From: Desulfobacterales bacterium
Lineage (GTDB): Bacteria; Desulfobacterota; Desulfobacteria; Desulfobacterales; JAHDSC01
DNA length: 64,000 bases
NCBI GenBank assembly: GCA_016931455.1
Contig: JAFGES010000071.1
Coordinates: forward strand, 1-64,000
Reading direction: 5' to 3'
Notes under the pieces: generated by a model
Seen by the model: the letters and a program-made list of their open reading frames with translations, nothing else
Told to the model about the DNA's origin: nothing
The model's database searches: none
Made by a program: the position numbers and the translations under genes
Shown: in pieces, positions 1 to 64,000 of the stretch
Position numbering within the stretch: position 1 is the first letter of the stretch
How the letters are laid out: every line of letters starts with the position of its first letter

Positions 1-1080
1 CTGGAAGAGATTGATCTATCTGAGTTAGACAACATGCTGGAGATGGAAGAAGAGCCGGAGGCAGCGAGTGAATCGAAGACTGATACGGAAGAGCTTGAGC
101 TTGAATTTAATATCGAAGAAGAGCCGGAGCAAAAGCAAGAAACAATTGAAACTGCTGACTCAGAAGATTTATTAGAATTTGAACTTTCTGAGATTGATGA
201 AATCAATCAAGAAAAAAATGAAAATAAATTTGATGAATCTCCTGAAGCTGAAGATATAGAACTAGATTTTGAAATCGACGTTAGTGATCAAGAATCTTTG
301 GAAGAAGATGCAGATACGGATGAAGTTGAAACCGAGCAATTAGTAGAAGAAAAAGAGGAAGCGTTTTCAGAAGCTTCCATCATAGATAACTTATCTAATG
401 AATCTGAAACCTCTTCCGTAGAGTCTGAATCGGCAATCGAGGAAACTGAAATAAAAGAAATTCAGTCGGAGCAAGATGCTGTAGAGGCTAAAGAAGAATT
501 AGAGACTGCATATGATGCAAGCGTAAAGTCTGTCGAGAAAAAGAAAATCAACACTTTCGTTCTTGTTTTAATAATCTTGGTGCTGTTGGCCGGTATCGCT
601 TTTGGGACTCTTTTTATGCTTAATCGTATGGGCGTAAATATTCCTTACATGAGTGAATTATTAAAGTCCAAAGTACAAGAAGATATCGGTAACCTCAAGA
701 TCAGCACACTTTATGTAACCAGTAAATTTGTAGAAGCCTCAAAAACGGGAAAACTTTTTGTGATAACAGGAAAGGCTAAAAACGGTTATTCCGAGCCCCG
801 CAGTTTTATAAAAATAGCCGGAAAGCTTTACACAAAAGGAAAAAAACTTGCAAAAACAGAAACGGTTTTTTGCGGCAATGTACTATCGGATTTGGAACTT
901 TCCAATCTGGATATTGAAACAATCAAAAAGCGGTTATTGAATAGATTCGGTGACAAACGAACGAATGTGAAAGTTGAACCGGATAAACTACTTCCATTTA
1001 TGATTGTATTTAATGAGCTTCCTGATAATCTTGAAGAATTTACCATTGAAGTTTTAAGGTCTTCTCCTGCTGCCGGATAA
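1..1080 (+). CDS. DUF3426 (MJ0042-type) membrane protein, 5' end cut by the window
   Basis: The frame is open from base 1 (first residues LEEIDLSELDN), so the first Met at base 34 is probably internal and the true start lies outside the window. About 180 very acidic residues carry loose repeats of the type LEFELSEID / IELDFEID. One membrane helix follows (FVLVLIILVLLAGIAF), then an extracytoplasmic domain of about 140 residues with the features of DUF3426 (VTGKAKNG, PRSFIKIAGKLY, LPDNLEEFTIEV). In the family an MJ0042 zinc ribbon normally sits at the N-terminus, which would be in the missing part. The function is unknown. Confidence is good for the family and poor for the 5' end. Confidence 0.75.
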   Translation: MEEIDLSELDNMLEMEEEPEAASESKTDTEELELEFNIEEEPEQKQETIETADSEDLLEFELSEIDEINQEKNENKFDESPEAEDIELDFEIDVSDQESLEEDADTDEVETEQLVEEKEEAFSEASIIDNLSNESETSSVESESAIEETEIKEIQSEQDAVEAKEELETAYDASVKSVEKKKINTFVLVLIILVLLAGIAFGTLFMLNRMGVNIPYMSELLKSKVQEDIGNLKISTLYVTSKFVEASKTGKLFVITGKAKNGYSEPRSFIKIAGKLYTKGKKLAKTETVFCGNVLSDLELSNLDIETIKKRLLNRFGDKRTNVKVEPDKLLPFMIVFNELPDNLEEFTIEVLRSSPAAG

Positions 1081-1104
1081 TTTTAAAAAAAAAAGGTTTT
1101 GTAC

Positions 1105-1133
1105 TTGACTTCATAAATATGAGTTGCTAAAAA
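1105..1133 (+). promoter_or_regulatory. putative sigma-70 promoter for tRNA-Met
   Basis: A -35-like TTGACT (1105-1110) is followed after 17 bases by TAAAAA (1128-1133). Transcription would start near 1141, about 95 bases before the tRNA. The -10 match is weak. Confidence 0.35.
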
Positions 1134-1235
1134 TGTTTCCACTTTCAGTTAAGAGACTATTGACTGTTTGAACCTAAGATAAATCTGCTTCAGACGGACA
1201 CAGTAGCGATCTTTCGAGCACCAAAACAAAAATAG

Positions 1236-1312
1236 GGCGATGTAGCTCAGGTGGTCAGAGCATGCGGCTCATATCCGCAGTGTCCGGGGTTCAAATCCCT
1301 GCATCGCCACCA
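1236..1312 (+). tRNA. tRNA-Met (CAT anticodon)
   Basis: The 7-bp acceptor stem GGCGATG/CATCGCC closes fully. The D-loop is GCTCAGGTGGTCAGAGC, the anticodon loop CTCATAT on a 5-bp TGCGG/CCGCA stem, and the T-arm carries GGTTCAAATCC. CCA is encoded at 1310-1312. A paired position 1-72 points to an elongator-type tRNA (initiators usually have a mismatch there). CAT could also be an Ile2 tRNA with a modified C34; this cannot be decided from sequence alone. Confidence 0.93.
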
Positions 1313-1327
1313 GCGCCGATCTCAACA

Positions 1328-1365
1328 AGGTTCCTCTATTCGATCTCAGAGGAGCCTTTTTTTTT
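1328..1365 (+). terminator. rho-independent terminator after tRNA-Met
   Basis: The 10-bp stem AGGTTCCTCT/AGAGGAGCCT (one G-U pair) is followed by a run of nine T. It ends the tRNA transcript. Confidence 0.9.
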
Positions 1366-1506
1366 GTAAACGGTTAGAGTTATGGTAAGAAATAATTTTT
1401 AGAGTTGGAAACAAGCTTGAAAAAAAATTATCTATTGTATTATATTTATTTGCATTTTAAAATTATATAATATGAATTTAATTAAAGAGTGAGAAAGTAT
1501 TTCGAA

Positions 1507-1902
1507 ATGCTTCCAGGCTTTGAAAAAATTGTTGAAGAAAGAATTAAGAAGGCTCAACAAAAAGGGGAGTTTGATAATTTAGCGGGTTCCGGTAAACCCC
1601 TTACATTTGAAGATGATCGTTTTATAGCTGAAGAACTCCGACTGGCTTATAAAATATTGAAGAATGCAGATTGTGTGCCTCCTGAGATTGAGCTAAAAAA
1701 AGAAATTGAAAGGGTGGAGGAACTTTTATCCAATATGCCGGATACATCTGAAAAATATCAAACCTTAAAAAAATTGAACTTTTTAATCATGAAATTAAAT
1801 TCAATTAGAAATTCAAGTATCGTGTTTGAAGTTCCTCAACAATATATGGAAGTGCTGACAAATCGTTTTAGTTCTAAATCAACAAAAATTCAAAAAGAAT
1901 GA
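1507..1902 (+). CDS. DUF1992 (DnaJ-homologue C28-like) domain protein
   Basis: This is a 131-residue protein if it starts at ATG 1507. A GTG at 1489 is possible but has no ribosome-binding site, while GAGAAAG lies before 1507. The N-terminal third matches DUF1992: FEKIVEERIKKAQQKGEFDNL, then GSGKPL and an acidic turn, with an ELRLAYKILKNA helix and PPEIELKKEIE after it. The rest is charged helix. DUF1992 is shared with DNAJC28-like proteins and has no settled bacterial function. It stands alone between tRNA-Met and a small membrane protein. Confidence 0.75.
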   Translation: MLPGFEKIVEERIKKAQQKGEFDNLAGSGKPLTFEDDRFIAEELRLAYKILKNADCVPPEIELKKEIERVEELLSNMPDTSEKYQTLKKLNFLIMKLNSIRNSSIVFEVPQQYMEVLTNRFSSKSTKIQKE

Positions 1903-1954
1903 AATTCATTTTCCTAATTATAACATTTTTAATAAAAAAGTTTGCTTGATACTT

Positions 1955-2443
1955 ATGGCAGTTAATAAAAAAAATGAAGGAAATGGTCTGGTCAAAAGTG
2001 TTTTTATAGCCTATTTAATTGTTATTCTTCATATTCTTCTTATCGCGGGATTGGCCCTTTTGGTTCTTTTTTTCCGCGGTATTGTTAACTATATGGCATG
2101 GGTCTTCTTAGGCGGTTTAGCACTGATTATCCTGTCTCTATATTATTTTTACAGACGCATTAGGGCGGGAGGGAGTAGGCTTAAAGAAACATTAAATTCT
2201 CCAGCGTTTAATGGTAGACCGGTTGAAGTGAGTTTTTTGGGTGGGCTTGCATCTTTTAGAATCGGCGCGCCTATCGGCGATCTGCCTGCGTTGGGGGGCA
2301 ATTCAAATCGGCAGGTTCACCAGTTGGAAGCCCCGGAAACGATTCGCATCAGAGAACTTACCGAGCTTGCGCGTCTTCTTGAGAATGAACTGATTACGCC
2401 TGAGGAATATAAAAAAGCTAAGCAACAGATCTTTAAATCTTGA
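1955..2443 (+). CDS. small membrane protein with C-terminal SHOCT-like domain
   Basis: About 162 residues from ATG 1955; a TTG at 1946 is also in frame, and neither has a strong ribosome-binding site. Two hydrophobic helices (around residues 15-40 and 47-65) are followed by a basic stretch YRRIRAGGSRLKE and a glycine-rich linker. The last 35 residues (IRELTELARLLENELITPEEY, then KKAKQQI) fit the SHOCT motif, a short helical domain often found at the ends of membrane proteins. No specific role can be given. It lies about 90 bases before ddl on the same strand and may be co-transcribed. Confidence 0.65.
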   Translation: MAVNKKNEGNGLVKSVFIAYLIVILHILLIAGLALLVLFFRGIVNYMAWVFLGGLALIILSLYYFYRRIRAGGSRLKETLNSPAFNGRPVEVSFLGGLASFRIGAPIGDLPALGGNSNRQVHQLEAPETIRIRELTELARLLENELITPEEYKKAKQQIFKS

Positions 2444-2534
2444 GAAGATTTTATCAAAATATACTGCTGATGTTGGGGCGCTTTGTATTGATTGAATAAT
2501 CATAAAAATTCTAACTCTAAAGAGGATTAAAATC

Positions 2535-3488
2535 ATGAAAAAGCTTACTGTAGCTCTTCTTTCCGGGGGTATATCATCCGAGCGCGAGGTTTCACTAAAA
2601 AGCGGTGACCAAGTCTATCAATTCCTCGACAGAGAAAAGTATACGATATTGCGTTATGATCCCAAAACAGATATCAGCCGTTTGGTGGAGGATGCAGGCC
2701 GGATTGATGTTGCACTCATAATTATGCACGGAGCATATGGTGAAGACGGCACGATCCAAGGACTACTCGACCTTCTTGATATTCCCTACCAGGGATCGGG
2801 AGTTCTTGGAAGTTCGATGGCTATCAATAAGCTTATTTCAAAGCAAATCTATGAAAAAGCCGGTCTGCCGGTTCCACCCTATATAGCTGTCGGACGCCGC
2901 GATACGATTGATTCGGAAGAATGTATCGCCAGGCTGGGCCTTCCTTTGGTTGTTAAACCTGTCACTGGTGGTTCAAGTATCGGATTGTCGGTTGCTAAGT
3001 CAAAAGATTCCCTAAAAGAAGCAATAGATAAATCCTTTACCCATGATGATACGATTCTGATAGAAGCTTATATTAAAGGTATCGAATTAACCGGTGGTGT
3101 GATTGGTAATGAAACGATAGAAACTTTGCCGATTGTCGAAATTATACCCGATAAAAAATATGCTTTTTTTGATTATGAGGCAAAATATACAGCCGGTGCA
3201 AGTCAGGAAATATGCCCTGCACGTATTGCCGAAGCTTTGGCCGACAAGGCCCGAACCTATGCAAAAATTGCTCATACATCTCTTTTCTGTAAGGGATACA
3301 GTCGGACCGATATGATTCTAAGGAATCAAGATATTTATGTTCTTGAAACCAATACGATTCCCGGTATGACGCGAAACAGCCTTCTGCCGCTTGCTGCAGA
3401 AGCCGCGGGAATAAATTTCAGTCAGCTTCTTGATAGATTAATCGAACTGAGTATCGAGGCGCACAGCAGCAAACGGCAATATGTTTAG
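2535..3488 (+). CDS. ddl: D-alanine--D-alanine ligase
   Basis: An ATP-grasp enzyme of 317 residues, normal length for the family. It makes the D-Ala-D-Ala dipeptide for peptidoglycan in the cytoplasm. Visible marks are the N-terminal LLSGGISSEREVSLKSG, HGAYGEDGTIQGLLD, the YQGSGVLGSSMAINK stretch, the ATP-binding VKPVTGGSSIGLS, and the metal-binding end LETNTIPGMT. The start is ATG with GAGG about 10 bases upstream. It is followed 64 bases later by purD-purE on the same strand. Murein genes are not adjacent, so it is not in a mur cluster here. Confidence 0.95.
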   Translation: MKKLTVALLSGGISSEREVSLKSGDQVYQFLDREKYTILRYDPKTDISRLVEDAGRIDVALIIMHGAYGEDGTIQGLLDLLDIPYQGSGVLGSSMAINKLISKQIYEKAGLPVPPYIAVGRRDTIDSEECIARLGLPLVVKPVTGGSSIGLSVAKSKDSLKEAIDKSFTHDDTILIEAYIKGIELTGGVIGNETIETLPIVEIIPDKKYAFFDYEAKYTAGASQEICPARIAEALADKARTYAKIAHTSLFCKGYSRTDMILRNQDIYVLETNTIPGMTRNSLLPLAAEAAGINFSQLLDRLIELSIEAHSSKRQYV

Positions 3489-3552
3489 CAGTAATTAAAA
3501 ATCGCTTAAGGAAGTATTATTACAGGCCAATGGGGTACAAAGGGGAGGATTT

Positions 3553-5325
3553 ATGAAAGTCTTGGTAATTGGCGCTGGTGGTAGGGAACATGCCTTAATC
3601 TGGAAAATCGCACAAAGCCCTAAAGTAAAAGAGATATATTCCGCACCAGGTAACGCCGGGATTTCTGAACTTGCGACCTGTGTTCCGATCGGTGCCGAGG
3701 ATATTGATGAGCTGCTTGAATTTGCCAAAAACAAGAAAATTAATCTCACTGTTGTGGGACCGGAAGGCCCTCTTTCTAAAGGCATTGTTGATATTTTTGA
3801 GCAGGCGGGTTTAAAAATATTCGGCGCAACTAAAAAGGCCGCCGAATTGGAATCCAGCAAATCTTTTGCTAAGACTTTAATGATGAAATACAATATTCCG
3901 ACTGCCGTCGGCCGGATATTTGATACTTATGAAAAGGCCGAGAATTACATTAGAAAAATGGGGGCACCCATTGTCGTGAAAGCCGATGGACTTGCCGCCG
4001 GTAAAGGGGTAATCGTTTGCAATAGTGAAAAAGAAGCCATCGAAGCACTTAGACAGATAATGATCGAACGTGTCTTCGGGGATGCAGGCAACCGAGTTGT
4101 GGTTGAGGAGTGCCTGACTGGTGAAGAAGCATCTTTTCTTGCCTTTACAGACGGGAAAACCGTTTTGCCACTGCCTTCGTCTCAGGACCATAAACCGATA
4201 TTCGACGATGACAAAGGCCCCAATACCGGTGGGATGGGGGCCTATTCACCCGCACCGGTAGTGGATCATTATATGCATCGGAAGATCATGGCTGAGGTAA
4301 TGATACCGACGGTTCGCGCAATGGAAGCTGAAGGGCGTCCATATAAAGGTGTTTTGTATGCCGGATTAATGATCAATAAAGATCAGCTCAAAGTTTTGGA
4401 ATTTAATGGACGTTTTGGCGATCCTGAAGCCCAGCCCCTCTTGATACGGATGAAAAATGATATCGTACCGGTACTTGAGGCTACGATTGAAGGTAATCTT
4501 CAGGAGTGCGAATTGGACATTGATACTCAGGCATCGGTATGTGTGGTTATGGCTTCGGGTGGATACCCGGGTTCGTATAATAAAGGTATGCCGATATCAG
4601 GGCTTGAAAAGGTTCGGCAAATGCAGGATGTCGTAGTTTTTCATGCAGGCACGGCGAAAAAGGATCTTAATATCGTTGCAAATGGTGGGCGTGTTTTAGG
4701 AGTGACAGCACTCGGAGATTCTATTAAAGAGGCAATTTCAAATGCTTATAAGGCTGTTTCTCAAATAACTTGGCAAGATGTTTATTATAGGAGTGATATC
4801 GGAAAAAAGGCTTTGAATCGACTTGAATTGCTGCCGGTAGTTGGAATTGTAATGGGCAGTGATTCCGACATTGAAGTTATGGAAGCTGCTGTGGAGGTTC
4901 TGAAAAAGTTTGACATACCATTTGAAATGACGGTTGCATCCGCCCATAGGAGTCCTCAAAAAGCGGTTGAATTCGCATCAAATGCTCTTAAGCGGGGAAT
5001 TAAGGTTATTATTGCCGGGGCGGGTCATGCAGCGCATCTTGCCGGGTTTATGGCTGCCCATACTTGTCTTCCGGTTATTGGTGTCCCCATAGATTCATCT
5101 TGTCTACAAGGTTTCGACGCCTTGCTTTCCACGGTTCAGATGCCGCCGGGCATTCCGGTAGCTACTCTTGCAATTGGAAAACCAGGGGCGAGAAATGCCG
5201 GTATACTCGCAGCCCAGATACTTGCATTGTCTAATCCGGAGCTCCTAAGCCAACTGGAGTTGTTTAAAAAGGAGATGGCAGCTGAAATTGATCAAAAATC
5301 CAAAAGACTCAAAGGCCCAAGATAA
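3553..5325 (+). CDS. purD: PurD-PurE fusion: phosphoribosylamine--glycine ligase / N5-CAIR mutase
   Basis: The first ~425 residues are a complete GAR synthetase (PurD): VLVIGAGGREHALIWKI at the N-terminus, VVGPEGPLSKGI, ATP-grasp VKADGLAAGKGVIV, NTGGMGAYSPAP and the signature FNGRFGDPEAQ. From about residue 435 a complete PurE follows: VGIVMGSDSDIEVM, SAHRSP, IAGAGHAAHLAGFMA and GIPVATLAIG. Both act in de novo purine synthesis (steps 2 and 6) and are usually separate genes. There is no stop or frameshift at the junction, so the fusion looks real. The start is ATG with GGGGAGGA just upstream. The tsaC-like gene overlaps its 3' end by 38 bases. Confidence 0.93.
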   Translation: MKVLVIGAGGREHALIWKIAQSPKVKEIYSAPGNAGISELATCVPIGAEDIDELLEFAKNKKINLTVVGPEGPLSKGIVDIFEQAGLKIFGATKKAAELESSKSFAKTLMMKYNIPTAVGRIFDTYEKAENYIRKMGAPIVVKADGLAAGKGVIVCNSEKEAIEALRQIMIERVFGDAGNRVVVEECLTGEEASFLAFTDGKTVLPLPSSQDHKPIFDDDKGPNTGGMGAYSPAPVVDHYMHRKIMAEVMIPTVRAMEAEGRPYKGVLYAGLMINKDQLKVLEFNGRFGDPEAQPLLIRMKNDIVPVLEATIEGNLQECELDIDTQASVCVVMASGGYPGSYNKGMPISGLEKVRQMQDVVVFHAGTAKKDLNIVANGGRVLGVTALGDSIKEAISNAYKAVSQITWQDVYYRSDIGKKALNRLELLPVVGIVMGSDSDIEVMEAAVEVLKKFDIPFEMTVASAHRSPQKAVEFASNALKRGIKVIIAGAGHAAHLAGFMAAHTCLPVIGVPIDSSCLQGFDALLSTVQMPPGIPVATLAIGKPGARNAGILAAQILALSNPELLSQLELFKKEMAAEIDQKSKRLKGPR

Positions 5326-5986
5326 AATAAAATCAGGAAAAATAAGCCGAGAAAAAATAAGAAGGATAGATCCTGCCTGCCCCCAGCTTGAATTCATTCA
5401 TGAGGCTGCGAATGTGATAAAAAAAGGCGGCATCATTTTGTTCCCTACAAAATACCTTTATGGGATAGGGGCGGATGCATTTAACGGCGAGGCCGTCAAT
5501 AGAATATTTGAGATAAAACAGAGGCCTTATCATAAACCTATCCTTGTACTGATAAATCATCGTAAGCAACTAAATGATCTCGTTCGATATATACCGCCTG
5601 TCGCATATTGTATGATGGAAAAATTTTGGCCGGGTGATCTTACGATTGTACTTGATGCTAAAGAAATGTTGCCGATGCCTCTTACTGCAGGTACGGGGAA
5701 AATCGGTGTGCGCCTGACAGGATACAAGGTCGCTTTTGATCTTGTAAGTGAACTTCAGGGCCCTATGACGGGAACTAGTGCCAATCTTTCCGGCGCGCCC
5801 GGGTGCTCACGGGTCTCTGATTTAGATCCCCTTATTGCCGATCAGCTTGACCTTATACTTGATGCCGGTCCGCTTAGAGGTGGTATTGGATCGACCGTTA
5901 TTGATGTGACCGCTGATTCGCCTAAAATTTTAAGAGAAGGGGGAGTGCCTGCTAAGGATATTTACGATTTACTTAAAAAACACTAA
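5288..5986 (+). CDS. tsaC: L-threonylcarbamoyladenylate synthase (YrdC/Sua5 family)
   Basis: A YrdC-domain protein of up to 232 residues. The family makes threonylcarbamoyl-AMP for the t6A modification of tRNAs reading ANN codons. Seen: GGIILFPTKYLYGIGADAFN (usual family form PTETxYGLGxDA), IFEIKQRPYHKPILVLI, FWPGDLTIVLDA, a GTGKIGVRLTGY stretch, TGTSANLSGAP and GSTVIDVT. The assigned start is TTG 5288 inside purD-purE with GGAG about 13 bases upstream. The first ~30 basic residues precede the domain, so a later start is possible. The stop is 11 bases before a tRNA promoter. Confidence 0.88.
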   Translation: MIKNPKDSKAQDKIKSGKISREKIRRIDPACPQLEFIHEAANVIKKGGIILFPTKYLYGIGADAFNGEAVNRIFEIKQRPYHKPILVLINHRKQLNDLVRYIPPVAYCMMEKFWPGDLTIVLDAKEMLPMPLTAGTGKIGVRLTGYKVAFDLVSELQGPMTGTSANLSGAPGCSRVSDLDPLIADQLDLILDAGPLRGGIGSTVIDVTADSPKILREGGVPAKDIYDLLKKH

Positions 5987-5996
5987 ATCAATTTTA

Positions 5997-6024
5997 TTGA
6001 CATTTGTATCTAATTTTGTATATA
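5997..6024 (+). promoter_or_regulatory. sigma-70 promoter of tRNA-Leu
   Basis: A perfect TTGACA (5997-6002) is separated by 16 bases from TATATA (6019-6024). The predicted start is near 6031, 7 bases before the tRNA, as expected for a stable RNA promoter. Confidence 0.65.
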
Positions 6025-6037
6025 TTTTGAATTCATT

Positions 6038-6125
6038 GCCGGAGTGGTGAAACTGGTAGACGCAGAGGACTCAAAATCCTCCGGACCTTGCGTCCGTGCG
6101 AGTTCAATTCTCGCCTCCGGCACCA
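6038..6125 (+). tRNA. tRNA-Leu (CAA anticodon)
   Basis: Class II tRNA with acceptor stem GCCGGAG/CTCCGGC, anticodon stem-loop GAGGA-CTCAAAA-TCCTC, a long variable arm (CGGACCTTGCGTCCG), T-arm GCGAGTTCAATTCTCGC, and CCA encoded at 6123-6125. It reads TTG. An integrase fragment lies 124 bases downstream, so its 3' end is a likely old attachment site. Confidence 0.95.
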
Positions 6126-6133
6126 AAAAAATC

Positions 6134-6171
6134 AAGGGGTTACGGCAGATGCTGTGCCCCTTATTTTTTTT
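6134..6171 (+). terminator. terminator after tRNA-Leu
   Basis: The outer stem AAGGGG/CCCCTT, with an inner region that can partly pair, is followed by A and eight T. It ends the tRNA-Leu transcript and also marks the border of the island remnant. Confidence 0.75.
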
Positions 6172-6248
6172 GTCAATATCATGAATTGTGCTCGAAGTTG
6201 TGCCCGTCTGCGATTGCAAATAGGCCTCTTGCAATTTGGCTGCTTGCT

Positions 6249-7181
<933 letters not shown>

Positions 7182-7185
<4 letters not shown>

Positions 7186-7955
7186 TTAATACGTCTCCAA
7201 ATTGATTTCTGGATTTCTTCGCTTGTTATATCTGTAAATCCCTTAACGATCCATTCATGAGCAATTTCGAACCAGTCCCATACCGCATCCAAAGATTTAT
7301 CAACCCCAAGACCTCTTGCTGAAATTTCAAGGCGGAACATAGGCTGATTATCAATTTTTCGTGTTGCTTGATCTAGTTTAACAATGAATCGGCCTTTATC
7401 TTCCGGTAGTGCATACAGGGTCTTCCACCCTAAATTAAGGGGTTCGGGTAAAAATCTTTGATCATTCGATCTCCAGTTAAGTTCCGGAATTACTTTATGA
7501 ATATCAGCTATGGTTTCCCACCCTTCGCCTTTAACTATATCATTAATATAGGTAAGTTCGCAATCAACCGGTTCTAAAATACCCAGTTTCTCGTCTTCAA
7601 TGAATTCGGTAAACATTTTTAAATTGAGCGTAAATGTCTTTATAACTGTATTATATCTAGGATAAGACTCTTCCGGCTGTATTTTTCGCCAATTATAAAA
7701 GAACATATTTTCCTGCAATTGTATAAGCCCGTTTTTTTCTTCGTTAATAAACCATAGCCTTGGAAGCGGTAATTTGAACATAGGCTCTGTTTCAGAAGGA
7801 TCTGGAAAACCTAATGTTGGGGCGTGCTGACATGCAGGAAAATTATTGCGTAGTTTATCCCAAAATAAACCAAAGTGGGGAACTTTGAATTCTTTAATTT
7901 TTTTAAATTTAAGCCCACAAGCAACCTCAATAACTGGATTATCTCTTTGGAAGAT
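7182..7955 (-). CDS. TIGR04255-family protein, 5' end broken or with hidden start
   Basis: The C-terminal half fits the sporadically distributed TIGR04255 family: LPRLWFINEE, LIQLQENMFFYNWRK, CELTYINDI, and the ending DAVWDWFEIAHEWIVKGF, DIT, W. An ATG at 7781 would give 199 residues. However, the conserved family N-terminus (RDNPVIEVACGLKF, then HFGLFWDKLRNNFP) reads on in frame upstream to 7955. No ATG, GTG or TTG exists there before a TAA at 7956-7958. The gene therefore seems to have lost its start, or uses a non-standard one. It is coupled to the next gene by ATGA. The function of the family is unknown. Confidence 0.6.
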
Positions 7956-8110
7956 TTATTGATACAGACAATTATAAAATATGCTCGCAGATAAATTTCA
8001 GATATCTTACCAGTATCAACAATGATCCAAAACATTTTGAATATAAAAATATACTAATCGGTGAGTTGATAAGTCAAGTAAATCATCTTTATCGATTTAA
8101 ACGGATTTAC

Positions 8111-8128
8111 TGTTTAGTCGACTAAACA
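8111..8128. repeat. perfect 18-bp palindrome in a gene-free stretch
   Basis: TGTTTAGTCGACTAAACA is its own reverse complement. It lies in the ~300-base gap (7959-8260) between the island genes and the end of the KtrA gene. Neither side carries a long T-run, so it is a poor terminator; an operator or a decayed insertion end is possible. Nothing else was recognised in this gap. Confidence 0.5.
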
Positions 8129-8260
8129 CTTTTCAGCGATTTCCCATACGGAAAAAATGCTGCAGCAAAATAGTTGTTTTAAGAAATTTTGGAAATACTG
8201 TGAAGAACGAGAAAGTATGTTCTATTGGTAGAGAAAAGAGGTTAAAAGTCATGCGATTCC

Positions 8261-8920
8261 TTACTGCAATGCCTTAATCTTTCGAATATCACCGGATTTG
8301 CCAAGCATAATTAAAATATCATTGGCTCTAATAACATATTCGGCAGCTGGTACGAGAATAAAGTTATCCGGTTCCTGCTCCTTCTTTATTGCGATGATAT
8401 GAACATTGTATCGCGCTCGCAGATTCAACTCTTTCAAACTCTTTTCTATAAAACTCTGAGGAGCAGCCGCCTGCAAGATCTCAAACTCTTTAGTCAGAGG
8501 AACGAAGTCAAGAATGTTGGACTGAGATAATCCCCGAGCCACCCTTACCGCCATGGCTCTTTCCGGATGAATAATTTCAGTTGCTCCAACTCGGACCAGA
8601 ATTTTTTCGTGATCTTCATCCAAGGCCTTGACAAGGATTTTTTGGACCCCTATTTCCTGAAGATACAAACAAATCAAAATGCTGGAACTGATCTGGGTGC
8701 CGGTGGAAACGATAACTGCGTCCATTCTTTCAAGCCCCAAGCTTTTTAGGGTTTCTTTGTTGGTTGCATCAAAAACGATGGACTCCGTCGCATGATGCTT
8801 AATTGCCTGCACCCTCGTCTTGTCCTTATCGATAACAATCACTTCGTGTCCATCCTCATATAAGGCCATAGCCGTATATGTTCCGAATTTCCCAAGTCCT
8901 ATTACCGCAAATCTCTTCAT
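8261..8920 (-). CDS. ktrA: KtrA-type regulatory subunit of a K+ uptake system
   Basis: 219 residues, the normal KtrA length. An N-terminal Rossmann RCK_N domain has VIGLGKFGTYTAMAL (GxGxxG) and an acidic VIVIDKD at strand 2; a C-terminal RCK_C domain covers about residues 140-219. The family forms a cytoplasmic octameric ring that gates KtrB in response to ATP/ADP. The start is ATG with AAGGGAA upstream. It is the last gene of the ion operon, 15 bases after ktrB, an order that supports a KtrB-KtrA pair distinct from the TrkH/TrkA pair upstream. Confidence 0.9.
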   Translation of the reverse strand: MKRFAVIGLGKFGTYTAMALYEDGHEVIVIDKDKTRVQAIKHHATESIVFDATNKETLKSLGLERMDAVIVSTGTQISSSILICLYLQEIGVQKILVKALDEDHEKILVRVGATEIIHPERAMAVRVARGLSQSNILDFVPLTKEFEILQAAAPQSFIEKSLKELNLRARYNVHIIAIKKEQEPDNFILVPAAEYVIRANDILIMLGKSGDIRKIKALQ

Positions 8921-8935
8921 GAAATTTCCCTTATA

Positions 8936-10312
8936 TTATCCAATCATGATATTTTCTTCGGCATGCTCAATGCCTTCAGTCATGGTACCAACACCAATGA
9001 CAATATATGAAAAGGCTAAAACGCCGATTCGCCCGATCAGCATGGTTAAAATTATCCACCCCTTACCCCATATTGACAGTTCCGGGGTTATCCCCATAGA
9101 CAGTCCAACAGTGCCAAACGCCGAGACGGTTTCAAAAAAGTATCCAAGAAAGAAATTGTTACCTCCATCGATATCTTGATTACCAGGTGCTCTGATCAAC
9201 AGCATGAACAAAACAATACTGACGATGCCGATAGAAACAAGGATAAGAGAGAGGCTTCTGTTTACAGTTTCGATCGGCACACTTTTTTTAAACATATTGA
9301 CACGCCGTTTTCTCTTGATTCTAGCCAAAGTAAACATTACGACCAAAGCCAGAGTCGTTGTTTTAACACCACCTCCGCAAGAACCGGGAGAGGCTCCGAA
9401 AAACATGAGAAAAATCATCAACGCAAGGGTTGCTTCTCTTAACGAGGCGATATCAACCGTGTTAAATCCGGCAGTACGACAGGTAATTGATTGAAATAAC
9501 GGAATCAGAAGGCGATTAGATAAGGTTTGTGTTTCACCAAATGATTGCCTTTCCAAGAACGCGAACAGCAGCGCTCCTGCTATTATCAGGCTCACGGTTG
9601 TCAGCAAAACAGTTTTAGTCTGTACTGCCAAACTGACCCTTTTCTTTCTTCTGTTCATCAACCAAGCTTGAAGATCGTAAATCACAGGAAACCCAATACC
9701 CCCTATTACAATTAAGCAACATATAATTACATTGAACAATAAGTCGTTACTATAGCGCATCATGCTGTCAGGAAATAGTGCGAAACCGGCGTTACAAAAT
9801 GCCGAAATTGAATGAAACATCCCCATATAAACGGCATCCAAAATCGGGAGTTCACGAGCCCAATGAATGGTCAATAAAATACCCCCAAAAAACTCGACCC
9901 CCAGCGTAAAAAAAATAATATTTTTAATCAGGTTGAAAATATCTTCTCTGGGACTATGGGCGAACATTTCCTGCATAATCATTCGATGACGAAAAGAGAT
10001 GATTCGGCCTATCCAGCGAAAAAGGGCTACGGAAATGGTCATCACACCGAGGCCTCCTATCTGGATAAGTATGAGGATGACACTTTGACCGAAGGACGTA
10101 AAATAGCTCCCGGTATCAACCACGACAAGGCCGGTTACACAGACAGCGGACGTAGCGGTGAATAGTGCATCCACCCAAGTAATTGCGCCGCTTTTTGTGG
10201 AAAATGGCAGTTTGAGAGCGATCACTCCCACAATAATGACCAAAAGAAAACTGGTCAATACGACTATCGCTGGATGTGCCTTATATCTTCTCCCGCGGAA
10301 GGTCATAGTCAA
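8936..10312 (-). CDS. ktrB: KtrB-type K+ (Na+-dependent) translocating subunit
   Basis: 458 residues, SKT superfamily. Four repeated M-P-M units each bring a selectivity-filter loop with its glycine: TSAVCVTGLVVVD, SISAFCNAGFALF, SITCRTAGFNTVD and VSAFGTVGLSMGI. The length and direct adjacency to KtrA support KtrB over TrkH. It moves K+ inward, in known systems together with Na+. The start is TTG 10312, overlapping the stop of the previous gene (TTGA); ATG 10306 is an equally good choice. The protein should sit in the inner membrane. Confidence 0.9.
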   Translation of the reverse strand: MTMTFRGRRYKAHPAIVVLTSFLLVIIVGVIALKLPFSTKSGAITWVDALFTATSAVCVTGLVVVDTGSYFTSFGQSVILILIQIGGLGVMTISVALFRWIGRIISFRHRMIMQEMFAHSPREDIFNLIKNIIFFTLGVEFFGGILLTIHWARELPILDAVYMGMFHSISAFCNAGFALFPDSMMRYSNDLLFNVIICCLIVIGGIGFPVIYDLQAWLMNRRKKRVSLAVQTKTVLLTTVSLIIAGALLFAFLERQSFGETQTLSNRLLIPLFQSITCRTAGFNTVDIASLREATLALMIFLMFFGASPGSCGGGVKTTTLALVVMFTLARIKRKRRVNMFKKSVPIETVNRSLSLILVSIGIVSIVLFMLLIRAPGNQDIDGGNNFFLGYFFETVSAFGTVGLSMGITPELSIWGKGWIILTMLIGRIGVLAFSYIVIGVGTMTEGIEHAEENIMIG

Positions 10313-10902
10313 GGCCTCGGCTTCAGATAATATTCACAGTGAAGATGGTTATCTGTCTCGCAAATTTCATTCAGTCTACAGCCACCAAGCACCATCCGGT
10401 CGAGATATGCTCCGCACACTTTCATTTCATGTTGCGAATCAACTTTGCTGTAATGCAGGAAGGGGCATAGCATAGCCAACTGTCGTTCCACTCGATCATC
10501 CTGTCCCATTCGATGGATGCAGAATTGAATTTGACGAAAATCCAATAAACTTTCACTTGCAAATTTAACGAAATCCACACCAGCCTCCCGAAGCCGCTCC
10601 AGAATCGTCCGATGCTTTGAATTGAGCAGCGCTAATACGGTACAGCTGCTGGTGTAACGGTTTTGTTTCAGCACAGCACAAAGCTCCAAGAGAGGTTCGC
10701 GCTCCCTTAACGGCATCTTCCCAAAACGGATCACGATGATTTTTGGAGTATCGGTAACAGCCTTATCCAAGCATCTGACAGGACTATTGACGCATGTCAC
10801 ATCGGATGGCGATAATCCGCAGAACTCACCGGTAGGGTCACACAACAAAAAAAGTGATTTTTGCGTCTGATCTTCATTAGGGTTTGCATTTTTTTCCAGC
10901 AG
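10309..10902 (-). CDS. unknown Cys-rich protein between TrkH and KtrB, probable CTG start
   Basis: Not recognised. A TTG start at 10848 gives 179 residues, but no ribosome-binding site precedes it. The frame is open up to two CTG codons at 10897-10902, directly after AAGGAGGTGATTA, a near-perfect ribosome-binding site with ideal spacing, so CTG 10902 (197 residues) is preferred. The middle (PKIIVIRFGKMPLREREPLL, LLNSKH, LREAGVDFVKF) resembles a small alpha/beta receiver- or rhodanese-like fold. The C-terminus has five cysteines (128, 145, 157, 163, 171 counting from the TTG), which could bind Zn or Fe-S. It overlaps ktrB by four bases, so it is co-translated with K+ transport genes. Confidence 0.7.
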   Translation of the reverse strand: MLEKNANPNEDQTQKSLFLLCDPTGEFCGLSPSDVTCVNSPVRCLDKAVTDTPKIIVIRFGKMPLREREPLLELCAVLKQNRYTSSCTVLALLNSKHRTILERLREAGVDFVKFASESLLDFRQIQFCIHRMGQDDRVERQLAMLCPFLHYSKVDSQHEMKVCGAYLDRMVLGGCRLNEICETDNHLHCEYYLKPRP

Positions 10903-10905
10903 TAA

Positions 10906-12393
10906 TCACCTCCTTGTCGACCGCGACATTATAAGACGAACATCTTTCCCAAGCTTTAACAAGCTGACTAAAATGACGATAAACTCTAGCCGGCCGAGAA
11001 ACATTGCGAAAATTTCGAGCCAAAGAACCACATCCGGCATATCGGGTGAAGTCAACCCTACAGAAAGACCTACGGTTCCGAGCGCAGAGGCAAACTCAAA
11101 CAGAGAATCGCTAAGGCTGTAACTGTTGGCACATAGGAACATGACCCCAAATATATAGATTACAAGGTATAAAAAGACAAAAACCGCTATCTGACGGACT
11201 CTGGTGCCATCAACGAAGACTCGCCTGTTGCCGTTCCATACGGGGAATTCTAAAATCGCTGTCCTTGGCATGAGACGGCGTTTGATGTCCCAAAAAATCA
11301 ATCTATATAAAAAATAGATACGAAATTGCTTAATACCGCCGGCCGTGGAACAGGTACCACCTCCAATGAGCATCAGGACGACCATGAGAATCATACCAAA
11401 TACATTCCAGCTTGCATAACTGGTTGTGGAAAAACCTGTGGTTGTGAGTGCCGACACCGTCTCAAACACCGCGACCCGTATTGATTTACCAAGCTGCGGA
11501 TAGATAGTTTGACAGGTGAATATAAATGCGGCAACGGCCGACAACGGAATTAAAACGGCCTGCAAACGAACTTCACCATTTTTTACAATAAAGCGAAGCT
11601 TTCCGCGCCAAAGGAACCAGGCGGTGACAAAACTCAAGTTTCCAAGCATCATGAGCGGAAGCGTCACCGCCTCGATTGCGGTTGAGTCCCAATATCCGAT
11701 GCTCTCTACTCTTGTTGAAAAACCACCTGTAGATACAGCGGCAAAAGCATGGTTAAACGCATCAAAAAAGGGCATTCCCGCCATACGATAGGCTAACGTC
11801 CCGACGACGGCATAGCACATGTAAATAACTAGGACCAGACGCGCCGACTGTCGAATATGCGGGACAAGCTGTTCGCTACGTCCCTCGGCACTCGAAATAC
11901 CGACCCCAGTCGGGCCTACGATGGCGGACATCATGATAATGGCCAAGCCGGCCCCTCCGGCAAACTGGATGATGCTACGCCAAAACAGAATCATTGGACC
12001 AGCGACGGTCACATCTACGACAGAAAGCCCCGTAGTGGTCCATCCACTTACCGACTCGAACACGGCCCTGGAATAAGGAAGTCCCAAAAGAGGAACAAAT
12101 GGCCATGCGGAAAACAGAATGACCACGATCCAGCTTATTAGAACGATAATACCGCCTTCTTGGATTGATAGAGAAACATTGGAGCTGGACCGAAATCGCC
12201 GCCACAAGAAAAACCCCACCAGAGCGAGGCATCCTGCGGGAAGACAGAACGAGAAGGCATTTGTAGCTTCCTCTGGGTTTGATATCAAAACAAAAAGCGG
12301 AGTCACCATCACTGCACTGGAAAGGATAAGGATCACGCCAATGGATGAGAGGATTGCTGTATAGCGCCTTTTAAGATACTCTTTTTCCCTCAA
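10906..12393 (-). CDS. trkH: TrkH-family K+ uptake channel subunit
   Basis: 495 residues with ten or more hydrophobic segments. Four filter loops are visible: SVSGWTTTGLSVVD, FAAVSTGGFSTRV, TVSALTTTGFSTTSY and ASALGTVGLSVGL. It brings K+ across the inner membrane under control of TrkA. The start is TTG 12393, with GAGGGG upstream inside the preceding trkA gene (23-base overlap). It is the first of two SKT-type channels in the same operon. The N-terminal two-helix extension is typical of TrkH and absent from KtrB. Confidence 0.9.
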   Translation of the reverse strand: MREKEYLKRRYTAILSSIGVILILSSAVMVTPLFVLISNPEEATNAFSFCLPAGCLALVGFFLWRRFRSSSNVSLSIQEGGIIVLISWIVVILFSAWPFVPLLGLPYSRAVFESVSGWTTTGLSVVDVTVAGPMILFWRSIIQFAGGAGLAIIMMSAIVGPTGVGISSAEGRSEQLVPHIRQSARLVLVIYMCYAVVGTLAYRMAGMPFFDAFNHAFAAVSTGGFSTRVESIGYWDSTAIEAVTLPLMMLGNLSFVTAWFLWRGKLRFIVKNGEVRLQAVLIPLSAVAAFIFTCQTIYPQLGKSIRVAVFETVSALTTTGFSTTSYASWNVFGMILMVVLMLIGGGTCSTAGGIKQFRIYFLYRLIFWDIKRRLMPRTAILEFPVWNGNRRVFVDGTRVRQIAVFVFLYLVIYIFGVMFLCANSYSLSDSLFEFASALGTVGLSVGLTSPDMPDVVLWLEIFAMFLGRLEFIVILVSLLKLGKDVRLIMSRSTRR

Positions 12394-13069
12394 AGCCGTT
12401 GCCCCTCTGCTGACTCTCGCCGGTAAACACTTTCAGTGCTGAACCATGATTTTCCGGGAGGGTGATCAACACCAGCCGGTCGCCTGCCAGCAAATTATTT
12501 GCACCCCGCGGAACGATTGGTTGGTTGTCACGAATCAATACCGCAATCAAAGCGTTTTCAGGAAGATCGATATCCTTTAACACCTTGCCTGCAACGGGCG
12601 AATCGACGTCAAGTATGATCTCAGTCACATTCACCCGTCCTTCTCCGACAGACATCAGATTAAGAACTTGTTCCAACGAAGCGCGTTGTTCAATCAAGCT
12701 GCCGACAATTTGCGTAGTCGAAAATGCGGAAACTCCCAATTTTTCAAATATTTCTGTGTTGTCAGGGTCATTTGCCATGGCTAAGACTTTTGTTACTCCA
12801 AACTTGAGTGAGGCCAGTTGGCAAATAACCAGATTGTCCTGGTCATTCGGGGTAATGGCAAGAACCGCGTCGGCCCCTATGATCCCGGCGTCCTTAAGAA
12901 TCGCGGCATCACTGCCGTCTCCGCAGATCACCATAGCGGAAAGTTGACGGGCCAGTTGAATGCATTCATCTTTCTTGCGGTTGATAATAACCACTTCATA
13001 TCCCTTGGCAATGAAATTACGGCAAATGAAATAAAGAGTCTTACCCCCTCCTACAATAAGTACCTTCAT
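12371..13069 (-). CDS. trkA: TrkA-type RCK protein (RCK_N + RCK_C)
   Basis: 232 residues: one Rossmann domain (MKVLIVGGGKTLYFICRNF, VVIINRKKDE) and one C-terminal RCK_C domain (residues ~145-225). Classical TrkA has two such units in about 450 residues, so this is a half-size form. The P-loop GGGKTLYF departs from GxGxxG at its last glycine. It overlaps the upstream TrkA-N gene by four bases (ATGA). Likely cytoplasmic gating partner of TrkH, together with the shorter protein upstream. Confidence 0.85.
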   Translation of the reverse strand: MKVLIVGGGKTLYFICRNFIAKGYEVVIINRKKDECIQLARQLSAMVICGDGSDAAILKDAGIIGADAVLAITPNDQDNLVICQLASLKFGVTKVLAMANDPDNTEIFEKLGVSAFSTTQIVGSLIEQRASLEQVLNLMSVGEGRVNVTEIILDVDSPVAGKVLKDIDLPENALIAVLIRDNQPIVPRGANNLLAGDRLVLITLPENHGSALKVFTGESQQRGNGFEGKRVS

Positions 13070-13575
13070 AACCGTGCACCTTTCGGATTCATACTCCCAT
13101 TGAAGACGACACGTAAAAACATGTCTACAGCGACAGTCGTGGGACAGATAGTTTCGATGCCAAGTTGTGCGTAGACCTCCTCTCTTTTGGGGTCGAAAAC
13201 TCTAGCTATCACCAGGCGGACATTGAAAATCTTTTGGGCGATCTGAGCTACCATCAGGTTTACATTATCCTCGTGTGTTGTCGCGATCAGGACATCTGCG
13301 TTTTTAAGCTTGGCCTCATTTAATATCGCCATATGGGTGGCGTCACCATCAATTCGAAAGCCACTGAAATCGGGTGAAAGATCATTGAATGCGGTCTCAT
13401 TCATATCAATCATCACGACTAAATTTCCGCTATGACTGAGCTGGTTGGCTAAATGTGAACCTAAACGTCCACATCCAACAACAACTATATATCGGTTATT
13501 TTTTATTGCTTTTCTCATCGCTGACATTGTCCTTTCGGTCAGCATTCTTGCTGCCCGATCCGAGATTGATTCCAC
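13066..13575 (-). CDS. short TrkA-N (RCK_N only) protein
   Basis: A single Rossmann domain (YIVVVGCGRLGSHLANQL, GxGxxG intact; VVMIDMNE) without the RCK_C half. The full frame begins with GTG 13575, directly after the ATPase stop and with no ribosome-binding site. ATG 13527, preceded by AAAGGA, is a more convincing start (153 residues). With the following gene it may form a split or hetero-oligomeric TrkA. The missing RCK_C domain suggests it cannot sense a ligand through that half. Confidence 0.85.
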   Translation of the reverse strand: MESISDRAARMLTERTMSAMRKAIKNNRYIVVVGCGRLGSHLANQLSHSGNLVVMIDMNETAFNDLSPDFSGFRIDGDATHMAILNEAKLKNADVLIATTHEDNVNLMVAQIAQKIFNVRLVIARVFDPKREEVYAQLGIETICPTTVAVDMFLRVVFNGSMNPKGARL

Positions 13576-16326
13576 TTATGATGTTTGCCGCATGCGCCTG
13601 ATTAATTTTAATATTTCCCAGATGCCGAGAAAAATTATTGAAGCAACACACACCAATACCCAGTCCAAAGAAAGCAGATCGCTGAATCGAAGGAAATCAC
13701 TGATCAATGGGGAATAGATAGCTATCAACACAAGCCCGATGGAGGCGATGATTGAGACTAACAAAATTATGTTCGTCAAAATGTTGCGGTTGAAAAGCGA
13801 AATACTGTCGTACCGGCGTTCAAGTGTGTTGATGTACTGGCAAAATACTATTGTGGCGTAGGAAAGAGAAGTGACCCTCATATAGGTCATCTCAGAACTT
13901 TCCATTGTAAACATGATTCCCTCACGGTATATATAAAACAGAAAGTTCAGGAAGGACAATCCACCTATCAGGGCACCAAGAGAAACGACTTCAATACTAG
14001 ATTTAAAATCAAGCATACGTTTTTTCGGATCACGGGGAGGTCTGGACATCAGGCCCTTCCTCGGGGGATCAAAGGTAAGGAAGGTAAGAGGCATGATTTG
14101 CCCCAGCAAATCAATGGCCAGGATCTGAACTGCCAAAATCGGCAGTGGAAGATGCCATATTGCAATTCCCAATAACCCGAAGAGCACCAAGGTCAGTTCA
14201 CCACTGTTGGTGGTTAGAGTTGAGAAAACTGTTTTTTTCAAATTGTCGTATATGGTTCTGCCTTCCCTGATTGCATAGACGAGCGTGGCGAAACTGTCAT
14301 CAATCAGAACAAGCTTTGCTGCTTCCTTCGCCACATCTGTGCCCCTTCTACCCATGGCTACTCCGATATGAGCCTTTCGTAAGGCTGGTGCATCATTGAC
14401 ACCATCTCCGGTGACGGCGACAACCTCCCCCAGCTCTACCAGCAAAGTAACAATTTTTAATTTATCTTCCGGGGCCACACGTGAAAAAATGATGGATTCT
14501 TTTCCGGCAAGTATTTCCCTCAATGCTTCGTTATTCATTTCATTCAGTTCTATGCCGGTTATAGTCAATATTTCACCACCTTCGGCAAGTCCGATCTCCC
14601 TTGCAATTGCCTTGGCGGTTATTTCGTAATCGCCCGTAAGGATAAATATGCGAATTCCCGCATTTCTTGCTTCGGCGACAGCCTCCCGGACACCATCCTT
14701 GGGCGGATCGATCATGGCCACAAGGCCTAGAAAAGTAACATCACACTCCACTTCATCCTTCTCGTACTCACCCTCGCGGGGGACTAAAGACTTGTTGGCG
14801 ATAGCTAAAACACGCATGCCGTTCTCGGAATATCGTTCGTTCTCTTTACAAATTTGTTGCTTATCCTCCTCGGTGATCGGTATAGCTTCGCCTTCCTTAT
14901 GAATATATCCACTGATGGCAAGAATACTTTCCGTGGAGCCTTTCATCGCAAGGAAAATTTCATCTCCGAAGCGGTGAACGGAACTCATTCGTTTTCGATC
15001 CGCATCAAAAGAAAACTCTTGCAGTTTGTGTTTTTCCTTCTCTTCCAAATCCGGATGGATGCCAAATTTGGCAGACATAGCCACTATCGCAGCTTCTGTC
15101 GGATCTCCTACCGAATACCAGTCGAAGTGACCTTTGTCCGGTTGATGGATCTCCGCCGTGGAAGCCAAGGTTGCAGCAGTCAGCAAAACCTCCATTTCTT
15201 TGATGTCTTCCCGGCGCAATGGTTCTTTTTGTTTGTTTAATATGTCGCCCTTCGGCTTATAGCCTGTCCCGGTAATCCAATAGTCGGCACCATTGAACCA
15301 GACGGAACGGACCGTCATCTCACTCATAGTCAATGTGCCCGTCTTATCTGTACAGATCACCGTGGTCGAACCCAGGGTTTCAACAGAGGGTAGGTTTTTA
15401 ACAACAGCGTTTCGTGCTGCTAGTCTACTACTGCCGGATGTCAACGCGACTGTCACCTGCGCCGGGAGTGCCTGCGGCACCACCGCCATGGCGACCCCCA
15501 GTGCATAGGTAAGACTCAGGAAAAAACTAAATTTCTGCAGCACTCCGACAACGAAAAGTGCTGCGCCAATGATGACAACCATAACTGTAAGCTTTCGTGC
15601 CAGATCACGCATCTCTTCCTGAAGTGGAGTGACTGTTACACCTGTTTTACCGGTCATACCGGCAATTTTGCCGGTCGTGCTGTCCATGCCGGTCGCGACT
15701 ACAACACCGGTTGCGTGACCTGAGACAATTATAGTTCCGGCATATCCCATGTTTGTTCTATCAGCCAGGCCGACATCTGCCTCGAGAGGTTCGGTTGTTT
15801 TTTCTCGCGGCACCGATTCCCCGGTAAGTGCAAACTCATTGGTCTTGAAATCCGTAGTCGCGATGAAGCGAACATCGGCGGGTAGATTATCGCCGGTTTC
15901 CACGACAATAATATCGCCAGGGACCAGGTTGCTCGCATCTGTCTCCACGAGTTCCCCATCTCGGCGGACCTTTGCCGGAGAGCGCAGCATCTCCTTCAAG
16001 GAATCAACGATTTTTCCCGCCCGGTATTCCTGAATGAAGCCAATGATCGCATTAACCAAAACAATAATGAAAATAATGGCGGTGCCTCGATAGTCACCGA
16101 TAAAAAGGGAAATTAGGCCTCCAATGATAAGGATAATGATCAGAAGTTCCCGGAATTGTGCCAGAAATAACAGCCACAACGGCATCTGTATCTGAGTTTG
16201 CAATTCGTTTTTGCCGTATTTGCGCAGAAGACGCTCCGCCTTCCGTCTGGACAGCCCCTCCCGGGAGGTACGGAGTGCTTTGATCACATCATCTTCCGCC
16301 ATTCGGTAATAACTGTCCACTTTCAT
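13576..16326 (-). CDS. P2-type cation-transporting ATPase with altered ion-site residues
   Basis: 916 residues: cation-ATPase N domain (1-70), actuator domain with LTGESVP, phosphorylation motif CTDKTGTLT (Asp327), KGSTE and GDPTEAA in the N-domain, and TGDGVNDAPAL in the P-domain. The length and layout match Ca2+/Na+ P2 ATPases. The helix-4 motif, normally PEGLP, is PQALP: Gln285 stands 42 residues before Asp327, exactly where SERCA has Glu309. In helix 6, VQILAIDLLGQ replaces the usual VQILWINLVTD. Helix 5 keeps its Glu (NSGEL). The transported ion is therefore uncertain; Na+, K+ or H+ are possible. It sits 10 bases after the kinase gene and directly before the trkA genes. Confidence 0.9.
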   Translation of the reverse strand: MKVDSYYRMAEDDVIKALRTSREGLSRRKAERLLRKYGKNELQTQIQMPLWLLFLAQFRELLIIILIIGGLISLFIGDYRGTAIIFIIVLVNAIIGFIQEYRAGKIVDSLKEMLRSPAKVRRDGELVETDASNLVPGDIIVVETGDNLPADVRFIATTDFKTNEFALTGESVPREKTTEPLEADVGLADRTNMGYAGTIIVSGHATGVVVATGMDSTTGKIAGMTGKTGVTVTPLQEEMRDLARKLTVMVVIIGAALFVVGVLQKFSFFLSLTYALGVAMAVVPQALPAQVTVALTSGSSRLAARNAVVKNLPSVETLGSTTVICTDKTGTLTMSEMTVRSVWFNGADYWITGTGYKPKGDILNKQKEPLRREDIKEMEVLLTAATLASTAEIHQPDKGHFDWYSVGDPTEAAIVAMSAKFGIHPDLEEKEKHKLQEFSFDADRKRMSSVHRFGDEIFLAMKGSTESILAISGYIHKEGEAIPITEEDKQQICKENERYSENGMRVLAIANKSLVPREGEYEKDEVECDVTFLGLVAMIDPPKDGVREAVAEARNAGIRIFILTGDYEITAKAIAREIGLAEGGEILTITGIELNEMNNEALREILAGKESIIFSRVAPEDKLKIVTLLVELGEVVAVTGDGVNDAPALRKAHIGVAMGRRGTDVAKEAAKLVLIDDSFATLVYAIREGRTIYDNLKKTVFSTLTTNSGELTLVLFGLLGIAIWHLPLPILAVQILAIDLLGQIMPLTFLTFDPPRKGLMSRPPRDPKKRMLDFKSSIEVVSLGALIGGLSFLNFLFYIYREGIMFTMESSEMTYMRVTSLSYATIVFCQYINTLERRYDSISLFNRNILTNIILLVSIIASIGLVLIAIYSPLISDFLRFSDLLSLDWVLVCVASIIFLGIWEILKLIRRMRQTS

Positions 16327-16335
16327 AGTTTTATC

Positions 16336-18168
16336 CTATTGACCGATCGGCAAAGTGAAGATGAAGGTGCTGCCCTTACCGGGGGAGGATTCCACCCAGA
16401 TCGTGCCTCCATGGGCTCGCACTATTTCTTTACAGATGGCAAGTCCCAGCCCCGTACCACCGGCCTCTTGACCTTTTACTTGCACAAATTTATGAAAAAT
16501 CCTGGTTTGATATTCTTGGGGAATCCCCAGTCCATCGTCATGAACGGAAAGATGGATATGCGGACCAATTCTTTCAGCGGCAAGTATAATATGTCCACCC
16601 TTCTGTACGTACCTGAGAGCATTGGAAATAAGGTTGGTCAAAACCCATGTTATTTTGTTTGCATCCGCACGGACTTTTGGCAAGTTATCGTCCACTTTAT
16701 AGGTGAGCGTTGTCTCCTTCATATCAAGCTGACTTTTGAAAATGATCCGCACATGGTCGAAAAGATTTGAAACTTCAACTTTCTCAAATTCCATTTCGAT
16801 CCGGCCAGCCTCTATTTTCGATAAATCCAACAAATCATTAACCAGAGCGTTTATTCGGTGGACACCCTCATGAGCAGCCTGGAGAAGGCCTCTATCTTTT
16901 TCGGGAAGTGCCTGGGCGGCATGCTCCAGAAGGAGATCAACACTCATGCCCAGACTGGTCAGGGGTGTTCGCAACTCATGAGAAGCTGCCATAACGAACT
17001 CGCTTTTGAGTTTCTCCACTTCCTTTAACCGGGTGATGTCTCTGAGTAAAAGCACAATGCCCGACAGGTTGTGATCTCTGCCCCGAATAGCGGTAACGGA
17101 AAACAGGTAGTGTCGTTGCCGTTCGTCCTCTGATAGGACGATGATCCGCTGTTCTTCGGGTAATTTGGGAGAGGCTCCGGTTTCAATGGTGTTTTTGATC
17201 AAATCACAAACAGCGGGGTCTGGAATTATCTCGGTGCAAAGCAAAGAAGATGTCTCGGCAGATGCTAATCCCAGCATTTGGCGTGCAGCCGGATTGATGC
17301 CGGTTATCTTGAGCTGGGTATCAAAAACCACCAATCCATCCTCGATGCTGGAAAGAATCGCCTCCCCCTTATTCTTCTCTGAAATGATCTGTTCGATGTT
17401 CATCTCGTGATATCGAAGGAGCTGTGTGGCCATTTGGTTAAACTCGCTGGCCAAGCAGCCCAGTTCGTCTTCGGTTTCCACCGGTACCTGTACGGCATAG
17501 TCCCCTGACGAGATCTTTCGTGACGCCTCCATGAAACGTCGAATCGGCCCTACAATCCTCTCGGCGAGAAACAGGCTGAAAATCAAAGCTACAATCAATG
17601 CCGCCGCGGCTACAAGCGATGTGGACCAGATGGCGTGTTTTGCCACATTCGCAGCTTTCACACTGGCGGTGTACATGGTTTCCTCATTCAGGCAACGTAA
17701 GCCGATGCATACATCACGGACCTTTGCGAAAAGAGGGTAGATCGATTCCTGATATGACGAGTATGGTGATGGTCTCCGAGCAATGTCATGAAAATCGATC
17801 CATGTGAAAAATTGACGTCGATAGGCAGCATAATCAGACTCGATGGCTTGAACCAATTTCGCCTCACCTTGTATTGTAATATTGTCCTTGGCACGAGCCA
17901 ACCACTCTAAAAACACAGCTTCGTTTTCCCGGAATTGATCAGTTCCTTTGTTAACATCCCCCAAATAGATGAGCAGGATTGCGCTGTCCTGACGTTCCAA
18001 CGCGTCCACCATGTTCTCGGCGGCAAGAATACTTCTGTAGTTTTCGCTGAGGATTGCCTCAGACGCCTTACCCAGAGCAATGAGATTTGTGACCGCCCAT
18101 GCAACCACCAGTCCCATGAGAATAAAGGCAACGCCATAGCCGATGAAAATCTTTTTTTTTAGTGTCAT
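16336..18168 (-). CDS. KinB-like sensor histidine kinase
   Basis: 610 residues from ATG 18168, preferred because the protein then begins with a membrane anchor (MTLKKKIFIGYG) and AAAGGA lies upstream; an in-frame TTG-type extension to 18237 would run into the sigma-54 promoter. Order: helix 1 (~8-30), periplasmic four-helix domain (NYRSILAAENMVDALERQDS recalls KinB), helix 2 (~175-200), HAMP, PAS (~275-375), HisKA with SHELRTPLTS, HATPase with NLISNALRY, DDGLGIP and GGTGLGLAI. It phosphorylates the NtrC-type regulator encoded upstream. First gene of the ion-transport operon. Confidence 0.9.
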   Translation of the reverse strand: MTLKKKIFIGYGVAFILMGLVVAWAVTNLIALGKASEAILSENYRSILAAENMVDALERQDSAILLIYLGDVNKGTDQFRENEAVFLEWLARAKDNITIQGEAKLVQAIESDYAAYRRQFFTWIDFHDIARRPSPYSSYQESIYPLFAKVRDVCIGLRCLNEETMYTASVKAANVAKHAIWSTSLVAAAALIVALIFSLFLAERIVGPIRRFMEASRKISSGDYAVQVPVETEDELGCLASEFNQMATQLLRYHEMNIEQIISEKNKGEAILSSIEDGLVVFDTQLKITGINPAARQMLGLASAETSSLLCTEIIPDPAVCDLIKNTIETGASPKLPEEQRIIVLSEDERQRHYLFSVTAIRGRDHNLSGIVLLLRDITRLKEVEKLKSEFVMAASHELRTPLTSLGMSVDLLLEHAAQALPEKDRGLLQAAHEGVHRINALVNDLLDLSKIEAGRIEMEFEKVEVSNLFDHVRIIFKSQLDMKETTLTYKVDDNLPKVRADANKITWVLTNLISNALRYVQKGGHIILAAERIGPHIHLSVHDDGLGIPQEYQTRIFHKFVQVKGQEAGGTGLGLAICKEIVRAHGGTIWVESSPGKGSTFIFTLPIGQ

Positions 18169-18220
18169 AGGAAACAGTCCTTTGTTAGTCCTATAATGGC
18201 AAAGATATATAAGGTTACAT

Positions 18221-18236
18221 AGCAACGAATGTACCA
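18221..18236 (-). promoter_or_regulatory. sigma-54 promoter of the kinase-ATPase-Trk/Ktr operon
   Basis: On the - strand TGGTACATTCGTTGCT matches the sigma-54 consensus TGGCACRNNNNTTGCW at all but one defined position (C to T). The GG-GC spacing is exactly 10 bases. Transcription would start near 18211, giving a leader of about 43 bases to the kinase ATG. An NtrC-type activator gene ends 125 bases upstream. Confidence 0.8.
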
Positions 18237-18318
18237 AATATAATATATTTAAAATTCAATATCTTATGGATATAAAAGAAAAAAGGAACTTTGAAAACTG
18301 AAAGGAGAGAATGATTGT

Positions 18319-18337
18319 ACCTTGCAAAATGCAAGGT
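18319..18337. promoter_or_regulatory. probable activator-binding site (perfect inverted repeat)
   Basis: ACCTTGCA-AAA-TGCAAGGT is a perfect 8-bp inverted repeat with a 3-base spacer. Its centre lies about 116 bases upstream of the predicted sigma-54 start, the usual distance for an NtrC-family enhancer site. No T-run follows, so it is not a terminator. Binding by the neighbouring regulator is inferred. Confidence 0.6.
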
Positions 18338-18346
18338 GTATAAAGC

Positions 18347-18370
18347 AAAAAAACCCGGAATCAAATTCCG
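18347..18370 (-). terminator. terminator of the response-regulator gene
   Basis: The stem CGGAAT/ATTCCG with loop TTG, then GG and seven T on the - strand. The regulator's stop codon lies inside the hairpin. It separates the regulator gene from the sigma-54-driven operon. Confidence 0.72.
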
Positions 18371-19692
18371 TAGGTTTTTCTCCTCCGCCAAAGTGTTGCC
18401 TGGTCGATACCCAGAACGTCCGCCGCTTCCTGAAGCGAGGAGGTGGATGCTATGACTCTTCTGATATGCAGTTCTTCGATGGTGGACAAAGGTACTTTGT
18501 CGCCAATTGCGGGAGTGGGAACGGTTGGAATTATATTACCGGGCAGATCGTTGGCACCAATCCTCTCCCCGCTTCCCAGAATCACAGCACGTTCTATTGT
18601 ATTACGCAATTCCCGGATATTACCGGGCCACACATGCTTTGTTAGTAAATTTTCAGCTTCCTCGGTAAAGCCTAGCAATGTCTTGTGATTGGCTTTACAG
18701 AAATAGGCAAGAAAATCAGCCGCCATCGGCATAATGTCCTCCCTCCGCTGACGAAGAGGAGGAATTGTCACACTGATCACATTGAGCCGATAAAACAGGT
18801 CTTCCCTGAAGCATCGCTCCACAACCCGTCTTTCAAGATCAGCGTTAGTGGCGGCGATAATACGTACATCGGCCTTGCGTAACGTTGAATTTCCGAGACG
18901 CTCGTACTCCTTGTCCTGGATGAAGCGAAGTAGTTTCGCTTGAACTGAAAAGGCCATATCTCCGATTTCGTCCAGAAAAAGAGTGCCCCCCTCACAGGCC
19001 GCGATTCGACCGGGATTATCTAGTACAGCTCCCGTAAAGGCCCCTTTGACATATCCAAACAACTCGCTTTCGAGGAGTTCGGATGGAACCGCCGGACAGG
19101 CGACAATCGCCATAGGTTTTCCCGACCTAGAACTCCACTGATGAATGGCCCGGGCAAAGACCGATTTTCCCGTTCCACTTTCTCCCTGCAACAAAACAAT
19201 GGCCTCTGACGCAGCAGCTTTTCTCAATGTTTCAATCACACGCTGCATGCCGGGGTTTTTGCTGAGAAGCCGATCTTCCGGGCCAAGCTGATGCATATCC
19301 TCTCTAAGGACAGCAATTTCATTCTCCAATTCACGAATTTTGCCGATCCTGCGGGTAATAAGTTTGACTTGATCCGGAGTGAAGGGTTTTGCGATGTAAT
19401 CCGTAGCACCTCGCCTAATGGCTTCCACAGCGGTTTCGATGGATGCATGAGCCGTGATAACAACGATTTTGATCCAAGGTGAGTCCGACAGTAAAACCGG
19501 AATCAAATCCATGCCGTCTTCTTCTCCAAGTTTAAGGTCCACGAAGGCCATATCAAATGACCGTCTTTCGGCCTCTTCGACAGCGTCGGCGGGATTGCTC
19601 ACTGCAATTACCGTATGTCCTTCCGTTGCCAAACAGTACGAGAGAGTCTTACGGATATTGGCTTCATCATCAATGACTAATATTTGCAACAT
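18361..19692 (-). CDS. AlgB-like NtrC-family sigma-54 response regulator
   Basis: 443 residues: receiver (1-120) with DD at 8-9 and phospho-acceptor Asp52 (AFVDLKLGE); AAA+ domain (~135-360) with Walker [15 protein letters not shown], the sigma-54 contact loop GAFTGA and FLDEIGDM; C-terminal Fis-type HTH ([20 protein letters not shown]). The receiver text ([29 protein letters not shown]) closely recalls AlgB, partner of KinB. The start is ATG with AGAGGA upstream. It ends in its own terminator and is followed by a probable binding site and sigma-54 promoter, so its direct target is most likely the downstream ion-transport operon. Confidence 0.93.
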
Positions 19693-19707
19693 TATCTAAA
19701 ATCCTCT

Positions 19708-19920
19708 CTATTCAAGGAAGCGCGCACCGAACATGGTGTCAGTCAGTCACTTATTAAACGACGGATTGTCGCTGAACTGTTTGAACAGCTCGGTGTGATC
19801 GGCCAAAAGCTCAATCATGACTCATTGCAGTGGGGCACCGTACTCGATTCGCGCTGTTTTCTTGTCGTTATTCTTCATGGCATTCTGGCAGGTCGCATCG
19901 GCGCTTACCTTCTCAGCTCT
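19708..19920 (-). pseudogene. type I restriction enzyme R subunit (HsdR), C-terminal remnant
   Basis: One - strand frame reads KNNDKKTARIEYGAPLQ, stop, VMIELLADHTELFKQF, SDNPSFNK, stop, LTDTMFGARFLE, stop. The ELFKQF-DNPSF-K(W)LTDT-F block is typical of HsdR C-termini. The Trp expected after the Lys is a TGA, and another TGA interrupts the frame earlier, so this is a decaying fragment. It ends 16 bases before the regulator's start. The rest of this 708-base gap (19921-20400) shows no recognisable gene. Confidence 0.55.
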
Positions 19921-20400
19921 ATGGGCATTTTGTTTTATAGCAACGTCTGCCAAAGGCTAAATGAGTGAGTCTGAACGCACCTCTCCCCCGTTAATAACTT
20001 CTTCAAAATATATGAATCACACGTGCTAAGTCAAACGATCTTTGCCGATTAGAGCCGATCACTTTCTAAAAACTATGATTTATCGATGCGCTGTTTCTCT
20101 TTATTTTATATATCTTTCAGATGATTTTTCATTACAGTTTCCATTACAGAAGATGCCTATTGATTTTACATAAGTGTAATCGCTATTGCCCCTGTAATTA
20201 CGCCTGTTTTACACTTTTAGCCTTTTTTATGATACCTTTTAGGTGAGATTGTAATGACACTCGGCTGGTATACACATCCACACGGTTTTAGTTTAATGAA
20301 TATTTGTAATGGGTCGGCAAATAATTTCCGGTTTGGACAATCCCTTTTTTTATGTTTTGAGCCCGTAATTTTCACTATCGCTTACCAAAGATATCTACTT

Positions 20401-22758
20401 CTAATAACAGGTTTTAGGGCTTTTTTTACCAATATCAGATATATTTCCCCAATATACTTTGACCCGAGTTCCGGTACCCTTATCGGAATCAATTGAAAAA
20501 TATCCGTTTGACAGTTCCGTTCGCTCTTTCATGCTAATCAGACCCAATCCTTTTTCCGGACTGCCGCTTGAATACCTTTCATTTAAATCAAATCCCTGTC
20601 CATTATCTTTGATACTCATTTCAATGTGATTGTTTTCTTTCCTTAGTTCAATATGGATGAGATCCGCTTTACTGTGCTTTGCAATGTTGCTCATCGCTTC
20701 TTGGAGAATTCTGTAAATTACGATCTTTAAATGAGAAGGAACTTGATTTTCTTGTATTTCTATTTTTTTAATTATACGAATCGTATTATACATTTCCTGA
20801 AAATCTCGGCAAAAGGATTTAATGGCCGCTACAATTCCAAGAGCATCCAAAATAGGGGGACGCAAGTCGGACATGATTCTCCGCAGTTCTTCGATGCTTT
20901 TCTGAACCATTGAAACAATCGTTTCCAATGAAATTTCCGAATGAGCCGAATTCGCATCGGATGTCTTTAATTTGTTGTTTAAAAAGATTTTGATGGCGAC
21001 TAGATTCTGAGCAATGGTATCATGGAGCTCTAAAGAAATTTTTTTTCTTTCATCTTCTTGTGCCTTTAAAAGCTGGGAAGATAAAAATTGGAGTTCATGC
21101 TTTGATTTTTCCAACTTTTCTTCCATTTGTTTTCGTAGGGTGATATCCATGATGTTTCCAAGAATAGCAGGTTCTCCCTTATAATCGATCAGACTATTTA
21201 TTCGCTCAATCCAAATTATACTTCCATCTTTTTTAAGGCCTCTTGCTCTATATTCCGATGGAACTTTTCCGCCTATGAGACGTTTTTCCCTCAACTCGGC
21301 TACAAAAGCTCTATCCTCGGGGTGAACGAGCCGCCATGATTCGATACCTGCTAATTCTTCTTGGGAATAACCATAGATCTCGGCAAATCTTTTATTTGCA
21401 AAGATGATTTTTCCGTTTTGGTTGATGTATATGCCGGTTAGAGAGTTTTCAACCAGTGTGCTGTATTTTTTTTCAGATTCCTGAAGTGCGCTTTGGGCCT
21501 GTTTATAATCGGTGATGTTTACCCAATTGGCCAAGTAATAATTGAAGACGCCGTTTTTTTTGACGGACACACCTGTTATTTCTATCCAGAACCGTTCCCC
21601 ATTTTTTTTCTGAAAATACTCTTCAGTTTTATCAATACCGTGGTTAAGTGCTTGATCAAAATCCTTAAGAATTTTGGGAAGTGTTTCCTTCGTCCACCAA
21701 GGATGCGGTGATTTGTTTCCGATCAGTTCTGCAGCTGAAAAACCGGTTAGATTTTCTAAGGCTGGATTTACATATTTTATTTTTTTATCTGAACCGATAA
21801 CGATGATTGGATTGGGCGAATTATTTAACAGGCCGGAACGAAACTCTTCAGCTTCCCGCAACGCTCTTTCAGCCTCTTTTCGTTCAGTTATCTCTAATTG
21901 CAGTTGTTTGTTGATATTTGCAAGCTTTATAGTCCGTTCTGAGACCATGGACTCCAAATGATGACTATATCTATTGAGCTCTGAGATGAAATGATTAAAA
22001 TATTCAGCCAATATTCCCAATTCATCTTTGGATTTAACTTCAACTTTTTTTGTCAAGTCCTTTGTCTTGGTAATATATTTTAGTGTCTTAGTAAAATTGT
22101 TGACATTAGATAAAATGTATTTCCCTGTAAAAGAGAGGACCAATATTGAAATTAAAACAGAGAAAGAAAAAATTAAAAAAAAGACAAAGATTGTATCGGC
22201 AAACCTTTCTTGAGATGTAATGAAAAACCGACTTATTAGTTTTTCATATTGCATCTCGGATTCGTTTAAATATTTGCCTAAAAAATTAATTGTTTCATCA
22301 GCGCTTCCTAGATAGATATTGGCTAAGTCTTCATCAAGCAAAAGGATTTCACTTATAGAGGCAATCCATTCTTGATATTCTTCAACTGCGCGTAGTATTG
22401 CTTTATCTTCTTTGCTTCTCAATTTTAAGAGTGAATTCAGTTGATTTTTTTTAATTGTGTCAAGGTGTTTGACTAAGTCGGAAATCGAATTTTTACTTTC
22501 TTCGGCGGTGATATACCCAAACGCCGTCCAGCGCACGATTTTACCTAATTCATTATGGATGCTCAGAATTTTTTGGGATGAGCTGGAAATATTTATTAAA
22601 TTTTTGAACTTATTGTTAGCGATATCATTGATGACATTTTCCTGTTGAGCCAAATTTCTATAAGATATGATACCAACTAGTAATAAACTTGCTATTAGTG
22701 TTGCGGATAATAAAATGAATTTATGGAAGATTTTTGTTCGACCGATTATATCTTTCAT
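20401..22758 (-). CDS. sensor histidine kinase, NarL/HisKA_3 type, with two PAS domains
   Basis: 785 residues. Helix 1 (~15-32), a periplasmic helical domain of ~160 residues, helix 2 (~185-210), HAMP (~210-265), coiled coil, PAS 1 (~305-425), PAS 2 (~430-555), then HisKA_3 with the phospho-His in LELHDTIAQNLVAIK, a DLRPPILDALG motif, and HATPase with EAMSNIAKHS and DNGQGFD. Kinases of this type work with LuxR-type regulators, but none is adjacent. The upstream gene encodes a TorT-like periplasmic binding protein, a likely input partner. The two genes are separated by a 154-bp palindromic element. Confidence 0.9.
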   Translation of the reverse strand: MKDIIGRTKIFHKFILLSATLIASLLLVGIISYRNLAQQENVINDIANNKFKNLINISSSSQKILSIHNELGKIVRWTAFGYITAEESKNSISDLVKHLDTIKKNQLNSLLKLRSKEDKAILRAVEEYQEWIASISEILLLDEDLANIYLGSADETINFLGKYLNESEMQYEKLISRFFITSQERFADTIFVFFLIFSFSVLISILVLSFTGKYILSNVNNFTKTLKYITKTKDLTKKVEVKSKDELGILAEYFNHFISELNRYSHHLESMVSERTIKLANINKQLQLEITERKEAERALREAEEFRSGLLNNSPNPIIVIGSDKKIKYVNPALENLTGFSAAELIGNKSPHPWWTKETLPKILKDFDQALNHGIDKTEEYFQKKNGERFWIEITGVSVKKNGVFNYYLANWVNITDYKQAQSALQESEKKYSTLVENSLTGIYINQNGKIIFANKRFAEIYGYSQEELAGIESWRLVHPEDRAFVAELREKRLIGGKVPSEYRARGLKKDGSIIWIERINSLIDYKGEPAILGNIMDITLRKQMEEKLEKSKHELQFLSSQLLKAQEDERKKISLELHDTIAQNLVAIKIFLNNKLKTSDANSAHSEISLETIVSMVQKSIEELRRIMSDLRPPILDALGIVAAIKSFCRDFQEMYNTIRIIKKIEIQENQVPSHLKIVIYRILQEAMSNIAKHSKADLIHIELRKENNHIEMSIKDNGQGFDLNERYSSGSPEKGLGLISMKERTELSNGYFSIDSDKGTGTRVKVYWGNISDIGKKSPKTCY

Positions 22759-22794
22759 TTTGAATGTATTATCTGAAAATATTAAATTTTGCCG

Positions 22795-22948
22795 TTAATT
22801 TGACCCCAACGTTGCAAAAGTCGGAGGACTCCTGAGCCAAGGCGCCAAGGGGGAAGCCGTAGTGAACTACTGCGACCCCTTGGCAACACCGGCTCTGGAG
22901 TTCTCCGGCTTTTACGTCATTGTTTATGCAACGTTGGGGTTAAATTAA
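22795..22948. repeat. MITE-like palindromic element
   Basis: Terminal 22-base arms at 22795-22816 and 22927-22948 are inverted copies with one mismatch (core CCCCAACGTTGCA). Inside, a further long imperfect pairing (AAAAGTCGGAGGACTCC with GGAGTTCTCCGGCTTTT; GCCAAGGGG with CCCCTTGGC) closes on GTAGT-GA-ACTAC. The whole unit could fold as one hairpin. No transposase is encoded. Only one copy was seen in this window. It overlaps the 3' end of the TorT-like gene. Confidence 0.75.
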
Positions 22949-24116
22949 ATACCGGTTTAAAGTTCGCTGGTCCAAAAAAATCCTCATAACTAAATGCGCC
23001 GATCGTATCATTGCTTATAACGGGGATAAACGGACCGGCTCGGAACGGGAAATCTTTACCGGGCTTTTCGCCATTTAGAATTCGTACGATCATATCGACA
23101 GCTATTTTTCCTTGAACCGCGCTCAGATCACAAGGCGATGCGGTTACCAACCCATTCTTAATTTTTTCATATAATGTCGGCATTAGATATGTAGAAACAA
23201 TTTTAATCCGACGATTGAGCCGCATTTCTTTTAAAATATCTACGGCTACATCTGCAGCCACTGCATTGCCAACAATATAATCTATATCCGGATGCTTTTT
23301 CAAAGCAGTCACGAGCAACTCACGCTGAATATCATAATCCGTATCTCCCCATTTGGGTGGAAGCAGTTTGATTTTACCGGGATTTTTCTTTAAGATCTCA
23401 AAAAAACCCTTCAAAGTTTCAGGAGCCCAGCCTGAATTAATAGGGCCGGGGAAAAAAGCCACATTGATTTTTTCCTCGCTACGCAAATTATTAATAATGA
23501 ACTCTCCCGCCCGATATCCCATCTCATAAAATGATATTAAGGCCTTAGCCCTTATTGCGGGAGCATAAACATCAGTAATTACCTCAACAACAGGTATGCC
23601 CTTTTTAACCGTTTTTTCAATAAGAGAATCTAAAGCGGTATAATTTATCGATGCCAAAATAATTCCATCAACTTTTTCTTCAATCAATTGATTGAATTGC
23701 TCTTTTTGCTTTTCGATCTCTTCATATCCGCCCGCATAAAGAAGTTTGATTCCGATATTTAATTTTCTCGCTTCTGTTATAATGCCATAATTTACTACGC
23801 TCCAATAGGAATTTTTAAAATGCGGAAACAAAACCCCGATTTGATGTTTCTTTTTTAATTTCTCGGGTTGCAACCATTTTTCAATCTTTGGTCCTTTCAA
23901 ACTTTTCGATGGGAAGCCGCATTGTTTTTGCTTTGCATCATACTCTCCATAATAGCTATTGACATATAAGCATTTTTCAGGAAACCTTTGTAGGTTTAGT
24001 TCATTTGCCTGCGATAGATTGCAGCAAATAAGCGCCATTGATATAACTATAATTGTTAAATGACACATTATTAATATCTTTAATGATAAAATATGAAGTT
24101 TTATTTGTTGCATCAT
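22917..24116 (-). CDS. TorT-like periplasmic binding (sensor) protein
   Basis: 399 residues with an N-terminal hydrophobic signal (ILIMCHLTIIVISMALICC). The type I periplasmic-binding fold follows. Close matches to the TorT pattern: IGVLFPHFKNSYWSVVNYG, LYAGGYEEIEKQKEQ, NVAFFPGPINSGWAPET, IDYIVGNAVAADVAVDIL and IVSTYL. TorT presents its ligand (TMAO in E. coli) to the TorS kinase. Here the downstream gene is a HisKA_3-type kinase, and the ligand is unknown. The final residues (LTPTLHKQ) and stop codon come from the palindromic element, so the native C-terminus has been replaced just after the conserved PVF. Confidence 0.85.
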   Translation of the reverse strand: MMQQIKLHILSLKILIMCHLTIIVISMALICCNLSQANELNLQRFPEKCLYVNSYYGEYDAKQKQCGFPSKSLKGPKIEKWLQPEKLKKKHQIGVLFPHFKNSYWSVVNYGIITEARKLNIGIKLLYAGGYEEIEKQKEQFNQLIEEKVDGIILASINYTALDSLIEKTVKKGIPVVEVITDVYAPAIRAKALISFYEMGYRAGEFIINNLRSEEKINVAFFPGPINSGWAPETLKGFFEILKKNPGKIKLLPPKWGDTDYDIQRELLVTALKKHPDIDYIVGNAVAADVAVDILKEMRLNRRIKIVSTYLMPTLYEKIKNGLVTASPCDLSAVQGKIAVDMIVRILNGEKPGKDFPFRAGPFIPVISNDTIGAFSYEDFFGPANFKPVFNLTPTLHKQ

Positions 24117-24317
24117 TATTTCAGAGTAAATTGTATTTCAGTGGCCACGTTATCGAAAATAGATAATTATCTGTTCGATTCTATTAAAATAAGGTAATAT
24201 TTAGAACGCATTATCATAGTTAGGGACCATATACTATTTTTAATAATAATTTTTAATTCATAAATATAATAATATATATAAAATAAATTTAATTCAATAA
24301 TTGTTTATTTCTCTTAG

Positions 24318-24345
24318 TTGACAAAATTTTAGTCCAACGTATAAT
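24318..24345 (+). promoter_or_regulatory. strong sigma-70 promoter of the V/A-ATPase operon
   Basis: Perfect TTGACA (24318-24323), 16-base spacer, perfect TATAAT (24340-24345). The predicted start near 24352 leaves a ~119-base leader before the first gene. The rest of the gap 24117-24470 is very AT-rich with nothing else recognisable. Confidence 0.75.
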
Positions 24346-24470
24346 AATGATTAAGTAATCATCTAAGCTGATGCAGCAGAAAGATATCTGATTCTATAGC
24401 TGCGTATATGGCCGTTTTAATCGTTAATCGGGGTAGGTTACCTTTAAAGATTTTAGCGGAAAACATCATA

Positions 24471-24782
24471 ATGAAAGTTGAAATCGAAAAAATAATACAG
24501 TCTGATCAGGCTGCCCAAGCGAAGGTGTCTTGGGCACAAACTCAAGCTGAAGAGATCAGGTCTCAAGCCCGGGAAAAGTCAAAGCAAATCATAACCCAAA
24601 AAGAAAGGGAAATATCGACACTGAGAAAACAAGAAATAGAGAGAATCTTATCGGAAGCACGCGCCAAGTCTCAAAATATTTTAGAGGAAACCGATCGATA
24701 TATTGAAAAATTACGTCTTCGAAAAAATGAACAGTTGGAAGGGTTAATCAAAGATCTTTTGACGGAGGTAAGCGGTTTTTGA
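24471..24782 (+). CDS. V/A-type ATPase coiled-coil peripheral-stalk subunit (H/G-like)
   Basis: 103 residues from ATG 24471. An upstream ATG at 24408 would add 21 residues not typical of the family. The protein is almost one alpha-helix, rich in Ala/Glu/Lys/Arg (SWAQTQAEEIRSQAREKSKQ, EIERILSEARAKSQNILEE), as in archaeal AhaH or NtpF stalk subunits that pair with subunit E. It is the first gene of the ATPase operon, and the next gene overlaps its stop. Assignment rests on coiled-coil character and position rather than a sequence signature. Confidence 0.75.
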   Translation: MKVEIEKIIQSDQAAQAKVSWAQTQAEEIRSQAREKSKQIITQKEREISTLRKQEIERILSEARAKSQNILEETDRYIEKLRLRKNEQLEGLIKDLLTEVSGF

Positions 24783-25840
24783 TCGTTAGAACGTTCAAGT
24801 ATTCCTTTGCCCACGCTAAAACAAGGGCATTGAAAGGCAATCTTTTGAGCGCCGAAGACTGGGAGGATCTTTTAAGACTTCAGAGCCTGAAAGATGTTAT
24901 CAAGTACTTAAGCGGAACAGATTACGCAGAGGTACTCTCGCATCTTCCAAAAGGACAACATGAGGCTGAGGTTTTATCCTTAGCATTTTATGATGAGCTT
25001 TTCAGGGATTATGCGAAGCTTTTGAAGGCGGTTCCCGGGAAAAGTTCTTCGATTCTCAAGGCCTTGCTCCTACGGTATGAAGCTGAAAATCTAAAAACGA
25101 TTCTGCGTGGTATCTGGGAAGGAAGAAAACCGTACGATATAAGATTTTTGCTCTTTCACTTAGGGCCTCTTTCCAAATTACCCATGGGAGACCTTTTACA
25201 GACAAAAAAAATAGCCGATGCCATTGAACTTCTTAAATCTACCCTGTTTTATTCATCGTTAATACATGCATTGCCCCAATTTAAAGCTCAAGGCAAGCTC
25301 TTTCCTTTGGAGATTGCAATAGATACGACGATTTTTGAAAATATTGTTGCGAACTTGAAAACCTTGACCGGATATGATCGTAAGCAGACGGCGATTTGGG
25401 TTGGCGAATTGATCGATTTTGAAAATTTGTGTTGGTTGATCCGATTTCGTCATTTTTATGGTCTTACACCCGAGGAAATTATCAATTATATCTTGCCCGG
25501 TGGGAAAAGACTTGGAATTCGGGACCTTGGCGGTCTTGCTAGAATTTCCGACCTGTCATCCTTTTTGAAAGCTTTGCCTCCGCCTTATCGGAACGTTTTG
25601 ATAAAGGCTAAGGATTGGCAGGAGATTCAAACTTTTTTTAAGAGATGGTTTCTCAACCGGCTTTATAAAATTTTTCGCAAAGACCCCTTTCAGATTAGTA
25701 TCCAACTATCTTATCTTTTAATAAAGGAGATAGAAGTGAAAGCGTTGGATGGACTCGTATCTATTTTGGATCTCGGCTCGCCTCCTGAAAAATTGCTTGA
25801 ATTCATGAGTATTCCGACAAGAGGGGTTTCTAATGTTTAA
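24779..25840 (+). CDS. atpC: V/A-type ATPase subunit C (V0 d/AC39 type)
   Basis: 353 residues, normal for the family. It sits on the membrane ring as the socket for the central stalk. Family marks: YSFAHAKTRALKGNLLS at the N-terminus, RYEAENLKTILRGIWEG, DFENLCWLIRFRHFYGLTPEEI and LLIKEIEVKALDGLV at the end. The start is TTG 24779, overlapping the previous stop (TTGA) with GGAGG about 11 bases upstream. It overlaps the next gene by eight bases. Confidence 0.88.
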   Translation: MIVRTFKYSFAHAKTRALKGNLLSAEDWEDLLRLQSLKDVIKYLSGTDYAEVLSHLPKGQHEAEVLSLAFYDELFRDYAKLLKAVPGKSSSILKALLLRYEAENLKTILRGIWEGRKPYDIRFLLFHLGPLSKLPMGDLLQTKKIADAIELLKSTLFYSSLIHALPQFKAQGKLFPLEIAIDTTIFENIVANLKTLTGYDRKQTAIWVGELIDFENLCWLIRFRHFYGLTPEEIINYILPGGKRLGIRDLGGLARISDLSSFLKALPPPYRNVLIKAKDWQEIQTFFKRWFLNRLYKIFRKDPFQISIQLSYLLIKEIEVKALDGLVSILDLGSPPEKLLEFMSIPTRGVSNV

Positions 25841-27824
25841 ACCGGAAAAGTTAATCAGAATTACGATTCAAGTTCCATTACAATTTATATCGGCAGTTAC
25901 CGCAACGCTTACCCGGTTTAAACTGCTTCATTTAGTACGTATCAGCGAAACCTATCTCGGCCATCTTGGATATACGGCTGACACAGATGAGGGACTTATT
26001 AAAAAATTTGAAGAACTTTTTAAGGAAGTTAAATTTATTATAGAAGCTTTGGCGGTTCGTGCGGAGCAGATCGCCTTGCAAGATCTTGTTATTCCCGAGA
26101 AAGATATTTTTAGGATCAAGGATCGCCTTAAGGAGGTAAAGAAAGCGGTTGAGCCGACTTTAAATAGTTTGAAGATTGCGGGGGGGGAGCTTGTTGAAAA
26201 AAAAGCCCTTAGTGATAAAATTAGTTTCTTACCCGCGGATTTTGATTTTTCACGTCTGAAGGATTGCCGATTTGTCAGCTGGATGATTGGTTTGGTACCG
26301 GCACGTGGTCTTGAAAAACTTGAGGAAAGTTTAGCGGAAGTTCATCACGCTTTTACCCATATCGGCACTTTCCAACAACGTGCGGTTATCATGGTATTTG
26401 GTTTAAAAAAAGATGAGTCTATTTTAGAGAGAGCTTTAAAAGGAGCTTTTTTTGAAAAAATAGATATTCCTGCCCGGATTTCAGGGACTGCTGGAAAAAT
26501 TATTGCCGATATCCAATCTCAAATAGAGACTCTCGAAGAGAAAAAAAAGCGATTATCTTTAGAAAGAGAGAGTTTTAAAAAAAAATATAGCGAAGAGTTA
26601 CTTATAATTAAAGAAAAAATTATTGCTGCCCGCAATATTTTGACGGCGCGCCGTTTTTTCGGCAAAATAGACAAAAGCTATTTGATTTCCGGTTGGATAC
26701 CGATTCGGCTTTTTGAAAAACTTAAAGAAACACTGACTGCAGTTACAGAAGGACAAGTAATTTTTGAAAAAGTGGATTCCGCTGAATTAAGGGAGATGCG
26801 CGAGGGTGTTATTAACATTCCGATTCTTTTTAATAATCCTATGTTGATCAGCCCTTTTGAGAAGCTGACTCGACTTTATGGAACTCCCCGTTATAAAGAA
26901 GTCGAACCGACGATATTTTTTGCGCTAAGTTTTTTGCTGATGTTCGGTATGATGTTTGGTGATGTCGGCCATGGTATTGTTTTGTTTATTGTGGGCCACA
27001 TTATCTTCCGTCGTTTTTATAAGTATATGGATTACGGTGTTATTTTGATGGAGTGCGGTATCGTTTCGGCCATTTTCGGGTTTTTATACGGAAGCCTATT
27101 TGGGCTTGATAATGTGATTCCGGCTCTGTGGTTTCGGCCATTGAATAATATTTCTTATTTTATGAAAGTGGCACTTGGTGTGGGAATTTTTTTGGTGAGT
27201 TTGGGGTTTATTTTAAATTTAATCAATGCATTAAGGCTAAGCGAATATGAGGGATTGCTGAGTGCAAGCGGTTTGGCCGGTGCACTTTTTTACTGGATGC
27301 TGATCGGGGTGGGGGTAAAATACTTTTTTACCGGGCACTTGGCCCCACATGAGTTGAGTGTTTTCGGCTGGGTAGCGGGTCTGTTGATTACCATTATTGT
27401 CCTGAATCAACCTCTTTACCGTTTATTGTTCAAGAGGCAGCCAATAGGAAAAATTATCAAGCAAAAAGGCTTGTTAACTGAAATTGTTGAGTCGGTTGTG
27501 CAACTTTTTGATGACATCATTCGTTATTTATCCAATACAATTTCTTTTATCCGGTTAGCCGCTTTTGCGCTAGCGCATGCCGCCCTCTTTCTATCCGTTT
27601 TTTCGATTGCGGATTTGGTTGCCCATGAAAAAGGCGGCGGCCTATTTTACTGGTTGGTGGTGACCGCTGGTAATGCAGTGATCATTCTGCTGGAGGGATT
27701 GGTTGTCTCCATTCAGATTGTACGGCTTGAATATTATGAATTTTTTACTAAGTTTTTCAGAGGTGGCGGTGAGCAGTTCAAATCTTTTGATCATGAAATT
27801 GACTCGGAGAAAAACAACGTGTGA
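25833..27824 (+). CDS. atpI: V/A-type ATPase subunit I (membrane a-subunit)
   Basis: 663 residues. The N-terminal ~340 residues form the soluble stator part with coiled coils (IETLEEKKKRLSLERESFKK). The C-terminal half has 7-8 membrane helices, starting at LSFLLMFGMMFGDVGHGIVL. The conserved SFIRLAAFALAHAALF carries Arg574, the essential arginine facing the ring's Glu in ion translocation. With subunit K it forms the ion path. It overlaps subunit C by eight bases. Confidence 0.93.
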   Translation: MFKPEKLIRITIQVPLQFISAVTATLTRFKLLHLVRISETYLGHLGYTADTDEGLIKKFEELFKEVKFIIEALAVRAEQIALQDLVIPEKDIFRIKDRLKEVKKAVEPTLNSLKIAGGELVEKKALSDKISFLPADFDFSRLKDCRFVSWMIGLVPARGLEKLEESLAEVHHAFTHIGTFQQRAVIMVFGLKKDESILERALKGAFFEKIDIPARISGTAGKIIADIQSQIETLEEKKKRLSLERESFKKKYSEELLIIKEKIIAARNILTARRFFGKIDKSYLISGWIPIRLFEKLKETLTAVTEGQVIFEKVDSAELREMREGVINIPILFNNPMLISPFEKLTRLYGTPRYKEVEPTIFFALSFLLMFGMMFGDVGHGIVLFIVGHIIFRRFYKYMDYGVILMECGIVSAIFGFLYGSLFGLDNVIPALWFRPLNNISYFMKVALGVGIFLVSLGFILNLINALRLSEYEGLLSASGLAGALFYWMLIGVGVKYFFTGHLAPHELSVFGWVAGLLITIIVLNQPLYRLLFKRQPIGKIIKQKGLLTEIVESVVQLFDDIIRYLSNTISFIRLAAFALAHAALFLSVFSIADLVAHEKGGGLFYWLVVTAGNAVIILLEGLVVSIQIVRLEYYEFFTKFFRGGGEQFKSFDHEIDSEKNNV

Positions 27825-27856
27825 CGTTTAAGTTCTATGTCCGAGGGGAGAACTTT

Positions 27857-28162
27857 ATGAAATTCAAGAATTATTTCTTCATTTTTATCTATTTCGTTTT
27901 TTATCCGGCCGTTGTTTTTGCCGAGCAAGCCGCGGTTCAGGTGGGTTCTGCAACAAGTTGGGGGTACTTGTCAGCGGCAATCGCCGTCGGAGCCTCAACC
28001 CTGGGAGCTGGTTTGGCTGTTGCTGTTGTGGGATCAGCTGCAATGGGAGCCATGAGCGAAAAACCCGAACTTGCCGGGCGCGCTTTAATATTTCTTGGAT
28101 TGGCCGAAGGGATTGCAATCTATGGTTTGATTGTCGCGGTCATGATATTGGGAAAGCTATGA
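27857..28162 (+). CDS. atpK: V/A-type ATPase subunit K (proteolipid ring)
   Basis: 101 residues from ATG 27857, preceded by GAGGGGAG; a frame start at 27821 has no such site. A signal-like hydrophobic N-terminus (KNYFFIFIYFVFYPAVVFA) is followed by one two-helix hairpin: AAIAVGASTLGAGLAVAVVG, loop SEKPE, and LIFLGLAEGIAIYGLIVAV. Glu84 is the ion carrier. The helix-1 Gln used in Na+-binding rings is not evident (AVAVVGSAAMG), which would favour H+; this is only an inference. The stop overlaps the next start (ATGA). Confidence 0.9.
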   Translation: MKFKNYFFIFIYFVFYPAVVFAEQAAVQVGSATSWGYLSAAIAVGASTLGAGLAVAVVGSAAMGAMSEKPELAGRALIFLGLAEGIAIYGLIVAVMILGKL

Positions 28163-28455
28163 AGATTTTTATTTTGGCCGATCCGGATACTTATCTTGCT
28201 TTTGCATTGGCCGGGATAAAGGGCCAGGCCATTAAATCGAGTACGGAGGTTGCCGAGGTGATTGAAAATTTAAACCATAAGCAGATCGGTATGATTTTGA
28301 TCACGGAAGATTTGGCTCAAAGAAACCGAAAACTTATTGACCGGATATTGCTTCAGCCTAAGGGGCCTCTTATTGTAGAAATTCCGGATTTCAGAGGATC
28401 AAAATCAAAGCGACCAAAGACTGCCGAACGAATTCTTTCGCTGCTTAGAGGATAG
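28159..28455 (+). CDS. atpF: V/A-type ATPase subunit F
   Basis: 98 residues from ATG 28159, overlapping the stop of subunit K. A small alpha/beta protein typical of the central-stalk F subunit: MKIFILADPDTYLAFALAGI, EVIENLNHKQIGMILITEDLA, and PLIVEIPDF before the basic tail. It links the rotor to the A3B3 head. Confidence 0.9.
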   Translation: MKIFILADPDTYLAFALAGIKGQAIKSSTEVAEVIENLNHKQIGMILITEDLAQRNRKLIDRILLQPKGPLIVEIPDFRGSKSKRPKTAERILSLLRG

Positions 28456-28457
28456 AA

Positions 28458-29081
28458 ATGCCGATTTGGGGAGAGTTGGAATTATTTTGTCGAGCCATTT
28501 TGAACGAGGGCAACAAGGAGGCTGAAAATATTTTAGCTATGGCCCATGCGGAAGCCGAACGGATTATTTCAACAACAAAAGACAAGGTCGTAAAAGAACT
28601 CCAGGAACAGCTTCTTGATGAAGAGAATAAGGCTTTTATTGAAACCCGACGGCTTTTGGATTCTGCCGAACTTGAGGCTCGGAAGAAAATAGTCACGTTT
28701 CGAGAGCAAGTTGTACAGGAAATTTTCGACATCTTGGTGTCGCGTTTAAAAACCTTCAACCAGCGATCGGAATATCCAGATTTTTTAACTGCAGCGATCA
28801 AAGAAGGTATCAACTCACTACCGGGCAAGGAATTTATCATCGAAGTACGAATGGAGGATTTTAAACTTGTCCAAAATAAACGCGCAAGCTTTGATGAGCA
28901 AGGGATTTTAAAGATTGATCTGAGAGCGTCAGCTTCTATTGAAGGGGGTAGCCGGATTTATACGGCTGATGAAAGATTGCTTTATGACAACAGTTTGCCG
29001 GCTCGCATGAAACGCCATGAAGATGAAATTCGCGGGGAAATCTGGAGAAGAATTTTTGGAACGGAAAGAAGCGAAAGATAG
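28458..29081 (+). CDS. atpE: V/A-type ATPase subunit E (peripheral stalk)
   Basis: 207 residues from ATG 28458 with AGAGGA upstream. The N-terminal half is a long helix rich in Ala/Glu (ENILAMAHAEAERIISTTKD), which should pair with the coiled-coil subunit encoded first in the operon. The C-terminal globular part binds the head. The usual C-terminal family pattern GGSRIYTADERLLYDNSL is visible before MKRHEDEIR. The 3' end overlaps the likely start of subunit A by 26 bases. Confidence 0.88.
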   Translation: MPIWGELELFCRAILNEGNKEAENILAMAHAEAERIISTTKDKVVKELQEQLLDEENKAFIETRRLLDSAELEARKKIVTFREQVVQEIFDILVSRLKTFNQRSEYPDFLTAAIKEGINSLPGKEFIIEVRMEDFKLVQNKRASFDEQGILKIDLRASASIEGGSRIYTADERLLYDNSLPARMKRHEDEIRGEIWRRIFGTERSER

Positions 29082-30843
29082 AAACGCCATCATCAGCGAG
29101 ATTAATGGCCCGGTTATAAAAGTCAGGCATGCCCGAAGTTTTTCGATGAATGAAATGGTCGTCATCGGTGAGGAGGAGTTACTGGGTGAGGTGATCGAAA
29201 TTTTTGGTGACCAAGCGACGGTTCAGGTTTATGAGGATACAACCGGATTAAAGCCCGGGCTTTTTGTTCAAGGTCAAGGATTGCCGCTTTTTGCAGAATT
29301 AGGTCCCGGGATTGTGGGACACATTTTTGATGGAACCCAAAAACCGCTTTCAGCAATGTATCGGGATTCAGGACCTTTTATTCGTGTCGGAAAAACCGCT
29401 GTGGCTCTGGATCGTGATAAGGCCTGGTATTTTAAACCGCAGATACTTTCGGGTACAAAAATTATGGGTGGGCAGATGATTGGTGTCGTTCAAGAAACCG
29501 ACCGTATTGCTCACCGGGTGATGATACCTCCGAATCTAAACGGCCGATTGATGGAAATTGTGCCGGAAGGACTCTATACGGTGGCGGAAAAGATTGCCGC
29601 CATAGAGGATGAAAAGGGAGAAGTCCACGAAATTAAATTATATCAGAAGTGGCCCGTCAGGCAGATCCGACCGTATCAAAAACGTATTCTTCCCGATAAG
29701 CCGCTTTTTACCGGCCAACGGGTGATTGATTTTTTCTTTCCCCTGGCCAAAGGGGGAACTGCGGCAATTCCGGGAGGTTTCGGAACGGGTAAAACAATCA
29801 CTCAGCATCAACTTTCTAAATGGGCGGATGCGAATATCATCGTTTATATCGGATGCGGTGAAAGAGGTAATGAAATGGCCGGTGTTCTATTAGATTTCCC
29901 AAATTTGCCGGATCCGATCACCGGCAGACCGCTTATCGAAAGAACCATTTTTATCGCCAATACATCGGATATGGCGGTTGCTGCCCGAGAGGCCAGCATT
30001 TATACCGGGATTACCATTGCTGAGTACTATCGGGACATGGGGTATCATGTTGCGCTGATGGCGGATTCTACCAGTAGATGGGCGGAAGCTTTGCGGGAAA
30101 TTGCCGGTCGGTTGGAGGAAATGCCGGCTGAAGAAGGTTTTCCGGCGTATCTAGCCACAAGGCTGGCACAGTTCTACGAACGGGCGGGAGTTGTAATAAC
30201 CCATGGTGGAGAAACCGGTTCGGTTTCGATAATTGGTGCAGTATCGCCTCCCGGTAGTGATTTTTCAGAACCGGTTACCCAACATACGAAGCGATATGTC
30301 AGCACGTTTTGGGCTCTGGATAAGGAACTTGCCGGTGCCCGCTATTTTCCTGCCGTTAACTATCTTAACAGCTATAGTGGTTATGTGGAAGCGGTTGCCC
30401 AATGGTGGCAACGAAAAGCAGGTCTTGATTGGGTTAAACTCCGCAACCAAGCTCTGACGATACTCAAGGAGGATGCACGCCTCATGAATATCGTTAAACT
30501 CATTGGCGAAGATGCCTTACCGGATGATCAAAAAGTGGTTTTCCATGGTGCGCAGCTGATAAAAGAAAATTTTCTGCAGCAAAGTGCTTTTGACCCCATA
30601 GATACTTACTCGGCCGCTGAAAAACAGGTCGTAATGCTGCAGATTATTATGAAATTTATTGAAAGAATGCAAGACACGGTTGTCGCCCATAGGATTCCTG
30701 TTTATCGAATCATGGAATTGCCTATTTTAGAAGAGCTTGGACGGATGAAGGTCCGCTATAAAGGGGATGATTTAGAACCCTTCAAAAAGATTCTTAACCG
30801 TCTTGAAGAACAATTTGATGATTTATTCAAGCGGGAGACTTAA
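29056..30843 (+). CDS. atpA: V/A-type ATPase catalytic subunit A
   Basis: 595 residues if it starts at TTG 29056, preferred because GGAGA lies 9 bases upstream and the protein then begins about a dozen residues before the family start ([15 protein letters not shown]). An in-frame ATG at 29017 would lie deep inside subunit E. Walker A is GGFGTGKT (usual form GPFGSGKT), with EERGNEM-like [12 protein letters not shown], Walker [19 protein letters not shown], and the non-homologous ~90-residue insert between the first domain and the P-loop. It hydrolyses or makes ATP. Confidence 0.93.
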
Positions 30844-30845
30844 AA

Positions 30846-32315
30846 TTGACAGTTGGTTCCGGACTTCAATACATAGGCCTCTTTCGTGTCCAAGGGCCTT
30901 TGGTCTTTGTGAAAGGAGTCAAAGACGTCGGTTTCGGTGAAATCGCTGAAGTGGTTACCTTAGAAGGCAAGACTAGGCTCGGGCGGGTTCTTTCTATTTC
31001 AGATGAGCTGGCGATTATTGAAGTCTTCGAAGGAACGGTCGGCCTTTCCGCTATTAATACCAAAGTCCGTTTTCTAGGTCGGCCGTTTGAATATCGTGTT
31101 TCGGCTGAGGAAGTGTTGGGACGTGTCTTCGATGGCCTTGGAAGACCGCTCGATGGAGGCCCGCCGCCGATTGCCGGTAAAGCCCGTAACATTAACGGCA
31201 TGCCCGTTAATCCCGTCGCCCGAGCTTATCCTCAGGATTTTATTCAAACAGGTATTTCAGCCATCGACGCCATGAATTCTTTGGTTAGAGGTCAAAAATT
31301 ACCTATATTTTCAGGAAGCGGTCTTCCCCACGCTCATTTTGCAGCCCAGATCGTCCGGCAGTCCAGTCTCCTGGAAGCGGGAAAAAAGTTTGCCATTGTC
31401 TTTGCCGCAATGGGCACAAAACATGAAGAAGTGCAATTTTTCCGCAAAGATTTTGAAGAAAGCGGAAGCCTTAAAAAAGTTGTCATGTTTTTGAATTTAG
31501 CAGATGATCCATCTATCGAAAGGCTGATAACGCCGCGAATTGCTCTAACTGTCGCCGAGTATCTTGCCTTTGAAGAAAATATGCATGTTCTAGTGATTCT
31601 AACGGATATGACAAACTATTGTGAAGCACTACGAGAAGTGGCTGCTTCCAAAGGTGAAATTCCGAGTCGCAAGGGCTACCCCGGCTATTTATACAGTGAT
31701 TTGGCCTCTATCTATGAGCGGGCCGGCAGAATAACGAACATCGGCGGCTCAATCACCCAGATTCCGATTCTAACCATGCCGGATGACGATATTACCCATC
31801 CAATTCCAGATCTTACAGGATATATCACCGAAGGACAAATCGTGCTCGATCGGGGACTTTTTCAGAAAGGGATCTATCCGCCCATCAACGTTTTACCTTC
31901 ACTTTCGCGCCTGATGAGCGATGGTATCGGCGCAGATCGTACCCGAGAAGATCATCAAAATCTATCGAGTCAACTCTACGCCTTTTATGCTCAGGCAAAA
32001 CGGGTGGAGCGATTGGCTTCTATTATTGGTGAAGAGGATCTTACAGCCAGAGACCGTCTTTTTCTTAAATTTTCAAATGAATTTGAGAGAAAATTCATCA
32101 ATCAGGGTGCTTACGAGAACCGGACGATTTTTGAAACGCTTGACCGGGGATGGGAGCTGGCCATGATTCTCCCGACAAGAGATTTTACCCGCGTCCAACC
32201 CGAAGAAATAAAAAAATATGGTTCAAAAGCGGCGGTTGATGCCGATCCGGGATATGGGGATCCGGAAAACGGAAAGCCGGAACATGAAAATGAGGCCGGA
32301 AAATGGAAAGACTAA
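30846..32315 (+). CDS. atpB: V/A-type ATPase subunit B
   Basis: 489 residues. The start is TTG 30846 with GGGAG upstream, 2 bases after subunit A. The P-loop is absent, as expected for the non-catalytic subunit: [16 protein letters not shown]. Other marks are [44 protein letters not shown] and [18 protein letters not shown]. The C-terminal ~30 residues are an acidic, Pro/Gly-rich tail not typical of the family core. Confidence 0.93.
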
Positions 32316-32941
32316 TTATCTCGGTTAACAAAAACAATTTGATTCGGCTTGAAGAAGAGCTTGCTTTTGCTCAAGATGGTCTTGAGCTTTTAGATGAGAA
32401 AAAAGAAGCCTTGATGGTTCACCTCAGTACCTTATCTACAAAGGCGGAACAGGTACGGACACAAGTCAACCAATCATTGGAAGCTTCCTATAGGTATTTA
32501 CGCGAAGCACTTTTGATACATGGCCGTGTGGTTTGTGAAAGATCGGCTCTTTGCAGCTTTTTAAATGAGGATGTTCAGCTTAGGGAAAAGAGTTTCATGG
32601 GTGTTGTGCTTCCCCATGTAATAATAGAACTTCCAAAACTTACGCCGCCTTATGGTTTCTACGGAACTGGCGCAGCAATGGATTCGGTTCTAAAAAGCAT
32701 ATATGAGAGTCTTGAAATGCTTGCCGAGCTGGCCGAAATTGAAGTTGGACTCTTTCGTTTGGTTGCTGAAATTAGAAAAACCCTTAGGCGTTTAAACGCA
32801 TTGGAAAACATTTATATTCCGCTTTATAAATCAACGGTAAAATATATCGAAGAGAATTTGGAAGAAAAGGAAAGAGAATTTTTTTTTCAGTTGAAAAGGT
32901 ATAAAGAACGCCATAAAGAGGTCGTGGATGGAGCTTTTTAA
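32303..32941 (+). CDS. atpD: V/A-type ATPase subunit D (central stalk)
   Basis: 212 residues from ATG 32303, overlapping subunit B by 13 bases. It is mostly helical: [34 protein letters not shown] at the N-terminus, and [20 protein letters not shown] near the C-terminus. The LxxLKxxRxxLLxxK pattern of other D subunits is present in loose form. It forms the rotor shaft with subunit F. It is the last ATPase gene; the stress-protein gene overlaps it by 14 bases. Confidence 0.88.
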
Positions 32942-33365
32942 GAAGATTTTAGTGCCGGTGGATGGGTCCCGATATTCCCGTGATGCTGTTCGACTTGCAG
33001 CCAAAATAGCCAAAATTCATAATTCTGAAATTAAGCTTTTTCATGTTTTGGATGTATTGATGGTTGCCCAGCTCAAACGTCTTTCAAAAAAGAATGATGC
33101 CTCAATTCAGACTGAATTGAGGCATCAGGCATACGGCTTTCTTAAAGATATGGAACGTGAGATTAGAAAGGAGAAGGTCAATTTAGAGGTTTTGATCAAG
33201 GAAGGCATCCCGCACGAAGCTATTCTTCAGGAGGTATCTTCTTGGCAGGCGCAGTTGATTGTTATGGGCAAACTAGGCCGACGCGGAGTTTCCCATGTGG
33301 TTTTAGGCAGCGTAACGGAAAGGGTGATTGAATTTTCCGATGTGCCTGTTTTAGTGGTTAAATAA
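32928..33365 (+). CDS. universal stress protein (UspA family), nucleotide-binding type
   Basis: 145 residues, a single Usp domain. It starts ILVPVDGSRYSRDAVRLAA and ends with VMGKLGRRGVSHVVLGSVTE, which satisfies the G-x2-G-x9-G-S/T ATP-binding motif, then VPVLVVK. It overlaps the ATPase subunit D gene by 14 bases, so it is a genuine member of the V/A-ATPase operon. Such a link suggests an energy- or stress-state sensor tied to the ATPase; this is inference. Confidence 0.9.
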   Translation: MELFKKILVPVDGSRYSRDAVRLAAKIAKIHNSEIKLFHVLDVLMVAQLKRLSKKNDASIQTELRHQAYGFLKDMEREIRKEKVNLEVLIKEGIPHEAILQEVSSWQAQLIVMGKLGRRGVSHVVLGSVTERVIEFSDVPVLVVK

Positions 33366-33367
33366 AT

Positions 33368-34225
33368 ATGAATCGTAAAGCCGATGTATTAAAAAAATCG
33401 TTTAAAATATCCATCGACAATCACCATCTCTGTGCCCAATGGATTCGACCGGGCAATGGTGTCGGCTCTCAAAATAATTCCAACAATGGCTGCAATGATA
33501 GACCCATTCTTGTTTTTTTGCACGAAGGATTGGGAAGTATTGCCCAATGGAGGGATTTCCCCGGCAGGCTCTGCCGGGCAACCGATTGTTGTGGCTTGGT
33601 CTATGAAAGATGGGGGTTTGGGAATTCCGATGCTCTCTTACGTGACCGATCATCGCAATATCTTTACGATGAAGCATTTAATACCCTTCCTCAAATATTG
33701 AAAGCTTGTCATATCAACCGGTCAATCCTCATCGGTCACAGCGACGGCGGTACGATCGCACTGTTACATGCAGCCAATAATCATAATAAAGTGCTCGGCC
33801 TGATCACCGAAGCCGCCCACGTGTTTGTAGAAGAAATTACTTTGGCAGGTATCAAAAAAGCAGTTAAAGCCTATAAAAATAGCAACCTAAAGGCAAAACT
33901 GGCTCAATACCACGGTGAAAATACAGACCGAATTTTTCACACTTGGGCAGATACTTGGCTGGATCCGAGCTTCAGGAACTGGAATATTGAAGCGTACCTC
34001 CCCATGATCACGGCTCCTTTGCTTGCCATTCAGGGGGAAAATGATGAATATGGCAGCCTTGCTCAGGTAAAGAGCATCGTGGATCATGTAATGGGACCGG
34101 CGAAATCCTTAATCATTCCTGATTGCGGGCATATTCCCCATCACCAGGCGCTGGAAATTGTTCTTGCGGTAATGAAGTCCTTTATTGAACAATTAATTAA
34201 TTTTAAATTGTTTCTTCCTGAATAG
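33368..34225 (+). CDS. alpha/beta hydrolase
   Basis: 285 residues. The oxyanion-type loop is HEGLGSIAQWRDFPGRL, the nucleophile elbow GHSDGG (Ser in ILIGHSDGGTIALLHA), the likely acid Asp in QGENDEYG, and the catalytic His in CGHIPHHQ. The YERWGFGNSD segment fits the MhpC-like group. The start ATG is 2 bases after the Usp stop, so it ends the ATPase operon. The substrate is unknown. Its 3' end overlaps the convergent HD-GYP gene by 33 bases. Confidence 0.85.
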   Translation: MNRKADVLKKSFKISIDNHHLCAQWIRPGNGVGSQNNSNNGCNDRPILVFLHEGLGSIAQWRDFPGRLCRATDCCGLVYERWGFGNSDALLRDRSSQYLYDEAFNTLPQILKACHINRSILIGHSDGGTIALLHAANNHNKVLGLITEAAHVFVEEITLAGIKKAVKAYKNSNLKAKLAQYHGENTDRIFHTWADTWLDPSFRNWNIEAYLPMITAPLLAIQGENDEYGSLAQVKSIVDHVMGPAKSLIIPDCGHIPHHQALEIVLAVMKSFIEQLINFKLFLPE

Positions 34226-35788
34226 TTTTACGCATGCATTTACGACATCGGAATCATAAAGAACGTCTTTGTTCTTTTCAAGTTCCTCTAAAGCGGCATC
34301 AATGCCTAAAGCCGGTCGATAGGGGCGGTGAAGGGCCATTGATAAAACCACATCGGCAACACCCAGAATCCTTGCCTCTATAATAATGTCTTTACCCACG
34401 AGACCGTTCGGATAACCGGTGCCATTCATCCTTTCATGATGTTGTTCGATAATCTTGGTAACCGGCCACGGAAAATCTATTCCCTTTAATATATCGTAGC
34501 CCGCCTGGACATGAAATTTTGCCATACTGTATTCAATTTCCGTTAATTTATCCGGTTTACTCAGAATTTCAGCCGGTACATATAATTTACCGACATCATG
34601 GATACAGCCTGCCATCCGAATCCCTTCGATTTGATCTTCCGGAAGCTTCATTTCTTTAGCAATGGCAACTGATAAATTTGCTACCCTTTTTTGATGACCG
34701 GCGGTGTAAGGATCTCTTAACTCTACGGCGGTTGCGATGGCCTGGATAGTGGCTTCCATTGCATATCGCAGCTTTTGCATCGTCTGCCGGTGATGAACAC
34801 GATTACGCAATGCAACAATACCATAGGCCAGGTCGTCTGCGAGCTGCTTGAGAAGTTTGACCTCATCGGGGTTGAAATCATCCGCCCCTGCTGCGTAGAT
34901 ATTCAACACCCCTAATGTTTGACCATCAGCAATAAGCGGTAACGCAATTGCTGATCCGAAACCAAATTGTTTCGTTTCCGGCTGCCAGGCGGTAAAATTG
35001 GGATTGGTACGGATATTTTTACAAACCACCGGTTCTCTGGTTTGGATTGCATTTGCTGCAGGATTGCAAAACTGCGTTTTATATGCCCAGCTTATATCCA
35101 TTTTTTTTAAATCATTGTCCGCAAAGAGCATCTGTGCCACAGGCCTAATTTTCTGAGGCAGGTTTTTTTCAGCAAAGCCTACCCACGCCAGACGGTATTT
35201 TCCCACTTGAACAACGATACGGCAGATTTGATGAAGCAGTTTTTTTTCCTCGGTCATGCGAACCAACACTTCGTTGCTTTTGCTGAGCATCATCAATGCG
35301 CGATTGCTTCTCTGAAGTGCTTCTTCAGCCTGTTTGCGGGCTGTTTCATCCCTGTAAATAGCGACGATTTCGCCGGAAGAAAGCTTGAAAACAAAGTTTT
35401 CGCGCCATCCGACAATCCGCTTATCTTTGTAGATGCGGATGGGAAAATGTTGGGCCTTACCGGTCAGCCGGACTTTTTGAAATATTTTAAAGAGTCCGAA
35501 CTTTTTAATACCGGGAAACACGTTGACAACACTTTTGCCGATAACGTCCACTTTTTTAATATTATCTATTTTTTCAGCAGCTTGATTGAAATCGATAAAT
35601 AAAAAATCTTTTCCGTTATCTATGGCCTTATAAACCGCAACTCCATAGATTGTATTGTCAAACATTCCCTTATAAATCGACTCGTTTTTGAGCAATGCCT
35701 TTTCTTCTTTTTTCAATTCGGAGAATCGGCAACGAAGTTCCGACAACTCTTTTATCAATCGTTCTTTGGTTTTATCCTGGTCTTTCAT
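34193..35788 (-). CDS. PAS-GAF-HD-GYP signalling protein (putative c-di-GMP phosphodiesterase)
   Basis: 531 residues, cytoplasmic. N-terminal coiled coil (1-35), PAS (~40-155), GAF (~175-325), HD-GYP (~335-525). Metal ligands and signatures: TAGHQKRVANLS, GCIHDVGKLYVP, KFHVQAGYDIL, EQHHERMNGTGYP and ILGVADVV. HD-GYP proteins degrade c-di-GMP. There is no adjacent cyclase, and no membrane segment. It is convergent with the hydrolase gene. Confidence 0.9.
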   Translation of the reverse strand: MKDQDKTKERLIKELSELRCRFSELKKEEKALLKNESIYKGMFDNTIYGVAVYKAIDNGKDFLFIDFNQAAEKIDNIKKVDVIGKSVVNVFPGIKKFGLFKIFQKVRLTGKAQHFPIRIYKDKRIVGWRENFVFKLSSGEIVAIYRDETARKQAEEALQRSNRALMMLSKSNEVLVRMTEEKKLLHQICRIVVQVGKYRLAWVGFAEKNLPQKIRPVAQMLFADNDLKKMDISWAYKTQFCNPAANAIQTREPVVCKNIRTNPNFTAWQPETKQFGFGSAIALPLIADGQTLGVLNIYAAGADDFNPDEVKLLKQLADDLAYGIVALRNRVHHRQTMQKLRYAMEATIQAIATAVELRDPYTAGHQKRVANLSVAIAKEMKLPEDQIEGIRMAGCIHDVGKLYVPAEILSKPDKLTEIEYSMAKFHVQAGYDILKGIDFPWPVTKIIEQHHERMNGTGYPNGLVGKDIIIEARILGVADVVLSMALHRPYRPALGIDAALEELEKNKDVLYDSDVVNACVKLFRKKQFKIN

Positions 35789-36045
35789 TCGGACATGCCC
35801 CGGATGGAGAAGTGGTTATTCAACTTAATATGATAAAATAAGTACTTAAATAGATCAACGCTTACTTCACAGATGTTTAATTTTATTTACTAGCAAATAA
35901 TAAATATTTTTATAAAGTTTATAACCGCTAATACCGATGTATTTTACCAAAGAAAACAGTCTTGATCGGTTTGAATCATTCTTTTGCTTGTATATGGATT
36001 TCATATAATTTTTATTACTCTACAATAAAGAATAAGGAGGAATTA

Positions 36046-36831
36046 GTGAAAAGGAAAAGTATTTTTATTATTTTCATGGTGTTTTCTTTGGTATTTATAG
36101 CCGGTGCAAATGCAAAAACGATGGTTTTGCAATTACCGGTTTATGATTCTGCGGGCCAGTTTTGGCTTGATGAAAACAATAATCTTAAAGGATTTCGAGT
36201 ACAAGTTTTAGAAGAATTAAATAAGATTCTATCAAAAGATGACATAAAATTGGAATACAAAATTACCAAATATGGAAATATTCCCATTAAAAGGTGCATC
36301 AGTGAAATACTTGAAGGAAATTATGATGCTTACTTTGGGCTTATCTATTCAAAAGCCAGAGAAGATTTGGGTTTGAGATTTAGTAAGGAGGAAATGTACA
36401 GCATTCCTACGGTTGTGTGGATGAACCGAAGTAATGAATTTAATTTCTCGAATTTGGATTCATTAAAAGGGAAAAAGGTGGGTATTGTTAAGGGATATCC
36501 TTACCTTCAAGACATAAAAAATTCTAATTTTATCCTTGATAACGGCGCAATGGACGATTCAACGAATGTGAAAAAATTAGTTAGTGGAAGAGTTGATGCG
36601 ATTATTGATAATATTATCCGAACCGGTTCCGTGATTGATGAGCTTGGAGTATCTGATAAAATTAGTTATGCAAAGAAGCCGTTTCAAACATCCAAATTTC
36701 AAATTGCCTATAATAAAAATGTTCCACAAGATGTTGTAAATAAAATAGACGCTGCATTAGCACAGCTACATGGATCGGGGACTATCCAAAAGATATTAGA
36801 CGAAAATATCTATAATCGACTTAAAAAATAA
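36046..36831 (+). CDS. periplasmic solute-binding protein (SBP_bac_3, amino-acid type)
   Basis: 261 residues from GTG 36046, chosen for the perfect AAGGAGG eight bases upstream and the signal peptide that follows (IFIIFMVFSLVFIAGANA). The binding fold is seen in LPVYDSAGQFWLDENNNLKG, SEILEGNYDAYFGLIYSKAR, SLKGKKVGIVKGYPY and GRVDAIIDN. No ABC permease or ATPase genes adjoin; instead a chemoreceptor gene follows 220 bases later, so it may act in sensing rather than uptake. A terminator separates the two. Confidence 0.82.
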   Translation: MKRKSIFIIFMVFSLVFIAGANAKTMVLQLPVYDSAGQFWLDENNNLKGFRVQVLEELNKILSKDDIKLEYKITKYGNIPIKRCISEILEGNYDAYFGLIYSKAREDLGLRFSKEEMYSIPTVVWMNRSNEFNFSNLDSLKGKKVGIVKGYPYLQDIKNSNFILDNGAMDDSTNVKKLVSGRVDAIIDNIIRTGSVIDELGVSDKISYAKKPFQTSKFQIAYNKNVPQDVVNKIDAALAQLHGSGTIQKILDENIYNRLKK

Positions 36832-36876
36832 TTAGTCATTTAAATCTCATTTTTTTTAATGTCTTGTTTTTTAAAT

Positions 36877-36923
36877 AATAGCCGGTCTTTGTGTTTAATT
36901 GCAAGCAACCGGCTATTTCTTTT
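36877..36923 (+). terminator. terminator after the solute-binding protein gene
   Basis: The 10-bp perfect stem AATAGCCGGT/ACCGGCTATT is followed by TCTTTT. The loop is about 21 bases. Confidence 0.75.
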
Positions 36924-37051
36924 GGTGCTGATGAATCCGTTCCAAATATTATTCATGCATTATATCTTAAAAAAAAGAATGCCGAAAAAGATGGAGCGGA
37001 TTCAATCAAGATAAACGTATGAGAAACAAAAATGACAATAGAGGAGTAGAA

Positions 37052-38536
37052 ATGTTAAGAGTAAAAAGGCGTTCAATCAAGACAAAGATATTGTCGACCC
37101 TTATTTTTACCATTCTAGTTGTTCAAGTTTTATCCGGAACGTACAGTTTTTGGGTCGAAAAAAAAAAATTATATACATCTCTAGATAATCAAATCGATTC
37201 ATTAGTAAATGATTTTACTCTAATTTCAAGGGATGCTGTTTGGAATTGCAACAACGAGGCAGCTGAAAAAATCATCGATTCCAAGTTAAAAAATAATGCT
37301 TTAATGGGCATTGTCATCTATGAAAATGATGGGAACAAGGTTTTTACCGGTCGAATGAAAGAAGGAAATGAGATTCTAACAGTAAAGGAAAAAATCAAAC
37401 AGGTTCAATTGAATATAAAAAAAAGCGATATTACAAAAGAAAATGACAGAATCGGTATTGCCGAATTTTTATATACGGATAAACATATAAAACAAGAAAT
37501 TAGAACCAGCATATATAGAATGATATTTTCGAGTTTGATGCTGGCAACATTATTAATATTGGTTATTAATTTTGTTATGAATAAACTCGTCATAGGCAAT
37601 ATGATAAAAGTTATAGACGTAACCAAAAAAATTGCCAAGGGTGATTTGGGACAATATCTTGAAGTAAGAACCGATGATGAAATCAGTGAATTGGCGGAAG
37701 CCTTGAACGATATGAACTCGAATCTTAACCAAATGCTTAGGGGCGTCATGGGAACTTCTCAGACTCTAAGCGACGAAGCTGCGCGGCAAGCTGCATCTTT
37801 AGAGGAAACATCTTCTTCCCTGGAAGAAATGGCCTCTATGACCAGACAAAATGCAGAACATGCAAATCAAGCAAATAATCTTATGAAGGAGAGCTACCAA
37901 AACGTCCGCCAAGCCAACGAGTCGATGACGGCATTGACGACTTCTATGCAGGATATTGCAAGAGCGAGCGAAAAGACATCGGAAATTGTTAAAAGCATAG
38001 ACGAAATCGCCTTTCAGACGAACCTTTTGGCACTTAATGCAGCAGTTGAGGCTGCTCGGGCGGGTGAAGCCGGATCGGGATTTGCAGTGGTGGCTGATGA
38101 AGTTAGAAACCTGGCCATGAGAGCTGTTGGAGCTGCAAAGAATACAGCGGAATTGATTGAAGGGACGGTTAAACAAGTCAAAGATGGGTCGGCTTTGGTG
38201 CTTAAGACCAATGAAGCTTTTACCCATGTTGCTTCAAGGGTTCAAGAGGTCGGTCAGCTGGTAGATGAGATTGCCGGTGCATCCAATGAGCAAGCTCAGG
38301 GGGTAGAGCAGATCACCAAAGCTGTGGCGGAGTTAGATATGGTTGCCCAGAAAAATGCCGCTAGTTCGGAACAATTGGCTTCTATCATGTCGATGTTCAA
38401 AACCGGAGAGGTAGAAAAGCTGGAATATGCTCATCAAATTGAAACCAAACCCATCATGTCTTCAATGGCAAAAAATGGAAGGGTAAATCAAAGATCTGCC
38501 AATGGAACTGAAGACAATCCGGCGCATGATTTTTGA
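37052..38536 (+). CDS. methyl-accepting chemotaxis protein
   Basis: 494 residues from ATG 37052 (GAGGAG 7 bases upstream; an ATG at 37019 lacks a site). Helix 1 (~12-32), a periplasmic domain of ~115 residues, helix 2 (~155-175), HAMP (~178-230), and the cytoplasmic signalling hairpin with tip [20 protein letters not shown] and [12 protein letters not shown]. The last residues (NPAHDF) do not form a clear CheR-tether motif. The binding protein just upstream could be its ligand-presenting partner. Confidence 0.93.
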
Positions 38537-38638
38537 GGGAGTAATAATATTAAAATAATCCAATAGTTATCGACATATGAATAGACATAATGGTTATATT
38601 TAACCGAACTTATCAGAAAAATAGGGAGGATTAGCAAT

Positions 38639-39841
38639 TTGATTACACCGGTATCAGAAAAAAACCGAATTTGGGTTCTTGATTCAATTCGTGGCGTTGC
38701 CATTTTGGGTATTCTATGGGTAAATATGTCGATGCGCACGGATCCCGTTCAAATTATCGCTATGCAACAACCCAATGAGTGGTTGAACTGGTTAATTATA
38801 TTTACTGGGGAACGAAAGTTCAGAGCCTTATTTGCGTTTCTGTTCGGATTTGGATTTGCTCTGCAATTCCGTAGAAGCCAAGAGAAAAACAATCTATTTT
38901 TTGTCGATACTTATGTTAGAAGGCTGGAACTGCTTTTGCTGTTTGGTGTTTTTCACATCGTTTTCTGGTGGATTGGGGATATTTTAGCTATGTATGCAGT
39001 GCTCGGGTTTATTCTTTTAAAATTTAGAAAAATAAAATCCGACTTTATTCTGTTAATTTCGGCAATATGCTTTATTATTCCGATTTTTATTGAATTATTA
39101 GGAATATCATTTGTAAATAAAGATACATTAGCTCAGGATATAAAATCAGCATACCTTGTATACGGCTATGGAAGCTTTTTTGAAATTACCATAAAACGAA
39201 TTTATGATTTTTATTCTTTTTACTTTTGGAGTCTCTTAATGTCAGCCCCCCGTGTTTTTGCGATGATGTTATTGGGAGTCTATTTCGAGAGGAAAGGTTT
39301 TCTTTATAAAATCAAAGAAAATTTGATATTTTGGAAGAAATTGATGATATGGGGGCTAATAATCGGCGTACCGGGTAATATGGTCTATGCTTTTTACAGA
39401 ATAAATCCGGAACCGGCAGAATTGTTTAAATTTATAGCCAAAGTTGGACATGTTTTTGGAGCACCTGCCTTATGTTTTGCCTATTTGGCGATTCTTGCGA
39501 TTTTGTCACAAATGGAATGGATCAAAAATTTCTTAAAGTCGATTGGGGCGATCGGCAGAATGTCGCTGACTTCCTATTTGTTGCATTCCTTTATTTGTGT
39601 ATTTGTTTTTTATGGTTACGGTCTTGGTTTTTTCGGACAGGTAAATATTTTTCAAAGCGTAGGCCTTACCTTTGCTATTTTTATGGCGCAAATAGTCTTT
39701 AGCAACATGTGGTTTCGCCACTTCCTGTTTGGTCCCTTAGATTGGTTATGGAGATGGGGAACCTATCAAAAAAAACCGCCGTTTAGGCGGCGGTCGGAAA
39801 GAATCGGAACAAATTATGAGCTGCCTGCCGGTGTGGCTTAG
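38639..39841 (+). CDS. DUF418 (YeiB-like) polytopic membrane protein
   Basis: 400 residues, about ten hydrophobic segments. Family features: RIWVLDSIRGVAILGILWVN near the N-terminus, RKFRALFAFLFGFGFALQF, RRLELLLLFGVFHIVFWW and GRMSLTSYLLHSFICVFVFY. The start is TTG 38639 with AGGGAGG upstream. The last ~25 residues (from QKKPPF) contain a CG-rich hairpin (ACCGCC/GGCGGT) in the DNA and are probably not part of the native domain. Function of the family is not established. Confidence 0.85.
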   Translation: MITPVSEKNRIWVLDSIRGVAILGILWVNMSMRTDPVQIIAMQQPNEWLNWLIIFTGERKFRALFAFLFGFGFALQFRRSQEKNNLFFVDTYVRRLELLLLFGVFHIVFWWIGDILAMYAVLGFILLKFRKIKSDFILLISAICFIIPIFIELLGISFVNKDTLAQDIKSAYLVYGYGSFFEITIKRIYDFYSFYFWSLLMSAPRVFAMMLLGVYFERKGFLYKIKENLIFWKKLMIWGLIIGVPGNMVYAFYRINPEPAELFKFIAKVGHVFGAPALCFAYLAILAILSQMEWIKNFLKSIGAIGRMSLTSYLLHSFICVFVFYGYGLGFFGQVNIFQSVGLTFAIFMAQIVFSNMWFRHFLFGPLDWLWRWGTYQKKPPFRRRSERIGTNYELPAGVA

Positions 39842-39846
39842 CGGAA

Positions 39847-39902
39847 GCAAATTGCCTGAAAGCGATTTGCGACCGAAGAAATAGTTGCCTGCGGCAATTT
39901 GC
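39847..39902. repeat. inverted repeat after the DUF418 gene
   Basis: GCAAATTGCC (39847-39856) and GGCAATTTGC (39893-39902) are perfect 10-base inverted copies 36 bases apart. Related pieces (TTTGCC, GCGATTTGC) fill the gap between and after them. No T-run follows. It could be a decayed small palindromic element. Confidence 0.4.
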
Positions 39903-39961
39903 ATTTGATGATTCGTGCACTTTGCCGCAAGGTTTTCTATAGGAGGAGTTGTTAAAATCGA

Positions 39962-40204
39962 TTAACCGATAATATATGCACCTGTTCCCACGGCAATAAG
40001 TACATTTCCTTGATTTCTGAGTTCCATTCGCGTTACGGATACTTTTCTTCCCGTCCGCATAATATTAGCCGTGGACAGTAAACATTTACCAAGGGAATTG
40101 ATTTCTGTTTCATGTTGATGCAAAGAATCATACATTGCAGTCGCCTCGGTGATTTTGCCATCGATTTGATATAATTGCCTGTTTAAAGTAATTCCAGATC
40201 CCAA
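39962..40204 (-). pseudogene. PaaI/hotdog thioesterase, C-terminal fragment
   Basis: 80 residues from a TTG. The last ~45 residues (LLSTANIMRTGRKVSVTRME, then NVLIAVGTGAY) match the end of PaaI-type hotdog thioesterases, where the strand order GELVAxAxVVRxGRRxxVxE then LVAxGTGTY is common. The catalytic N-terminal half is missing and the preceding part (TEATAMYDSLHQHETEIN) does not fit. It begins 8 bases after the MocR-type gene. Probably a remnant. Confidence 0.45.
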
Positions 40205-40212
40205 TCACAAAT

Positions 40213-41676
40213 TCAGCGGGACTGATCAACCGGCAGACTCTTGTTTACAATCGAGCCAAGAACTGAAAAGCCTTTCCTTACATTGCCGGACCAGGGAATG
40301 CCGCAGCTTATGCGGAGACAATTTTTATATTCCCCGGAACTTGAACAAATTAAACCGGGAACGATTGAAATTTTTCTTTTACGGGCCTTGTAAAAAATTT
40401 CCACACTGTTCATATTATCCGGCAGTTCAATCCAAAGCATAAAGCCACCTTTAGGTGAGGTTACACGGGTTTGCTCAGGAAAAAATTCGGATATGGCTGC
40501 TCTAGAGAGGCTCATTTGATTTTTTAGGGCGTTGCGTAATCTGCGCAGATGGCGTTCATAAGACCCATTTAAAAGAAAATCGGCAATGATTAATTGAGTA
40601 ATCAGAGGAGAGGCGAGAGTTGAATTGAGCTTTAATCGCTTTATCCGCTCAGTAAAACGTCCTGCCATAGTCCAACCTATCCGCATTCCCGGAGACAAAG
40701 TTTTTGAAAAGGACGAACAATATAAGACCAAGCCTTTTTTATCAAATGATTTTAACGTGGAGGGCCTGGGATCTTCAAAATATAAGTCACCGTAAATATC
40801 ATCTTCGATAATCGGTATATCTTGTCGATTCATAAATTCTACCAATTGCGCTTTTTTTTCATCGGGAATAACACAACCTAATGGATTTTGGAAATTCGAA
40901 ATGATCACGCAGGCCTTGATTTGATTTGATTTGACGACATTTTCTAATGCTTGCAGGTTGATGCCGTCTTGCGGGCAGGTAGGGATTTCCACGACATATA
41001 ACCCCAGGTTTTGAATCAATTGGAGCAAATTAAAAAATGTCGGGGACTCCACAATGATTGTGTCTCCGGGTTTCGTGACGGTTCGCAAGCATAAACTCAA
41101 AGCTTCCATGCAGCCGTTCGTGATGACGATTTCATTTTCATCAACATAACCTGATTTATTCAGCGTCATTCGTTTTGCCAGCTCTCGTTTCAATTTGAAA
41201 TCACCATCTGAATTTGCATAGGAAACAATGGCTTCCATATCGAATTTAGAAATTTCCCTTATGGCACGATTAAATTGTTTCAATGGCAACAATTCCGGAG
41301 AAATTACCGTGCAACCCAATTGGAGAAAGTCTCGATCTTGAATGGTTTTTACAATTTCGGCTGTCAAGTCACCGGTGGAATATCGGCGAGTTTTACACAT
41401 GATTGATTTAACTTGTGGTTTGGGAACCTCAAGATGTTTGATTTTTTTTACATAATAACCGGATCTGGGTTGGGCTTCTATTAGTTCACGTTTTTCAAGT
41501 TCAATATAAGTTTGATAAATGGTCGAAATGCTCAAACCCATACTATTGTGCAGTTCACGGATAGAAGGCAGACGCTCTCCGATCTGGTAACTTCCTGATA
41601 ATATTTTATCTTCAAACTTGTTGGCCAATATCACATAGTGAAAATTCGATTTTTGGGCCCCTTTTCCGGACGCCAT
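40213..41676 (-). CDS. MocR/PdxR-type transcriptional regulator (GntR HTH + aminotransferase fold)
   Basis: 487 residues. The N-terminal winged helix (~15-80) has SGSYQIGERLPSIRELHNSM and ISTIYQTYIELEKRELIEAQ, RSGYYV. A fold-type I aminotransferase domain follows, with the PLP lysine in CSSFSKTLSPGMRIGW and IISNFQNPLGCVIP, IIEDDIYGDLYF. Family members sense PLP or amino-compound ligands and regulate nearby genes. The small gene and ldh lie divergently or downstream on the other strand, so the 509-base intergenic region could be its target. Confidence 0.9.
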   Translation of the reverse strand: MASGKGAQKSNFHYVILANKFEDKILSGSYQIGERLPSIRELHNSMGLSISTIYQTYIELEKRELIEAQPRSGYYVKKIKHLEVPKPQVKSIMCKTRRYSTGDLTAEIVKTIQDRDFLQLGCTVISPELLPLKQFNRAIREISKFDMEAIVSYANSDGDFKLKRELAKRMTLNKSGYVDENEIVITNGCMEALSLCLRTVTKPGDTIIVESPTFFNLLQLIQNLGLYVVEIPTCPQDGINLQALENVVKSNQIKACVIISNFQNPLGCVIPDEKKAQLVEFMNRQDIPIIEDDIYGDLYFEDPRPSTLKSFDKKGLVLYCSSFSKTLSPGMRIGWTMAGRFTERIKRLKLNSTLASPLITQLIIADFLLNGSYERHLRRLRNALKNQMSLSRAAISEFFPEQTRVTSPKGGFMLWIELPDNMNSVEIFYKARKRKISIVPGLICSSSGEYKNCLRISCGIPWSGNVRKGFSVLGSIVNKSLPVDQSR

Positions 41677-41809
41677 GGCGATATCTCCGATTTATCTGTT
41701 ATGGTCAAATTTTAATTAAACTGCATCTGTTTTTTTTACGGTTATAAGTTATTTATATAACAGTCTCAATGAAAAAGTTTGAAAAACCACATAAACCGGG
41801 GAGGGGGAC

Positions 41810-42004
41810 ATGAGACCCAATTTAAGATCTTTGGTCGTATTTTGTCGATATTTATTCACGGCTGAAGATACTACGAAAATCCCAAGGAACCAATCAGGAT
41901 TGCCGCCTAGCCATTTTCCGAATAGAACTGCAGAGGTAATCAAAACTCTATTTTGGATTTTAAATACTTTTTGGATCGCAATATTGATTGCACAATTAAA
42001 CTAA
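41810..42004 (+). CDS. small membrane protein (64 residues), candidate
   Basis: ATG 41810 is preceded at the right distance by GGGGAGGGGG, one of the strongest ribosome-binding sites in the window. The product has a Pro/Asn-rich middle (IPRNQSGLPPSHFPNRT) and one C-terminal hydrophobic helix (TLFWILNTFWIAILIAQL), as in small tail-anchored proteins. No homologue is recognised. It lies in the otherwise gene-free 509-base region between the MocR-type gene and ldh. Confidence 0.4.
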   Translation: MRPNLRSLVVFCRYLFTAEDTTKIPRNQSGLPPSHFPNRTAEVIKTLFWILNTFWIAILIAQLN

Positions 42005-42038
42005 GTCAATTAATATTGTTTTTGAATTCCGATTAGAT

Positions 42039-42099
42039 ATGGGAGGCTTAAAACATAGCGGTTCCCATTAGTTATGGGAGTGTCGGGCAAACTCCCAAT
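42039..42099 (+). promoter_or_regulatory. possible alternative-hairpin leader before ldh
   Basis: Four segments can pair in alternative ways: ATGGGAG (42039), TTCCCAT (42062), ATGGGAG (42074) and ACTCCCAAT (42091). The 1:2, 2:3 and 3:4 hairpins exclude each other, an attenuator-like layout. T-rich sequence follows 10 bases later (GGTTTTTATC). The ldh start is ~87 bases downstream. No known riboswitch class is recognised. Confidence 0.3.
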
Positions 42100-42185
42100 C
42101 AAAGAAGGTTTTTATCTTAAGCTTTTTTATTGTCAATTCGGTTAATATACCGATTGACTAAAATACCGTAAAGGAGATTTCGACG

Positions 42186-43130
42186 ATGAAAATCGGAATT
42201 GTAGGAAGCGGAATGGTGGGTTCTACGGCTGCCTATGCCATGTTAATGGGAGGAATCGGCAGAGAGATTGTACTTGTCGATATAAATGAAAAACGTTCTA
42301 AAGCAGAGGCCCAAGATCTATCACACGCTGTACCCTTTGCACATCCCCTAACCCTGAGAACCGGAGGGTATTCGGATCTTAAGGGGAGCCGGATGATTAT
42401 TATCAGTGCCGGTGTCTCCCAGAAACCCGGAGAAAGCCGACTTGATCTACTGAAAAGAAATGCAGATGTTTTTAAGAAAGTTATCCCGAGAATTCTTCAA
42501 GAGGCACCCCAAGCCATTCTCGTTGTCGCAACCAATCCACTAGACATTATGACACATCTGACTGCAAGATATGCTTCGGATTTCGGCGTGCCCCCAACTC
42601 GGGTTTTAGGCACCGGCACCATGCTTGACACAGCTAGATTTCGCTCTCTTTTGGGGTTGAATCTTGGGATAGATCCTCAACACATTCATGCTTACGTGGT
42701 CGGGGAGCATGGGGATTCGGAGGTGCTGATATGGTCACAGGTTAGAATCGGGGCAATCAGTTTTAACGATTTTTGTATCACGGAAAATATTTGCCATGAT
42801 GAAGGGTTCCGTCAGGAGATCGACAGCAAAGTAAGAAATGCCGCATATACAATCATTGAAGGAAAAGGCGCTACTTACTACGGCATCGGTAGTGCTTTAT
42901 CCAAAATCGCCGATGTTGTGCTTTCTGATCAGCGTTCTATTCTCACTGTCTCCACACCTGCATCGGAAGTTGCAGGTGTGCTTGATGTATCGGTTTCACT
43001 ACCTCGACTGGTCGGCGGAGACGGAATTCTGACTACGTTCAATCTTCCAATGAGCGAAGCTGAAAAGAATGCCTTAAGGAAAAGCGCCCAAATTGTACGA
43101 AATGCTATCGAGGAACTGAGTGAAGTGTAA
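42186..43130 (+). CDS. ldh: L-lactate dehydrogenase
   Basis: 314 residues, LDH/MDH superfamily. NAD-binding [17 protein letters not shown] with Asp32 (VLVDIN). The substrate loop reads [12 protein letters not shown]: Gln79 at the specificity position marks lactate rather than malate dehydrogenase (which has Arg). Catalytic His is in [11 protein letters not shown], and the [12 protein letters not shown] stretch is typical. The start is ATG with AAGGAG upstream. It reduces pyruvate to lactate or the reverse with NAD. Followed by a strong terminator, so it is a single-gene unit. Confidence 0.92.
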
Positions 43131-43147
43131 AAATATCCACTCTATAT

Positions 43148-43177
43148 AAAAGGCAGGGCGATCGGCCCTGCCTTTTA
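43148..43177. terminator. bidirectional terminator between ldh and carbonic anhydrase
   Basis: AAAAGGCAGGGC-GATCG-GCCCTGCCTTTT forms a GC-rich stem flanked by A-run and T-run, so it can work from both convergent genes. Confidence 0.9.
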
Positions 43178-43235
43178 TATTTAAGTTTGGATGAATAGTT
43201 TATCAGGCATGGAAAGCGGCAGTCAGGTGTTTGTA

Positions 43236-44117
43236 TTAGTGATGGGCTGCAGCTTTTTCGTGTTTGCTTTCAACAGGGGCTGCATGTTCGACTTTGGTTC
43301 CATGACCGCTTTCGCCGCCATGACCACCGCCGGCCATCGCTTCCATTGCACGTAGGGGATTAGCTTCGACTTTTTTTAAAATTTCGATCGATTTTTCTTC
43401 CGGAAGCCAAGAGACTTTACCCGTGGAGACATCATAGATTGCACCTACGACTTTGGCTTTGCCGTCATTAACGATGTTGCGGGAGGCCGGACTGTTCATG
43501 AAAAGATCTTCAATTCCCTTCCATACGTTTTCTTCAATTGCGTAGGGGATAATTTCATCACCATGGATATCGGGGTGTGCGGCCATGGCACGTTTTACAG
43601 CCGGTTCAATATTATCGACCAAAGGTGGAATGTTCCTTTCCAGGGCATGCCCGGTCCCGTGAACGGCATGGGTAACGGCAGTTACGGCCCCGCACTGGGT
43701 GTGACCCAAAATAACCAGAACAGGTGTATTGACATGTGCCAATCCATATTCAATCGATCCGATTTCATCAACATCACAGACATTGCCGGCAACCCGGATG
43801 ACAAAAATATCCATGATACCGGCATCAAAAATAAGTTCTACCGGCACCCGGGAGTCCGAGCATGTTATAACCGTGGCATAGGCATGATCGCCCTGATTTT
43901 CTTTTCCGGCCTGCTCAAGACGTGCTGCATTCGTATGCGGATATTCGCTTTTTCCTTCTACGAATCTCTGGTTTCCGGCCTTGAGCATGTTGATGGCTTC
44001 ATCCGGGCTGGGTTTTTCAGCAACATCGTGATTTCCCGTACCTGTAGTAAGAATAAACAACAGAATAACGAAAATAACACAAACTGCGGTTAAAATGTTT
44101 TTAACCATTTGATTCAT
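43236..44117 (-). CDS. exported beta-carbonic anhydrase with His-rich tail
   Basis: 293 residues. An N-terminal hydrophobic segment (ILTAVCVIFVILLFILTTGT) serves as signal or anchor. Beta-class marks: Cys86-Ser-Asp88-Ser-Arg90 (VITCSDSRV) and His139-x-x-Cys142 (GHTQCG), the full Zn set and Asp/Arg dyad. The start of the domain (EAINMLKAGNQRFVEG) is typical. The last ~45 residues (GGGHGGESGHG ... KHEKAAAHH) are Gly/His-rich and could bind metal. It interconverts CO2 and bicarbonate, here in the periplasm. Confidence 0.9.
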   Translation of the reverse strand: MNQMVKNILTAVCVIFVILLFILTTGTGNHDVAEKPSPDEAINMLKAGNQRFVEGKSEYPHTNAARLEQAGKENQGDHAYATVITCSDSRVPVELIFDAGIMDIFVIRVAGNVCDVDEIGSIEYGLAHVNTPVLVILGHTQCGAVTAVTHAVHGTGHALERNIPPLVDNIEPAVKRAMAAHPDIHGDEIIPYAIEENVWKGIEDLFMNSPASRNIVNDGKAKVVGAIYDVSTGKVSWLPEEKSIEILKKVEANPLRAMEAMAGGGHGGESGHGTKVEHAAPVESKHEKAAAHH

Positions 44118-44349
44118 GATACCTCTCCTTACAAATTAGTTGTTTTTAATCTCTATTCCGAAGTTGCCGAATGCCACCAAATAATTCAATAACTTGCTGA
44201 TGGACTATGGCAACCCGACTCGATCAGAAGAAAAATATCCTTTTCCAGCAATTACAATGATTTTATTTATCGAAGCTTCCTATAGCAGGTAGCACATGCT
44301 GATCGTCAATAAATCGGTTTGACGAGTTTATAGGCTGCGGCCTTGTTAA

Positions 44350-44826
44350 TCACTTAGTCGGCGCAAGCAATTTGTTGCTAAGCACTGTGACATGTCGCAT
44401 TTCTTCCTGAATAATTTCATCTAAACTTTTAATGCTTAAATCATCGGTAATCGACGCTTTTATGCCTAGATAAAACACAATGGAGTCTTTTTCAGCCTTA
44501 ATTGCAGCTTTAAGAATTTCCTGCATGGAAGTGATATCGATTTGTTTTTCAAAAAATACACGGGTATCTACTATTGCTCGCAAATATAGGATCGCTTCGT
44601 TTTGAGGACCGAATATAGCGTCTTCCTGCTTTTTATCGGTTAGTTTTGCTCTGAGCGAAGCGAAAGTTTTTTCATGTTCATCTTCCATCGCGGCCAAATC
44701 CGATAACATTTTTTTTGCCGCAGGATCGGAAATGTTTTCCGAAGCTGTTCGATAAAATTTTGCTCCGTTTCGTTCCATCTGTTCGGCCATTTCAAATATT
44801 TCGGCAGCGTCGAATTCATATCCCAT
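44350..44826 (-). CDS. ferritin-like / rubrerythrin-type diiron protein
   Basis: 158 residues from ATG 44826 (AAAGGATG upstream); an upstream extension to 44913 lacks a site. A four-helix bundle is suggested by EIFEMAEQMERNGAKFYRTA, AMEDEHEKTFASL, IKAEKDSIVFYLGIK and IIQEEMRHVTVLSNKL. Two Glu-helix and two ExxH elements supply the diiron ligands as in rubrerythrin N-terminal domains. No rubredoxin Cys domain follows. Probable role in iron or oxidative-stress handling. It lies divergent to ppsA. Confidence 0.8.
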   Translation of the reverse strand: MGYEFDAAEIFEMAEQMERNGAKFYRTASENISDPAAKKMLSDLAAMEDEHEKTFASLRAKLTDKKQEDAIFGPQNEAILYLRAIVDTRVFFEKQIDITSMQEILKAAIKAEKDSIVFYLGIKASITDDLSIKSLDEIIQEEMRHVTVLSNKLLAPTK

Positions 44827-45132
44827 TTTAATTTCATCCTTTCGTTGATATAAACAACCTCCGGTCGTTTTTCGTATGGGATTGCAAATCTTTACTATAT
44901 AAGGCTTTTGCAACCTAAAATAATTATACTACTGTTGTATTTATTGTCATGCAAGAAAAATATAAATTTGCAATACATTGTATTCAGACTCTCAGCTTTA
45001 TATTTAAACCAACGCGATTCAAATACAAAAATACAGGATTAACCCTATTTACCATTTAATAAAACAAGCCTATACTTAGTAATATAGATTAAATTAGAGA
45101 TATTTAAATTTTACTGATCGGAGGCAAATACC

Positions 45133-47544
45133 ATGCAGAAAAATCTCAGATATATCCGTTGGTTCAAAGAGATTACAATTGAAGATATCCCGCTGGTCGG
45201 TGGCAAAAATGCTTCTTTGGGGGAGATGTACCGTGAACTGACCGGCCAAGGGGTTAAAATACCAAACGGTTTTGCGATCACTGCCGAAGCCTATTGGCAT
45301 GTGATAAATTCCGCCGAAATCCTTGAACCCCTTAAGCAGGCCATGACGGGCCTGGATAAAGGAAAAATTAAAGATTTAGCTACGAGGGGGAAGACGGCAC
45401 GGGATTTAATTTTAGGGGCCGGGATTCCTGATGATCTCTGGGCCGAAATCAAGACGGCCTATGACCGGTTGTGCGAAGCGTATGGGCCGGATACCGATGT
45501 TGCCGTACGAAGTTCAGCTACGGCGGAGGATCTTCCGACCGCTTCTTTTGCAGGGCAGCAGGAAACCTATTTGAACGTCAGCGGCCGGCATGCGCTGCGG
45601 CAAGTTTGCAGTAAATGTTTTGCCTCTCTTTTCACGGATCGGGCCATATCTTACCGCATAGACAATAATTTCGAGCATTTCAAAGTCGCCCTGTCGATCG
45701 GCATTATGAAGATGGTACGATCGGATTTGGCCACCAGTGGGGTGATCTTTACCCTTGATACCGAAACCGGATTTCGGGATGTGGTTTTTATTACAGCATG
45801 TTACGGACTTGGAGAAAATATCGTTCAAGGAGCGGTCAATCCGGATGAATACTATGTCTTTAAACCGACCTTAAAACAGGGTTACCGGCCGATTATTCGC
45901 AAAAAGCTGGGAGAGAAAAAAATTAAGATGATTTATGGCCGCGGTGACTCAAAAGTTTTGACCCGCAACGTTGATGTTTCGGAAGCCGAACGCCGGCGGT
46001 TTTGCGTAAGTGATGACGATTTGTTGAAATTAGCCGATTATTCCATGATCATAGAAGATCATTATTCCAAGAAGGTCGGCCAAATGCGTCCGATGGATAT
46101 TGAATGGGCAAAGGATGGAGTCAGTGGAGAATTATTTATTGTTCAGGCCAGACCTGAGACGGTTCAGTCCCAAAAGGCCATGGATGTCTTGACAACCTAT
46201 CACCTGGAAAAAAAGAGTTCCGTGCTGGTGAAAGGCAAAAGTGTCGGCGAAAAGATTGCAGGTGGCAAAGCACATGTTATTCCTGATGTTGTTCACCTGT
46301 CGTCCTTTCATCCCGGCGAGATACTTATCACCGATACGACGACACCGGATTGGGAACCGGTGATGAAAACCGCTGCGGCTATTTTAACCAACAGAGGCGG
46401 CAGGACTTGTCATGCAGCGATTGTCAGCCGTGAACTCGGGATTCCCGCCATCGTCGGAGCCGGAGATGCCACCGAAAAAATTCATAACGGACAGGAAGTG
46501 ACACTGAGTTGCGCGGAGGGTGATGAAGGCCTGGTTTATGAAGGCCTACTTCCATTTCGGGTTGAAGAAATCACTCTTAAAGACCTTAAACGTCCGAAAA
46601 CAAAGATAATGATGAATCTGGGCAATCCTGAAGAAGCGTTTTCACTCTCGATGATCCCCAATGACGGTGTGGGCTTGGCGCGGATGGAGTTTATCATTAA
46701 TAGTTATATAAAGATTCACCCCATGGCACTGATTCATGATGAAAAAATAACCGATGAAGATGTACGAAAAAAAATAAGCACCCTTACCGAGGGCTATGAG
46801 AATAAATCGGATTTTTTTGTGGAAAAGCTTGCAGAGGGTGTCGGGACCATCGCAGCGGCTTTTTATCCAAAGCCGGTGATTGTAAGGATGAGTGACTTCA
46901 AGACCAATGAGTATGCCAGCCTGATCGGAGGTAAATACTTTGAACCGGAGGAGGAAAATCCGATGATCGGGTTTCGTGGGGCTTCACGCTACTATAACGA
47001 ACGTTACCGGGAGGGTTTCGGACTTGAGTGTCGCGCAATGAAAAAGGTGCGTGAGGAGATGGGATTGACGAATCTAATTATCATGATTCCCTTCTGCCGA
47101 CGGGTGGATGAAGGTGAAAAGGTCTTGGCGGAGATGGCGAAAAATGGTCTAAAACGAGGAAAAAAGGGGCTTGAAGTCTATGTGATGTGTGAAATTCCGA
47201 ACAATGTTATTTTGATTGATGAATTCAGCCGCCTGTTTGACGGTTTTTCAATCGGTTCCAATGACCTGACCCAACTCACTTTGGGCGTTGATCGTGATTC
47301 AGCCTTGGTGGCGCATGATTTTGACGAACGGGATGCGGGTGTTATGAAGATGCTTTCAATGGCGATTCAGGGAGCAAAAAAAAACCATCGTCACAGCGGG
47401 CTTTGCGGCCAGGCGCCCAGCGATTATCCCGAGTTTGCGCAATTCTTGGTTAGAGAAGGGATCGATTCCATGTCACTGAATCCGGATTCGGTCATGAAAA
47501 TAACACTGAAAGTTGTAGAGTTTGAAGACAAACTTAAAAATTAA
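45133..47544 (+). CDS. ppsA: phosphoenolpyruvate synthase
   Basis: 803 residues, full length. N-terminal ATP-grasp domain (VGGKNASLGEMY, VAVRSSATAEDLPTASFAGQQ), swivelling domain with phospho-His427 in GGRTCHAAIVSRELGIPAIVG, and C-terminal PEP-binding TIM barrel with YVMCEIPNNVI, GSNDLTQLTLGVDRDS and Cys758 in GLCGQAPSDYP. The Cys and the GGRTCHA motif favour PEP synthase over PPDK. It turns pyruvate into PEP for gluconeogenesis, consistent with growth on lactate or acetate. Start ATG with CGGAGG 9 bases upstream. Confidence 0.95.
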   Translation: MQKNLRYIRWFKEITIEDIPLVGGKNASLGEMYRELTGQGVKIPNGFAITAEAYWHVINSAEILEPLKQAMTGLDKGKIKDLATRGKTARDLILGAGIPDDLWAEIKTAYDRLCEAYGPDTDVAVRSSATAEDLPTASFAGQQETYLNVSGRHALRQVCSKCFASLFTDRAISYRIDNNFEHFKVALSIGIMKMVRSDLATSGVIFTLDTETGFRDVVFITACYGLGENIVQGAVNPDEYYVFKPTLKQGYRPIIRKKLGEKKIKMIYGRGDSKVLTRNVDVSEAERRRFCVSDDDLLKLADYSMIIEDHYSKKVGQMRPMDIEWAKDGVSGELFIVQARPETVQSQKAMDVLTTYHLEKKSSVLVKGKSVGEKIAGGKAHVIPDVVHLSSFHPGEILITDTTTPDWEPVMKTAAAILTNRGGRTCHAAIVSRELGIPAIVGAGDATEKIHNGQEVTLSCAEGDEGLVYEGLLPFRVEEITLKDLKRPKTKIMMNLGNPEEAFSLSMIPNDGVGLARMEFIINSYIKIHPMALIHDEKITDEDVRKKISTLTEGYENKSDFFVEKLAEGVGTIAAAFYPKPVIVRMSDFKTNEYASLIGGKYFEPEEENPMIGFRGASRYYNERYREGFGLECRAMKKVREEMGLTNLIIMIPFCRRVDEGEKVLAEMAKNGLKRGKKGLEVYVMCEIPNNVILIDEFSRLFDGFSIGSNDLTQLTLGVDRDSALVAHDFDERDAGVMKMLSMAIQGAKKNHRHSGLCGQAPSDYPEFAQFLVREGIDSMSLNPDSVMKITLKVVEFEDKLKN

Positions 47545-47551
47545 CAAAAGT

Positions 47552-47589
47552 TATCCCCCCCCCCCTTCTTTGAAGAAGTGGGGGGGGTA
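47552..47589 (+). terminator. poly-C/poly-G hairpin after ppsA
   Basis: Eleven C (47555-47565), then TTCTT-TG-AAGAA, G, T and eight G (47580-47587) form a very stable stem. No T-run follows, so classical intrinsic termination is uncertain. The rest of the 271-base gap (to 47815) shows nothing clear. Confidence 0.45.
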
Positions 47590-47815
47590 TCCTACCGATC
47601 GTTTAACCCATCCCTCCAAGCCTTTTTTTAAAATGTAAGTCCTGCATGGAAATAAGCATCAAGTTATTTTTCTGTTTTTCCGATGGTAATTACAATACCT
47701 GCATTGGATGAAAGTGTTGCAACTTAGGACATTGGGAAATAACTGATCCACACAATTTTATGCTGGAAATTTTCCATGGCCTTCATATCGGTTTTTGAGC
47801 TTGAAAGGTATATTC

Positions 47816-48442
47816 ATGTTGAAATTGTTTTATTCTACATCGGAAGTGGCGAGTTTATTTAAACTCAATCGGGTTACAATTTACCGCTGGGTAAAAAATG
47901 GGGATATCAAAGCATACAAGATCGGAAAACATATTAAAATTCCGGCTTCAGAGATTTCAAGATTATTGAGGCAATTCGGTTTTCCGGAATCGGCGATTCA
48001 GGATATCTTCGGAAGTGCTAAGGACATGCAGTTAAAAGAGGCATTGAGTAAATCGGCCGGCAGTGAACCGGAGCGAAAGCTGATTGTTGCCGTTTGCGAT
48101 GATCAAAACGTTTTGGATCATATTGAAAATATATATAAAAAGACGGGATTATTCGAGACATTCAAATTGCTGAAATTTTCCGATAGCTTTGAGGCAGCCA
48201 TACAAATAGGAAAAGAAAAGCCTGATTTGGCATTCGTTGATGAAACAATTGCAGGCCGAAAAGGTACGGAATTGGCCGCAAAAATAAAATCGATTTACAA
48301 TGATGTAAAAATTGTAATTATGAGTAATTATCCTGATAGCCCTAAGAGATATATAAAGGAATGTATAGAAGTATTTGCCTGGCTGGTGAAACCGATCGAA
48401 CATCAAATATTGGAAAAAATTCTGCGGAGTGCTTTAACATGA
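47816..48442 (+). CDS. HTH (excisionase/MerR-type) + receiver-like domain protein
   Basis: 208 residues from ATG 47816 (AAAGGT upstream). The N-terminal HTH_17 domain (FYSTSEVASLFKLNRVTIYR, WVKNGDIKAYKIGKHIKIP) binds DNA in excisionase-like proteins. After a linker, a receiver-type domain begins (LIVAVCDDQNVLDHIENIY); phospho-acceptor Asp lies in LAFVDETIAGRKG and the conserved Lys in AWLVKPIEHQ. The order is the reverse of ordinary response regulators. No kinase adjoins; the next gene, 69 bases on, is a chemoreceptor. Confidence 0.82.
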   Translation: MLKLFYSTSEVASLFKLNRVTIYRWVKNGDIKAYKIGKHIKIPASEISRLLRQFGFPESAIQDIFGSAKDMQLKEALSKSAGSEPERKLIVAVCDDQNVLDHIENIYKKTGLFETFKLLKFSDSFEAAIQIGKEKPDLAFVDETIAGRKGTELAAKIKSIYNDVKIVIMSNYPDSPKRYIKECIEVFAWLVKPIEHQILEKILRSALT

Positions 48443-48511
48443 GGATTTTTTAATGTCGGTATTTTCCTTTAAGCTCGATGGTAAACAATGGGAAATAGGA
48501 GGGAATAGGTA

Positions 48512-50830
48512 ATGAGATTTAAGAATTTGGGCCTTGGAGCAAAAATTTTTGGCGGATTTATTATAGTGGTTGTGATTGCATTGGGCATTGGGGGCGCCAG
48601 CTATTTTACCCTTGAAAAGGTCGTTAAAGAAGCTGAGATCAGCGATCTATCGCATAATATCCGTCAAAAGCTGGAACAGGCAAGAAGTCATGAAAAAAAT
48701 TTTATTATCCGGAAGGATCAAAAATCATACGATGATTTGCTCGGCACATTAGAGGCGATCGATTCCCTTTTGATTGTTTTAGAATCAAAAGGGGACAAAA
48801 ATGCGGACATAGAAGGAATCCGTGAGGCTAAAGAAAAATATGTAAAAGCAGCTGCTGAAATGCGGCAAGGCACTTTGGAAAATGCCGGTGTCCTCACACA
48901 ATTGCAATCGGCGGCTGAAAATATAACGAAAATTTCAGGCCAGGAGTCTCAAAAAGTCATTACTGAAACTCGCCGGATGATTATGGAAGAGGATAAAAAA
49001 ACTTTAAAGCAAAATGCATTGAGAGAGATTCGCAGCATTGTGGATGTCGGGTATCAAGTCTTAGAGTATTATCATAACGTCGGAATTTCACAAAGTGCGA
49101 TGCTTGCAATTATTCGAAATCTCCATTTTGATGGAACCAATTACTATTTTGTCGTTCAGGAGGATCTTACTTTAGTTGCACACGGGGCAAACCAAAAACT
49201 CGAAGGATTGGATTTTGGAACCATCCAAGATAAGAAGACCGGTAAAACTTTTATGCGTGAATTGGTAAAAGGTGCAATGGAAAATGGAGAATCCTTTACT
49301 GAATATTTCTGGACGAAACCCGGTATGGGAGATGCCGTCTTTCCTAAAATAACATATTCAAAATATTTCAAGCCTTGGGGATTAATTATTTGTGCCGGTA
49401 TCTATTTGGAAGATATCGAAAAGCAAGTCAATCAAATGCAAACCATGCTTAATGAAGGTTTAAACAAACTTCAGGAAGCCAACCGGATTGAAATTCTAGC
49501 CCAAAAGGCCAGGGTAAATGCGCTTTACTACATGATTTTCAAGGAAAATGCAGACCGGACTGAAACGTATCTAAATGATTTGAAAGATCTGAATGTGGCC
49601 ACAGCGGAACTTAAAACGACTGCCGATTTATACGGAGAAAATTTCAAGCTTTGGACGGCAAACGATGAGAATATACGAACGCAGATCGATGCAATTGAAA
49701 AGATAGCCCTTGCCGGCTTACAAGCTTCCGAGAATCTTTCAGACTCGGCCAAAGAACGGTTCAATAAAGGTGCTTTAAATGGAAAGAAAACCATTGGTCT
49801 TTTTATTGTCATTGTTGCAGTTGCCGGATTAGTTTGTGCGTTTTTGTTGAAACAAAATATTACGCGGCCTATTCACCGTGCAATTGAAAGCGTTATGAAT
49901 TCTTCCGAGCAACTGTCGGCTGCCTCCATGCAGGTTTCATCCGCCAGCCAGTCTCTGGCGGAAGGAGCCGCACAACAGGCGGCCTCCATAGAGGAAACCT
50001 CTTCCTCACTTGAAGAAATGGCTTCAATGACGAAGCAAAATGCTGCCAATGCAACCCAGGCCGATAATTTAATGCGGGAAGCGAACAATATTTTTCTTCA
50101 ATCCAAAGAGCGCATGGATGAATTGACTCGTTCAATGCAGGAGATAACTAAATCTAGTGAGGAAACTCAGAAAATTATTAAGACAATTGATGAAATTGCA
50201 TTTCAAACGAATTTGTTGGCATTGAATGCAGCGGTTGAAGCAGCTAGAGCAGGTGAGGCGGGAGCCGGTTTTGCCGTGGTCGCGGATGAAGTTAGAAATC
50301 TTGCGATGCGGGCAGCCGAGGCTGCAAATCATACAACCGGTTTAATTGAAGGGTCTGTTAAAAAGATCAAAGAAGGTTCAGAACTGGTAACCAAGACCCA
50401 TGAGGCCTTTTCTGAAGTAGCGGCGAGCGCTTCCAAGGTCGGCCAGCTTGTTGCTGAAATCAATGCAGCTTCAAATGAACAGTCCGACGGGGTTGATCAG
50501 ATAAATAAAGCAGTTTCTGAAATGGATAAAATCACACAAAACAATGCCGCCAATGCTGAAGAATCCGCAGCAGCTTCTGAAGAATTAAACTCCCAAGCAG
50601 AAGCCATGAAAGATGTCGTTAATGGCTTAGTGTCTGTTATTGGTCGACTTAAAAGTAAAAAAGAGTCTGAATATAAGGACATTGTTAAAAAAGCCCCTCA
50701 AACTTTCACTATTTCTCAAGAACAAAGTCATGTCGCAAAAGCTGAAAAAATAAAATCTTATAAGAAAGCTGAAAAAATTGAAGCAGCCGAAAAGGTTATC
50801 CCTTTCAATGATGGATTTGAAGACTTTTAA
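48512..50830 (+). CDS. chemoreceptor with Cache domain nested between HBM-like helices
   Basis: 772 residues. Helix 1 (~12-32). Then a helical region ([20 protein letters not shown]) resembling the first half of an HBM sensor; a single Cache domain (~165-310: [50 protein letters not shown]); then a second helical part ([20 protein letters not shown]) and helix 2 (~428-450). There is no clear full HAMP. The signalling hairpin tip is [20 protein letters not shown]. The protein ends GFEDF, which fits the CheR-tether pattern x-aromatic-x-x-aromatic. Start ATG with AGGAGGG upstream. Confidence 0.92.
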
Positions 50831-50882
50831 CAACCGATAATTTTCAGCATTTTCTTATTTAATTATTTGGTAATTTTTAAGG

Positions 50883-50923
50883 TTCGGCTTTAGTTATCCA
50901 TACTGAAGCCGAATTATTTTTTT
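50883..50923 (+). terminator. terminator after the chemoreceptor gene
   Basis: The 12-bp stem TTCGGCTTTAGT/ACTGAAGCCGAA (one G-U) with a short loop is followed by TTATTTTTTT. Confidence 0.92.
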
Positions 50924-50995
50924 GATAGGGGTAAGACTATCCTTCAAGCACCTAAATTACCATCTAAAAATAAAAATATTTCATAAATTATAAAT

Positions 50996-51023
50996 TTGAC
51001 AATTTATTTTTGGCTGATATAAA
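50996..51023 (+). promoter_or_regulatory. sigma-70 promoter of acs
   Basis: TTGACA (50996-51001), 16-base spacer, TATAAA (51018-51023). Start near 51030, leaving a ~78-base leader. Confidence 0.55.
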
Positions 51024-51107
51024 TTAAAAATCGGTTTAAATTTTTAAAAAATAGAAAATCGTTTCGATTGTTAACCTATGCGGCACATCAGATTTCGGGA
51101 GGAAAGT

Positions 51108-53036
51108 ATGAGTAAGTTTTATTCGGTAAAACCTGAATGGGCCAAAAATAGTTGGTTAGACTCAGAAAAATATCAACAGATGTATCAACAATCGGTAGAA
51201 GATCCGGAGGGTTTTTGGGCTCAACAGGCAGAACGACTTTATTGGTATCGGAAATGGGACAAAGTCTTAGAGCATAATTTTGCCCAAGGTGAACATGCTT
51301 GGTTTATTAATGGTAAAACCAATGCAGCCTATAATTGTTTAGATCGTCATTTAGAAAAACACGCCGACCAAATTGCTTTCTATTGGGAAGGTGATAACCC
51401 TGAAGAAACTAAGGTTATCAGCTATCGGCAATTATACGAGCAGGTCTGCCGCTTTGCCAATGTTTTAAAGGTAAATGGTGTGCGCAAAGGCGATCGGGTG
51501 ACATTATATCTTCCCATGATTTTAGAACTACCCATAGCGATGCTTGCCTGTGCCCGCATTGGGGCGATTCATTCGGTGGTTTTCGGCGGTTTCAGTCCGG
51601 ATTCAATCCATGATCGAATTCTGAATTGTCATTCAACGCTGGTTGTTACGGCTGATGGAGGGTATCGATCCGGCAAGTTGGTTCCTCTGAAGGTCAATAC
51701 GGATGAAGCGCTTGCCAAAGGGGATCATAGCGTATCAAAGGTCATCGTCGTCAAAAGAGCCGGAAATGATGTGGATTGGCAAAAAAACCGCGATGTTTGG
51801 TGGCATGATGAAATGGCGGAGGCAAGTGCGGATTGCCCTTGTGAAGAGATGGATGCCGAAGACCCTTTGTTTATCCTCTATACTTCGGGATCGACGGGTA
51901 AGCCAAAGGGCGTTATGCACACGACCGGAGGATTTCTAACGTATACGGCTATGTCTCATCAATATGTGTTTGATTATCACGATGGTGATATTTATTGGTG
52001 TACGGCCGACATTGGTTGGATAACAGGCCACAGCTATATTGTTTACGGCCCTTTGTGCAATGGAGCGACTTGCGTTTTATTCGAAGGAGTGCCGAGTTAT
52101 CCGGACTATCGGCGTTTTTGGCAAGTCGTTGATAAATATAAGGTGACGATATTTTATACAGCGCCGACCGCTCTGCGAGCTATTATGCGGGAAGGCAATG
52201 ATTGCGTAAAGGCAACCCGGCGTGAATCGTTGCGCTTATTGGGAAGCGTAGGTGAGCCGATTAATCCGGAGGTGTGGGAGTGGTATTATCATGTGGTGGG
52301 GGATGGAAGATGTTTGATTGTCGACACTTGGTGGCAAACAGAGACAGGGGGGATTTGCATTTCGCCCCTACCGGGAGTAAATCCCTTAAAACCGGGCTGG
52401 GCGACCAAACCTTTTTTCGGCATTCAACCTATTTTAGTCGACGATAAGGGTAACTTGATTGAGGGACCGGGAAGAGGCAACCTGTGTATCAAGTTCCCCT
52501 GGCCCGGCTTGATGCGGGGTGTCTTCGGCGAACCGGAAAGGTTTAAATTTACCTATTTTACCACTTATGCCCCTTATTATTTTACAGGTGACGGCGCCCG
52601 CCGAGATGAAGATAATGATTACCTGATCACCGGACGCGTTGATGATGTTATCAATGTTTCCGGTCATCGGCTGGGAACTGCGGAACTAGAATCCGCGCTG
52701 GTAAAAAATGCCAAGGTAGCAGAAGCTGCAGTCGTTGGATACCCCCATGATATAAAAGGACAGGGGATCTATGCCTATATAACACTGCAGACCGGAGAGG
52801 AACCCGGCGCAGAACTGGAAAAAGAACTAAAGCAATGGATTAGACACGAAATCGGTCCTATTGCAATTCCCGATATTATTCATTGGGCACCCAGGTTACC
52901 GAAAACACGTTCCGGTAAGATTATGCGGCGAATTTTGAGAAAAATTGCTTCTAATGAGTTTGATGCTTTAGGTGATTTATCAACCTTAGCCGAACCTGAT
53001 GTTGTCAATGCTCTTATTCAAACAAAACCTGTATAG
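51108..53036 (+). CDS. acs: acetyl-CoA synthetase
   Basis: 642 residues from ATG 51108, chosen for GGGAGGAAAG just upstream; an in-frame ATG at 51078 has none. AMP-forming ligase: N-terminal ACAS extension ([20 protein letters not shown]), AMP-binding [48 protein letters not shown], and the C-terminal [14 protein letters not shown] with the lysine that is regulated by acetylation in known enzymes. It activates acetate. Two SLC13-type carriers follow on the same strand. Confidence 0.95.
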
Positions 53037-53136
53037 AGCATAAGTACATAAAAGCTGAAAGCAAAATTTTTATGGGCAGGGTTTGCTTTTTGATCATGAG
53101 GTGACTTCCTTTTATACACTAATGGAGTTATAAGAG

Positions 53137-54978
53137 ATGGGCCTTCCCCCGCCGCCAAACGTTCACGCCTCGGCTGTGCTTTTTCTCACGGTTCTTGCAC
53201 TGATTTTGTTTACCCGTGAAAAGCTTCCACTTGAGTCCTCCAGTTTGCTTGTTCTAATTGCTCTGGCCGTGGGGTTCGAGTTATTCCCTTTTCAGGTAAA
53301 TGGAAGCGTTTTGCATGCCGTGGACTTTTTCCAGGGTTTCGGACACGAAGCACTGGTTGCCGTTTGCGCCCTAATGATTGCCGGGCAGGGTATCGTGCGG
53401 ACGGGGGCACTGGAACCGGTAGGTAGAACGTTGGCACGGCTTTGGAAGATCAGCCCGAACATTTCCATGCTATTAACACTTTTGGCCGGGGCATTTATCA
53501 GCGCTTTCATAAACAATGTTCCCGTTGTTGTTTTGTTTCTTCCCATTTTGATAAGCGTCTCCATCCGGGCAGGTATAAATGCCTCTTCGGTTTTGATGCC
53601 CATGGGTTTTGCCACCTTGCTGGGCGGGACCTGTACCACCATTGGAACCTCTACAAACCTGCTTGTGGTCTCCGTGGCTGCAGAGATGGGCTTGAGACGG
53701 CTGGAGATGTTTGATTTCCTGGTGCCGGCGGTTATTGCCGGAAGCATCGGAATCGTTTATCTCTGGCTTCTGGTGCCGTGGATCATACCCGAGAGAGAAC
53801 TGACTCTGGCCGACACTTCTCCTAGGGTCTTTTCCGCCCATCTCGCAATTCTGAAGGGAAGTCCCGTGGAAGGTAAGACGCTGGCTGAAGCTCTAAAGAA
53901 AGTTGATGGTGTTATGAAGGTTATGAGCGTGGAGCGTGGGCTTGACAACTTCATGATTCCATTTCCCAGTGTGATGTTGAGGGCCGGTGATCACCTGATT
54001 ATTCGTGATACTCCCGAGCGTCTAAAGGAGTTCGAAAAGGTACTGGAAGGGACGCTTTATCCGGATGATTCAAATGGCGATCCTGTTGATGATGAACACC
54101 CTCTAAAGGCTGATGATCAACAAATTGCAGAGGTAGTCGTCATAGAGAGCTCTCGCCTTTCGGGAAGAACTCTTAGTGAGATGCGATTTGCAGACCGATA
54201 TGGGATTATTATACTGGCCATACACAGAGCAGGTAAACACTTGGAGAAGGTATACGGTGAAGTCGGAGATATTCGGCTGAGATCCGGAGACATTCTTCTG
54301 GTTCAGGGTCCCCGTGAGCAGATCACTAAGCTTAAAAAAGAGAAGGATTTCCTCGTACTCGATGCCACGATGGATTTGCCTTTCGCCCGAAAGGCTCCGG
54401 TGGCGCTGCTCATTATGTTAGGCATCATTGTATCGGCTGCATCGGGGATCTTGCCGATTGCTATCAGTGCGCCATTTGGGGCTTTATTAATGATTCTTAC
54501 CGGCTGCCTGGGATGGCGTGATGCAACAAGCGCCCTGAGTGCGCAGGTCATCCTTATCGTGGCTACGAGCCTGGCCCTGGGGGTTGCACTACTGAAGACC
54601 GGGGGTGCCGATTACCTGGCGCGACTTTTTGTAACTTTGTCAGGAGGCACTTCACCCACTTTCGCTATCAGTGGGCTGATGCTTCTAATGGGCATCCTCA
54701 CCAACATTGTATCAAATAACGCGGCAGCAGTAATCGGTACCCCTATCGCCGTTTCCATCGCTACCCAAATGGGGCAACCTCCCGAACCGTTTGTCTTGGC
54801 GGTACTGTTCGGGGCAAATATGAGCTATGCCACCCCCATGGCCTACAAGACCAATCTGCTCGTCATGAATGCAGGAAATTACACCTTCAAGGATTTTCTT
54901 CGGATTGGGGTGCCGCTGGTCCTGATTATGTGGGTTGCGCTTTCCTGGTTGCTTCCGACCATCTACGGTATAAATTAG
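53137..54978 (+). CDS. SLC13/DASS-family permease with two RCK_C (TrkA_C) domains
   Basis: 613 residues. The N-terminal membrane half carries SAFINNVPVVVLFLPIL and GGTCTTIGTSTNLLV. Then two cytoplasmic RCK_C modules: ~225-305 (LKGSPVEGKTLAEALKKVDG) and ~325-410 (IESSRLSGRTLSEMRFADRY). The second membrane half follows, with TNIVSNNAAAVIGTPIAVSIA. It probably imports an anion such as sulfate or a dicarboxylate with Na+, gated through the RCK_C domains. Start ATG with GGAG upstream. Nearest neighbours are acs and another SLC13-type gene. Confidence 0.88.
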   Translation: MGLPPPPNVHASAVLFLTVLALILFTREKLPLESSSLLVLIALAVGFELFPFQVNGSVLHAVDFFQGFGHEALVAVCALMIAGQGIVRTGALEPVGRTLARLWKISPNISMLLTLLAGAFISAFINNVPVVVLFLPILISVSIRAGINASSVLMPMGFATLLGGTCTTIGTSTNLLVVSVAAEMGLRRLEMFDFLVPAVIAGSIGIVYLWLLVPWIIPERELTLADTSPRVFSAHLAILKGSPVEGKTLAEALKKVDGVMKVMSVERGLDNFMIPFPSVMLRAGDHLIIRDTPERLKEFEKVLEGTLYPDDSNGDPVDDEHPLKADDQQIAEVVVIESSRLSGRTLSEMRFADRYGIIILAIHRAGKHLEKVYGEVGDIRLRSGDILLVQGPREQITKLKKEKDFLVLDATMDLPFARKAPVALLIMLGIIVSAASGILPIAISAPFGALLMILTGCLGWRDATSALSAQVILIVATSLALGVALLKTGGADYLARLFVTLSGGTSPTFAISGLMLLMGILTNIVSNNAAAVIGTPIAVSIATQMGQPPEPFVLAVLFGANMSYATPMAYKTNLLVMNAGNYTFKDFLRIGVPLVLIMWVALSWLLPTIYGIN

Positions 54979-55021
54979 AGATAGAAGCTTTTTATACCGG
55001 AGTTCAGATTAAGGGGAGAAA

Positions 55022-56602
55022 ATGTCTTTGAAATCCAGAGGAGTTCAGCTCGGCTTAGCGCTTGTTTTGGGGTTGATCGTTTTTCTTTTACCCCGACCGG
55101 AAGGGACCCAATTTAAGATATCCGGTGATCATCAGCTGACATTATATCAAAATATCAATCAATATTTTAGATTGATTTCTGATGGAAAAGGTCGTCCTGA
55201 TACTTATTTTATAGAGGCCATAGATCCTGGAAGCCTTCAGGCCAATACGGCATTTTTACGTGATAAAATCGCAGAATTTAAATTGCTGGCAATTCGTGTT
55301 GATTATGTCGATGGTCTTTCTCCAAAGGCAAAGCGATTTTTATCCGTTCTTGCAGTGCTGATTGTTTTGTTTATAGCCGAACCGGTTCCACTTGAAATTA
55401 CGGCGATATTTATCGGTGTCGCCCTTGTCATCATGCAAATCAGCGATGTCAAGGGGGCCTGGGCACCCTATATGCATCCGGTAGTGGTCTTTATTATGTG
55501 CTGTTTGATTTTTGCCATCACTTTGGAGAAAGTAAATCTAACAAAACGGCTGGGTTATTTTATTGTCAAAAAGGCTGGAACCAATGTCGTCAAATTTACA
55601 TTTACGATTTCTATCGGATTAGGATTTGCATCTTCTTTTATGCATGATGCGGCGGCTTGTGCTATTGGAATTATAACCATTATTCCTCTGATGAAAGCTG
55701 CCGGAATTGAGCCCTATACCAATACAGCGAAGTTCATGACGCTGTCATTGCCTTTTGCTTGCTCCTGCGGGGGGATGGGTACGCTTATCGGCGGGGGTCG
55801 TTGTATGGTTGCCGCAACTTTTCTGAAAGAATTTACCGGCATAGAAATATCGTTTTTGGAATGGATCCAATACGCAATGCCGGCCGCGATTCTAACCGTA
55901 CCGGCTGCTGTTACAGTGGTTTATTTTGTTTTCCGACCGGATACAACCTGTAAACTACCGGAATTTGATGAAGCTCTGGGCCCCTGGACGGCTCTGGAGA
56001 AAAAAACGGTTGCAATCATTGGGCTGACATTTTTGCTTTGGTTAACGAAAGGTTTGCATGGGATTGATTATTCGGTAACCGGGATGCTGGGCGTTATCCA
56101 ATTGTTCCTGTTTCGAGTCCTAAGATGGGAAGATATTAATAATAATCTCGAATGGGGAACTGCTTTGTTTATATTTGGAGGCGGTATTTCTCTGGGGCTT
56201 GCGATGGGCTATTCCGGAGCCGCTGATTATATAGCCAATATTTTTTTCCCTTTGATGAAGGGTAAAGGCTGGTTTTGGTTATTTGTCGGAGTCGGCGTAT
56301 TGAGCGCTTTAATTACAAATGTCATGGCGAACGTAGCGGCAGCGGCCTTGATATTACCGATTGTGCTTCCAATGGCTCAATTGGAGGGAGTCAATCCCAC
56401 GGTACTTGCACTTTGTCTCGGAATGGCGACTTCTTTTGCCATGCTTTTGATTATTGGATGCCCACCAAACGCAATTGCTTTTAGTTATCGATATTTTAAG
56501 TCTTCCGATCTGATGAAGGCCGGTTTTGTTGCTACTCCTATCTTGCTGATCATACTTGTATTGGTAGCATCTTTTTGGTGGAAGATATTAGGACTGGTTT
56601 GA
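55022..56602 (+). CDS. DASS/SLC13-like transporter with unusual N-terminal insert
   Basis: 526 residues. After helix 1 (~10-24) about 80 hydrophilic residues (FKISGDHQLTLYQNIN, FIEAIDPGSLQ) precede the main membrane domain, an extra exported segment. The core shows EPVPLEITAIFIGVALVIMQ, SFMHDAAACAIGI and TNVMANVAAAALILPIVLP. In Na+-coupled family members the two re-entrant motifs read SNT; here they read SFM and TNV, so ion coupling or substrate may differ. Start ATG with GGGGAG upstream, 43 bases after the previous gene. Probably co-transcribed with the receiver gene that follows. Confidence 0.83.
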   Translation: MSLKSRGVQLGLALVLGLIVFLLPRPEGTQFKISGDHQLTLYQNINQYFRLISDGKGRPDTYFIEAIDPGSLQANTAFLRDKIAEFKLLAIRVDYVDGLSPKAKRFLSVLAVLIVLFIAEPVPLEITAIFIGVALVIMQISDVKGAWAPYMHPVVVFIMCCLIFAITLEKVNLTKRLGYFIVKKAGTNVVKFTFTISIGLGFASSFMHDAAACAIGIITIIPLMKAAGIEPYTNTAKFMTLSLPFACSCGGMGTLIGGGRCMVAATFLKEFTGIEISFLEWIQYAMPAAILTVPAAVTVVYFVFRPDTTCKLPEFDEALGPWTALEKKTVAIIGLTFLLWLTKGLHGIDYSVTGMLGVIQLFLFRVLRWEDINNNLEWGTALFIFGGGISLGLAMGYSGAADYIANIFFPLMKGKGWFWLFVGVGVLSALITNVMANVAAAALILPIVLPMAQLEGVNPTVLALCLGMATSFAMLLIIGCPPNAIAFSYRYFKSSDLMKAGFVATPILLIILVLVASFWWKILGLV

Positions 56603-56645
56603 AAAAATACATTCCGAGAGACTCCAGAGGAAGGAGATAATAACT

Positions 56646-57089
56646 ATGATCAAAATACCCATTAAGGTATTACTGGTCGATGATGAAAAAGATTTTGTGG
56701 AGATGCTTTCTTTGAGACTTAAAGGGGCAGGACAAAAAGTTACCCTTGCCTATAATGGAAAAGAGTGTCTTGAAATTTTGGCCCAAAAAGATATGGATGT
56801 CGTTATCTTAGATATCAAGACAGCCGATATGGACGGCATCGAAGTATTAAGAGAGATCAAGAGAAAGTTTCCTCTTGTCGAAGTCATTATGCTCACCGGA
56901 CACGAAACGACCGAAAGTGCATTGGAGGGTATGAAACTAGGCGCTTTTGATTACCTTTTGAAACCCGCTGATTTTGATGTCCTTATTCGAAAATTGGAAG
57001 CTGCTCGAAAAAGGAAGGAAGAACATGAGGAACGAATCAGGAAAGCAGAAGCCAAATTTCTTTTGCGAAAAAGTGGTGGTATCTTTTAA
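56646..57089 (+). CDS. stand-alone response regulator receiver
   Basis: 147 residues: receiver domain only (1-120) with Asp12-Asp13, phospho-acceptor Asp56 (VVILDIKT), Thr in LTGHETTESA and Lys in YLLKPADFD. A charged ~27-residue helix follows (RKRKEEHEERIRKAEAKF) with no output domain. Start ATG with GGAGATAATAACT upstream. It follows two SLC13-type genes and may work with an unlinked kinase. It ends convergent with the exchanger gene (4-base overlap). Confidence 0.9.
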   Translation: MIKIPIKVLLVDDEKDFVEMLSLRLKGAGQKVTLAYNGKECLEILAQKDMDVVILDIKTADMDGIEVLREIKRKFPLVEVIMLTGHETTESALEGMKLGAFDYLLKPADFDVLIRKLEAARKRKEEHEERIRKAEAKFLLRKSGGIF

Positions 57090-58072
57090 GCAGAAGATTT
57101 CATTATGAGATAAATCAGATAAATTGCATAACAGCCTATAAGTATAACACCGTCCCTTTGCCTAATGGTACATGTTTTTCTCATCATCAACAACGGCAAA
57201 GCACTTGTAAAGATCATTGCCAGATAATCGATTATCAAACCGCTTTCGATGAATCCGCCTGGAATCGGAATCGGCTTTACCAATGCTGCTGCTCCAATTA
57301 CGCTGAGTATATTAAAAACATTACTTCCGACCAGATTGCCGATACTAATATCCATTTCCTTCCGCAAAGCAGCAACGACCGAGGTGGCCAGTTCCGGAAG
57401 CGAAGTGCCGAAGGCGACAATGGTAAGTCCGATAAATTTTTCGCTGACGCCGAACACTTTCATAATTTTTATTGCCGAATCGATAAGAATATTCGCACCG
57501 ATAATGACTCCGGCAATTCCCGTCACAATCAAAATGATTTGTTTGGATCTGGAACCTATATAATTATTTCCTTCAAGGGCAAATTCGGCCGATACAGGTT
57601 CCGTAGTTCCAAGTTTCGATTCTCGGTTCGCAATATAGTAATTTAAGAAAGTATAAAGGATAATTCCAACCAACAGACTCGCCCCCTCAAGACGGCTAAT
57701 GGTAGAATTTAGTGTTACGATCAAAAGATAAAACGAAATCAGAAGCATAATGGGGATGTCGCGTTTTATGACGGAGCTGTCACTTTTAATCGGTTGAAAT
57801 AAAGCCGCTAAACCGAGGATCAGAGCGATATTGCAAATATTGCTGCCCACAACATTTCCTACGGCAATCATGCTTTTACCTTTAATTGAGGAAACAAGAC
57901 TCACTACCAGCTCCGGTGCTGAAGTTCCGAATGCAACGATAGTCAACCCGATAACAATGGGTTTTATACCTAGAGTTCGTGCGAAGCTTGAAGAGCCCTT
58001 TACCAGCCACTCGGCGCCATAGTAAAGCATGAGCACACCGATAACGAAGAACACCCAGTTGAGCATAAACAT
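57086..58072 (-). CDS. calcium/sodium antiporter (CaCA family, YrbG-like)
   Basis: 328 residues, ~10 membrane helices, two alpha-repeats: FGTSAPELVVSLVSSIKG with AVGNVVGSNICNI, and FGTSLPELATSVVAALRK with SIGNLVGSNVFNIL. These hold the Glu/Asn ion ligands. It exports Ca2+ in exchange for Na+. The start is ATG with AAGGAT upstream. Its stop overlaps the convergent receiver gene by four bases. It adds to the cation theme of the window but is not in the K+ operon. Confidence 0.93.
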   Translation of the reverse strand: MFMLNWVFFVIGVLMLYYGAEWLVKGSSSFARTLGIKPIVIGLTIVAFGTSAPELVVSLVSSIKGKSMIAVGNVVGSNICNIALILGLAALFQPIKSDSSVIKRDIPIMLLISFYLLIVTLNSTISRLEGASLLVGIILYTFLNYYIANRESKLGTTEPVSAEFALEGNNYIGSRSKQIILIVTGIAGVIIGANILIDSAIKIMKVFGVSEKFIGLTIVAFGTSLPELATSVVAALRKEMDISIGNLVGSNVFNILSVIGAAALVKPIPIPGGFIESGLIIDYLAMIFTSALPLLMMRKTCTIRQRDGVILIGCYAIYLIYLIMKSSA

Positions 58073-58211
58073 TTTTTATCCTTTAATTATCCGGGTCGTA
58101 TAGTTTAATGATAGATGCTGAATTAAAATGATTTTTAAGGACTTGGTACTATTTCACCGATTATAAAACCTTATGGGGTTATACTTAGCCAAATTTAAAG
58201 TAAGAATCAAC

Positions 58212-58619
58212 TTACATTATCCAAGATTCATTTATTAGTTTATCGAGATGGGTGACCGAGGCCGCGATGGCATTTGGATCTTTGGCCGTAATGGCCGCGG
58301 CGAGATCGGCAAGGCCGGCAACAAAGCGGATAACACGGCCGACGGCCTGCAGCTCTTCGATCTTTTCCTTTGTTTGTTCAATTACGTTTTTCAGCTGAAT
58401 CACCGGTTCTTCCAAGGCATCGATAGCCAGACCGACAGCCGTGGTGGTTGTAAAGATTGATACGCGCATTAGGGTCTTGAAGGATTCGCTTAGAAACTCG
58501 TATTCCGCACGGCTGATTTGGTTAAAATTATCGTCCAGATATTTATCGATGGCTTGGGCGGCCTCCAGGAATGCATCTGCAATTGTACGTGCTTCCTCTG
58601 TTGTTAAGGTCATGTTCAT
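58212..58619 (-). CDS. hypothetical helical protein
   Basis: 135 residues, not recognised. Mostly amphipathic helix with no signal peptide: LTTEEARTIADAFLEAAQAI, RAEYEFLSESFKTLMR, then GLAIDALEEPVIQLKNVIEQ and an Ala-rich end (AGLADLAAAITAKDPNAIA). Start ATG with AGGAGGAA upstream, 14 bases after the lipoprotein-like gene, so the two form an operon. Repetitive helices suggest an oligomeric or binding role, but no function can be given. Confidence 0.65.
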   Translation of the reverse strand: MNMTLTTEEARTIADAFLEAAQAIDKYLDDNFNQISRAEYEFLSESFKTLMRVSIFTTTTAVGLAIDALEEPVIQLKNVIEQTKEKIEELQAVGRVIRFVAGLADLAAAITAKDPNAIAASVTHLDKLINESWIM

Positions 58620-58633
58620 TTCCTCCTAACTTT

Positions 58634-59476
58634 TTAGGATTCGGCGAGTATGTTAATCTGCTTGCGAAGCTCTACAGCAAGCGAGTATAAATCCTTAATC
58701 AAGTTTTTTGCATTGAGCTTGTTTCGATTATTGTAGAGTTTTTGATGACCCTCCGCAATTTTGTCGAGAACCTCCAGATAGGCATCCACCGCTTTCAGTC
58801 GGATGGCATTTTGCTTCAGTCTCAGTTCCTTCCATTCCTCCAGCGCAGTCTTTGCTGCAGAGGAGGGACTGCCGATCTGCAGATGGGAATCGTAGTACCG
58901 ATCGAGTAAAGTTTTCTCGATCTTCAGGTCACGACGAAAATCCTGATCGACGATCTTTCGTAGTTCACCCCTTAAGATCGCTTGCAGTGGATCGTTCGCC
59001 TGCGCGACAATGTTTGTCACCTGTTTTGCCTGATAGGCCTTGGCCGCGGCTCCGAGCACCGTCTTCACCAGCGAGTTCACGGCGCCCATCGTGTCTGTTG
59101 AGACCCCCGCATTCAGTTTGCCGATCGCGATATTCAAAGCATCGACGTCTTTGTCGTAGTCAATGGTACTGTCGGCGGAAAGTGTAGATAGGGCGGCCAT
59201 ATAATCGGATACTAAAGACAGTATCTGACTCAGGGCTTCTGCCTGGTTTTTACGAACGGCAATCTGATCATCCCAAGTTCCCGCGGTATCATAGCGTTTC
59301 AACCTCTCCGGAGTGTCGGCATAGGTGATGACAAGCTCGTTATACCGGGTGGCCTCCAATGACGTCTTTGACCATTCACGCACGGCTGTCAGATCGGCAC
59401 AAGCCACGGCGAATAGGACTATGCCGGATACCGCTACTGCTAAAAACCATTTTTTGCGTTGTTTAATTAATGTCAT
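58634..59476 (-). CDS. putative lipoprotein, unknown function
   Basis: 280 residues. The N-terminus is a signal with a lipobox-like end (WFLAVAVSGIVLFAVACADL, Cys at ~26), although Ala at -3 is less usual than Leu. The mature part is helical: DQIAVRKNQAEALSQILSLV, KTVLGAAAKAYQAKQVTNIV, LRGELRKIVDQDFRRDLKIE. Start ATG with AAGGAGA upstream. It is 18 bases downstream of the hybrid kinase gene and 14 bases upstream of the helical protein gene. Not recognised as a known family. Confidence 0.65.
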   Translation of the reverse strand: MTLIKQRKKWFLAVAVSGIVLFAVACADLTAVREWSKTSLEATRYNELVITYADTPERLKRYDTAGTWDDQIAVRKNQAEALSQILSLVSDYMAALSTLSADSTIDYDKDVDALNIAIGKLNAGVSTDTMGAVNSLVKTVLGAAAKAYQAKQVTNIVAQANDPLQAILRGELRKIVDQDFRRDLKIEKTLLDRYYDSHLQIGSPSSAAKTALEEWKELRLKQNAIRLKAVDAYLEVLDKIAEGHQKLYNNRNKLNAKNLIKDLYSLAVELRKQINILAES

Positions 59477-59494
59477 TTTTTTCTCCTTCCATGC

Positions 59495-61105
59495 TTAATC
59501 TTTATCCAAAACCGCCCTTATTCTCTGGGAAATTTCTTTCATTGTGTACGGTTTCTGGATAAATTCATCGCAGCCTCGGTTCAGAATTTCGTGGGCCTGT
59601 CCGTTGATACTGTAACCGCTGGAGAGAAGGACCTTAATGTCGGGGTTGATCTCCTTCAATCGGTCATAGGTTTCCCCACCGCCCATGCCGGGCATGATCA
59701 TGTCCAGAACAACCAGATCGATATCGTCCTTGTTATTTTCAAAGATCTCAATGGCCTCTTTACCGCTTTTAGCTGTCTTTACCGCATATCCCAGATATGT
59801 CAACAGTTGCTCGCCCACATTGATGATCATCTCTTCGTCATCCACGAGTAGGATTATTCCTTCACCCTTAATGACCTCCGTGGAAGGTTTTTTCTTTTCA
59901 ACGGCCTCCTTTTCGGATGCGGGCAGGTAGATATTGAAGGTGGTGCCTACACCCTTTTCACTGTACACATTGATGAAGCCACCGTGGTTCTTGACGATAC
60001 CATAGACGGATGCCAATCCCAGACCCGTACCTGTCCCCATCTCCTTGGTGGTAAAGAAGGGGTCAAATATCTTTTCCATGGTCGCTTCATCTATGCCGAT
60101 CCCGGTGTCGGTCACCGAGATTTTTATGTACCGGCCAGGGGTGATTTCAAAGGGTTTGACATATCTCTCATCCAAGATCACGTTCTCTGTTTGAACATAA
60201 AGGTCGCCTCCGCCCGGCATGACCTGCCATGCATTGACATAAAGGTTCAAAAGGGCCTGCCGTATCTGCCCCTGATCCACTTCTACCGTCCAGAGGCTGT
60301 TGTCGAATTTGTCTTGAATTCTGATCTCCTTTTTGGTCTGCCCGAACATGCGATTCTCATGGCGTATGAGTTTGTTTAGGTCGATGGGTTTGGGCTCGTA
60401 TTTCCCGCCACTGGCAAAGCCCAAGAGGTCTTTTGCCAACCCCGTCGCGTTCCGGACATATTCCTCAATGTCACTCAGGTATGCAAAATCCGGATGGGAA
60501 GGATTCTTATCTTTCATCATCAATGAAGTACACCCCTGAATACTCATCAGCGCATTGTTGAAGTTGTGGGCAATACCGCCGGCCAATGTACCTATGGCTT
60601 CCATCTTCTGGGCTTGTTGGAACTGGGCTTGCAGGTTTTCACGTTCCTCTTCCGCCCGCTTGCGGTCAGTAATGTCTCTGGCAATTCCAACAAGCCCTAT
60701 CAATTTTCCATCATTATCAAATTGAGGAACCTTTATTGCCTGAAACCATTGTTCTCTTCCATTTGTTCCGGTCATATGCTTAGAAATTTCCCTAGGCTTT
60801 CCCGACTCAAAAACAATCCGGTCGTCGGATACGTTTTTCTCGGCTTCTTCTTGATCAGGCATCAATTCATAATCATTCTTTCCGATTACATCTTCTCTCG
60901 ACAAACCAAAGGCTTCTAAAGTCTTATTATTGGCAATAATATAACGGCTCTCTAAATCTTTAAAAAAGATAGCATCATGAGCTGACTCTACCATAAATTT
61001 ATATTTTCCTAATTCTTCTTCCGTTTTCTTAACCTTGCCGGCTTTTTTTTCTAACTCTTTAATCCTCTGTTCCAGTTCTTGATACGTTGGTTTTTGGGAG
61101 ATCAT
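59495..61105 (-). CDS. hybrid histidine kinase (PAS-HisKA-HATPase-REC), cytoplasmic
   Basis: 536 residues, no membrane helix. Coiled coil (1-30), PAS (~35-150: [19 protein letters not shown]), HisKA with [18 protein letters not shown], HATPase ([46 protein letters not shown]), and a C-terminal receiver (~415-535) with [13 protein letters not shown] and [16 protein letters not shown]. Start ATG with AAAGGAT 7 bases upstream. No output domain and no adjacent DNA-binding regulator. It precedes the lipoprotein pair on the same strand. Confidence 0.92.
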
Positions 61106-61124
61106 TGGGAAATCCTTTGATAAA

Positions 61125-61244
61125 TTAAAACTGGTAATAAAAAGCAGAACGGCCGGTCAACTCTTTGCTGCTGTTGGGTAATATCTTAAAGGAATAATAA
61201 AACAAATCTTTCGCTTTTTCGGCAGGGGCAAAATAGGTATTCAT
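61125..61244 (-). CDS. 39-residue open frame, possible remnant
   Basis: ATG 61244 has CGGAGG about 11 bases upstream. The product begins MNTYFAPAEKAKDLF and ends FYYQF, 19 bases before the kinase start. The MNxYFAPAE beginning recalls the N-terminus of some deltaproteobacterial sensor proteins (from memory, unverified), so it may be the stump of a lost sensor gene. The rest of the 358-base gap (61245-61463) shows nothing recognisable. Confidence 0.3.
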   Translation of the reverse strand: MNTYFAPAEKAKDLFYYSFKILPNSSKELTGRSAFYYQF

Positions 61245-61463
61245 TATTTATATGCCTCCGTAGGATTTTTCTGCTCTAAATACTACCGTATCGTTTCTAA
61301 TACCTTGTTTGACTCAAATTTCAAGTATTTTATCTATAGATATGAATATTTTGCCGTGGTCCGACTTCTATATAGGACACCATCTATTACGATAGCGCAT
61401 CCCTTATTCCGATACAAAGAGCAAAGGGGAAGCTCCCCAGTGGAGGCTGCCGATTGATAAATT

Positions 61464-62288
61464 TCATACGGCAGCAAGAAGTTGCTCCGCCACCCGGCAC
61501 CAGCCCTCGGGACCCGGCGCGGGTACCCGGATGACGTCGATACCTTCCATGGGATGCCACTTCCCATCCGGCTGTTGAACGAGAAAGGCACGGTCAACGA
61601 CTTCCAAGAGCGTCCTGTCGTTCGGGCTGTCGCCGATGCCGACCGTAACCACCGCCCCCAGTTTACGACGAAAATAGGCAGTCAGGAGCGACGCGGCCAC
61701 CCCTTTTTGGCTTACTTGAGAGGTGACAGTGAAAAAGCGTCCCCCCCCAAGAATAGCCAGCTTTTCTTTCGCCAGGGCTTTTCCGAGGTGTTTTATTTCG
61801 TCGGGAGATAATGAAGAGGTGATAGTTTGGCTGTAATCCCTATGGCTTGCCCGAATGGCAGCTCCGATCGAAAGACCGGTGATGCTTGAGATTTCTTTGA
61901 TGTTCAGGTCCGAATAGGTCTGAAACGATAGGCCCGTTCGGGAACGGATGCGGCCAAGCACGCGGTAAATTTTGTCTGCTTTTTGGCCCAGTTCTATAAC
62001 CAGGTAGCCGTCACGCTTCCCTTGGAAAGATATGTCAAAGTCAAAATAATCGCAGGGAATAAAGACGGCACTGCCGTTTTCGACGATGAAAGGATCTGAA
62101 ATTTTTAAAACCTGCCGGTAAAATGTCTGCTCACGGAACGTTTTAGAGGAGCACAGCACCACCGGGACATTGCTGCTCACAAGCCGGGTGATGGCTGGGG
62201 CACTGATCTCGCAGGAATAGGTAGTCAAATCGATCAGGGTGCCGTCGACGTCCGTGAAAATTACCGTCTTCGGATGAGATTGCATCAT
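61464..62288 (-). CDS. mannosyl-3-phosphoglycerate phosphatase-like HAD enzyme
   Basis: 274 residues, HAD-IIB fold. Motif I FTDVDGTLID, motif II VVLCSSKTFRE, ENGSAVFIP, and motif III/IV GIGDSPNDRTLLEVVDRAFLV. The DLTTYSCE and IVENGSAVF stretches fit MPGP. The enzyme dephosphorylates mannosyl-3-phosphoglycerate to the solute mannosylglycerate; glucosyl or sucrose-phosphate relatives are alternatives. The start codons ATGATG follow the stop of the upstream GH38-type gene by 3 bases, so the genes are coupled. Confidence 0.78.
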   Translation of the reverse strand: MMQSHPKTVIFTDVDGTLIDLTTYSCEISAPAITRLVSSNVPVVLCSSKTFREQTFYRQVLKISDPFIVENGSAVFIPCDYFDFDISFQGKRDGYLVIELGQKADKIYRVLGRIRSRTGLSFQTYSDLNIKEISSITGLSIGAAIRASHRDYSQTITSSLSPDEIKHLGKALAKEKLAILGGGRFFTVTSQVSQKGVAASLLTAYFRRKLGAVVTVGIGDSPNDRTLLEVVDRAFLVQQPDGKWHPMEGIDVIRVPAPGPEGWCRVAEQLLAAV

Positions 62289-62291
62289 ATA

Positions 62292-64000
62292 TTATCGAGC
62301 TTTTTCCGCCTGTGACGCGTCGGCGGCTTTTTGCTTGTTTTTGCCTTCAAAATAATGAATGAGAAACTCTCCCACCCTTTTATATACCCGCGCCCAGTTT
62401 AGGTCTTCACCAATATCATGCAAGGCGCCTTCGATCTGGTTGGTAAGTGCCAGCTCCTTGTTTACCAGCGCCGATATGCGGGCCTCATGACACTGTCGAA
62501 CCAAAGTGGCTTCCTTAGCCTTAAGATGGTGTATCTCCGTCATTTCAGCCATATTCCACCCGGAGGCTGCCTGCGGTTTTTTTTGCAGAACCGCGATTTC
62601 CTCTCTTATTTTTAGAAGTTGCTTTTCAAGCTTTGCCGCCCTTGAAAATTCCGCCCCCACCTCTTGAGAAGTCAGGAGGGAAGGCACGGATACTTCAGAG
62701 TCCTTATCATCACCTTCCAACGTCGGCGGCGGCAGCACTCCGGTGGAATTCTTATGGTGAACCTTGATCAGATCAATGGGGCTGAGTCTTATTTTCAGGG
62801 TAACAATCTCCTTGGTTCCGGCTTTTACCTTGATTGAATTGTCATGGACAACCAGTTCCTGCAAAATTTCCTCATTGAGATTGGCACGCCAGGCCTTGAG
62901 CACCATACATCCTATTTTGAGAGTACCCATGGCGGGGCGATCCATCTCGTTGATGATTCGGGCAATTAGACCATCGCCGTCTTCGGCGCACTTCAAGGCA
63001 GTCAGTTTCATGGCGCCTTTGGGTATTTCTTTCTGAAAACTGAGAAAGGATAATTGATTGGGTAACTTGCCGGCATGTTGTTTGGTTTGCACTACCCGAA
63101 ACTTGAGCACGTGGCAATCGGATTCAAAAGAAGGATTGGCTTTCTCAAGATCACCATCATGAGGATAGACAGCATAATCAAATTTTCTTGCACCGAGACA
63201 CTGGGCTTCGGGCGTGAAAATCTGAGGACCCACGTCCCCGACCCGGGTGAGCAGATCAGCACGGGTGAGCCAGCCTACCGAGCGAATCAGCGTCAAAGCG
63301 ATTGTGCTGTTTTGCGGCAGCACTTCATATTCACTCAGTCCACGGCTAAACACGGTTAGTCCGCAGTCGGGTTGAACCATACCTACAAATCGCTGAAAGG
63401 GATGGGTGTTGACCGGCACCGTGTAGCAGCCGGCCAGCATGAGATCATGTATGGCATCAGTCGGGGGTATGTTCCGACCGGTCTCGGTCAGAGGAAACTT
63501 TGCCACATCAAAAGGCATTCCCGCAAAGGCGGTGTCGGATTGGATGCCGGTGGGCAGTAGCACGCGCAGGCGGTGATCTTTTACCACATTATGGACCATG
63601 GTATGGATGGCCACGTATTTTGACCCGGCACGCAGTTCTACATGGTTGACGATTTTGACCTGCCGAGTTCGGGCGCTGCGTTTCTTACGGTTTTTGGTAA
63701 GCGCAACCGGCAGCGGAAGCTTGATCTCTATGCGGTAGCGGACCACCAAAGGACCCGCCGTCTCCAGTGTAATGACAGCCGGACGATTGCGGCTGCTGAC
63801 CACTCGGTCCGTTTCAGGGAAGGAGTAGTCGTAGGTGTCGCCACAGTCTCCGCCATCTTCAAAAAAACCCAGGTTGCTGTAAACTTTGTTGCGCTTTTTA
63901 TCCCGCATGGAAAGGGTACCGTCGAAGTTGATTTTGACCGCTATGTGCTCATTTTCCATGGTCTTTTCAGATTCATCCGATTTGACAACGGGTTGACTCT
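62292..64000 (-). CDS. GH38-type (alpha-mannosidase-like) glycosidase, C-terminal part; 5' end beyond the window
   Basis: The frame stays open to base 64000 (residues before the Met at 63959: QPVVKSDESEKT), so the Met is internal and the catalytic N-terminus is missing. The visible part is the GH38 beta-sandwich C-terminus: ENEHIAVKINFDGTLSMRDK, FFEDGGDCGDTYDYSFPE, VNHVELRAGSKYVAIHTMV, then RVLLPTG. The last ~110 residues form coiled coil (EKQLLKIREEIAVLQKKPQ, HHLKAKEATLVRQCHEA) not common in GH38. With the phosphatase, mannosylglycerate metabolism is plausible; some GH38 relatives hydrolyse that solute. Confidence 0.8.
   Translation of the reverse strand, partial: SQPVVKSDESEKTMENEHIAVKINFDGTLSMRDKKRNKVYSNLGFFEDGGDCGDTYDYSFPETDRVVSSRNRPAVITLETAGPLVVRYRIEIKLPLPVALTKNRKKRSARTRQVKIVNHVELRAGSKYVAIHTMVHNVVKDHRLRVLLPTGIQSDTAFAGMPFDVAKFPLTETGRNIPPTDAIHDLMLAGCYTVPVNTHPFQRFVGMVQPDCGLTVFSRGLSEYEVLPQNSTIALTLIRSVGWLTRADLLTRVGDVGPQIFTPEAQCLGARKFDYAVYPHDGDLEKANPSFESDCHVLKFRVVQTKQHAGKLPNQLSFLSFQKEIPKGAMKLTALKCAEDGDGLIARIINEMDRPAMGTLKIGCMVLKAWRANLNEEILQELVVHDNSIKVKAGTKEIVTLKIRLSPIDLIKVHHKNSTGVLPPPTLEGDDKDSEVSVPSLLTSQEVGAEFSRAAKLEKQLLKIREEIAVLQKKPQAASGWNMAEMTEIHHLKAKEATLVRQCHEARISALVNKELALTNQIEGALHDIGEDLNWARVYKRVGEFLIHYFEGKNKQKAADASQAEKAR

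Follow-up and report, generated by a model that had tools for sequence, protein, structure and literature searches.

On sequence comparison, protein X is a new family: a 197-aa protein encoded on the minus strand at positions 10309–10902 of the window (the whole 64,000-nucleotide stretch of Desulfobacterales DNA that was analyzed) and apparently composed of a degenerate receiver domain and a C-terminal four-Cys module. We take X to be a metal-bearing cytoplasmic regulatory subunit of the KtrB-like channel subunit TrkH2 that would gate the TrkH2-TrkA3 complex by the state of its metal site, and we give this reading a probability of roughly 45%. What is new is that a Trk/Ktr operon encodes an additional, probably regulatory, subunit that combines a degenerate receiver with a four-Cys module.

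The operon lies on the minus strand, and its genes follow each other in the order regulator, kinase, ATPase, TrkA1, TrkA2, TrkH1, X, TrkH2, and TrkA3. The regulator (18361–19692) is a sigma-54-dependent response regulator with receiver, AAA, and Fis HTH domains; the kinase (16336–18237, with a start probably nearer 18168) is a HAMP-PAS histidine kinase; and these are followed by a P-type cation ATPase (13576–16326), TrkA1 (13066–13575), which has only the TrkA_N domain in Pfam, and TrkA2 (12371–13069), which has both TrkA_N and TrkA_C. The second SKT channel subunit, TrkH1 (10906–12393), was identified with Pfam and NCBIfam models, and the KtrB-like SKT channel subunit TrkH2 (8936–10312) with Pfam and with TIGR00933 above its cut-off; both match the Pfam model TrkH (PF02386), with E values of 7.6e-59 and 3.8e-53, respectively. 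The last gene, TrkA3 (8261–8920), encodes a KtrA-like RCK subunit with TrkA_N and TrkA_C domains in Pfam. In most relatives that have the long operon, a receiver-TPR gene stands between the kinase and TrkA1, in the slot that the P-type cation ATPase occupies in the window. Elsewhere in the window, we observed a plus-strand PurD-PurE fusion of 590 aa (3553–5325), in which GARS domains precede AIR carboxylase, and a tRNA-Leu (6038–6125) followed by an 84-aa minus-strand frame and two unknown genes. The 84-aa frame has no match in Pfam and carries a motif that we take to resemble the end of a tyrosine recombinase; the region 6038–7781 is perhaps the remnant of an integrated element.

The open frame of X comprises 197 residues after the TGA stop codon of TrkH1 (10906–10908), which is in frame with X. 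This stop codon is overlapped by a ribosome-binding site read directly from the minus strand, AAGGAGGTGA (10906–10915), which is followed by TTA and then by CTG CTG GAA, and the GGAGG of which lies six bases upstream of the CTG at 10902. The first in-frame ATG, GTG, or TTG is the TTG at 10848, and a start there would truncate the first predicted strand; the N-termini of X relatives, which mostly start with ATG, align from the CTG region. Given the spacing of the ribosome-binding site, the alignment of the relatives, and the absence of ATG, GTG, and TTG before the first predicted strand, the likeliest start is the CTG at 10902 (or that at 10899), with a strong ribosome-binding site ahead of it. 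At the other end of the gene, the stop codon (10309–10311) overlaps a TTG start of TrkH2, the first ATG of which is two bases past the stop.

The original prediction recognized no family for X, and this assessment was borne out: X has no match in Pfam, NCBIfam, or PHROG at E ≤ 1, and family look-ups with its relatives gave only scattered matches of one member each. A PDB profile search with X gave nothing below E 0.3; among the eight matches listed at E ≤ 10, six are response-regulator, PleD, or CheY chains. Titles and abstract openings in the literature yielded no description of an X-like protein, which is not proof of absence.

A single-sequence search found X matches in 7 of 58 relatives and in 10 of 297 genomes of the phylum, three of which (G248, G278, and G292) were later dropped as carriers because the short matches lie inside other proteins. 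A profile search with X gave matches in 42 of 395 genomes at E ≤ 0.01, ten of them at an E value of 5.4e-23 or better. A match in one stretch from the scan of genome contigs (L002), where no X-like open reading frame was called, was treated as chance. Beyond the window, 14 copies of X were found in other genomes within this phylum, resulting in a set of 15 X loci; searches of viral contigs, plasmids, and phages found no relatives. The carriers are scattered, and 51 of the 58 relatives had no match, including the sole other genome of the same family. A relative from a genome of another family is 57% identical to X over 195 residues, and this identity across families, together with the same gene position in all 15 loci, argues for conservation beyond chance. 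A dsrA search of 16 genomes (the 15 X carriers and G001) gave a match above the cut-off in 12 of the 15 carriers compared with 142 of 297 phylum genomes, a share that suggests a group rich in sulfate reducers such as Desulfobacterota; the window's own genome lacks dsrA, sampling is uneven, and the carriers are related, and we therefore do not draw a link between X and dsrA.

The most constant feature of the neighborhood is TrkH2, the gene for which is immediately downstream of X in 15/15 loci, across one order and further families of the phylum and at identities as low as approximately 31%. The original prediction had X translationally coupled to ktrB, and this coupling is conserved: the X stop and the TrkH2 start overlap or abut in 13 of the 15 loci, by an ATGA overlap in ten and by an overlap or abutment in the window, L019, and L025 as well, and they neither overlap nor abut in L027 and L063. 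The prediction further asked whether homologs always sit beside trkH/ktrB; they do so for TrkH2 but only in part for TrkH1, found directly upstream of X in 10 of 15 loci. The upstream neighbor is instead the kinase in L061 and the sigma-54 regulator in L019, L020, L027, and L063; TrkH1 was not seen within the stretches fetched for L019, L020, L027, and L061, and in L063 the X-TrkH2-TrkA3 block is separate from a TrkA1-TrkA2-TrkH1 block. Because TrkH1 is directly upstream in only these ten loci, coupling two channels is not what the loci share, and the proposal that X couples two SKT channels is not supported. TrkA3 follows TrkH2 in 12 of the 14 loci whose contig extends that far and is absent behind TrkH2 in L020 and L062; judged from these two, it is not obligatory.

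TrkH2-like genes also occur without X. When the X profile was run on TrkH2-like loci outside the X set, nothing X-like was detected in 8/8 stretches (in one of which, L126, the gene is cut off by the end of the contig), and the genes upstream are PolX, TatD, a hydroxyacid dehydrogenase, a hybrid kinase, or unassigned genes. The genome of the window itself carries a second TrkH2-like copy without X (C127) at 56% identity. In the TrkH2 tree, the X carriers do not form one clean clade; L119, which lacks X, groups with L019, whereas L027 lies outside. The adjacency in 15/15 loci, the coupling in 13/15, and the eight X-less stretches elsewhere favor a partnership between X and TrkH2, and on these sequence comparisons X is a good candidate regulatory partner of TrkH2.

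The alpha/beta core that had been predicted for X is, by distant homology, receiver-like (CheY-like) and covers residues ~17–135 (10498–10854, minus strand). Beyond the ten genomes with true members, weak matches to the X profile (E ≤ 0.01) were obtained in 32 of 385 genomes, compared with 2 of 228 for the reversed profile. In 16 of 20 such loci, an independent model detects a receiver domain, and 15 of these 16 align in one register. When the X family alignment is read with the register of these weak receiver matches, the phospho-acceptor column in 14 sequences contains R, R, R, L, R, S, S, F, Y, S, I, R, R, and F, and Asp in none (Arg59 in the window). Direct comparisons were negative: neither X nor 11 members matched PF00072 at E ≤ 1, and a profile comparison by hhalign with six receivers chosen independently of X gave a nonsignificant score of 12.9 (shuffles reached up to 15.5). 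An hhalign receiver score of 35.6 vanished once L030, itself an X-profile match, was left out, and a rank test for receiver likeness was confounded, the reversed profile scoring better. A structure model from the single sequence shows alternating strands and helices at a pLDDT of 36.9 and is useless as a fold. Compared with the CheY-like receiver of PF00072, the X core is weakly but consistently similar from beta2 to alpha4, in a single register, and has a plausible order of strands and helices, whereas it has a shorter beta1-beta2 stretch, a four-Cys tail, and no output domain. X thus apparently contains, by distant homology, a degenerate receiver without the phospho-acceptor Asp.

The four-Cys module comprises residues 143–196 (10315–10476, minus strand), with the pattern C146-x16-C163-x17-C181-x7-C189. 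All five C-terminal cysteines originally noted are present, but only these four are invariant among the 14 aligned full-length members (14/14), and conservation does not extend to the fifth, Cys174; Pro147, Ala165, Arg169, Leu172, Gly173, and Leu177 are likewise invariant in 14/14. In the single-contig genome G011 (L022, 7796–8038, minus strand), an internal deletion has removed the core of X, leaving ~77 residues that keep the N-terminal LVCD and all four cysteines, are 68% identical to the tail in the window, and retain the ATGA overlap with TrkH2; the regulator and kinase are also kept. This single genome suggests, without proving it, that the tail is the selected part of X. A PDB search with the tail alone gave no convincing match, and a search with the tail turned up GcvH-like proteins as well as small stand-alone proteins that share its four-Cys pattern. 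The profile score between the X module and the GcvH-like module is 32.7, whereas 100 shuffles with the Cys columns kept fixed reached at most 19.5, with some selection bias since the GcvH-like module was found by searching with the tail of X itself. A mixed four-Cys profile matches in 26 of 247 genomes, a count that includes the X carriers. The loci L076, L084, L137–L149, and others encode proteins with the module, either GcvH-like with one or two N-terminal copies or, in L149 and L150, stand-alone with 77–82 aa; where tested, the Cys part of these proteins has no Pfam model. The module of the GcvH-like (GCV_H, PF01597) and stand-alone proteins shares CP-[FY]-[LM] ... C ... C-x7-C with the X tail. 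In the GcvH-like proteins it precedes a lipoyl-type domain, whereas in X the module follows the receiver-like core, and the spacings of the middle cysteines differ between the X tail and the GcvH-like and stand-alone modules.

The chief rival to a channel subunit is that X acts on the two-component system of the operon, as a nonphosphorylatable receiver. It would compete for the kinase or attach to the sigma-54 regulator, its Cys site would supply a second input, and the outcome would be transcriptional feedback on the K+ uptake operon. The receiver-like core fits such a role. The sigma-54 regulator and the histidine kinase are as constant as the channel, being present in 12/12 loci whose contig reaches them (the contigs of L024, L025, and L062 end before this region and are outside the count), and in L019, L020, L027, and L063 X directly follows the regulator. 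The gap behind the regulator also contains sigma-54-type sites. Among 12 main regions scanned, a TGGCAC-N5-TTGC-like site occurs in this gap with no mismatch in L026, one in the window, L022, L061, and L027, two in six regions, and three in L019, and in nine of these 12 regions it lies ~25–53 nt upstream of the gene that follows; in two further regions, in L017 and L063, the site is absent or poor. The site in the window, TGGTACATTCGTTGC (18222–18236, minus strand), is ~50 nt ahead of the likely ATG of the kinase and was equalled in 1 of 500 base shuffles, compared with 33 of 500 for L018, 35 for L019, 19 for L023, and 17 for L063. Because shuffles often equal them, single sites are weak, and their recurring position is the main argument; likewise, the whole window contains four sites with at most one mismatch against 3.5 expected, so that position rather than number counts. 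The sites make it likely that the regulator of the adjacent two-component system controls the operon, X included, and shared operon control of this kind could by itself account for the clustering of X with the regulator. Moreover, the tight coupling of X is with TrkH2 and not with the regulator, and G011, in which regulator, kinase, and Cys tail are all retained, has lost the receiver-like core. We consider an action on the two-component system somewhat unlikely.

Alternatively, X could help TrkH2 to fold or assemble, or the four cysteines of X could form a structural zinc site, with no sensing in either case. The position of X directly before TrkH2 with coupled translation is compatible with the former, and four invariant cysteines with the latter. 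However, the X-less TrkH2-like channels, including the copy in the same genome, argue that folding does not generally need X, and the CxxC knuckles of a zinc ribbon are absent; we regard this explanation as unlikely. That X has an unrelated role and belongs to the operon by inheritance only would suit a family with no known function, but it is very improbable given that the X-TrkH2 adjacency is kept over 15 genomes down to ~31% identity while the upstream genes vary.

As a regulatory subunit of TrkH2, X would be made in step with the KtrB-like channel and would dock on the TrkH2-TrkA3 complex, the receiver-like core, having lost phosphorylation, serving as the docking surface. The four-Cys tail would be the working part: its cysteines may bind a metal, in which case an Fe-S cluster is likelier than a zinc ribbon since there is no CxxC pair and about half of the phylum carries dissimilatory sulfite reductase, and X would alter channel opening according to the state of this site. 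The more far-reaching version, in which redox or iron state controls the gating of a KtrB-type K+ channel through an Fe-S or metal pseudo-receiver within a sigma-54-switched operon and K+ entry in anaerobes is thereby tied to redox state at the protein level, seems doubtful to us. If X with its metal-type Cys site does regulate one channel clade, this would be an additional layer of control on K+ entry, and X is a defined, small, soluble protein on which to test it; the module shared with GcvH-like proteins is an uncharacterized building block whose metal could be assigned alongside that of X.

The operon resembles the KtrAB and TrkAH systems of the SKT superfamily in that it likewise encodes SKT subunits, here two, and RCK proteins, here three. 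KtrA and TrkA, the regulators of those systems, belong to the Rossmann-type RCK proteins, and known regulators of Trk/Ktr channels bind nucleotides via these RCK subunits. X has no TrkA_N match, and hhalign comparisons with the TrkA1 and TrkA3 sets remained at background. DVU3334 of Desulfovibrio vulgaris regulates its own kdp operon (PMC3333781). There the transporter is Kdp and not Trk/Ktr, and the relevant passages of the article do not mention an X-like protein; in both cases, a response regulator is encoded with a K+ uptake operon, which in this sulfate reducer it controls (PMC3333781).
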